A DNA stretch of 33,257 nt, taken from the NCBI GenBank assembly GCA_945871085.1, contig CAMBVX010000026.1, positions 1 through 33,257 of the forward strand, in the 5' to 3' direction. Below the pieces are notes generated by a model that saw only the letters and a program-made list of their open reading frames with translations, had not been told where the DNA came from and ran no database searches. Numbering within the stretch: position 1 is the first letter of the stretch; each line of letters opens with the position of its first letter. The translations under genes and the position numbers were made by a program. This stretch comes from Opitutus sp. GAS368. Lineage in GTDB: Bacteria > Verrucomicrobiota > Verrucomicrobiia > Opitutales > Opitutaceae. Below, piece by piece: positions 1 to 33,257 of this stretch.

Positions 1-395
1 ACCATTTTGGTCATTGATGAGGAAGATTTATTGCGGGAGGTAATTTCGCCACCGCCACCCTCGCCGGTGACACCGTGCTCCAAGCCGCCGCCGGCCGGCC
101 GGGCTGCGAACTGTTCGCCTCCTCGCCCACCGCCCTAGTTCTCACCGACATCATCATGCCCGCGCAGGCAGGGATGGAGACCATCCCGCGGCTCCATCGG
201 CTGCACCACCCACTCGCGATCATTGCCATGTCCGGCGGCCCGACCAACTCCCCGCAACACCTCGAGTTCGCCCGCGGCCTCGGCGCCCGCCGGGTGATCC
301 CCAAACCGTTCACTCCCGAGGAACTCACCCGTCTTGTGGCCGAGGTCCTCGCCGAGCCACCGCCACCCTCGCGCTACCGTAACGGTAGCCCCTGA
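1..395 (+). pseudogene. Response regulator receiver domain, 5'-truncated by the window edge and apparently frameshifted
   Basis: Frame 1 reads TILVIDEEDLLREVI (receiver N-terminus). Frame 3 then continues ATATLAGDTVLQAAAGRPGCELF...ALVLTDIIMP...PKPFTPEELTRLV (phospho-Asp and Lys motifs). The frame switch is near nt 40-50. Confidence 0.6.
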
Positions 396-494
396 CGCCT
401 CCGGGATTTTCGTTCAAAATTAAACTTTCACCGTCCCCTCGACACCCACCCGCGATTCTCGCCACGGTCACTCCCCTTCAGCTCGTCGGTCCCG

Positions 495-920
495 ATGAAA
501 AAACTACCCCTCTGCACGCTCTCCGCCGGTGCCCTCTTCGTCACCATCGGCACCATCGCGTTGGTCCGGCTGACTCCCCGCCCGGACCCCTTCGGCCTTC
601 TCTTCCCGCTCGTCTGGGATTTGGCCATGGTCGGCATCGGTCTCGGCATCGTGTTTCGCAGCGACTGCGCCCGCAAAGCCGGCATCGTGTGGAGTATCTT
701 CTGCATTATCGCCACGCTCGGTGTCGGCGGTGCGACAATCTTTTGGACCGTGGACCAAAATAATAATTCCCTCGGCCGCGACCGCGTGGCCTTCCTCGCG
801 GTGACCATTTCCTTCGGCGTCCTTTTCGGCCTGTGGCAACTTCTCGTCCTCCGCAGCCCCGCCGCCAAAGAGTGGACCGAGCCCACCCGCACCCCCGAGC
901 AAACCGCCCGCTCGAGCTAG
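495..920 (+). CDS. Hypothetical small membrane protein
   Basis: 141-aa ORF with ATG start and several hydrophobic segments (MKKLPLCTLSAGALFVTIGTIALV...). Confidence 0.55.
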   Translation: MKKLPLCTLSAGALFVTIGTIALVRLTPRPDPFGLLFPLVWDLAMVGIGLGIVFRSDCARKAGIVWSIFCIIATLGVGGATIFWTVDQNNNSLGRDRVAFLAVTISFGVLFGLWQLLVLRSPAAKEWTEPTRTPEQTARSS

Positions 921-1077
921 CCCACGCCTCCCGTCATCCACCCCACGTCCGCCCGACAGCGTCACGTATTACGTGACACTTTTTTTGCGCCGTTTTTCTC
1001 CCGGCGGATACCGCCCGGCCTTTGCTCGCAACGCCCCCGACCGCCACACGTCTCGCGCCGCAACCTGCCTCCCCACT

Positions 1078-2328
1078 ATGTTTGCTCCTTTTCGTGCCCT
1101 CTTGGTCGCCGCCCTCGTCGCCTATTCCACCCTCGGATCGGCCGCCGTCATCGGCACCAACATCCCCGCACTTCCCCTCACCGCCGATCGCATCCACACC
1201 CTGCCCGACGCCGACCAACCCGCGTGGCACCGCTACCTCGCCCAATCGCGCGCGAAATCCGCCATCGACCACGCCACGTTGGCCGACGAACTCAAAGCCG
1301 CCGGCCTCTCGGCCCCGCTTATCCCCGCCCAAGGCCGTGCCGTTCCACTCAACCAACCCGCCGCCTTCTGGTCCGGCCCCGCAGCCGCCCGCATCGCCGA
1401 CTGCCTGGTTTCGTTTCAAACGCCCGCCGGCGGTTGGAATAAAAACACGAATCAAACCACTGCCCCGCGCCGCGTGGGCGAACGTCACGGCTACGAAGCC
1501 GGTTACGTCGGCACCATCGACAACGACGCCACCATCACCCAGCTCCGCTTTCTCGCCCAAGCCCTCACCGCCGCCGGCCAGGCTTCCGCCCGTGCTACCG
1601 CATGGCGCGCCGCCTTCACGCGCGGTATCGACTATCTCCTCACGGCCCAATACCCCAACGGCGGTTGGCCCCAAGTCTTCCCCCTCGAAGGCCGTTACCA
1701 CGACGCCGTCACTTTTAACGACGGCGCCTTCGTCAACGTCCTCACCCTCCTCCGCGCCGTCGCCGCCGGCCGGGACGAATTCGCCTTCGTCCCCGCCGAG
1801 CTCCGCACCCGCGCCGCCGCCAGCGCCAGCCGCGGCCTCGACTGCCTGCTCGCGAGCCAGATCACAGTCGCCGGCCGCCGCACCGCTTGGTGCCAACAGG
1901 TCGACATCCTCACGCTCGCCCCCGTCGGCGCCCGCAACTACGAGATGCCCTCCCAATCTGCCGGTGAAAGCGCCGGCATCGTGCTTTTCTTGATGGCCCT
2001 CCCCGACCCCAGCCCGGCCGTCGTCACCGCCGTCCACGCCGCGGCCGCGTGGTTCCAAAAAACTCCCCTCCGCGACGTGGTCTTCAAACCCGCCCCCGAC
2101 GGCACCGGCCGCAAACTCCTCCCGTCCCCCGGCGCCGGCCCGCTCTGGCCCCGCTACTCCGAGCTCGGCACCGACCGACCGCTCTTTGGCGACCGCGACC
2201 TCACCATCCACAACGACGTCAATGAAATCTCCGCCGAGCGCCGCAACGGCTACGGTTGGTTCAGCGACAGCCCGAAGCGCACTCTCGACCACTACACCAA
2301 GTGGGCGAAGTTCCACCCGGCCCCGTAG
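1078..2328 (+). CDS. Secreted pectate lyase, PL10-type
   Basis: Signal-peptide-like start MFAPFRALLVAALVAYSTLGSAA; PL10-type motifs GGWNKN, TIDNDATITQLRFLA, YPNGGWPQVFPLEGRYHDAVTFNDGAFVNVL, WCQQVD, NYEMPSQSAGESAGI. Confidence 0.88.
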   Translation: MFAPFRALLVAALVAYSTLGSAAVIGTNIPALPLTADRIHTLPDADQPAWHRYLAQSRAKSAIDHATLADELKAAGLSAPLIPAQGRAVPLNQPAAFWSGPAAARIADCLVSFQTPAGGWNKNTNQTTAPRRVGERHGYEAGYVGTIDNDATITQLRFLAQALTAAGQASARATAWRAAFTRGIDYLLTAQYPNGGWPQVFPLEGRYHDAVTFNDGAFVNVLTLLRAVAAGRDEFAFVPAELRTRAAASASRGLDCLLASQITVAGRRTAWCQQVDILTLAPVGARNYEMPSQSAGESAGIVLFLMALPDPSPAVVTAVHAAAAWFQKTPLRDVVFKPAPDGTGRKLLPSPGAGPLWPRYSELGTDRPLFGDRDLTIHNDVNEISAERRNGYGWFSDSPKRTLDHYTKWAKFHPAP

Positions 2329-2510
2329 CCGCGAGCGCCAGCGAGTGCACTCCTCCAGTGTGGGGCTGGCTTTACGACGGCCATTTCTTCCGCCTTATCT
2401 CCACCGAGACTTCCCGCCCAGAAGTCCGCTCCAAACCCCATCCCCTCGCGCAGAGCGCGTCACAATTCACTTTGCCCTCTCGCCCCGCCTCCCCACGCTC
2501 CCGCGCCAAT

Positions 2511-4037
2511 ATGAGTTCCCACCCCGTCTCGTCCTCCTCGTTCACGCCTGACCATTCCCCGCTCGCCGCCCACGAAACCGGCGGCCTCGGTGGCCACCCC
2601 CGCGGCCTCACCACGCTCTTCTTCACCGAAATGTGGGAGCGCTTTTCTTACTACGGCATGCGCGCCCTGCTCATGCTCTTTATGGTGAAAACCGCCGCCG
2701 AGGGCGGCCTCGCCTTCGATACCAAAAAAGCCGCGGCCATCTACGGCACCTACACGATGAGCGTCTATCTGCTCACGATCCTCGGCGGCTTCATCGCCGA
2801 TAACTTCATCGGTGCCCGCCGCGCCGTCCTCGTCGGTGGCATCATCATCGCCACCGGCCACTTCACGATGGCCTTCGGCAGCATCACCACTTTCTACGCC
2901 GGCCTTGTCCTCATCGCCGTCGGCACCGGTCTTCTCAAGCCCAACATCTCCACGATGGTCGGCAGCCTCTACCGCCCCACCGACGAACGCCGCGACGCCG
3001 GCTTCTCGATTTTCTACATGGGCATTAACATCGGTGCCTTCCTCGCCCCGCTCGTCACCGGCTACCTCGCGCAAAGCGAAGGCTGGCGCGCCCAACTCTC
3101 CGCCTGGGGCCTCAACCCCGCCAACAGCTGGCACTGGGGCTTCGGCGCCGCCGGCGTCGGCATGACCCTCGGCCTCGTCGTTTATCTACTCCAACGCGAA
3201 CGCCTCGCTCACGTCGGGGCCGCCCCCGCGCCCGAACCCGACGGCAGTCGCCCTTGGGGCAAACTCGGTCTCGTCGCCCTCGGATCCCTCGCTCTCATCG
3301 CCGCGATGAAAGCCTCCGACACCTACCCCGTCATCGTTTACGTCCTCTTCGCGCTCCAGATCGCCGCCATTCTCTTCTTCGCTTTCCGGCCCGACGAAGA
3401 CAGCAAACGCATGGCCGCCATTTTGGTTTTCTTTTTCGCCGCCGAAATCTTCTGGGCCATCTTCGAGCAAACCGGCTCCTCCATCTCCCTCTTCGCCGAC
3501 AAACTCACCCACAACGTCGCCTTCGGCCAAGCCTTCCCGTCTTCGTGGTGGCAATCGGTAAACTCCATCTGGGTCATTCTCCTCGCCCCCGTTTTCGCCT
3601 ACCTCTGGATTATCCTCGGCCACAAACAACCCTCGAGCCCGATGAAGTTCATGCTCGGCCTCCTCTTCGTGAGCCTCTCCTTCGTGCTGATGGTCCCCGC
3701 CTCGAAACTCACCGCCGACGGCAAGGTCGGCCCCATGTGGCTCGTCGGCCTTTTTTTCCTCCAAACCATCGGCGAAATGCTCCTCAGTCCCGTCGGTCTC
3801 TCGACGATGACGAAGCTCGCCCCCCAACGCCTCCTCGGCCTCGTGATGGGCATCTGGTTCCTCGCCGCCGCCCTCGGCAACAAACTCGCTGGAGTGCTCG
3901 CCGGCCACTTCGAGTCCACAAATGCCGACGACCTCGCCAACTTCTTCCTGAAGCAAGCCATCTGGGGTGGAGTCGCCACCCTCGCCCTCCTCGCCCTCGT
4001 CCCCTGGGTCAAAAAACTCATGGGCGGCGTGCGGTGA
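2511..4037 (+). CDS. Peptide MFS transporter, POT/PTR2 family
   Basis: FFTEMWERFSYYGMRALLMLFMV, GGFIADNFIGARRAV and FYMGINIGAFLAPLVTGYLA motifs; about 12 hydrophobic segments. Likely start is the ATG at 2511. Confidence 0.9.
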   Translation: MSSHPVSSSSFTPDHSPLAAHETGGLGGHPRGLTTLFFTEMWERFSYYGMRALLMLFMVKTAAEGGLAFDTKKAAAIYGTYTMSVYLLTILGGFIADNFIGARRAVLVGGIIIATGHFTMAFGSITTFYAGLVLIAVGTGLLKPNISTMVGSLYRPTDERRDAGFSIFYMGINIGAFLAPLVTGYLAQSEGWRAQLSAWGLNPANSWHWGFGAAGVGMTLGLVVYLLQRERLAHVGAAPAPEPDGSRPWGKLGLVALGSLALIAAMKASDTYPVIVYVLFALQIAAILFFAFRPDEDSKRMAAILVFFFAAEIFWAIFEQTGSSISLFADKLTHNVAFGQAFPSSWWQSVNSIWVILLAPVFAYLWIILGHKQPSSPMKFMLGLLFVSLSFVLMVPASKLTADGKVGPMWLVGLFFLQTIGEMLLSPVGLSTMTKLAPQRLLGLVMGIWFLAAALGNKLAGVLAGHFESTNADDLANFFLKQAIWGGVATLALLALVPWVKKLMGGVR

Positions 4038-4066
4038 TTCCCGACTGTGCTTGAGATGCGGCTGGT

Positions 4067-4660
4067 TTGCCTGGACGCAGGAGCCCGGCCGCCCGCGCTT
4101 TGCTCGAGCGGCCCGATTTGACCGGCCGGCTCGTCAGCCTCGACGCGATACACACGCAGGCCACGACCGCCCGCGCGATCACTATGGAACATGGCGGCGA
4201 CTTCTTCATGTCGGTCAAAGGCAACCAGCCGAGTGTCCAAACGGCGGTGCAAACGCGCGCGCCCGATCCGGGCGCCCTTTTTTGATCACCTGAAAGATCC
4301 CGCGGCCCTGCGCTGGACAGACCTCGAAAAAGGGCACCCGGTGACTCGCACGATCGTGGTGCGCGGCCTCGACACCGAGACCGCCGGCTTTCCGTTGGTC
4401 GCGCAAGGCGCGCGCCTGCGGCGCGAACGCGTCGGCCAACAACCCAAAACCGTCGAGCTGATCACCAGCCGCCCACGGACCGCCTTGCCGCAGGCCTCGT
4501 GGCTCGACGCCACAATTCAGCACTCGGGCATCGAGACCGGCTTGCACACGCGCCTCGACGCCTCACCCCACGACGACCGGTACCGCCTACGCGAACGACA
4601 CGGCGCGCACCTCTCGCAGGCCCGCCAAAACCGTATGGCGCGCGAAACCGGCCGCAGCGG
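4067..4660 (+). pseudogene. Degraded ISAs1-family-like transposase remnant
   Basis: LVSLDAIHTQATTARAITMEHGGDFFMSVKGNQPSVQTAV in one frame, then GIETGLHTRLDASPHDDRYRLRERHGAHL in another. No N-terminus; frame disruptions. Confidence 0.75.
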
Positions 4661-4844
4661 CAACTGCCGTCACGCCGCCCCAGCCCGGCACCGCGGCTTC
4701 CGTCGCCGGCGTATCCGCTCGTCCATCATCTCCCCGCGCGCGATATTTCTGCCGAATCTGTTCAATAATCGCGGCGGTTTGAATCTCAAACCGTAAATCG
4801 GCCTCCGGGGGACTATGCAGTCTTTTGATCAGATAATTATTTCG

Positions 4845-5675
4845 CTAGTCCTGACGAGCTGGCGCGCCGGTCAGGCGTTTTTCGAAACTGAGAATCTCGC
4901 GCCGAATTTGGTCACCCGCCACGGCGAAGATATCGTTGTGCCCGACCTCTGGAATCCAAACGTGGCGTTTCGGTTCGGCCATAGCTGCAAACAATTTCTG
5001 GCCATGCGCAAACGGGATGACCTCATCGGCCACACCATGGAAAATCAACTTCGGGCAATGCACGCGACCGATTTTGGCGAGGTTATCGAACTGATCGAAC
5101 GGCAGGAGCTTCACCCTCGTCATGACCCGAAACGCGCTGGTAAACGGACTGATGAGGATCAAACCCGCCACTCGGGCATTCGCCGCCAATTCCACCGCTG
5201 GCCCGCCGCCCACCGAGCGGCCGACCACGATCATCGCCTCTGTCTTTATCCCCAGTTGCTGCTGCGCAAACACCAGCATCGTCTGCGTGTCCGCATAAAC
5301 ATTATTCTCCTCAGCGCGCCCTGCACTTAGACCATACCCTCGGTAGTCGAAGGTCAGCACCGCAAATCCGGCGGCATGAAATTGCCGCACCAGTGGCAAG
5401 CTGTCGCCGAGATCCTCGGCATTGCCGTGAAAATAGAACAGGGTGTATCGGGCTGACGGATTCGGCAAGTGCAGCGCCGCGAGTTGCGTTCCGTCCGCAG
5501 CAGACAACCGGTGTAAGCCGGCAAGGTCTCCGCCATACGATGCCAGTCGCGGCTGGAAGATCAGACCGTTGGCCGCCAAGCCCCCGAGCAGCGCAAGTCC
5601 GGCATACAGCATGACGCCTAGGACGACGACCAGCCGCACCGCCCGCCCCCAAAAACTCCGCCCAGATTTCATCAC
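4845..5675 (-). CDS. Alpha/beta hydrolase (ABHD17/Bem46-like)
   Basis: N-terminal hydrophobic anchor; FYFHGNAEDLGDS, FDYRGYGLSAG, nucleophile elbow GRSVGGG, catalytic Asp HGVADEVIPF and His VGHNDI. ATGA overlap with the hisS stop. Confidence 0.85.
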   Translation of the reverse strand: MMKSGRSFWGRAVRLVVVLGVMLYAGLALLGGLAANGLIFQPRLASYGGDLAGLHRLSAADGTQLAALHLPNPSARYTLFYFHGNAEDLGDSLPLVRQFHAAGFAVLTFDYRGYGLSAGRAEENNVYADTQTMLVFAQQQLGIKTEAMIVVGRSVGGGPAVELAANARVAGLILISPFTSAFRVMTRVKLLPFDQFDNLAKIGRVHCPKLIFHGVADEVIPFAHGQKLFAAMAEPKRHVWIPEVGHNDIFAVAGDQIRREILSFEKRLTGAPARQD

Positions 5676-6985
5676 CCACCCGTAAAGAAGTCCCGCACCG
5701 TAGCGACGATATCAGCTCGCAGCACCTCTCGCTCACTGCGGTCGGTGAGGTCGCGGAGTTTCACCACCCCTTTCGCAATTTCATCGCCGCCATAGAGGAG
5801 GGCAATCTTGGCCCCGGACTCCGCCGCCACCTTGAACTGTTTGCCGAACGCGACCTCTTTCATCGGATAATCGACCCGATAACCGGCCGCACGTAACGCG
5901 TGAATATCCCCGAACGCAGCAAGCCTCTCCGCCGCACCGCCAATCACACAGTATACGTCCGGCACCTGCACTAACGTCGGCATCAGGCCGCGTTGTTCAA
6001 GGAGCAGCGCAAACGTCATGTCGCCGATCGCGAAGCCCACTGCCGGCAGCGCCGGTCCGCCGAGCTTCTGCACCAGATCGTCATAACGCCCACCACCCGC
6101 GAGTGCGCGCAACTCTCCCTTGCGGTCGAAGGCCTCAAACACGAATCCCGTGTAATAAGCGAGGCCGCGGACAACCCCGAGGTCGACTTCGATGAACCGC
6201 GCCAACCCCATCGCGCCGAGGTTGCCCAACAGTTTTTTCCAGTCAGCCAGGCGGGCCGTGAGTTTCTCACCGCCGATGGTGCCGAGGGTGTGCTCGAGCG
6301 CTTCGAGCGATTTGATCTGCAGGAAGGCGAGCACCTTGGCCTTCACGCCCTCGTCGAGCGGACCAAACTTCTCCGAATAGCCCTTAAAGGCTTCGTCTCC
6401 GTATTTTTCAAATCGATCGACGGCTCCCAATACTCCGCGAATCCGTAGCTCATCCAGTCCGAGTGCTTCCAAATAGTAGAACCAGAGATTCCGATCACTC
6501 AGCCTCACATAGAAATCCTGTTCCGTCAGGCCAAACGCCGCGAGACACTGCACGAGCATCGCGATCAGTTCCGTTTCCGCCTCTGGACCCGGTTCTCCAA
6601 AAATATCCGCGTTGAACTGGGAGAAGCAACGTCCGCGCCCTTTTTGCATCCGCTCATAACGATAAAACTCCGCGATACTAAACCACTTGATCGGGCGCTT
6701 AAGGGCGCTGGCCTTGGCGCCAACGAGTCGACACACCGTCGGCGTCATCTCCGGACGCAAGGCGACTTCCCGCCCGCCTTTGTCCGTAAAACTGAACAAC
6801 TGCGCTTCGATTTCATCGCCTGACTTCGCCTTGTAAAGCTCGAGGGGCTCGAGCACCGGCGCGTCGTATTCGGCGAAGCCAAAGGTGGTCGCCGTCTGCC
6901 GCCACAGGCGAAAGATATGGTTCCGACGCGCAAAATCCTCGGGATAGAACTCACGGAATCCGGGCAGGGACTGGAATGTGGCCAT
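5672..6985 (-). CDS. hisS: Histidine--tRNA ligase
   Basis: Class II motifs: RPEMTPTVCRLV, FYRYERMQKGRGRCFSQFNADIFG, VVRGLAYYTGFVFEAFD, AGGGRYDDLV, GFAIGDMTFALLL. Confidence 0.95.
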   Translation of the reverse strand: MATFQSLPGFREFYPEDFARRNHIFRLWRQTATTFGFAEYDAPVLEPLELYKAKSGDEIEAQLFSFTDKGGREVALRPEMTPTVCRLVGAKASALKRPIKWFSIAEFYRYERMQKGRGRCFSQFNADIFGEPGPEAETELIAMLVQCLAAFGLTEQDFYVRLSDRNLWFYYLEALGLDELRIRGVLGAVDRFEKYGDEAFKGYSEKFGPLDEGVKAKVLAFLQIKSLEALEHTLGTIGGEKLTARLADWKKLLGNLGAMGLARFIEVDLGVVRGLAYYTGFVFEAFDRKGELRALAGGGRYDDLVQKLGGPALPAVGFAIGDMTFALLLEQRGLMPTLVQVPDVYCVIGGAAERLAAFGDIHALRAAGYRVDYPMKEVAFGKQFKVAAESGAKIALLYGGDEIAKGVVKLRDLTDRSEREVLRADIVATVRDFFTGG

Positions 6986-7118
6986 GGGCCAGAGACTGTA
7001 CGAACCGCGTCAACCTAGGGCGAATAAAAAGTGGGTGCCGCGCGCGCTAGCTCCCGCCCCGGCGTAATTGCGGAACAGCGGCGTATCAACCGCGCAGCCC
7101 CGATGACCGGAGACCCGC

Positions 7119-7436
7119 TCAGTCGGCTGCCTGCAACTTCACGAGGTCGATCTTCTTCAACTGCTGCTTGAGGATCTTGCCGGATTTGAATTTCACGACA
7201 GCTCTCTGAGGGATGATAACCTCGGCCTCCGGCTTGTTGGGATTGCGACCAATTCGCTGCTTGCGCACCTGCACCTCGAGCACACCAAAGTTGCGCAACT
7301 CCACGTTACGCCCTTTAGCGAGCGCCTTTTGCACGATATCGAGCGTCTGTTGCACCGTATCGACGATCTGTTTTTGCGGAAATCCAGACTTCCGGTAAAT
7401 CTCTAGGACAATTTCTCGTTTGGTCAGGTTAGACAT
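7119..7436 (-). CDS. HU/IHF-family DNA-binding protein
   Basis: MSNLTKREIVLEIYRKSGF...VELRNFGVLEVQVRKQRIGRNPNKPEAEVIIPQRAVVKFKSGKILK; typical RxGRNPxxP arm. AAGGAT 5' of the ATG. Confidence 0.93.
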   Translation of the reverse strand: MSNLTKREIVLEIYRKSGFPQKQIVDTVQQTLDIVQKALAKGRNVELRNFGVLEVQVRKQRIGRNPNKPEAEVIIPQRAVVKFKSGKILKQQLKKIDLVKLQAAD

Positions 7437-7568
7437 GGTGGGTATCCTTTCACTGAAGTCTTGTTGAACTGAAGCGTGCTAAACTATTTACACTTGTTGA
7501 ATTGGGTCAATGATTATGACAACTTCACCGCAGATGATTTTACGGCACGTTTCCCGCCTCCACTGACC

Positions 7569-8273
7569 ATGCCCGATCCCGTTGCAGTCAACTCCATGTT
7601 CGCGCGCATCGCAGCCCGTTACGACGTCGCCAACCGGCTCTTGAGCGGCGGACTGGACGTGTGGTGGCGGCGCCAACTCGTCGCCGCGGTCTGCCGTGGA
7701 GCACCCCGCGCCATCCTAGACCTCGCAACCGGAAGCGGAGACGTGGCGTTTGCGCTCGCTCGGCGACTCCCGTCAGCCACGACAATCACCGGAATTGATT
7801 TCTGCCAACCCATGCTTGACGCGGCCGAAATCAAGAAAAATGCCGACGGTGCCGGCACCTACGCCAACGTCTCTTTCCGCCAAGGTGACGGCCTCGCACT
7901 CCCCTTGCCCGACGCGTTCTGCGACGCGGTTACGATTTCGTTTGGCCTGCGAAATCTCGCCGACCGCCATGGCGGGCTGCGTGAAATCCACCGCGTGTTG
8001 CGCGCGGGCGGACGTCTCTTCGTCCTAGAGTTTTCGCAGCCCTCGGCGTGGTTTCGCCCGTTTTACTTCTTCTATTTGAGGAAAATTATCCCGCTGGTCG
8101 CCGGCTTCGTGACGGGCGATCGCGCAGCCTATGTTTATCTGAACGAAACCATCGAACAGTTTCCCGCCGCAGCTGCGCTCGCCGACGAGATTCAAGCCGC
8201 CGGCTTTACGTCCGTGTCGGCTACCACCATGACCTTCGGCACGGTCGCGATCCACGAGTGCACCAAAAAATAA
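7569..8273 (+). CDS. ubiE/menG: Demethylmenaquinone/ubiquinone methyltransferase
   Basis: MFARIAARYDVANRLLSGGLDVWWRRQLV, LDLATGSGDVAF, FGLRNLADRHGGLREIHRVLRAGGRLFVLEFSQP. Confidence 0.93.
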   Translation: MPDPVAVNSMFARIAARYDVANRLLSGGLDVWWRRQLVAAVCRGAPRAILDLATGSGDVAFALARRLPSATTITGIDFCQPMLDAAEIKKNADGAGTYANVSFRQGDGLALPLPDAFCDAVTISFGLRNLADRHGGLREIHRVLRAGGRLFVLEFSQPSAWFRPFYFFYLRKIIPLVAGFVTGDRAAYVYLNETIEQFPAAAALADEIQAAGFTSVSATTMTFGTVAIHECTKK

Positions 8274-8323
8274 TCCCCCACGTGGAGCAATTGAAACCAT
8301 ACCAGCTGACCTTTTTTCAAGCC

Positions 8324-8641
8324 TCAGCTAAACGACTTTCCGCAGCCGCACGTGCTTTGGGCGTTGGGATTCTTGATTTCAAAACCCTTCCCGTGCAGGC
8401 CGTCATCGAAGTCGACCAACGAACCCTCAAGATACGCCAGACTCGCCGGATCCATCAAGATGGGCACGCCCTCACTTTCCAATTCCGCGTCGGCTTCCTT
8501 TTTCTCATCGAACGACATTCCATATTGGAAGCCAGAGCAACCACCTGATTCGACAAATACGCGGAGACGTTTCGTCGGCGTATTGAGTTCGGCGTGCATG
8601 GCACGAACTTGGCGCGCGGCCCTTGGAGTGAGAGAAATCAC
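8324..8641 (-). CDS. erpA: HesB/IscA/ErpA-type iron-sulfur cluster assembly protein
   Basis: A-type carrier signature: three Cys in VESGGCSGFQYGM and STCGCGKSF. Confidence 0.9.
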   Translation of the reverse strand: MISLTPRAARQVRAMHAELNTPTKRLRVFVESGGCSGFQYGMSFDEKKEADAELESEGVPILMDPASLAYLEGSLVDFDDGLHGKGFEIKNPNAQSTCGCGKSFS

Positions 8642-8754
8642 AATTTCAGCGTAAGATCGCGCATCACCCTGTCAAATCAGCTCACAGCAAATTCCGCGCC
8701 TACCACGATATGCGCTCTTGCCAGTGACCCTGACGCCCGCCTTTCTCCAATTCT

Positions 8755-9726
8755 GTGGCCGCACTTAAGCACATTTTCAACGAGCTCCACTACGAGATGA
8801 CCCGCAAGATCGCGGAAGGCGGCATGGGCCTCGTCTATGAAGCCGTGCAGCTCGGAGCGGGTAATTTCAGGAAGGTTGTCGCGGTAAAAGTTATTCGGGA
8901 AGAATATTCTGCCATCGAAGAATTTCAGAACAATTTTATCGGCGAGGCGCGACTCGTTGCCGACCTGATCCATACCAACATTGTCCAGACCTACCACCTC
9001 GGTCAGGTCGGCGGCCAATATTTCATGGTAATGGAATTCGTCAAAGGCGTGAATCTTGAGCAATTTCTCGAGCGTCATCGCCAGCTGGGCAAACAAATCC
9101 CCACCGATCTCGCCGCCTTCATCGTCTCACGGATCGCCCGCGGCCTCACCTACGCACACACGAAATGTGATCGCGACGGCCGTCACCTCAACATTGTCCA
9201 CCGCGACATCGGGCCCAAGAACGTGCTCGTCGCCCAAGAGGGCGACGTCAAGCTCACTGACTTCGGCATCGCGAAGGCGCTCGACCTAATGTATAATGAG
9301 GAAGGCAAAGTGATTGCGGGCAAGGACGAGTATCTTTCCCCGGAACAGGCCACCTACGCCATCACCGACGCACGCGCCGACCTCTTCCCTCTCGGCATCG
9401 TCCTCACAGAGCTACTCCTAGGTAAGAATATCTTTCGCTCCCACGACCGTTCGCAGTCTCGGCGCAACATATTGACGATGCCGATTCCGCAGTTCGCGAC
9501 GTTGCGCCCGGATATCGATCCCAAACTTGAGGCGATTATTCAGCGGGCCTTGGAGCGCGACCGGGAGAAACGTTACCAATCAGGCTACGAAATGCTCACG
9601 GCCCTCGAATTGTATTTGTATAGTGACGGTTACGGACCCACCAACGAAAAACTCGGCGTTTACATCAAAGAGCTCTTCGGGATCAAAGACCCCGTTATCC
9701 CTCCGCTTTCCCGCCCCCCAACCTGA
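8755..9726 (+). CDS. Serine/threonine protein kinase
   Basis: GTG start; [11 protein letters not shown] glycine loop, VAVKVI Lys, [10 protein letters not shown] catalytic loop, [14 protein letters not shown]. Confidence 0.9.
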
Positions 9727-9755
9727 GATGAACCCCGCTATTTTTCATCCAGCAC

Positions 9756-11279
9756 ATGAGCGGGCACGGATTTAGTCACGAACTGCGCCAGCGTCAGACC
9801 CAATCGCTGGTCCTCGCTCCGCAACTTAGGCACTCCCTGAAAATCCTTCAGGTGGCCGCGCTCGATCTGCGCTCGGTCATCCAAGAAGAACTGCAAAGCA
9901 ATCCGACGCTCGAAGAACTCCCCATGGAGGGAGTCAGCCTCGACCATACCGCACCCGAGGACAACGCTACCGACCGGGATTCCGACTCCAGTGGAAAAGT
10001 CGGCACCGACACGACTGACGCCACCGCTCCCTCCGACACTTCAGAAGTAAAGCGCGATGAAATGGATTTCTCCAAAGACAAGGAATTCGAGATCCTGGGC
10101 AAGCTCGACGAAGACTGGCGCGACCACATGGCCAGCGCCGGCGGCGCTCAACCCTACACCTCGGAGGATGCCGAGAAGCGGCAACACTTTTTTGACTCCC
10201 TCGTCAGCGAGACCTCGTTGCAGGAGCATCTCATGCAGCAAGCGGAAATGACGGATCTCTCGCCGGCAGCCCTGCAAGCGATGCAGCATCTTGTCGGCGG
10301 TCTCGACGACCGTGGTTTTTTGACCCAAACGCCCGCCGATGTCGCACTCCAAACGGGCCTCGGACTGGAGGCCGTGCAAGCGGCACTGAAGACCCTCAAA
10401 AGCTTTGATCCTCCCGGCATTGGGGCCAAGAATCTCGCCGAGTGCCTCCTCCTACAACTCGCCGCCAAAGGCCGCAGCGATTCGCTGGCGCTGCGCATGA
10501 TCCGAGACTACTTCGAACTCCTCACCCGCCGGCGCATCCCGGAGCTCGCGCGAAAGCTTTCCGCCGATACCGACGATGTGCAATCCGCCATCGAGGAAAT
10601 TGGCAAACTCGACCCAGCCCCCGGCCGACGCTTTGCCGAAGACAACAATCGCGTCGTCATTGCCGATGTAACCGTGGAGAAAGACGGCGACGAGTGGAAG
10701 ATCAACCTCAACAGCGACTACATCCCACGCCTCCGCCTCTCCAGCACCTATCGCGACCTGATCGCCAAGGGCACGCTCTCGAAAGAAGAGCGCGACTATC
10801 TGCGTGAGAAAATGCGCTCCGGAAAGTTTCTCATTGATTCGATCGAGCAGCGCCAGCGCACCATCGAACGCATCACGCGTGAAATCATCAAGGCGCAGAC
10901 CCCTTTCTTTGAGACCGGAGTCTCACAGCTCAAGCCGCTCACGATGACTCAAATCGCGGATGTTGTCGGCGTCCACGAAACCACGGTCAGTCGCGCCATC
11001 GCCAATAAATATATCAAAACCCCCCATGGGATTTTCGATTTCAAATATTTCTTCACGCCCGGCTACCAAGCGGACAGCGGCGCCTCGGTCTCGAATACCA
11101 GCGTCAAGGAAATGCTCGCCGATCTCGTCGCCGGTGAAGACAAAGGGACCCCGCTCAGCGATCAAGAAATCGTGGCGAGACTGCAGGAAAAAGGCATCAA
11201 GATCGCCCGCCGCACAGTAGCTAAATACCGTGAAGAGCTCGGCCTCCTCCCGAGCAACTTGCGCCGGGATTACAAGTAG
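9756..11279 (+). CDS. rpoN: RNA polymerase sigma-54 factor
   Basis: N-terminal Q-rich region I (RQRQTQSLVLAPQLRHSLKILQ), HETTVSRAIANKYIKTPHGIFDFKYFF, RpoN box IARRTVAKYREELGLLPS. Confidence 0.96.
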   Translation: MSGHGFSHELRQRQTQSLVLAPQLRHSLKILQVAALDLRSVIQEELQSNPTLEELPMEGVSLDHTAPEDNATDRDSDSSGKVGTDTTDATAPSDTSEVKRDEMDFSKDKEFEILGKLDEDWRDHMASAGGAQPYTSEDAEKRQHFFDSLVSETSLQEHLMQQAEMTDLSPAALQAMQHLVGGLDDRGFLTQTPADVALQTGLGLEAVQAALKTLKSFDPPGIGAKNLAECLLLQLAAKGRSDSLALRMIRDYFELLTRRRIPELARKLSADTDDVQSAIEEIGKLDPAPGRRFAEDNNRVVIADVTVEKDGDEWKINLNSDYIPRLRLSSTYRDLIAKGTLSKEERDYLREKMRSGKFLIDSIEQRQRTIERITREIIKAQTPFFETGVSQLKPLTMTQIADVVGVHETTVSRAIANKYIKTPHGIFDFKYFFTPGYQADSGASVSNTSVKEMLADLVAGEDKGTPLSDQEIVARLQEKGIKIARRTVAKYREELGLLPSNLRRDYK

Positions 11280-11283
11280 CGCC

Positions 11284-12321
11284 TCAAACCAAGCCCGCAC
11301 TCGGGTCGATGCCCAGCGCAAGATTCGCATGGCGATTGGTGCCCGCGGTGTCCACCCACGCCGCGAACGCGATCATGCCGGCGTTATCTCCGGTGTGCTT
11401 CGGCTGCGCCGCCAAGCACGGAATCGCGACTCTGGCGGCTTCCACTGTCAGCGCCGCGCGGAGCGTGCGGTTGTTCGCCACGCCGCCCGACAACCCGAGA
11501 CTCCGAAACTTGCCTTCGTCCAGCCGCAAGGCCGCACGAGTCTTCCGCACGAGTGCATCAACCACCGCCTGTTGGTAGCTCGCACATAGGTCGGGCAATC
11601 GTTCCTGCACGTCGGCCTGCCGCATTTTCTCGAGCCGATATCGCAGGCTGGTCTTTAACCCGGAAAAACTAAAATCCAACTCATCGCGCCGCCCAATCCC
11701 CCGCGGGAAATCAAACGCGTCAATTTTCCCGCCGGCAGCAATTTTTTCGATCAGGGGCCCACCCGGATAGCCGAGTCCCAGCAACTTGGCCCCCTTGTCC
11801 AGGGCCTCGCCCGCCGCATCGTCCCGCGTGGAGGAAAGCACCTTTACATCCCGTTTGGCGTCGATCGTGAACAGCATCGTGTTCCCTCCCGAAACGATGA
11901 GTCCGAGATGCGGCAACAGGGCCTGCAAGCGGGCATCAAAATCAGCCGGAGCCTCCGCATGCAAGGCGATGAAAGGGGACCACACGTGTCCGCGTAGGTG
12001 ATTAACCCCTACAACCGAAGCACGCCTCGCCAGCGCCAATGACTTGGCCGCTGCGACCCCGATCGCCAGACAGGCCGCCAAGCCGGGGCCGTTCGTCACC
12101 GCGATCAGGTCTACGCCGCTGAATCCGACGTCACGCTGTGCGTGTTCGAGCAGCGGCCCAAAATGCCGCAGGTGTTCTCGCGTGGCGAGATCGGGCACGA
12201 CACCACCGTGCTTCTCGTGCAGCGCGATCTGACTATGGACCCACTCCCCAAGCAAACCGCACGCCGGATCGAAAATCGCAACGGCGGTTTCGTCACATGA
12301 ACTTTCAAGCGCGAGAATCAC
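11284..12321 (-). CDS. tsaD: tRNA N6-adenosine threonylcarbamoyltransferase
   Basis: MILALESSCDETAVAIFD, NGPGLAACLAIGVAAAKSLA, VNHLRGHVWSPF, LIVSGGNTMLF, DKGAKLLGLGYPGGP, LSGGVANNRTLR. Confidence 0.95.
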   Translation of the reverse strand: MILALESSCDETAVAIFDPACGLLGEWVHSQIALHEKHGGVVPDLATREHLRHFGPLLEHAQRDVGFSGVDLIAVTNGPGLAACLAIGVAAAKSLALARRASVVGVNHLRGHVWSPFIALHAEAPADFDARLQALLPHLGLIVSGGNTMLFTIDAKRDVKVLSSTRDDAAGEALDKGAKLLGLGYPGGPLIEKIAAGGKIDAFDFPRGIGRRDELDFSFSGLKTSLRYRLEKMRQADVQERLPDLCASYQQAVVDALVRKTRAALRLDEGKFRSLGLSGGVANNRTLRAALTVEAARVAIPCLAAQPKHTGDNAGMIAFAAWVDTAGTNRHANLALGIDPSAGLV

Positions 12322-12410
12322 GCTCTGCGCGCCCCGGGCAGGCGGCGTAGTTTTTCAGGCAATAAATGATCCATTGAAAAATCGACCCGCAGCGCCGCGA
12401 GCCTTGGTGT

Positions 12411-13715
12411 TCACAGTGCATCGGCCCTCGTCGCACGAATGTCGATCAACCGCACCCCCCTGAGAACGTCGAGTGCAGCCTGCAGCTGCCGGTCCTCGAT
12501 CAGCTCGAATCCAAAGCGCTCCTTGAACTCCTTTGGATCGGCAATGTCAGGCCGCGCGCGTTGACGACGCAGCATTCCATCTTCTTCTGCCGTCATCACG
12601 ACCTCCACGTGCGGCGCGATCCCTTTCTCGTGGATGCTCACCCCTCCGGGCGTATAATATCGCGCGGTGGTAAGCCGCAGGCCCTCGCCTTGCTTGAGTT
12701 TGAAGACAGACTGCACCGACCCTTTGCCAAACGAACGTTCCCCCACCACCACGGCCCGCCCGGTATCCTTGAGGGCGCCCGTCACCACCTCCGCTGCGCT
12801 GGCACTCCCGGCGTTGACCAGCAGTGCCACCGGCACTGACAACGGGGCGCCTTCCCGCTCGGCCTTGTAATCCTCTCGGTCGGTCGGCTTTCGGCCCTGA
12901 GTATAGACGATCAACTCTCCTTTCTTGAAAAACGGCTCGGCCACTTCGACCGCAGCGTCCAGCAAGCCGCCGGGGTTGTTGCGCAGGTCAATCACCAGGC
13001 TAGTCGCGCCCGCTCTCAGCAATTGGTCCAGCGCTTTGGAAAACTGCTCGCCGGTGTGCTCGGAAAATTCCGTTAATTGCACGTAGCCCACCCCGTCCCC
13101 AATGACGTGCACATCGCGCACACTCTCGATCTTAATGATCTCGCGCACGAGGTTTAGATCCATCGTCGCCTTCGTGGAGGGACGGAACACCCCGACTAAC
13201 ACCCGCGTCTTCGGTTTTCCGCGCAGCCGGCTCACAATCCCATCCATCGTCGAACTCACCTCAACCGCCTTGCCGTCGATGCTGACAATAACATCACCAC
13301 GTTGGATTCCCGCGCGCTCTCCTGGCGTGCCCGCAAGCGGAGCAATGACGACGGCTTTACCCTGACGCGTCTCAACCTGAATCCCGATCCCACCAAACTC
13401 ACCCACCAAGTCCTCCTCAAACTCTTGGTTGTCCTTCGTCTCAAGAAACTCTGAATGCGGGTCGAGCGACTCGACCATGCCATGCAAGGCCGACTTCGCC
13501 AGCTGGTCGTAGGCCGCAGCCTTTGCCTCAACGTAATTTTCGCTCACGAGCTGCATCACTTCGCGCACGTAGTTCGCCGAGCGACTCAGATCGCGGTTGG
13601 GGAAAAGATTCCACGCAGTCGCAACGCGCGCACCAGCGACGGTGAGCGCGACCCCAAACACCGCACCAGCGGTCAGCGTGAGAATCCGTTTGAACATCAC
13701 TACGACTGTGTGCAT
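12411..13715 (-). CDS. S41-family C-terminal processing peptidase
   Basis: PDZ segment GERAGIQRGDVIVSIDG; catalytic Ser NAGSASAAEVV and Lys FGKGSVQ; LDPHSEFL. Start probably ATG 13715 or 13697. Confidence 0.92.
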   Translation of the reverse strand: MHTVVVMFKRILTLTAGAVFGVALTVAGARVATAWNLFPNRDLSRSANYVREVMQLVSENYVEAKAAAYDQLAKSALHGMVESLDPHSEFLETKDNQEFEEDLVGEFGGIGIQVETRQGKAVVIAPLAGTPGERAGIQRGDVIVSIDGKAVEVSSTMDGIVSRLRGKPKTRVLVGVFRPSTKATMDLNLVREIIKIESVRDVHVIGDGVGYVQLTEFSEHTGEQFSKALDQLLRAGATSLVIDLRNNPGGLLDAAVEVAEPFFKKGELIVYTQGRKPTDREDYKAEREGAPLSVPVALLVNAGSASAAEVVTGALKDTGRAVVVGERSFGKGSVQSVFKLKQGEGLRLTTARYYTPGGVSIHEKGIAPHVEVVMTAEEDGMLRRQRARPDIADPKEFKERFGFELIEDRQLQAALDVLRGVRLIDIRATRADAL

Positions 13716-13731
13716 CCGGTTCGGTTTGTAA

Positions 13732-14730
13732 ATGGGTTCGTCAGTCACACCAGCATCGTCGTCCGCATCGCCCGAGTTCATAAGCTGCTTTCGCGCCCAG
13801 GCCGGGCCGACCGGTACGATGAGTTTTGCGCGTTTCATGGAGCTCGCGCTCTACCACCCGGAGGTCGGCTATTACCGCCGAGACCAAACGCGGGTCGGCT
13901 ACGCGGCTGGCACCGATTTTTTTACCGCGAGCACCAGCGGCCAGATGTTCGGCGAACTTGTTGCCGCCGCGTGCGTGCACCTCCTCGGTTGCCGCGACCC
14001 GGGCACCCACACCTTCGTCGAGATCGGTGCGGAACCGGGCCAAAGTGTCTTGGCGGGCATAACCCACCCCTTTGGTGCCGTGCGCACGCTGCGCGTCGGC
14101 GAACCACTCGCTCTGACCGGCCAATGCATCGTGTTCTCCAACGAGCTCTTCGACGCCCAACCCTGCACGCGGACCATCTTTCGCAACGGTGAGTGGCGGG
14201 AAGTGGGTGTCGCCCTAGTCCGAGACAACCTCATCGAAATTGAGCTTCCACCCCCGCACGGGGTTCGTTCTAACGCTCCTGCAGCTGGCACAGAAAGCTA
14301 CCGTTTCGACCAACCACATGCCGCGACCTCACTTGCCGAGAAAATTGCCCGGCAACCTTGGACCGGGCTCTTCGTGGCATTCGACTACGGCAAAAGTTTG
14401 CTCGATCTGTTGGAAAATTGTCCGGCTGGAACGTTGCGGACCTACTACCGTCACACCCAGTCCAACGACCTCCTTAGCCGCCCCGGCGAACAAGACCTCA
14501 CCTGTCACGTCTGCTGGGATTGGCTCACCTCCGCCCTAGAGGCCAACGGCTTCCCCGCTATCACCCTAGTCTCACAAGAGGCGTTCTTCATCCGCTATGC
14601 CGCCGACCTGATCGCTGCGACGACTGCCGCCGAGGCCGCGCGACTGAGTCAACGCAAGCTCGCGTTGCTTCAACTGCTGCATCCGGCCCACCTTGGACAC
14701 AAATTCCAAGTCCTCCATGCTCTACGATAA
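13732..14730 (+). CDS. Class I SAM-dependent methyltransferase, MidA/NDUFAF7-like (COG1565)
   Basis: MSFARFMELALYHPEVGYY, GTDFFTASTSGQMFGELVAA, FSNELFDAQP. Confidence 0.8.
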   Translation: MGSSVTPASSSASPEFISCFRAQAGPTGTMSFARFMELALYHPEVGYYRRDQTRVGYAAGTDFFTASTSGQMFGELVAAACVHLLGCRDPGTHTFVEIGAEPGQSVLAGITHPFGAVRTLRVGEPLALTGQCIVFSNELFDAQPCTRTIFRNGEWREVGVALVRDNLIEIELPPPHGVRSNAPAAGTESYRFDQPHAATSLAEKIARQPWTGLFVAFDYGKSLLDLLENCPAGTLRTYYRHTQSNDLLSRPGEQDLTCHVCWDWLTSALEANGFPAITLVSQEAFFIRYAADLIAATTAAEAARLSQRKLALLQLLHPAHLGHKFQVLHALR

Positions 14731-14800
14731 CCCAAAATTCCCCTTGCTTCGCCTACTGCCCGACTTTTATCTCTGAACCTTTAACCAACTAGAAACCATC

Positions 14801-15031
14801 ATGGCCAGAATCTGTGCAATCACCGGTCGCCGCCCCGTCAAGGGCTCGATCATCAACCGCAAGGGTCAGTCTAAAAAGAGCGGCGGCATCGGCACGCACG
14901 TGACGAGCATCACGAAGCGCAAATTCCGCCCCAACCTCCAGCGCATCCGCATCAAGACGGCCAACGGCGGCACCAAGCGCGTCTGGGTCTCGGTTAAGGC
15001 CATTAAAGCAGGCCTCGTCGAAAAAGCCTAG
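14801..15031 (+). CDS. rpmB: 50S ribosomal protein L28
   Basis: MARICAITGRRPVKGSIINRKGQSKKS...RRFRPNLQ-like core and KRVWVSVKAIKAGLVEKA. Confidence 0.93.
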   Translation: MARICAITGRRPVKGSIINRKGQSKKSGGIGTHVTSITKRKFRPNLQRIRIKTANGGTKRVWVSVKAIKAGLVEKA

Positions 15032-15053
15032 CCGTCATACGCTTCCTTCTATT

Positions 15054-15084
15054 GCCCGCGGTCCTCTGATCGCGGGCTTTTTTT
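15054..15084 (+). terminator. Rho-independent terminator after rpmB
   Basis: GCCCGCG-GTCCTCTGAT-CGCGGGC followed by TTTTTTT. Confidence 0.85.
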
Positions 15085-15284
15085 CGCACTACCTGGGTCG
15101 AGAGAAAAAAGCCTATTTCTAACCTGAATTCTGTACTTCGCCCGTTTTTTACTTTTTTTCGGCGCTATTTTCTCCGGATCGCACGGGGAATTTGTTTCAC
15201 CGACACAATCGGTCATTTTTTTCGAAGCGTTTAGTGGCGACCTGCCCCCTATCCGGCGCGGGCGCGATCCGCTAAAGTGCCGAC

Positions 15285-15999
15285 ATGTTCCTCCAATCCA
15301 GCGAGCGGTGTAATAAAGGGAAGGTTCATCGATCGTGGTCCGGGGTCGAGAGCCACCGCTACGCGGGCGGCAAGATCGCCCAGCGCCACGTGCTCAACCT
15401 CCGGCGAGATCAACGACAGCCAACGCCTCGCCTGGGAACGCAGCCTCGCTGTCTTCGACGAGCCCAGCGGCGAGACGCATCAACTCGCGCTTTTTCCGGC
15501 CGACCGCACGCCGACCGTCAACGGCACGCCGACCGTGCAGGTGAGGCTTGACGCACTCCGCCTCGAACATCCCCGCCAGTGGCGGCGCCTGCTGGCTGGC
15601 CGACCAACTTTGGCGCACGCTCCATCTCGAAGATTTTTTCGGCGACCGGCGGCCCGTCAGCCACACGGACACCGACTAGGAAAAGGTCCTGCGCATCCTC
15701 GTGATCGAGCGGCTGCTCGCCCTCGGCAGCGAGTGGCGGCTGCACCGTCATTGGTTTTCAACGACAGCGCTGCTCGAATTGCTCGGCGTCGCTGCCCGCG
15801 CTGCGCAGGATGAAACCCTCGACCGCTGTCACTCCCTTCTCCTGCTGTGCCGCACAAAGAGGAACTCTTCGCCCACCTCCGCCAACGCCGGAGCAATCTC
15901 TTCGGCGCGCGCTACGAGGTGCTGCTCTACGATCTGACGAACACCTACTTCGAGTGCGATTTGCCGACCGACGAGCACGATCCTCGTCGTTTCGGCTAA
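15285..15999 (+). pseudogene. IS1634-family-like transposase, multiply frameshifted and 3'-truncated
   Basis: Pieces in different frames: MFLQSSERCNKGKVHRSWSGVESHRYAGGKIAQRHVL; GEINDSQRLAWERSLAVFDE...QLALFPADRTP...VQVRLDALRLEHPRQW; LLALGSEWRLHRHWFSTTALLELLG; LFGARYEVLLYDLTNTYFECDLPTDEHDPRRFG then stop. Confidence 0.85.
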
Positions 16000-17276
16000 G
16001 GGAGGATGGTGGGGTCTGAATCTACTTCGAGTGCGCGAAACACCACCGACGCGTTCTGGCCGCCGAAGCCGAGATTATTACTCAACACGGTTTGCACCTT
16101 CGTGGCACGCGCGACATTCGGGACGTAGTCGAGATCGCAGTCGGGATCGGGATTCTCGAGATTTATCGTCGGCGCAATCAGCTGCGACTGAATGGTTTTC
16201 ACGCAAATGACCGACTCTATTCCACCTGCGGCACCGAGGAGGTGCCCGGTCATCGACTTCGTTGAGCTGATCGGGATGTTGCGCGCGTGTTCGCCGAAAA
16301 CTTTCTTAATGGCGAGCGTCTCAAATTTATCGTTGTAAGGGGTGCTCGTGCCGTGGGCATTGATGTAATCGATCTGATCAGGCCTGAGCGACGCGCTCGC
16401 GAGCGCGCGTTTCATTGCCATCGAAAGTCCCTTGCCCTCCGGATCGGGTTGGGTGATATGGAAAGCGTCACAGGTCGCGGCGTAACCCGCGAGTTCACAG
16501 TAGATCCGGGCCCCGCGAGCTTGGGCGTGCTCAAGCGATTCGAGCACCAAAACACCCGCGCCTTCTCCCATAATGAAACCGTCGCGGCCTTGGTCGAAGG
16601 GCCGACACGCCTTTTCCGGGAAATCGTTGCGTGTGCTCATCGCCTTCATCGAACAGAAACTCGCGTAAGCAAACGGCGTGATGGCTGCCTCGCTGCCCCC
16701 GGCGATCATCACATCCGCATCTCCGCGCCGAATCGTGTGAGCCGCCTCTCCTAGGGCGTGGGTCCCAGTTGCACACGCGGAAACGACACCGAAGTTCGGA
16801 CCGCGCGCGCCATTCTCGATGGCGATCAACCCCGAGCACATGTTACCAATCAACGAAGGGATCGTAAACGGCGAAACTTTGCGCGGGCCACGTTCGGCGA
16901 GCACTTTGAGTTGCGACTCGTAGGTATACATGCCGCCAATGCCGGACCCAACAATGACACCCACGCGGTCCCCGTTCTCTTTCGTCATGTCGAGACCCGA
17001 GTCCGCTACGGCCTGTTTTGCTGCGACGAATCCGAAGTGGGTGTAACGGTCGTTGCGCCGCGCCTCCTTCGCATCCATGTGGTCCGCCGGATCCCAGTCG
17101 CGCACTTCCGCCCCGATCTGACTGGCGAAGTCCTTCGGGTCAAACAACGTTATCCGGTGAATACCGCCTCGGCCTGCCACCAAACTCTTCCAAAAATCGT
17201 CAACCGTGTGGCCGATTGAGGTAACGACCCCTAACCCCGTAACGACGACGCGGCGGGAGAACGAAGGCGTTTCCAT
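15996..17276 (-). CDS. fabF: Beta-ketoacyl-ACP synthase II
   Basis: RRVVVTGLGVVTSIG; Cys SACATGTHALGEA; His INAHGTSTPYND and KSMTGHLLGAAGG; NNLGFGGQNAS. Confidence 0.96.
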   Translation of the reverse strand: METPSFSRRVVVTGLGVVTSIGHTVDDFWKSLVAGRGGIHRITLFDPKDFASQIGAEVRDWDPADHMDAKEARRNDRYTHFGFVAAKQAVADSGLDMTKENGDRVGVIVGSGIGGMYTYESQLKVLAERGPRKVSPFTIPSLIGNMCSGLIAIENGARGPNFGVVSACATGTHALGEAAHTIRRGDADVMIAGGSEAAITPFAYASFCSMKAMSTRNDFPEKACRPFDQGRDGFIMGEGAGVLVLESLEHAQARGARIYCELAGYAATCDAFHITQPDPEGKGLSMAMKRALASASLRPDQIDYINAHGTSTPYNDKFETLAIKKVFGEHARNIPISSTKSMTGHLLGAAGGIESVICVKTIQSQLIAPTINLENPDPDCDLDYVPNVARATKVQTVLSNNLGFGGQNASVVFRALEVDSDPTILP

Positions 17277-17314
17277 GCTCGGCAACGAAAATTTGGTTGT
17301 TCAGAAAACAAAAA

Positions 17315-17358
17315 GGCGTTCTGCCAGATATTTCCGGATCGGAAATGGGCAGAACGCC
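17315..17358 (-). terminator. Intergenic terminator/attenuator hairpin between acpP and fabF
   Basis: Perfect 11-bp outer arms GGCGTTCTGCC/GGCAGAACGCC plus inner ATTTCC/GGAAAT. On the minus strand the stem is followed by TTTTTG. Confidence 0.8.
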
Positions 17359-17381
17359 AAAAATATTGAAGGCCTTAAGTT

Positions 17382-17645
17382 TTAGGCAGCGCCAGCTTTG
17401 GCTTTGATGTAATCGATGACTTGCCCGACATTCTGCAGTTTCTCGGCATCGGACTCAGGAATTTCTCCCTTAATTTCATCCTTAAACTCTTCTTCAAAGG
17501 CCATGATCAACTCGACGGTGTCGAGTGAGTCAGCGCCGAGATCGTCAAGGAAAGAGGCGGTCGGAGTGATCTGCTCTTCGTTAACGTTGAGCTGGTTCAC
17601 AATGATCTCTTTGACGCGTTGTTCGATGGTTTTTTGGTCAGCCAT
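17382..17645 (-). CDS. acpP: Acyl carrier protein
   Basis: 87 aa from [16 protein letters not shown]; phosphopantetheine site [19 protein letters not shown]. Confidence 0.97.
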
Positions 17646-17685
17646 TTTCGGAAATTTTAGAGGGAAAAGCGAATGGGCGGAGGGT

Positions 17686-18435
17686 TCACATCGCCATGCC
17701 GCCGTCAATGGAAAAAACCTGACCGGTAATGTAGCCGGCCTCCTCAGAGCAAAGATAGGCCGTGATATTCGCCACATCTGCCGCTTCGCCGAAGCGTTTG
17801 AGGGGCACAGCTTCGAGGATTTTCGCCGATACTTCAGGGTTGTTCACAAACTCCGTGGTCATGTCGGTCTTGATGAATCCGGGAGCAACCGCATTCACCG
17901 TTACATTCCGGCCGGCAAATTCACGGGCCAAGGTCTTGGTCAACCCAATCATCCCGGCTTTGGCCGCCGAATAGTTGGCTTGGCCGGCGTTTCCCATAAT
18001 ACCGCTCACCGATGCGATATTGACGATCCGCCCCCAGCGGGCGCGCGTCATCGGGCGACCGATCAATTTCGTCCAATGGAAACAGCTAGTAAGGTTCGTT
18101 CCAATGACATCGTTCCAATCGCTCTCACTCATTCGAAACAACAAGCCATCACGCGTAATCCCGGCGTTGTTCACGAGAATGTCGATGGCCGGAAACTCTT
18201 TCAGCAACTCCTCCGACGCCTTGGCAATGGCTGCGCCATCGGCCACATCGACGGCGAGTGCCTTCGCCTTGCCACCCGCGGCCGTAATCGCGGCGGCGGT
18301 AGCACCGCAAGAATCGGCTGATTTTGAGACGCAGATGACGGTCACGCCTTGTTTGGCGAGGGTCTCAGCGATGGCTTTGCCGATACCTCGGCCGGCACCC
18401 GTGATAAGGGCAGTGCGATGGGTAAACGTGAGCAT
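17686..18435 (-). CDS. fabG: 3-oxoacyl-ACP reductase
   Basis: [88 protein letters not shown]. Start ATG 18435. Confidence 0.96.
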
Positions 18436-18591
18436 ATTTTTTCTAATTCGCGCGTGATGCGAACGGAGGAAAGTCCAATCGGCAACCGCTAATCTTCCCG
18501 TCGCAAGCTCCATCGCGCCAGCGCCCGCTGCTGCGCCCGCGTGCCACCCTTGACACCAGGCCGCCTGCCACGCGCATTGTTCCCAGAAACG

Positions 18592-19026
18592 ATGACCGGA
18601 AACTCCCGCTTCGCCGTCAGCCTCCACATGCTCGCTTACTTGGCCTGCCGGCACAGCGCGGCGGTGCCGTCCGCCGAGATCGCCGCCAGCGTCGTCACCA
18701 ATCCCGTGGTGATTCGTCGCTTGTTGTCTGCCCTCACGCAAGCGCGTCTGGTGACCGCCCAAAAGGGCGCCGCAGGCGGATTTGCCCTCGCGCTCACCCC
18801 CGGAAACATCTCCCTGCTCTCCGTCTATCGCGCTGTCAACCCGAGTCCCCGTCATGGTTTCACACGAATCGCGCCCAATATCGCATGCCCTGTCGGCGCG
18901 AAAATCCAATCGATCCTCGTCGCTACATTTCTCAAGGCGCAATCCCGTATGGAGGCCGCACTCGCCCGCGTGAGCATCGCCACCATCCACCTGCAACTCG
19001 GTCCGGTCTGCTCCCTTAAACGGTGA
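18592..19026 (+). CDS. Rrf2-family transcriptional regulator
   Basis: MTGNSRFAVSLHMLAYLACRH, SAEIAASVVTNPVVIRRLLSALTQARLVTAQKGAAGGFALA winged HTH. Lacks the three-Cys Fe-S cluster set. Confidence 0.85.
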   Translation: MTGNSRFAVSLHMLAYLACRHSAAVPSAEIAASVVTNPVVIRRLLSALTQARLVTAQKGAAGGFALALTPGNISLLSVYRAVNPSPRHGFTRIAPNIACPVGAKIQSILVATFLKAQSRMEAALARVSIATIHLQLGPVCSLKR

Positions 19027-19255
19027 TGCCCGTCCGCGCCCAAGACTATGGCTGTTCCCCCCTTGGTCTCATGGCGTCCACGTCCTCGCCCGACTTTCCT
19101 TGGTCCGCCGGCGCGACGGTGCCCTTGACGGAAGCGCACCGTTTTTTCGCCCCACCGTCGTTTTGATCTTGGCCCAAGTTTCCGCCTCCCTCGCCTTCAC
19201 ACTTGGCTTACCCTGCTCCTCCACCCAACCTCCCCCCCTAACCCCTCCGCCGCGC

Positions 19256-20716
19256 ATGAACAATGACACCCGCTGGCTAGCCCGACTCGGCATCGACCAG
19301 GGCCTCTTCACCCGCCCCCAAGCCCTCCAAGTCCGCAACGCCGCCGGCGCCGACGGAGACATCATGGCCTTCGCCCAAGGTCTGATCGACTCCGGCATCG
19401 TCACCGATCTCGACACGCTTGAAAAACTCGCCGACCTCGCCCTCACCAAAGGAGAAAAAGGTCCGCCGGCCGCCGACCCTTTCGATGACAACGCGACCCA
19501 GGCGCCCTTCGTTCAAACCGGCACTGCCGCCCATGCTCGTGGCCTCACCACCGACCTCGGCACTGACCACGCCCAAGCCCCGCCGAAGACCTCCGGCCTC
19601 GGTCCCGCGCCCAAATTCGCTTTCGAGACAATTCAGACGCTCAGCGACACCGCACTCGCCACCGCCCTCCGCGCCCTCCTCCGCGCCACCGCCAACTACG
19701 GCGCCAGCGACCTCCATCTCTGCACCGGTGCCCGACCGTTCATCCGGAAAAATCGCGCACTCTCCTTCCTCTCCGACTATACCCTCACCGCGCAGGACGC
19801 CCTCCGCCTCAACGTCGCCCTGCTCGCCGACCACCAGAAAAAAATCTTCCTCGAGAAAAAGGACTACGACTACGCCTTGGCCCTGAGCGACGCCGACCGC
19901 TACCGCGTCAACTTAATGTTCCACAAGAACGGCGCCGCCGGTGCCTACCGCATGGTTCCGGCGGATACGCGCACGCTCGAAACCCTCGGCTACACCCAGC
20001 ACATCGCCACGCTGCACAAACTCCTCTCCTACCATAACGGCCTCATCCTCATCACCGGCCCCGTTGGCTCCGGCAAGACCACCACCCTCGCCTCGATGGT
20101 CGCCTACCTCAACGAGACCCGCACCGACCACATCATCACCGTCGAAGACCCCATCGAAGTCGTCCAACCCTCCAAGGGCTGCAACGTCACCCAGCGCGAA
20201 GTCGGCCCACACACCCGCTCCTTCGCCACCGCCCTCAAAGGCGCCCTCCGCGAAGACCCCGACGTCATCGTCATCGGCGAACTCCGCGACCTCGAGACCA
20301 TCGAGATGGCGATCAGTGCCTCCGAGACGGGCCACCTCGTCATCGGGACGATGCACACCAGCGACGCCGCCACGACTCTCAACCGCCTCCTCGACGTTTT
20401 CCCTCCGGCGCAGCAAACGCAGATTCGTTCCAGCGTTGCCGAGAGCCTCCGCGGCGTCGTGTGCCAACGCCTTCTGCCGGCCCTCGACGGCACCGTCGTC
20501 CTCGCGTGCGAAATTCTCGTCAGCAACACGGCGATTCAAAACCTCATCAAAGAAGGCAAGACCACGGGCCTGAAAAACACGATGGAGACGGGCGTGAAAG
20601 AAGGAATGTGTCTCATGGACAACGTCGTCCTCGCTCTCTGGAAGGACAAAAAAATCACCGCCGAAACCGCCCAGATGAACATCACCAACCGCGTGCTGAA
20701 GGCGAAGATCACGTGA
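19256..20716 (+). CDS. Type IV pilus retraction ATPase, PilT/PilU-type with an extra N-terminal domain
   Basis: GPVGSGKTTTLASM Walker A, DPDVIVIGELRDLETI Asp/Walker B, GTMHTSDAATTLNRLLDVFP His box; about 115-residue N-terminal extension plus linker. Confidence 0.9.
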   Translation: MNNDTRWLARLGIDQGLFTRPQALQVRNAAGADGDIMAFAQGLIDSGIVTDLDTLEKLADLALTKGEKGPPAADPFDDNATQAPFVQTGTAAHARGLTTDLGTDHAQAPPKTSGLGPAPKFAFETIQTLSDTALATALRALLRATANYGASDLHLCTGARPFIRKNRALSFLSDYTLTAQDALRLNVALLADHQKKIFLEKKDYDYALALSDADRYRVNLMFHKNGAAGAYRMVPADTRTLETLGYTQHIATLHKLLSYHNGLILITGPVGSGKTTTLASMVAYLNETRTDHIITVEDPIEVVQPSKGCNVTQREVGPHTRSFATALKGALREDPDVIVIGELRDLETIEMAISASETGHLVIGTMHTSDAATTLNRLLDVFPPAQQTQIRSSVAESLRGVVCQRLLPALDGTVVLACEILVSNTAIQNLIKEGKTTGLKNTMETGVKEGMCLMDNVVLALWKDKKITAETAQMNITNRVLKAKIT

Positions 20717-21015
20717 TGAAAAATCCTAGCATAACCGCTCGCGCCGCTGAAATCCAAGATTCTATCCGCAACATCTTGTTCGAGGATTGGGACCCCATCG
20801 GCGTGCGTGAAGACGCGCGAAGGGACGAATACGATACGTATATAGGAGGAGTTTATCGGATTCTCGCTGGATCACGCTCGGAGCATGATTGGATCCGTTT
20901 CCTTTCAATCGTTGAGGTCACCGCAATGGGACTGAATCCGCAGCCAAGCGAGGGTCTGCATTCCGTGACCCAGAAGCTACTTCAGCTAAACATAGAACTC
21001 CATGGCCACGATTGA
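20716..21015 (+). CDS. Small conserved protein, DUF1871-like
   Basis: TGATG coupling with the preceding stop; RNILFEDWDPIGVREDARRDEYDTYIGGVYRILAG resembles the family core (xxEWDPIGV...DEYDxYI). Recognition from memory. Confidence 0.6.
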   Translation: MKNPSITARAAEIQDSIRNILFEDWDPIGVREDARRDEYDTYIGGVYRILAGSRSEHDWIRFLSIVEVTAMGLNPQPSEGLHSVTQKLLQLNIELHGHD

Positions 21016-21112
21016 CCCAATCCTTCGCACCATACTCGAAAAAGGTGGCTCCGACGTCCACCTCACAGTCGGCCTCCCTCCCGCACCGGACGCTTGCCCT
21101 AATCCCGGATAA
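21002..21112 (+). pseudogene. Truncated second copy of the pilT 5' end
   Basis: MATIDPILRTILEKGGSDVHLTVGLPP versus intact pilT MAAIDTLLRTMLEKGGSDLHLTVGLPP (22/27 identical), then unrelated sequence and a stop. Confidence 0.85.
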
Positions 21113-21126
21113 CCTAGCCTTAGCAC

Positions 21127-21357
21127 ATGAGCCCGTTCGACCGCATCACGCACAACCCCGCTGTCATGGGAGGCAAACCCTGCATCCGCGGCATGAGAGT
21201 AACCGTCGGCTTGATCACGGGCATGATCGGTGCGAACTGCTCGAAAGCGCGTCTCCTCGAACTCTACCCGTATCTGGAACTGGAGGACATTGAACAGGCC
21301 CTCGCCTACGCCGCCCACCAAACCAATTCGCAAAACGCCGCGGCGTCTGCGTCTTGA
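21127..21357 (+). CDS. DUF433-family, antitoxin-like protein
   Basis: ITHNPAVMGGKPCIRGMRVTVGLITGMI...LLELYPYLELEDIEQALAYAA; typical DUF433 signature GKPxIRGxRVTV. Confidence 0.85.
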   Translation: MSPFDRITHNPAVMGGKPCIRGMRVTVGLITGMIGANCSKARLLELYPYLELEDIEQALAYAAHQTNSQNAAASAS

Positions 21358-21401
21358 GGACCGCTCTTCAGTCTCCCTGTTCTTCATTTTCTGCCCCCTG
21401 A

Positions 21402-21443
21402 CACCTGTCCCCTGTCACCTGTCCCCCGTCACCTGTCCCCCGA
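21402..21443 (+). repeat. Three 14-nt tandem units immediately upstream of pilT
   Basis: CACCTGTCCCCTGT / CACCTGTCCCCCGT / CACCTGTCCCCCGA, then TCCCTC-ATG. Confidence 0.95.
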
Positions 21444-21449
21444 TCCCTC

Positions 21450-22526
21450 ATGGCCGCCATCGACACCCTCCTCCGCACCATGCTTGAAAAGGGCGGGTCC
21501 GACCTCCACCTCACCGTCGGCCTCCCGCCCAAAACCCGCGCCTCGGGCGCCCTCATCCCCCTCGCGGGCACGGTCATCGATGCCCCGACGATGGAGTCCC
21601 TGCTCAAAGAAATTTGCCCCGCCAAACGTTGGGCCGAATTTCTCGACCGCAAGGACCTCGACCTTGCCCACGAGATCCCCGGCCTCGCCCGTTTCCGCGG
21701 CAATTACCTCTACAATCACTGGGGCCAAGCCGCCGTCTTCCGCCAAATCCCGGCCAAAATCCTTTCCTTCGATGAACTCAAGCTCCCCGAGTCGCTGAAA
21801 AAACTCTGCCACCTCGATCAAGGCCTGGTCGTCGTCACCGGACCGACCGGCTCCGGCAAATCGACCACGCTCGCCGCAATGATCGATTACATTAACACCA
21901 ACCTCTCCCGCCACATCATCACCATCGAGGATCCCATCGAGTTCGTCCACCCGGTGAAAAAATGTGTCATCGTGCACCGCGAGGTCGGCGAACATACCGC
22001 CTCCTTTGCAAATGCCCTGAAAGGCGCGATGCGCCACGACCCCGACATCCTCCTCCTCGGTGAAATGCGCGAGATGGAGACGATCAAACTCGCCCTCGGC
22101 TGCGCCTCGATGGGCATGCTCGTTTTCGGCACGCTGCACACCAACAACGCCCCGAAGACCGTCGACCGCATTATCAACACCTTTCCCGCCGAGGAACAAA
22201 ATCAGGTCCGCATCATGCTCGGCAGCTGCCTCGCCGGTGTCGTCGCCCAGCTCCTCTGCAAACGCATTCCGAAGGGTCGCTGCGCCGTCCACGAAATTCT
22301 CTTACAGCATGAAGCGCTGCCCAACACGATCCGCAGCGGCCAGATTGCGAATATCAAATCCATCATCGAGAGCGGTGGCATGGACGGCATGATCACCATG
22401 GACAACAGCCTCATGAACCGCGTGAAAGACGGAACCATCGAGCCCAAAGAAGCCTACATGAAAGCCGCCAACAAAGGCACCTTCGCCCCGCTCCTCCAAC
22501 CCGGCGACCTCGAAGGCGGACACTGA
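21450..22526 (+). CDS. pilT: Type IV pilus twitching motility protein PilT
   Basis: GPTGSGKSTTLAAMIDYIN, HPVKKCVIVHREVGEHTASFANALKGAMRHDPDILLLGEMREMETI, GTLHTNNAPKTVDRIINTFP. Confidence 0.93.
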   Translation: MAAIDTLLRTMLEKGGSDLHLTVGLPPKTRASGALIPLAGTVIDAPTMESLLKEICPAKRWAEFLDRKDLDLAHEIPGLARFRGNYLYNHWGQAAVFRQIPAKILSFDELKLPESLKKLCHLDQGLVVVTGPTGSGKSTTLAAMIDYINTNLSRHIITIEDPIEFVHPVKKCVIVHREVGEHTASFANALKGAMRHDPDILLLGEMREMETIKLALGCASMGMLVFGTLHTNNAPKTVDRIINTFPAEEQNQVRIMLGSCLAGVVAQLLCKRIPKGRCAVHEILLQHEALPNTIRSGQIANIKSIIESGGMDGMITMDNSLMNRVKDGTIEPKEAYMKAANKGTFAPLLQPGDLEGGH

Positions 22527-22597
22527 TCGAAACGCTTTTTCTTTCGTTCTTATTCTTACTTTTCGTCAGTCGAACCGCCGGCACGACCGGCGCTCGC

Positions 22598-23275
22598 CTA
22601 CTTCTTCCTCACCCACCCCGCGCCCTTCGCCCACCCGGTCATCGCCGCCCCCGCCGCAAAACCACCCGCGTGTCCCCACCACGCCACGCCGCCTTCAAGC
22701 CCCGCCGCGAGCGAGCCGAGTCCACTCCACAGCTGCAACGCGAACCACAGCCCGAGAAAAATCACCGCCGGCACCGGCAACACCGGCACAATCCACGGCA
22801 CGAGCGCGAACACCCACGCCGTCGGAAATAGCATCACATAAGCCCCCAGCACGCCGGAAATCGCACCGCTCGCGCCCAGCATCGGCACCGTCGAACCCGG
22901 ATCGACGCTCACCTGCGCCGTCGCCGCAGCTCCCCCGGCCAGGACGTAGCCGAGCAGATACTTCACCGACCCCAGCCGATCCTCCACTGGTCGCCCAAAA
23001 ATCCACAGGAACCACAGATTCCCCAACACGTGCGCGACGCCACCGTGCATAAACATGTGCGTGAGCACCGTGAGCCATTGCTGCCCGTCACCCGCATTTC
23101 CGATCAGCCGCTTCGCCACGAGCGCATGCTCCGTCACAAAACCCGCGAGCACCTTGTCGCTGTGTCCGAGGCCGAGCCATAGTTCCCACGCAAACACGCC
23201 GAGATTCGCCGCGATGAGCAGCCCCGTCACGACCGCCGGTCGTTTCTGTTTCGCCGTATCCGCGAGTGGCACCAT
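22598..23275 (-). CDS. Rhomboid-family intramembrane serine protease
   Basis: HMFMHGGVAHVLGNLWFLWIFG, catalytic Ser GASGAISGVLGAY, catalytic His WWGHAGGFAAG. Start probably ATG 23275. Confidence 0.9.
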   Translation of the reverse strand: MVPLADTAKQKRPAVVTGLLIAANLGVFAWELWLGLGHSDKVLAGFVTEHALVAKRLIGNAGDGQQWLTVLTHMFMHGGVAHVLGNLWFLWIFGRPVEDRLGSVKYLLGYVLAGGAAATAQVSVDPGSTVPMLGASGAISGVLGAYVMLFPTAWVFALVPWIVPVLPVPAVIFLGLWFALQLWSGLGSLAAGLEGGVAWWGHAGGFAAGAAMTGWAKGAGWVRKK

Positions 23276-23344
23276 GCGCGATGTTACGCGCGACCAGCCA
23301 CCCGGCCGCAAGCTTCGTCCCGCACCCGTCGCTTCATCCGCCCC

Positions 23345-23785
23345 TCAAACTCGGTCCGATTTTTTCGGCGCATGCCGCAACACACTGTCGATCCGCCAGA
23401 CCCCGTCCCGCTCTTTCACGAGCCCATAATCGTAGTCCGCCCGACCCTCATTGGAAAAAACCTGCACGCGCACCGCCGCGCGCGCGCCATCATCACGCAC
23501 GAGCCCAAATTCCGCCCGCGTGTTCGCCCAAATCTCCGGGTAATTATTTTCCACAATTAGCAAAAACTGTCGCATCGGGCGCTGCGCCCGCAGGTTCGCC
23601 GCCGCAAACGCATAAGCCTTCTGCCTCTCGCCCACCCGAAACGCCGCGAGCTGCCCTTCGATTGCCTGCACCACTTCCTTACGGACCTCGGGTTTGCTTG
23701 CCCGCAGGCCACTTTCGGCCCCACGCACCAGGCCCAACGCCAGCGCCAGCACCAACCATATCATTCGCATCGTCCGTCCGTTCAT
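23345..23785 (-). CDS. Secreted protein, DUF4864-like
   Basis: Signal-peptide-like N-terminus; QLAAFRVGERQKAYAFAAANLRAQ...FLLIVENNYPEIW...DYDYGLVKERDGVWRIDSVL. Confidence 0.65.
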   Translation of the reverse strand: MNGRTMRMIWLVLALALGLVRGAESGLRASKPEVRKEVVQAIEGQLAAFRVGERQKAYAFAAANLRAQRPMRQFLLIVENNYPEIWANTRAEFGLVRDDGARAAVRVQVFSNEGRADYDYGLVKERDGVWRIDSVLRHAPKKSDRV

Positions 23786-24059
23786 GAGCAGACCCTGCCA
23801 CGTGTCAGCGCCAGCGCAACCCAGCTCATGTTCCACCGGGGGCTCGTATCACACCGCAAGCTGCCGCTTCAAATCACTCCGTCGCCCCGCACCAAACTCA
23901 GCCGCACTGCGTGCAGCCCACCGCTGGATTCGCAGCTCAACGGCAGCCCACCTGCCCGCGCCGCCGTCCGCCGTTTTCCCGCGCCTGACCCACCCCCTCA
24001 GCGTTTTCCGCAGATTATTGTTTTGCTCCCAACGGCAAAGTCGACGGGCTATCCGTGCT

Positions 24060-24398
24060 ATGTCCAGCGTGCCACCACCGACCAATGAGCTTGCCGAACT
24101 CGCCTCTGTGCTCGGTGAAGATAACGTCCGCACTCTCGTCCGCACCTTTCTTCGCGACTTCCCCGTCTCACTCGCCGAACTCTCCGGCCCCGGTGATCGC
24201 AAGAACCGCCACCGCATCGCCCATAGCATGAAGAGCAACACCCGCCTGATGGGGGCGCACCATCTCTCCGACCGCATGGCCGCCCTCGAGACCCGCTTGG
24301 AGCAGCCGACCGGACCAGACTTCACCGCCGACGATCTCACCCTCATCTCGCGCGATTACGAAGCGATCGCCGGCCCGCTCCGCGCATTCGTCGGCTAG
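24060..24398 (+). CDS. Hpt (histidine phosphotransfer) domain protein
   Basis: RIAHSMKSNTRLMGAHHLSDRMAALE matches the Hpt phosphohistidine helix (AHxLKxxxxxxGA). Confidence 0.8.
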   Translation: MSSVPPPTNELAELASVLGEDNVRTLVRTFLRDFPVSLAELSGPGDRKNRHRIAHSMKSNTRLMGAHHLSDRMAALETRLEQPTGPDFTADDLTLISRDYEAIAGPLRAFVG

Positions 24399-24476
24399 AC
24401 GGCCGCCCCAGTGGGACGTACCGATCCGCGCGCCCCAGTCGTCACCGCTGCGCCAACACCCGCGATCAAGCGCGGT

Positions 24477-25118
24477 TCAATTGTCGACCAAGCCAACTTG
24501 GATACACCACCGCGTTAGGCTCGCCACCTCGCGCACGCCGACTTTTTCCATGATGTTGGCCCGGTGTTTCTCCACCGTCCGCACACTCAGGCCAAGTTTG
24601 GAGGCGATCTCCTTCGACATCTGGCCTGCGGCCACCAAACGCGCGATCTCCTGCTCCCGGGCGGTGAGCGGCACGTCCAGCGGACGTTTCGCGCCCGGCA
24701 AAGCCCCACCACTACGGGCCCGCACCCGGCTCGCAAAAAACATGCCGCCCGCGCGCACCGTCTCGACCGCGCTCAGCACATACTCAATCGGTTCCGTCTT
24801 GTCGACGTAGCCATTGACGCCGATGGCCATCAAATCCGCCGGCAAGCGCTCACTCGGGTGCGCCGTAATCACCAAAATTTTCATGTCCGGCACCAAGCGC
24901 CGAATCTCGCGCGCGATCTCCAGCCCATTGATGTCCGGCAGCATCAGATCAACCACCAGCATGTCCGGTTTCTCACGGAGACAATACTCGAGTCCCGGCT
25001 TGCCGAGACCAAACTCGCCAACCACTTGAATCCCCTTCACCTTGCCCAACGTGAGCAAAATTAACTGGCGAAACATCGTCTCGTCTTCGATGAGAACAAC
25101 TTTGATTTGGCTGCGCAT
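24477..25118 (-). CDS. NarL/FixJ-type response regulator
   Basis: IKVVLIEDETMFRQLI, LVVDLMLPDINGLE, VDKTEP receiver motifs; LTAREQEIARLVAAGQMSKEIASKLGLSVRTVEKHRANIMEKVGV LuxR HTH. Confidence 0.95.
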   Translation of the reverse strand: MRSQIKVVLIEDETMFRQLILLTLGKVKGIQVVGEFGLGKPGLEYCLREKPDMLVVDLMLPDINGLEIAREIRRLVPDMKILVITAHPSERLPADLMAIGVNGYVDKTEPIEYVLSAVETVRAGGMFFASRVRARSGGALPGAKRPLDVPLTAREQEIARLVAAGQMSKEIASKLGLSVRTVEKHRANIMEKVGVREVASLTRWCIQVGLVDN

Positions 25119-25308
25119 GCGATTCGAGGGCGGTAGGGCTAAGCAGTGTTACACGACCGGTCACGCACTTCTACGAATGGCGCTTCCGATCAACGTTTGG
25201 TAAATTGGGACAAGGCACACTCTCCATGACCGAAACTAAGTTCAAGCTCACAGTTGCAACGACGTCCTCCCCGATGACGGCACCCACGCATCCAGCGCAA
25301 GGTCAGCC

Positions 25309-26907
25309 ATGAGCGAGGCCGCCAAAGCCCCCCCTCGTGCGCACGTGATGGTCGTGGAAGATTCATCCGTCTTCCGGGAAATGCAGGGCCTCCTTTTGCG
25401 TCAGGCCGGCTATGAGGTTTCGGGCCACGAACACCCCCAAACCGCCCTCGCGGCGGCACGCGAGCGCAAGTTCGATCTCGTGATCATCGACTACGAACTC
25501 CCGGAAATGAACGGCCACCAGTTCATGCATGAACTGCGCAAGATTCTTCCCGATATCGCGATCATCTTCGTCTCCGGTTCACTTACCCTCCAACTGGCCA
25601 TCCAGCTCAGTCGCGAGGGCGTCGCCGGCATTTTTAACAAGCCCGCCAACCCGAAGACGCTCCTCGAAAAAATTAACGAGACGCTCACCCGCACCGGTTC
25701 GCGCGACGCCGCTGTGCCCGGCGGCAGCTCCAGCTCGCCGCTCCCAGCCGCCCGCCGCGGCAGCTCCAGCGCCCCTTTCCCCGCTGCCCCCGCCGCCCCG
25801 TCCGAGCCGTCGGCCGGCGATCTCGCCTACGCGCCGCGCTATTTTCCCGGCCATTGCGAAGCCTTCCGCGAATTCACCCATCGTCTCTGGAAAGTCCGCG
25901 ATTTTCGCGCGGTGCTCCTCTTGCAGGGTGAGGATGGCTCGGCTTTCGAGCTCATCGCCCGCGACCTCGCTGCTATTTCCATTTTCCGCGACGGTCCGAT
26001 CATGGCATGCGATGCCGCTCAGTTCGAAACCAGCCACCTCATCGAGGTCCTCGCGCCCACTCTCCTCGCACGGGACGCCGGCACGTTGATCATCACCGGC
26101 GTCGAGTCCCTCACCGTCGCCCAGCAGAAAGTCCTCGAGACCCTGATGACCAGCCGCGACGTGTTCCTCCCGTTCGCCCGCCGCTTTCGCCTCGTGCTCG
26201 CTTCCGCCGGACTACTCTCCGATCTCGCCGACTCCGGTCATTTCGGCGAAACTCTCTACTACAAGATCAGCTCCCTCTCCGTGGAGGTTCCATCCCTCGA
26301 CGAGCTCCGCGACGACATCCTCCTGCACGCCCGCCAACTGCTCGATCAGCATAGCGCCGCGAACAAATCCGCGAGATCCCCCGCCCTCACGACCGACGCC
26401 GCCGTCTGGCTGGAAGGGCAGGAGTGGGTCGGAAACTACACCGAACTCTCCCGCACCCTCCAACTTGCCCTCGCGACCTCGACAGGCCCCGAGCTTGATG
26501 TCCCCGCCCTCGAAACAGCCCTCGAACGAGCGCTCGTGGAGGTCGGTAAAACCCACGCCGCTCCGCTACCTGCCGCAGTTCCGCCCCGCGCCCGCGTTCC
26601 CGCCGCCATCGAGGAAACCCTTCCGCCGTTTTTCATGCGCGCCGCGCCCGCGACCGGTGTCGCAGTCCCGCCCCCCCCCCCCGTTCCCGCCCCGGCGACC
26701 GCTTCGATCCCGGCGGTCACTGCGGCCACCAGCCAGCACACCGCCGACGTTCCACCGCCGACACCGGCCGCCCCGAAACCATCGCCCGCCCGCCCGCCTT
26801 CCGGGCTCACGGCGCGCAGCGTGTTTCGCCCGGCTTCGAGCGCCTATGATTTCAGTAAACGCCTAGCCGAGTCTCTGGCGGTCGCCGAAGTCGCCCCCGC
26901 CTCGTGA
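25309..26907 (+). CDS. Receiver domain fused to a degenerate sigma-54-activator-like AAA+ domain (pseudo-ATPase) and a Pro/Ala-rich tail; no HTH
   Basis: REC: VVEDSSVFREM...VIIDYELPEMNG...FVSGS...FNKPA. AAA+-like: AVLLLQGEDGSAFELIARDL, AGTLIITGVESLTVAQQKVLETL, HFGETLYYKISSLSVEVPSLDELRDDILL, WLEGQEWVGNYTELSRTLQLAL. Confidence 0.8.
   Translation: MSEAAKAPPRAHVMVVEDSSVFREMQGLLLRQAGYEVSGHEHPQTALAAARERKFDLVIIDYELPEMNGHQFMHELRKILPDIAIIFVSGSLTLQLAIQLSREGVAGIFNKPANPKTLLEKINETLTRTGSRDAAVPGGSSSSPLPAARRGSSSAPFPAAPAAPSEPSAGDLAYAPRYFPGHCEAFREFTHRLWKVRDFRAVLLLQGEDGSAFELIARDLAAISIFRDGPIMACDAAQFETSHLIEVLAPTLLARDAGTLIITGVESLTVAQQKVLETLMTSRDVFLPFARRFRLVLASAGLLSDLADSGHFGETLYYKISSLSVEVPSLDELRDDILLHARQLLDQHSAANKSARSPALTTDAAVWLEGQEWVGNYTELSRTLQLALATSTGPELDVPALETALERALVEVGKTHAAPLPAAVPPRARVPAAIEETLPPFFMRAAPATGVAVPPPPPVPAPATASIPAVTAATSQHTADVPPPTPAAPKPSPARPPSGLTARSVFRPASSAYDFSKRLAESLAVAEVAPAS
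26671..26682 (+). repeat. C12 homopolymer inside the coding region
   Basis: Twelve consecutive C between cagtcccg and gttcccgc; encodes part of VPPPPPVP. Confidence 0.9.
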
Positions 26908-27069
26908 GCCCGCCTGCCTGCGGCCACCCGCCCGCGCAATCCCCTTGAGTCGCGCGCCCGACCACGCACGCTCGGGAATTCCTCGCTCGGCCATTCTTGT
27001 CTGGTCTCACTGCCAGCCTCGCCTCGCCACTCGTCCTCGCCTAATTCTTTCGTTCCTCGTCCATCATCC

Positions 27070-27717
27070 ATGTCTTTCCGCTCGAACAGCGACGGCCTTC
27101 GACCGACTCCCTCTGAACTCATTCGCCCCATGCTCGCCGAAGGGGCTCTTCGCCTCGCCGATGGCCAACGTATCGCCGTGCTCCCGGGCGCTTTTTTTCC
27201 GCAACTTTCCGTCGGACTCGACCAACCGTCCGGCGACCACGTGCGCCACGCCGTCTACAAACTCGGCTACGAATGGGCCCTGCAAGATATGGTGCGCCTG
27301 AGCCGCCAACTCGCCGCCGAATTCGGCGCCGGTGCCAACCTCGACCTCTGGCAAATGGACGTAAAATTTGTCCTCGACCGTTGGTGGGCGCCCCTCAACG
27401 CCGCCGGCTGGGGTGCTTGGACCCTCGACCTGTCCTCGCGCACCCGCCGTTTCGCCTTCGTGGAACTCCACCATAGCCTCGTCGCCGCCCACTCCCCCGG
27501 CGCGACCCAGCCTTCCTGCCACCTTTACGCCGGCCTCTTCGCCGGCGCACTCAGCTTTTTTGACCGCATCGAATCTCACTCCGTGGAATTTCAGTGCGCC
27601 TCCCTCGGGGCTCCCTCCTGCCGGTTCGTCGTCGGTCCTGGCCCACAAGTCGACGAAGTGGAATCGTGGCGCCAGCAAAAGGTCGCTCCCGACGAAATCC
27701 GCCGTCGGCTCACCTAA
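27070..27717 (+). CDS. V4R-domain protein, copy 1
   Basis: QPSCHLYAGLFAGALSFFDRIESHSVEFQCASLGAPSCRFVVG: V4R C-terminal signature with a Cx7C pair. Confidence 0.75.
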   Translation: MSFRSNSDGLRPTPSELIRPMLAEGALRLADGQRIAVLPGAFFPQLSVGLDQPSGDHVRHAVYKLGYEWALQDMVRLSRQLAAEFGAGANLDLWQMDVKFVLDRWWAPLNAAGWGAWTLDLSSRTRRFAFVELHHSLVAAHSPGATQPSCHLYAGLFAGALSFFDRIESHSVEFQCASLGAPSCRFVVGPGPQVDEVESWRQQKVAPDEIRRRLT

Positions 27718-27728
27718 CTCCAACCGCC

Positions 27729-27986
27729 ATGAATGCTTGGAATGAAACCCACTACGCCCGCGCTCAGGAGTTCACCCGCCTCCTGTCCCAGGCACTCTCC
27801 GCCGCCGCACCCGCGACCGCCGCCAACCCGGCCACGGCACCTGCACCGGTCGTTTCACCGCTGATCGCCTCCCCTCCTCCGCCGTCTCCCGCGACATCCT
27901 CTGCGCCCGTTCCACCCGCTGCACCCGCCCCGGCCGGTGCCCAACCCGCTGCCAACCTCTTCAAGAAAATCCCGTGGAAAAAGTGA
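27729..27986 (+). CDS. 85-aa Pro/Ala-rich small protein with helical N-terminus and basic C-terminus
   Basis: ATG 11 nt after the previous stop and 12 nt before the next start: MNAWNETHYARAQEFTRLLSQALSAA-(P/A-rich)-NLFKKIPWKK. Confidence 0.65.
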   Translation: MNAWNETHYARAQEFTRLLSQALSAAAPATAANPATAPAPVVSPLIASPPPPSPATSSAPVPPAAPAPAGAQPAANLFKKIPWKK

Positions 27987-27998
27987 CCACCCGCCGCG

Positions 27999-28649
27999 AT
28001 GCCTCCCTCTGACGATACCACTTCCCCAGCCGACCTCGACCGTCTCTTCGACCCTCGCGCGTTTCTGGCCGATGCCGCCACCGGCCGCGTCTCCGACCCC
28101 ATCGGCACCCGCGTCGCCTACGTCTCGCGTGAATTCTCCCGCGCCCTCCATCACATCCTCATGAAGGAAAAGTCGGGCGCATGGCGTGACACCCTCGCCC
28201 GCAGCGGACGCGTGTGCGGCCGCGAAATCGCCGAGGGTCTCGACCGGGAGTCCGCCCGCCTCGGCCTGCCCGCCCTCGGGGCCCTCCCGCTGGAGACGTG
28301 TCTGGTCTTTCTCGAGCGTATCTTCGTTGCCCACGGCTGGGGCGTATTGCGGGTCGACCTCGCTGACGCCCCCGAACACGGCCTCGTCACCGCCCAGCTC
28401 ACCCACAGCTATTTCGCGGAAGTCCTGTCCCATGTGGACGATTTCGTCGACCCTCTGCCCGCCGGCACTCTTCAAGGTTTCTTCGAGCACATCAGCGGCG
28501 AACCACTCGGTTGTCTCGAAATCGCCTGCGTCCGCCGCGGCGCCCCTCAGTGCACCTTCGTCATCACCGCGAGCGAACGCCTCGACGCCATCGCCCCCTT
28601 CCTCGGCCGTGAGCCTGCCGCCGCGATTATCGCGCGACTCAAAGCCTGA
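27999..28649 (+). CDS. V4R-domain protein, copy 2
   Basis: EPLGCLEIACVRRGAPQCTFVI: V4R-like Cx7C signature. Aligns with copy 1 over ...FLERIFVAHGWGVLRVDL / VLDRWWAPLNAAGWGAWTLDL. Confidence 0.7.
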   Translation: MPPSDDTTSPADLDRLFDPRAFLADAATGRVSDPIGTRVAYVSREFSRALHHILMKEKSGAWRDTLARSGRVCGREIAEGLDRESARLGLPALGALPLETCLVFLERIFVAHGWGVLRVDLADAPEHGLVTAQLTHSYFAEVLSHVDDFVDPLPAGTLQGFFEHISGEPLGCLEIACVRRGAPQCTFVITASERLDAIAPFLGREPAAAIIARLKA

Positions 28650-28660
28650 GCCCGCCAGTC

Positions 28661-29260
28661 ATGTCCCTCGCTTCGCCGAAAATCACCTGCCTTTTCTTCA
28701 CCGACCCGTCGCTGCCATCGTTTTTGGCCACCCCCGCCGGTCGGGCCCTCGCCGGCGACCTCCTCGTCGAATGCGCCCCGCACCCCGCGTTGGGCTACGT
28801 GCTCAACCTTGAGACTCCTTCCAATTACCCCGGCGTCGCCGGCCTCCTCGGCGGGATCGACGTCGGCACGCTCGCCCACCCCACCGACGCGCTGCCCGCG
28901 CCCATCCTCCTCGCCGCCGGCGCGCCCGTCTCGATGCTCGCCGTGCGCTCCGCCCTGACCTGCCTCCTGCGTCCCGACGAACGCCTCCGCGCGATCACCC
29001 TGCTCGTCCCACTCGGCGAAGCCCGCGCCCTCGGCGCCGCACTCGCCGTCGCTGACCGCTTCGCCATTGCTTGGGACGTCGCCGCCTTTCCGCACGAGGA
29101 ACTCCTCGCCTTCGCCGGTTGGCTCGCAGCCGAAAAACTCCTCACCCGAGAAAATTTCGCCGGCCTCCACCCCTACGCGGCGACCCCGTCCGCGGCCCAC
29201 ACTCAGCGCCTCGCTCCCCTGCTCGCTCCCCTCAACGCGCGCCTGCTCTCCGTCGCGTAG
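28661..29260 (+). CDS. Hypothetical protein, last gene of the V4R run
   Basis: 199-aa ORF starting 11 nt after the V4R-2 stop; no recognised family. Confidence 0.65.
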   Translation: MSLASPKITCLFFTDPSLPSFLATPAGRALAGDLLVECAPHPALGYVLNLETPSNYPGVAGLLGGIDVGTLAHPTDALPAPILLAAGAPVSMLAVRSALTCLLRPDERLRAITLLVPLGEARALGAALAVADRFAIAWDVAAFPHEELLAFAGWLAAEKLLTRENFAGLHPYAATPSAAHTQRLAPLLAPLNARLLSVA

Positions 29261-29333
29261 CCGCCGCCGGCCACCCGTCCCTCGCAGCAGTGTGCTGCCT
29301 TTCGCGTCGGTCCCTCGCCCCACGTTTCCCGCT

Positions 29334-29906
29334 TCACGCGCGCGCCCGCGCATGCAGCCAACACCGCAGCGCACGAAAATCCTCCGGCAAAAAAACCTCG
29401 CGATTTTCTGCCAACACGTCCGACCCACCGCGCCATTCCCGCTGCAATAATTCTCCGTGGCCTGCTGCGGTGTGCGCCACCCAATGCGGACAATCCACAC
29501 AGTGAGTCCCACTCACGCGCCCCCGCACTCGCTCCAGTTCCTGTCGCCGACAGCCCCCGCCCTTGGCCACTTCCCGAAATGAGTCCCGGCACACCGTAAA
29601 CTCTGGATACACGCACGCCTTCACGAGCTGCGTCACCGTCTTCGCCAGCAAATCATCGTTCGCTCCCACCAGCACCCGCGCCACGAGCGGCGCGCACTCC
29701 GCCTCGCTCATCCCGCCCGGCACACCGCACTCACCTTCCCGCAACGCCCGCGGCAACCCGCGCTCCCGCACGAGCGCCCACAGTCGCCCGCTCACCGCCG
29801 CAGCCTCGGTCGCCGCCAGCGCTGCGCGCCCATTCTGCTCGAAAAATCGCCCCAACACCGCCGTCACCAACCCAGGAAAATCCCTTGCCGCCGCGTCATC
29901 GTTCAT
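29334..29906 (-). CDS. Hypothetical Cys-rich protein
   Basis: 190-aa ORF with CVYPEFTVCRDSFREVAKGGGCRRQELERVRGRVSGTHCVDCPHW, a potential metal-binding Cys cluster. Confidence 0.6.
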   Translation of the reverse strand: MNDDAAARDFPGLVTAVLGRFFEQNGRAALAATEAAAVSGRLWALVRERGLPRALREGECGVPGGMSEAECAPLVARVLVGANDDLLAKTVTQLVKACVYPEFTVCRDSFREVAKGGGCRRQELERVRGRVSGTHCVDCPHWVAHTAAGHGELLQREWRGGSDVLAENREVFLPEDFRALRCWLHARARA

Positions 29907-30101
29907 CGCCCCGCACGACGCCCCAATCCCTCGCCCCTGTCAACGCCCGCGCCCCGTCCAAGAATTGTCATGGTCACACCTCACTAATATCTCCAACTGT
30001 GCTGGTCTCAAAATCCCGCGACTACTCCTGCCCCACTCCCCGCTTTCCCCTACACTCCTCAACTCCCGATTCCAGCTGCCCGATGCCCGATTTCAAGATT
30101 T

Positions 30102-30156
30102 CCGCCCTCCGTTCTCCGCCCTCCGTTCTCCGCCCTCCGTCCTCCGTCCTCCGCCC
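30102..30156 (+). repeat. 14-nt tandem repeat abutting the MocR start codon
   Basis: CCGCCCTCCGTTCT x2, CCGCCCTCCGTCCT, CCGTCCTCCGCCC, then ATG at 30157. Confidence 0.95.
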
Positions 30157-31599
30157 ATGATCCAAACTCTCACCGCCCCCGCGCCCGCGCCGCTCTATGT
30201 CGAGCTCGCGCGTTCGATTGAGCAACTCATCGACCAAGGCACCCTGCGACCCGGCCACCGACTCCCGTCCGTCCGCCGCATGTCGCTCCAACGCGACGTC
30301 AGCATCTCCACCGTCCTCCAAGCCTACACGCTCCTCGAAAACCGCAGCCGCGTCGAAGCCCGCCCCCAATCCGGTTACTACGTCCGCCCCCGTTTGTCCG
30401 GAGCCGCGCTCGAGCCGCGCATGGCCAAGCCCATGGCGAAAGCCAGCTACGTCGGCGTCAACGATCTCACCGCCGAAGTCCTCACCCTCGCCAGCGATCC
30501 CCACTACGTCCCCTTCGGCGCCGCGTGCCCGCACCACTCGTTGTTCCCCACCAAAAAACTCGCGCGCCTTCTCGCCGCCGTCGGCCGCAACGACCCGTCC
30601 CTCCTCGGGCGCTACGCCATGAACTCCGCCTACGATCCGCTCAGCCGCGAGATCGCCCGCCGCTATCTCCAGGCCGGTTGCCCACTCGCCCATGACGAAC
30701 TCGTCGTCACCATCGGCTGCACCGAAGCCCTCAACCTCTCCCTCCGCGCCGTCACCAAACCCGGTGACACCGTCGCCGTCGAGACGCCCACCTACTTCGG
30801 TTTTCTCGAAACCCTCCAGAGCCTCAACCTCCGCGTCGTCGAAATTCCCACCGGCTCCCGCACCGGCATCTGCCTCGACGCCACGCGCGAAGCCCTCGCC
30901 CACCACGATGTGAAGGCCCTGATGGTCATGCCCAGTTTCTCCAATCCCCTCGGCTCCTGCATGCCGGATGAGCACAAGGAGAAACTCTACCGCATCCTCG
31001 CCGAGTTCGACGTCCCCGCCATCGAAGATGATGTCTACGGCGACCTCCATTTTGGCGAGCGCCGCCCCAAGCCCCTCAAAGCCTGGGACACCGACGGTCG
31101 CGTCCTCCTCTGCAGCGGCTTTGGCAAAACCCTCGCCCCCGCCCTGCGCGTCGGCTGGTGCGCGCCCGGCCGTTACCTCGAACGCGTCCGCCGTCTCAAA
31201 TTTACCAATACCCTCGGCACGCCCGTTGTCCTCCAAAAAACTGTTTCCGATTTTCTCCGCAACGGCGGCTACGATCACCACCTGCGCTCCATTCGCCGCG
31301 CGTATCATAACCAGCTACACCTCTTCTCGCAGGCGATCCTCCGGTATTTTCCCGAAGGCACGCGGCTCAGCCGTCCCGAAGGCAGCTTCGTGCTCTGGAT
31401 CGAACTCCCGCCCGGCGTCGACACCCTCCGCCTCTACCGCGACGCCCTCAAACAGCACATCACCACCGCCCCCGGCGCGCTCTTCTCCGTGAAGGATCGC
31501 TACAAAAACTGCCTCCGCATGAACTGCGGACTCCCCTGGACCGACGCCATCGCCACCGCCCTCCAAACCCTCGGCGACCTCGCCAAGAAACAACTCTGA
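30157..31599 (+). CDS. MocR/GntR-type regulator with PLP-dependent aminotransferase domain
   Basis: GntR wHTH: LYVELARSIEQLIDQGTLRPGHRLPSVRRMSLQRDVSISTVLQAYTLLENR. Aminotransferase fold: PSFSNPLGSCMP, IEDDVYGDLHF, SGFGKTLAPALRVGWCAP (PLP Lys). Confidence 0.92.
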   Translation: MIQTLTAPAPAPLYVELARSIEQLIDQGTLRPGHRLPSVRRMSLQRDVSISTVLQAYTLLENRSRVEARPQSGYYVRPRLSGAALEPRMAKPMAKASYVGVNDLTAEVLTLASDPHYVPFGAACPHHSLFPTKKLARLLAAVGRNDPSLLGRYAMNSAYDPLSREIARRYLQAGCPLAHDELVVTIGCTEALNLSLRAVTKPGDTVAVETPTYFGFLETLQSLNLRVVEIPTGSRTGICLDATREALAHHDVKALMVMPSFSNPLGSCMPDEHKEKLYRILAEFDVPAIEDDVYGDLHFGERRPKPLKAWDTDGRVLLCSGFGKTLAPALRVGWCAPGRYLERVRRLKFTNTLGTPVVLQKTVSDFLRNGGYDHHLRSIRRAYHNQLHLFSQAILRYFPEGTRLSRPEGSFVLWIELPPGVDTLRLYRDALKQHITTAPGALFSVKDRYKNCLRMNCGLPWTDAIATALQTLGDLAKKQL

Positions 31600-31667
31600 C
31601 GCCCAACGGACCGGCGGCTTTTCAGCCGCCGTCAATCGACACGGCCTCCACCCTCCCTTTTTCCCCG

Positions 31668-32195
31668 ATGCCTTTCACCCCCGAATCCCTCTCGGTTCCT
31701 CCCTCCTCCTGCGACCTCGCCGCGCTCCACGCTCTACTCCGCGACGCCGTCGAGAGCGGCGCCTCCATCGGCTTCACGCTCCCGCTCACCGACCCCGAAA
31801 TTTCCGCCTACTGGGCCGAAGTCTTGTCCGCCGTCGCCGACGGCCCGCGCGTCCTCCTCGTCACCCGCGACGATACCCACCGCATCGTCGGCAGCGTGCA
31901 ACTCGAACTCGCGCAGCGCTCCAATTCCCGCCACCGCTGCGAACTCCAAAAACTCCTCGTCCTCCGCTCGCACCGCGGCCGCCGACTCGGCTTCACCCTC
32001 ATGCAAGCCGCCGAACACGCCGCCCGCGCCGCTCACCGCACCCTCATTGTCCTCGACACCAGCGCCAGCGGCAACGCGCTCAATCTCTACGACCGTTGCG
32101 GTTACACCCACGCCGGCGTGATCCCTCGCTACGCCACCGACCCCGACGGCACGTTCATCGACACGGTCCTCTACTACACGGAACTCACCCTCTAA
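31668..32195 (+). CDS. GNAT-family N-acetyltransferase
   Basis: VGSVQLELAQRSNSRHRCELQKLLVLRSHRGRRLGFTLMQAAEHAAR (acetyl-CoA loop), NALNLYDRCGYTHAGVIPRYA. Confidence 0.88.
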   Translation: MPFTPESLSVPPSSCDLAALHALLRDAVESGASIGFTLPLTDPEISAYWAEVLSAVADGPRVLLVTRDDTHRIVGSVQLELAQRSNSRHRCELQKLLVLRSHRGRRLGFTLMQAAEHAARAAHRTLIVLDTSASGNALNLYDRCGYTHAGVIPRYATDPDGTFIDTVLYYTELTL

Positions 32196-32220
32196 CGTCG
32201 TCTTACTTCGGCTCCTTTTC

Positions 32221-32337
32221 TTCCGTGTATTCCGAGTGTTCCGTGGGCCCCACTTTCCGACTCTTCGTGTATTTCATGGTTTCTCCTCCGTATCTCCGCC
32301 GCATTTCTCATCCGTGTTCATCCGTGTCCATCCGTGG
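32221..32337 (+). repeat. Two short tandem repeat tracts (9-nt x3 and 10-nt x3) 5' of the EamA gene
   Basis: TTCCGTGTA/TTCCGAGTG/TTCCGTGGG at 32221-32247; TCATCCGTGT/TCATCCGTGT/CCATCCGTGG at 32308-32337. Confidence 0.9.
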
Positions 32338-32348
32338 TTAAAAAATCC

Positions 32349-33257
32349 GTGCCCACCGCTCCCTCCCGCGCCGCTCTCGTCCTCGCTTTCACCGCGATCT
32401 ACCTCATTTGGGGCAGCACCTACCTCGGCATCCGCGTCGCCGTCGAATCTATGCCGCCATTCTTGATGGCCGCCGCGCGCTTCCTCATCGCGGGCGCGAT
32501 CCTTTTCACCTTCCTCAAACTCCGCGGCGCCGCCTGGCCCACCGCCTACCAGTGGCGCGTCAACGCCGTCATCGGCACGTTCCTCCTCCTCGGCGGCAAC
32601 GGTGCCGTCGTCTGGGCCGAGCAATACGTCCCCTCCGGCCTCACCGCGCTGCTCATCGGCGTGGGCCCGCTCTTCATCGTCCTCACCGAGTGGGCCTGGT
32701 CCGGCGGCACGCGACCCGGTGCCCACACGATGGCCGCCCTGTTCCTCGGTTTCTTGGGCGTCACGTGGCTCGCCGCCCCGTGGGAAAACCCCGCCCACGG
32801 TGGACTCCACCTCGGCGGCGTCGCCGCGATTCTCCTCGGCTGCGTCTCGTGGGGCATCGGCTCGATCTACTCGCGCCACGCCAAACACGGCGCCGATCCC
32901 CTCCTCGCGTCCTCCCTCCAGATGCTCGGCGGCGGCACCGCCCTTTTCGTCGCCGCCTTGCTCCACGGGGATTTCGGCGCGCTCCATCTGTCCGCCATCA
33001 CCCCCCGCGCCTGGGGCGCCTTCGCCTATCTCATCGGCATGGGCTCGCTCGTCGGCTTCTCCACCTTCGTGTGGTTGATGAAACACAGCACACCCGCCCG
33101 CGTATCCACGTATGCTTACGTGAACCCCCTCGTCGCCGTCTTCCTCGGTTGGCTCCTCCTCGACGAACCCATCGGCCCGCGCACCCTCGTCGCGTCGGCC
33201 ATCATCATCGCCGCGGTCGTCATCATCACCGCGCAGAAGAATAAATCCGCCGCCGCC
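32349..33257 (+). CDS. EamA/DMT-family transporter (YedA-like), runs off the window end
   Basis: Open frame VPTAPSRAALVLAFTAIYLIWGSTYLGIRVAVESMPPFLMAAARFLIAG...VYAYVNPLVAVFLGWLLLDEPIGPRTLVASAIIIAAVVI. GTG 32349, or 32334 as an alternative. Absent from the ORF track because there is no stop. Confidence 0.88.
   Translation, partial: MPTAPSRAALVLAFTAIYLIWGSTYLGIRVAVESMPPFLMAAARFLIAGAILFTFLKLRGAAWPTAYQWRVNAVIGTFLLLGGNGAVVWAEQYVPSGLTALLIGVGPLFIVLTEWAWSGGTRPGAHTMAALFLGFLGVTWLAAPWENPAHGGLHLGGVAAILLGCVSWGIGSIYSRHAKHGADPLLASSLQMLGGGTALFVAALLHGDFGALHLSAITPRAWGAFAYLIGMGSLVGFSTFVWLMKHSTPARVSTYAYVNPLVAVFLGWLLLDEPIGPRTLVASAIIIAAVVIITAQKNKSAAA

Follow-up and report, generated by a model that had tools for sequence, protein, structure and literature searches.

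In a window of 33,257 nucleotides from Opitutus sp. GAS368 (the whole stretch of DNA analysed here), a single gene encodes a receiver domain joined to an AAA+ body of the sigma-54-activator type in which the catalytic residues have been replaced. Judged by its sequence, this pseudo-AAA+ protein stems from an NtrC-type response regulator that has turned into a pseudoenzyme, with a receiver that retains every residue required for accepting phosphate. We favour, at a probability of about one half, the reading that it works as a phospho-switched, nucleotide-independent adaptor, the output of which would be binding to other proteins, the partners being ones that we infer. Searches of the open-access literature found no description of the family to which it belongs. 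Activators without GAFTGA are already known, and those found in that literature still act as transcription factors. If a conserved family has given up ATPase activity, sigma-54 contact and DNA contact together while its receiver stays intact, this would demonstrate that the AAA+ body of bEBPs can serve as a signalling adaptor.

Sequence, fold and conservation of the pseudo-AAA+ protein

The initial annotation had recognised the landmark order of NtrC-type activators with the key motifs replaced, and all four motifs that it quoted are present in the translation (Table 1). The Walker B, arginine-finger and sensor-II segments lie where it had placed them; the Walker A segment is correct as a motif but lies one codon downstream of the 25924-25950 given for it. 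It had also reported that the GAFTGA loop and a Fis-type HTH were absent. Both absences stand, as the L1/GAFTGA loop carries a deletion of ~15 residues relative to canonical activators and the Pfam scan of the protein returned no HTH or other DNA-binding family. For want of a DNA-binding domain, we filed the protein as derived from the activator family and did not count it as a member.

Table 1. Features of the pseudo-AAA+ gene and its neighbourhood (positions in the window)
Feature	Position	Strand	Match or remark
PilB/GspE-type ATPase, upstream of pseudo-AAA+ gene	19100..20716	+	PF00437 8.4e-49
PilT-like ATPase, upstream of pseudo-AAA+ gene	21450..22526	+	PF00437 1.2e-40
Hpt protein	24060..24398	+	PF01627 1.7e-5; phospho-acceptor segment AHS.KSN conserved
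NarL/LuxR-type response regulator, divergent from pseudo-AAA+ gene	24477..25118	-	PF00072 1.3e-19, PF00196 3.9e-17
Leader ORF (MTETKFKLTV...)	25226..25312	+	stop overlaps pseudo-AAA+ start codon (ATGA)
Receiver + pseudo-AAA+ protein gene	25309..26907	+	532 aa
Receiver domain	25345..25677	+	PF00072 1.2e-21, residues 13-123; phospho-Asp D61 at 25489-25491
Pseudo-AAA+ core, residues 182-330	25852..26298	+	PF14532 (Sigma54_activ_2) 2.7e-13; fold match NtrC1
Degenerate Walker A, GEDGSAFEL (Lys to Phe, Ser/Thr to Glu)	25927..25953	+	
Degenerate Walker B, GTLIITGV (DE to TG)	26080..26103	+	
Degenerate arginine-finger segment, FGETLYYKI	26242..26268	+	
AAA+ lid, residues 334-407	26308..26529	+	PF25601 (AAA_lid_14) 1.1e-6
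Degenerate sensor II within lid, WVGNYTEL	26425..26448	+	
Conserved C-terminal tail, S.FRPAS..Y.F..RLAESL	26815..26889	+	after Pro-rich linker; predicted lone helix 515-527
V4R1	27070..27717	+	PF02830 8e-12; stand-alone homologue of DmpR/PoxR/MopR sensory domain
Small Pro-rich protein between V4R genes, MNAWNETHYARA...NLFKKIPWKK	27729..27986	+	13/20 loci
V4R2	27999..28649	+	PF02830 1.3e-7
199-aa protein without Pfam match	28661..29260	+	homologue in BBAG clusters L107, L108, L130

The AAA+ similarity proposed from the motifs was found by profile and by fold. The Pfam scan gave a PF00158 match (7.4e-6) besides those listed in Table 1. An AlphaFold2 model, built from 20 sequences without templates, has a mean pLDDT of 71, with high values in the receiver and AAA+ parts (mostly 81-94 over residues 171-410) and low values in the linkers; its C-terminus is a Pro-rich linker followed by a single lone helix. 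The top Foldseek match of this model is NtrC1 (1ny5, E 1.0e-22), followed by NtrX, NtrC4, LuxO, VpsR and FleQ, and a profile search of PDB sequences with the family retrieved NtrC1 (1.3e-32) and VpsR (2.8e-20). As far as profile and model can tell, the AAA+ fold (PF14532/PF00158) expected of bEBPs is retained.

A genome scan yielded 19 orthologues with 52-77% identity, all from Opitutaceae/Verrucomicrobia MAGs, and residues were tallied over these and the protein itself (n = 20). The P-loop Lys is replaced by Phe in 20/20 and the P-loop Ser/Thr by Glu in 19/20; the Walker B Asp has become Thr in 18/20 and the Walker B Glu has become Gly in 19/20. Arginine finger 1 is D, N or G and finger 2 is Lys in every member, and the sensor-II Arg is missing from all 20. 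The loss of the Walker residues is therefore common to the class, and the tally rules out the reading as an ordinary sigma-54 activator that Pfam alone would give. The receiver, said in the initial annotation to keep its Asp, Ser and Lys, does so throughout: E17, D18, D61, S89 and K111 are kept in 20/20, the set expected of a phosphorylatable receiver. Also invariant are the non-catalytic RDFR and FARRFR residues of the pseudo-AAA body and F506, R507, F515, R518 and L519 of the C-terminal tail, which is a candidate docking peptide.

For the AAA part, six pairs gave NG86 dN/dS values of 0.07-0.24 and the closest pair gave 0.43; high dS in the majority of pairs makes these values rough. Conservation is strongest in the receiver (0.03-0.07 in most pairs). 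Nearly all sequences compared come from MAGs, and the related genomes are not independent. These ratios indicate that purifying selection is acting on the non-catalytic AAA+ body, and since the losses and their conserved substitutes are common to 20/20 with dN/dS well below 1, they point to a conserved state, not decay. Together, the retained fold, the loss in every orthologue of all parts for catalysis and sigma-54 contact, the intact receiver and the purifying selection give good support to the phosphorylation-controlled pseudo-ATPase that the initial annotation proposed.

Gene neighbourhood and the V4R pair

Three genes adjoin the pseudo-AAA+ gene in 19/19 orthologous loci, namely those for Hpt, V4R1 and the divergent LuxR-type regulator, and V4R2 is present in 18/19, the sequence of the remaining locus (L052) stopping before it. 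Among the 252 Opitutaceae genomes surveyed, a V4R match occurs in 21/21 genomes with the pseudo-AAA+ protein and in 6/231 without it, two of which (G374 and G454) have the orthologous pair. In four congeneric genomes without the protein (G001, G003, G004 and G008), V4R and this Hpt are missing too. Chance co-location of the V4R genes is ruled out by synteny and phyletic pattern, a judgement to which no P value is attached, the genomes being related. Hpt homologues were found in 68 genomes, ~45 of them without the pseudo-AAA+ protein.

A leader ORF similar to that of Table 1, of 24-31 codons and beginning MPELKHTL... or MTELKFKP..., lies upstream in 19/20 loci (the window and L041-L059 except L057), with the ATGA stop/start overlap in 14. 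Because its initial ~40 bases are also conserved as DNA, the region may be a cis element. The promoter scan found no sigma-70-like site. The window also contains rpoN (sigma-54), at 9756-11279, ~14 kb from the pseudo-AAA+ gene.

V4R1 and V4R2 are the only V4R genes found in their genome. Searched alone against the PDB with phmmer, V4R1 gave no match; its profile matched DmpR (2e-6), MopR (7e-5) and PoxR (1.2e-4), and the fold of its model (pLDDT 82) matches PoxR (2.6e-8), MopR and DmpR. Its invariant C150, C176 and C184 repeat, at intervals of 26 and 8 residues, the spacing of the zinc Cys 151, 177 and 185 of DmpR (PMC7264223), in which the V4R sensory domain is fused to a live AAA+ domain and restrains it (PMC7264223). 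Profile, model and cysteines identify V4R1 as a predicted DmpR-type sensor, with the sensory-domain fold and the zinc Cys.

The same V4R pair is found in three Opitutales genomes (G374, G454 and G090; loci L107, L108 and L130) inside a full bilin cluster with a 2Fe-2S ferredoxin, a phycobilisome-type globin, a Ser/Thr kinase and a ferredoxin-dependent bilin reductase, which is the pre-PcyA/BBAG cluster of Rockwell et al. 2023 (PMC10151467); the searched text of that paper makes no mention of response regulators. The V4R1 and V4R2 profiles match the V4R proteins of the L107 cluster at 8e-79 and 1e-59, so that the V4R pair of the pre-PcyA/BBAG cluster (clades A and B) is recovered by profile. 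The window shares with L107 and L108 the order V4R1, small Pro-rich protein, V4R2, 28661 protein. The small Pro/Ala-rich protein has conserved ends (M..WNE.HYARA... and ..F..IPWKK), and L107 and L108 encode a longer, similar-looking counterpart with several FF..LPW repeats. V4Rs found elsewhere in the phylum (L131-L135) and those of L104-L106 and L109 were rejected as orthologues of the pair. No match to bilin reductase (PF05996) or to the BBAG globin (PF00502) was found in the genome of the window, and the V4R pair is most simply read, from these matches and gene orders, as what is left of a pre-PcyA/BBAG cluster whose bilin part is gone. Since it persists here without bilin reductase or globin, the link provides a handle on the role of V4R proteins in slr0144/BBAG clusters.

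The L107 and L108 clusters end with two more receiver/pseudo-AAA-like proteins, and one such BBAG-cluster protein matches the pseudo-AAA+ family profile with 64% probability (E 6.5e-5, 309 columns). It is mainly because the pairing recurs in two types of cluster that we regard V4R and pseudo-AAA proteins as functional partners.

Related degenerate proteins and pilus/secretion ATPases

A mixed profile of three groups, A (the pseudo-AAA+ protein), B (L064-type) and C (L018-L021-type), was run against 390 genomes of the phylum. The best 20 matches (243-554 bits) all fall within one order, Opitutales, and no sequence inspected among them retains the P-loop Lys, the Walker B acids or GAFTGA; Phe often stands in for the Lys, and Leu, Tyr or other residues occur there as well. 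L155, at 187 bits, is another degenerate form. Of the matches at or below 172 bits, those inspected were either canonical activators or members of a separate degenerate class, D. Class D proteins (L009, L158, L162 and L166) combine receiver and AAA+ and keep GTGK with its P-loop Lys; they have lost the Walker B acids, have no GAFTGA and end in an HTH-like C-terminus. In a maximum-likelihood tree of the AAA part, A and B are grouped (98), C is nearest and canonical proteins lie apart, the placement of C having a support of 71 and long branches. A single origin of catalytic loss across A, B and C is likely from these sequences, though not proven. At the level of sequence comparison, the survey shows an Opitutales radiation of dead-AAA receiver proteins.

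PilB/GspE- and PilT-like genes such as those of Table 1 lie upstream in 9/19 orthologous loci, searched within 8 kb. The class C gene belongs to an operon-like run that also encodes another degenerate receiver/AAA protein and an ATPase of the T2SSE/MshEN (PilB/GspE) type at six loci (L097, L167, L168, L169, L171 and L172). The run at L097 and L167-L172 usually includes a small MshEN-like protein and spans several Opitutales families. At L098, a gene that looks heme oxygenase-like by eye (7561-8190, minus strand) sits between the MshEN-like gene and the class C pseudo-AAA gene. At class B loci (L093-L095 and L101), none of the partner genes looked for (V4R, Hpt, pilus) was found nearby. The class C operons and the class A pilB/pilT neighbours suggest, as gene neighbourhood, a pilus or secretion output for the pseudo-AAA+ proteins. 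A receiver protein that binds a pilus ATPase directly is known from PixE-PilB1 (PMC7690835).

Proposed function, alternatives and known systems

In the adaptor reading, Hpt would supply phosphate to two proteins, the pseudo-AAA+ protein with its receiver and the divergent LuxR-type regulator, and a phosphorylation-driven change in conformation or oligomerisation would switch the pseudo-AAA+ body between binding states. The V4R proteins would be its most likely partners, because the sensory domain of which V4R1 is a stand-alone form is, in DmpR, PoxR and MopR, fused to a live AAA+ activator and controls it. The conserved C-terminal helix may offer a second docking site for a further partner, and the final target would at best guess, from the gene neighbourhood, be the type IV pilus/secretion ATPase machinery. 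Several observations weigh against this reading: class B proteins without V4R, Hpt or a pilus gene nearby, pilB/pilT within reach in just 9/19 orthologous loci, Hpt homologues in the ~45 genomes without the protein, and the mere 64% probability of the BBAG-cluster match. A broader proposal, which we hold as tentative and rather doubtful, is that Opitutales regulators turned the sigma-54 AAA+ domain into a nucleotide-free, phospho-switched binding module, with the V4R branch as a split, non-transcriptional 'DmpR' signalling to pilus or secretion. That branch would have inherited its V4R sensor pair from the pre-PcyA/BBAG cluster and would relay a ligand signal together with the phosphorelay signal.

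Other functions can be weighed on the same evidence. Firstly, the protein could be a phosphate sink, its receiver diverting Hpt phosphate from the LuxR-type regulator and its AAA body being a mere stabiliser. The receiver is indeed the part with the lowest dN/dS, and Hpt and the LuxR-type regulator are adjacent in every locus; yet a sink has no need of a 230-residue AAA body that is under purifying selection with invariant RDFR and FARRFR, nor of a conserved C-terminal helix, and we think it unlikely. Secondly, direct regulation of a pilus/secretion ATPase, in the way PATAN-CheY proteins act on PilB1, would account for the upstream genes in the window and nine other loci and for the six class C operons, with PixE-PilB1 as a precedent. 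Half of the class A loci have no pilus genes within 8 kb, however, and class B loci have none, which leaves this function somewhat less credible than the sink.

Thirdly, the initial annotation had offered two roles, scaffold or inhibitor of true activators. The scaffold fits the conserved block of Hpt, LuxR-type and two V4R genes; for the inhibitor no positive evidence was found. As an anti-activator, the protein would join or cap the rings of live sigma-54 activators and so block them. The genome does contain eight strong PF00158 genes, rpoN is in the window, and the AAA+ fold and lid are retained. Arginine fingers are needed for working mixed AAA+ rings, and here both fingers are gone together with the sensor-II Arg. 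Moreover, rpoN lies at a distance, the genes conserved around it (V4R, Hpt, LuxR-type) include no sigma-54 activators, and no constant activator partner accompanies the family across the order. We put low odds on inhibition of true activators. A sigma-70-type transcription factor akin to the GAFTGA-less VpsR, TyrR and Caulobacter NtrC (PMC3162934; PMC10274813) is highly improbable: profile and fold searches both list VpsR, but a DNA-binding family is absent, the C-terminus consisting of a Pro-rich linker and one helix. Finally, a decaying allele or pseudogene, which the loss of every catalytic motif might suggest, is refuted by the orthologue survey and dN/dS, as the losses and substitutes are shared by 20/20, the frames are intact and synteny is kept.

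The adaptor proposed here can be set beside five known systems. It has the same order of receiver, AAA+ core and lid as NtrC, NtrC1 and ZraR, from which it differs in having no P-loop Lys, Walker B acids, arginine fingers, sensor-II Arg, GAFTGA or HTH. Like VpsR, TyrR, HupR and Caulobacter NtrC, it is bEBP-derived, has lost GAFTGA and is not a sigma-54 activator; those proteins act as transcription factors (PMC3162934; PMC10274813), and Caulobacter NtrC requires its Walker residues (PMC10274813), whereas the pseudo-AAA+ protein has neither a DNA-binding domain nor Walker residues. The PATAN-CheY proteins PixE, PixG and LsiR are likewise receiver proteins that presumably act by binding the pilus machinery, not DNA (PMC7690835), with a different effector domain; here the pilus link is one of gene neighbourhood. 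With the pre-PcyA/BBAG and cyanobacterial slr0144-slr0149 clusters (PMC10151467), the window has in common the V4R pair, the Pro-rich protein and the 28661 protein, all with homologues in L107 and L108 (in L130 the V4R pair and the 28661 homologue); in place of bilin reductase and globin it has Hpt, the LuxR-type regulator and the pseudo-AAA protein. Lastly, the sensory domain of DmpR, PoxR and MopR is matched by V4R1 in profile, fold and zinc-Cys spacing. Those proteins combine the sensor with a live AAA+ activator in one chain, whereas in the window a gene of its own encodes each part and the dead AAA+ protein carries a receiver, so that the two together look like a split, catalytically silent DmpR.

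Follow-up and report, generated by a model that had tools for sequence, protein, structure and literature searches.

The locus considered here lies within a stretch of 33,257 nucleotides from Opitutus sp. GAS368 (contig CAMBVX010000026.1, hereafter the window) and consists of five co-oriented genes at 25309-29260, encoding in this order a REC-pseudo-bEBP, a V4R protein (V4RA), an 85-aa Pro/Ala-rich adaptor, a further V4R protein (V4RB) and a 199-aa protein. The features of the locus and of its surroundings are the following:

9756-11279: rpoN, in the same window
24060..24398, forward strand: Hpt phosphotransfer protein, 112 aa, a conserved neighbour
24477..25118, reverse strand: NarL-type response regulator (REC + GerE), a divergent neighbour
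25309..26907, forward strand: REC-pseudo-bEBP, 532 aa, with REC, degenerate AAA+ and Pro/Ala-rich tail (Pfam, alignment)
27070..27717, forward strand: V4RA, 215 aa, clade A V4R protein (Pfam, ML tree, zinc-ligand alignment)
27729..27986, forward strand: adaptor, 85 aa, with conserved N-terminus MxxWNExHYARAxEF, Pro/Ala-rich middle and C-terminal LFKKIPWKK
27954..27983, forward strand: C-terminal linear motif NLFKKIPWKK of the adaptor, of the [FW]xx-hydrophobic-x-W family
27999..28649, forward strand: V4RB, 216 aa, clade B V4R protein (Pfam, ML tree, zinc-position alignment)
28661..29260, forward strand: 199-aa protein with a ParA/Soj/MinD/FleN-like predicted fold and no P-loop
29334..29906, reverse strand: 190-aa helical protein, convergent, with invariant C106, C136 and C139 (CRxS...HCxDCP)

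A gap of 162 nt separates the end of the REC-pseudo-bEBP gene (26907) from the start of V4RA (27070), and the later gaps measure 11 nt (27717 to 27729), 12 nt (27986 to 27999) and 11 nt (28649 to 28661). A previous sequence-only reading of this DNA had described such a packed block, flanked by an Hpt protein and a NarL-type regulator and with no histidine kinase visible in the window. On all these points it was correct, as the open reading frames and gaps are as described, both neighbours lie upstream of the operon and no such kinase is found among the window genes scanned. A promoter and terminator scan of the locus gave nothing usable.

Conservation of the block and ancestry of the V4R pair

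Co-occurrence of the genes in other genomes, which the same reading had proposed as a check, is indeed found. The block is kept in 14 genomes with the gene order of the window-type operon intact, and pairwise comparisons give a dN of about 0.2-0.3 of dS for each operon gene, the small adaptor gene included; therefore, the gene block is not a product of chance. As judged from substitution ratios, the remaining operon genes are shown to be under purifying selection. Within the family, the window-type operon occurs sporadically. Across 80 named loci, the gene order is shared.

The presence of two V4R genes is confirmed by the HMM check named for them, since both products pass the Pfam cut-off of 31 for PF02830 (V4RA, 45.5 bits, E 8e-12; V4RB, 32.1 bits, E 1.3e-7). 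The two align with each other at 28% over 109 aa (E 2e-6). In the maximum-likelihood tree, the window-type V4RA sequences form a single clade (support 100) inside clade A, beside that of locus L068 (90), and the window-type V4RB sequences a single clade (support 100) inside clade B, again beside L068 (98), whereas the V4R of XylR sits on a long branch far outside clades A and B. The stem branches of both window-type clades are long (0.5-0.56). At the level of sequence, V4RA and V4RB of the window-type lineage are thus shown to derive from the pre-PcyA/BBAG cluster by one split.

The pre-PcyA/BBAG clusters (pre-1, pre-3) have been tied to bilins by Rockwell, Martin and Lagarias in 2023 (PMC10151467). 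The parent cluster, to which Synechocystis slr0144-slr0149 belongs, has the order Fe-S, V4RA, adaptor, BBAG, V4RB and kinase, where BBAG is a phycobiliprotein-like globin, and further includes a ParA-like protein, a heme oxygenase and a bilin reductase. The window shares with these clusters the two V4R clades, their order and the adaptor gene in between and, with those of Opitutales, also the 199-aa protein and the Cys-rich 190-aa protein. Unlike them, it has no BBAG either at the locus or elsewhere in the genome, which is also without the cluster Fe-S protein, bilin reductase and heme oxygenase; moreover, the cluster kinase is not at the locus and REC-pseudo-bEBP comes first in the operon. 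Consequently, the claim that the operon is undescribed stands only in part: the parent cluster has been known since 2023, but the bilin-free version is absent from the searchable literature, in which no description of the motif protein, the pseudo-bEBP or the ParA-like protein was found either.

The products of Synechocystis Slr0144-Slr0149 interact physically (PMC9880817). In contrast to the window, this operon belongs to a phototroph host, is linked to PSII assembly/repair, keeps globin and Fe-S protein and has no REC-pseudo-bEBP. Cyanobacterial loci such as L127, L128 and L135 show the order V4R, small motif protein, BBAG, V4R, Fe-S, and by gene order this small motif protein occupies the slr0145 position.

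Genome-wide searches of the 14 genomes carrying the window-type operon detected neither BBAG nor the cluster Fe-S (2Fe-2S) protein (0/14 each), and heme oxygenase and bilin reductase (FDBR) are likewise missing from all 14. BBAG, heme oxygenase and bilin reductase are instead all present in the seven related Opitutales genomes tested (7/7), and the Fe-S protein, searched genome-wide in two of these seven, is present in both. As far as homology searches reach, every tested member of the window-type lineage is therefore shown to have lost all four genes genome-wide. Given that the V4R proteins nest in bilin-cluster clades and that the pigment genes are absent, the operon would represent a bilin-free descendant of these clusters.

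In V4RA, the zinc-ligand set C150/E173/C176/C184, found with identical spacing in XylR/MopR, is maintained, the C-E-C-C ligands being kept in 46/46 V4RA sequences, and 14 of 56 otherwise conserved V4RA positions are lost in the window clade, among them W107, W117, Y177 and F199, which are conserved in bilin-type clusters. The zinc positions of window-type V4RB read D-E-C-C in 13/13 sequences. Searches for V4RA and for the 199-aa protein on plasmids or phages gave no match.

Adaptor, 199-aa protein and REC-pseudo-bEBP

No Pfam family is matched by the 85-aa adaptor, but its sequence carries a recognizable signature. The [FW]xx-hydrophobic-x-W motif is present in adaptors from cyanobacteria to Verrucomicrobiota, with 132 occurrences in 72 sequences, compared with 5.5 after shuffling, a count lowered by the start-near rule used to choose adaptor ORFs, as a few were mispicked (e.g. 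L061, L064). The motif density is 12.6 per 1000 aa in adaptors versus 0.016 in the other cluster proteins; bilin-type adaptors carry 1-5 copies and the window adaptor one. The position of the gene, between V4RA and the next gene, is general across clusters, in L062 and L067 V4RA carries the adaptor tail as a fusion at its C-terminus, and wherever the gene persists the motif is conserved over large divergence. On sequence grounds, the adaptor is a true component of the cluster, and the earlier idea of a small adaptor gains independent support from the conservation of its motif between phyla.

Pfam and PDB sequence searches with the 199-aa protein returned no Pfam family and nothing usable. Its AlphaFold model (pLDDT 87.7) resembles P-loop NTPases of the ParA/Soj/MinD/FleN type, the best Foldseek match of this predicted model having E 9.7e-6 and TM 0.63; the deviant Walker A P-loop is absent from the alignment. 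Because a profile comparison with the ParA proteins of the same genomes was not significant, the ParA-like assignment applies at the level of the fold only. The protein is also encoded in bilin-type clusters. Since it is missing from six window-type loci, and the adaptor from three (L063, L069, L071), neither is strictly needed.

REC-pseudo-bEBP, present in 14/14 window-type operons, combines a REC domain (PF00072, 1.2e-21) with a degenerate Sigma54_activ_2 match (2.7e-13). The REC site is kept, with its acidic pair, phospho-acceptor Asp (VIIDYELPEMNG), Ser and Lys, while Walker A is replaced by GEDGSAFEL and neither a GAFTGA loop nor an HTH/DNA-binding domain was found by Pfam and alignment. 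The V4R pair of bilin-type clusters is mostly without such a neighbour; nevertheless, the protein is also encoded at the Opitutales bilin-type loci L066, L033, L072 and L073, and L066, with both BBAG and the REC-pseudo-AAA protein, is an intermediate. A bEBP-like protein encoded with a partner of (predicted) FleN/MinD-like fold recalls FleQ-FleN; however, here both proteins are devoid of nucleotide-binding motifs and the bEBP-like one of an HTH, so that the two systems are alike in arrangement alone.

A putative ligand-sensing module and its alternatives

In our opinion, the operon is probably a bilin-free pre-PcyA/BBAG descendant in which a scaffolded V4RA-V4RB ligand sensor is coupled to a phosphorelay, a role that we infer. 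V4RA and V4RB would form a zinc-containing pair whose ligand is a small hydrophobic molecule, but not a bilin made by the cell itself, with the disordered adaptor holding V4RA to a partner through its [FW]xx-hydrophobic-PW motif. The ligand state would then be passed on to the REC-pseudo-AAA+ protein, whose REC domain may receive phosphate from the adjacent Hpt. As this protein is incapable of acting as a sigma-54 activator, it most likely acts by binding proteins in a phosphorylation-dependent manner, and the ParA-like protein might be its non-hydrolysing partner. More tentatively, the V4RA-V4RB complex may have outlived the pigment as a bilin-independent module, with a motif-protein scaffold and output via the REC-pseudo-AAA+ and P-loop-less ParA-like pseudo-enzymes. 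If true, the slr0144-type clusters would originally have had a common task in ligand signalling rather than in the handling of bilins as such.

The job of the V4R pair in bilin clusters and in slr0144-slr0149 is an acknowledged open question (PMC13326532). In this respect, the window-type lineage amounts to a natural subtraction experiment, in which globin, heme oxygenase, bilin reductase and Fe-S protein were dropped and V4R pair, adaptor and REC-bearing protein kept; with the pigment genes lost and the rest under selection, the operon reveals the capacity of the non-pigment half of the cluster. The lineage also separates the four aromatic V4RA residues, which track with the pigment half, from the zinc site, and the motif protein supplies a defined binding element that can be put to the test in all clusters of this class, those of cyanobacteria among them.

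An alternative that we consider unlikely is that a tetrapyrrole, whether scavenged or arising as a biosynthetic intermediate (heme or a porphyrin, for example), is still carried or sensed by the V4R pair. The bilin connection of the parent cluster (PMC10151467) is in its favour, as is a view, quoted in PMC13326532, by which an interaction between the V4R domain and precursors of chlorophyll is inferred for Rhodobacter capsulatus; however, the very globin that binds the bilin has been lost, together with W107, W117, Y177 and F199 of V4RA. It seems quite improbable that the genes are functionless leftovers on their way out after the loss of bilin synthesis: the missing pigment half, the long V4R stems, the absence of adaptor and/or 199-aa protein from some members and the sporadic distribution are all compatible with decay, but dN/dS values of about 0.2-0.3 in all genes, an intact order in 14 genomes and the preservation over large divergence of the zinc ligands, of the REC site and, in those members that retain the adaptor gene, of its motif argue against it. 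Finally, the sequence-only reading had seen in the locus a dismantled XylR/DmpR/MopR-type activator, with V4R sensor and AAA+ split into separate polypeptides, a model by which sigma-54 transcription would still be regulated, and this origin is very hard to sustain: the V4R fold, the C-E-C-C set, the nearby REC/AAA-like protein and rpoN in the same window would fit, but the V4Rs belong to the BBAG-cluster clades, so that XylR descent is largely refuted by the tree, the AAA+ is non-functional and without DNA-binding domain, and the REC-pseudo-AAA protein, mostly no neighbour of the bilin-type pair, also occurs in Opitutales bilin-type clusters. What survives of that reading is the conserved unit of pseudo-bEBP, V4R pair, adaptor-like protein and 199-aa protein.

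The genes around the operon are less tightly bound to it. Hpt (PF01627, 7.4e-5, just short of the Pfam cut-off) is a candidate phosphodonor for REC domains. Two genomes (G014, G023) have the Hpt-NarL pair but no V4R operon, so that obligate membership is ruled out and the pair is a neighbour, not a core member, which may be connected to the operon. For the histidine kinase that adjoins Hpt in relatives, no clear orthologue was found in the source genome (best 39%). A structure search with a confident model of the 190-aa Cys protein gave no match; in bilin-type clusters this protein adjoins heme oxygenase, and it is probably an outlying member of the cluster.

Architecture and origin of the operon

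The features considered in the window are the following:
25309-29260, co-oriented: block of five genes, from ORF coordinates
29334-29906, minus strand: convergent gene for a 190-aa protein, with relatives in two compared loci (L032:733-1386 and L065:1395-2060)

The first product of the block (532 aa), referred to as REC-pseudo-bEBP, combines a REC with a degenerate sigma-54 AAA domain (Pfam). It is followed after 162 nt by four packed genes with 11, 12 and 11 nt between them, a layout that exactly matches the coordinates and gaps of the sequence-only reading. That reading had also taken the second and fourth products, here V4RA and V4RB, for V4R paralogues; PF02830 bears out the V4R assignment, and the third (85 aa, the adaptor) and fifth (199 aa) matched no family in the Pfam scan.

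The operon genes do recur together in other genomes, the co-occurrence that it had proposed as a check. Relatives of V4RA were found in genomes of the same genus, in three more genera of its family and, elsewhere in the order, in five genomes of other families. Scanning named genomes yielded 80 loci, annotated with profiles built from those loci themselves, whose general order is Fe-S protein, V4RA, gap ORF, phycobilisome-domain globin (BBAG), V4RB and Ser/Thr kinase, many clusters also containing a homologue of the 199-aa protein. This order occurs in Verrucomicrobiota, Pseudomonadota, Myxococcota, Acidobacteriota and Cyanobacteria. For example, Pfam recognizes in L028, a bilin-type Opitutales cluster, heme oxygenase (1.6e-60), BBAG (PF00502, 7.2e-12), 2Fe-2S (3.2e-9), kinase and PP2C. 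This cluster has already been described, Synechocystis slr0144-slr0149 included (Rockwell et al. 2023; PMC10151467). In bilin-type Opitutales clusters, a protein of ~1940 aa is encoded between the heme oxygenase and Fe-S genes (L028:10957-16785, minus strand; L032:2215-8058, plus strand); it matches no Pfam family at cut-off, and below the threshold there is one phycobilisome-domain match (0.0049), in L032.

REC-pseudo-bEBP, V4RA and V4RB occur together in 14 genomes whose locus has no BBAG, Fe-S or kinase gene. Genome-wide, none of these 14 window-type genomes has BBAG, heme oxygenase, bilin reductase (PF05996) or the cluster Fe-S protein, the last search having G044 and G127 as its only positive controls; BBAG, heme oxygenase and reductase are all present in 7/7 related Opitutales tested. 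Many of the genomes are MAGs, and that of the window is 95.8% complete; nonetheless, an absence of four genes common to 14 genomes is not explained by incompleteness. The window type constitutes a separate branch that is pigment-free. In a V4R tree built by a quick method, with SH-aLRT as its only support, the window type forms a single clade in both V4RA and V4RB. As both clades are sister to one bilin-type Opitutales genome (L068), a single loss fits the data and, since it happened once, the 14 genomes cannot be counted as that many separate observations. Descent from the bilin-type cluster followed by loss is strongly supported and very probable.

The V4R pair and its adaptor

V4RA has 56 positions with at least 90% conservation outside the window clade, and 14 of these are lost within it, F199 among them. 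Specifically, W107 and Y177 occur in 33/33 sequences outside versus 0/13 inside, where W117 is kept in three of 13. The C-E-C-C set, which binds zinc in MopR, is retained in all 46 V4RA sequences with the spacing of MopR and XylR, and window-type V4RB has D-E-C-C at the zinc-ligand positions (13/13). Pairwise dN/dS is ~0.2-0.3 in nearly all comparisons of well-separated genomes, the closest pair giving higher, less reliable values.

The gap ORF, that is, the adaptor, is a conserved cluster member. The motif [x][FW]xx[ILVFM]xW occurs 132 times in the gap ORFs of 72 loci versus 5.5 expected from shuffles, figures that describe an enrichment rather than a blind test, as the pattern was set after viewing the sequences. 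The argument rests on the comparison with other cluster proteins (12.6 vs 0.016 per 1000 aa) and on the span of phyla. The window adaptor has one copy, LFKKIPW, and other loci up to five. L062 and L067 have no separate adaptor gene and their V4RA ends in AAKIPWKK, the V4RA tail of L064 being similar; separate adaptor and 199-aa genes occur in the same eight window-type loci. Synechocystis slr0145 is the adaptor's counterpart by gene order only. More tentatively, V4RA and V4RB might act as a scaffolded sensor, a mechanism favoured, among other reasons, by the conserved adaptor motif and which we consider possible rather than probable. For descent, loss and mechanism taken as one explanation, confidence is moderate, midway between these two gradings.

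REC-pseudo-bEBP and the 199-aa protein

REC-pseudo-bEBP has an intact REC active site, GEDGSAFEL at the Walker A position, and neither GAFTGA nor HTH. Four bilin-type loci of Opitutales (L066, L033, L072 and L073) encode equally degenerate relatives, so that the association of this protein with the cluster is older than bilin loss. In bilin-type L072:8821-10909 and L073:16155-18618, a pair of successive pseudo-AAA proteins, of which one has REC, is encoded 3' of the 199-aa gene. In the window, rpoN (sigma-54; 9756-11279, plus strand) lies 14 kb upstream of the pseudo-bEBP gene.

The AlphaFold model of the 199-aa protein (pLDDT 87.7) matches the folds of ParA/Soj, Wzc, FleN and MinD, with a best E of 9.7e-6 and a TM of ~0.6. 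The protein has no P-loop and sequence profiles do not confirm the match; it is ParA-like by predicted fold only.

Neighbouring genes

In window-type genomes the operon is flanked by genes for an Hpt protein and a NarL-type regulator. Within the genus, Hpt tracks the 199-aa gene (present in G002 and G005-G007; absent in G001, G003, G004 and G008). G014 carries Hpt-NarL-MocR with the intervening operon missing; in G023, kinase-Hpt-NarL and the 190-aa gene are present but the V4R operon is absent. A PAS hybrid kinase adjoins Hpt in several relatives, with no clear orthologue in the window's genome. As Hpt-NarL occurs without the operon and the kinase has no clear orthologue here, a link of the operon to a phosphorelay is plausible but unproven. 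The G014 locus (L176) looks like an empty site between NarL (8205-8888) and MocR (6162-7655), V4R operon and 190-aa gene both missing.

The 190-aa gene lies directly beside heme oxygenase in bilin-type clusters. Its product is all-helical with three invariant cysteines (CRxS...HCxDCP); the window protein has no Pfam match and its model matches no solved structure.

Upstream, the window contains PilB-like (19256-20716) and PilT-like (21450-22526) ATPase genes; several relatives also have one or both close to Hpt-NarL, which places the phosphorelay beside pilus genes in this family. Downstream, a MocR-like (GntR-aminotransferase) regulator and a GNAT gene (30157-32195 and beyond) are syntenic in several window-type loci.
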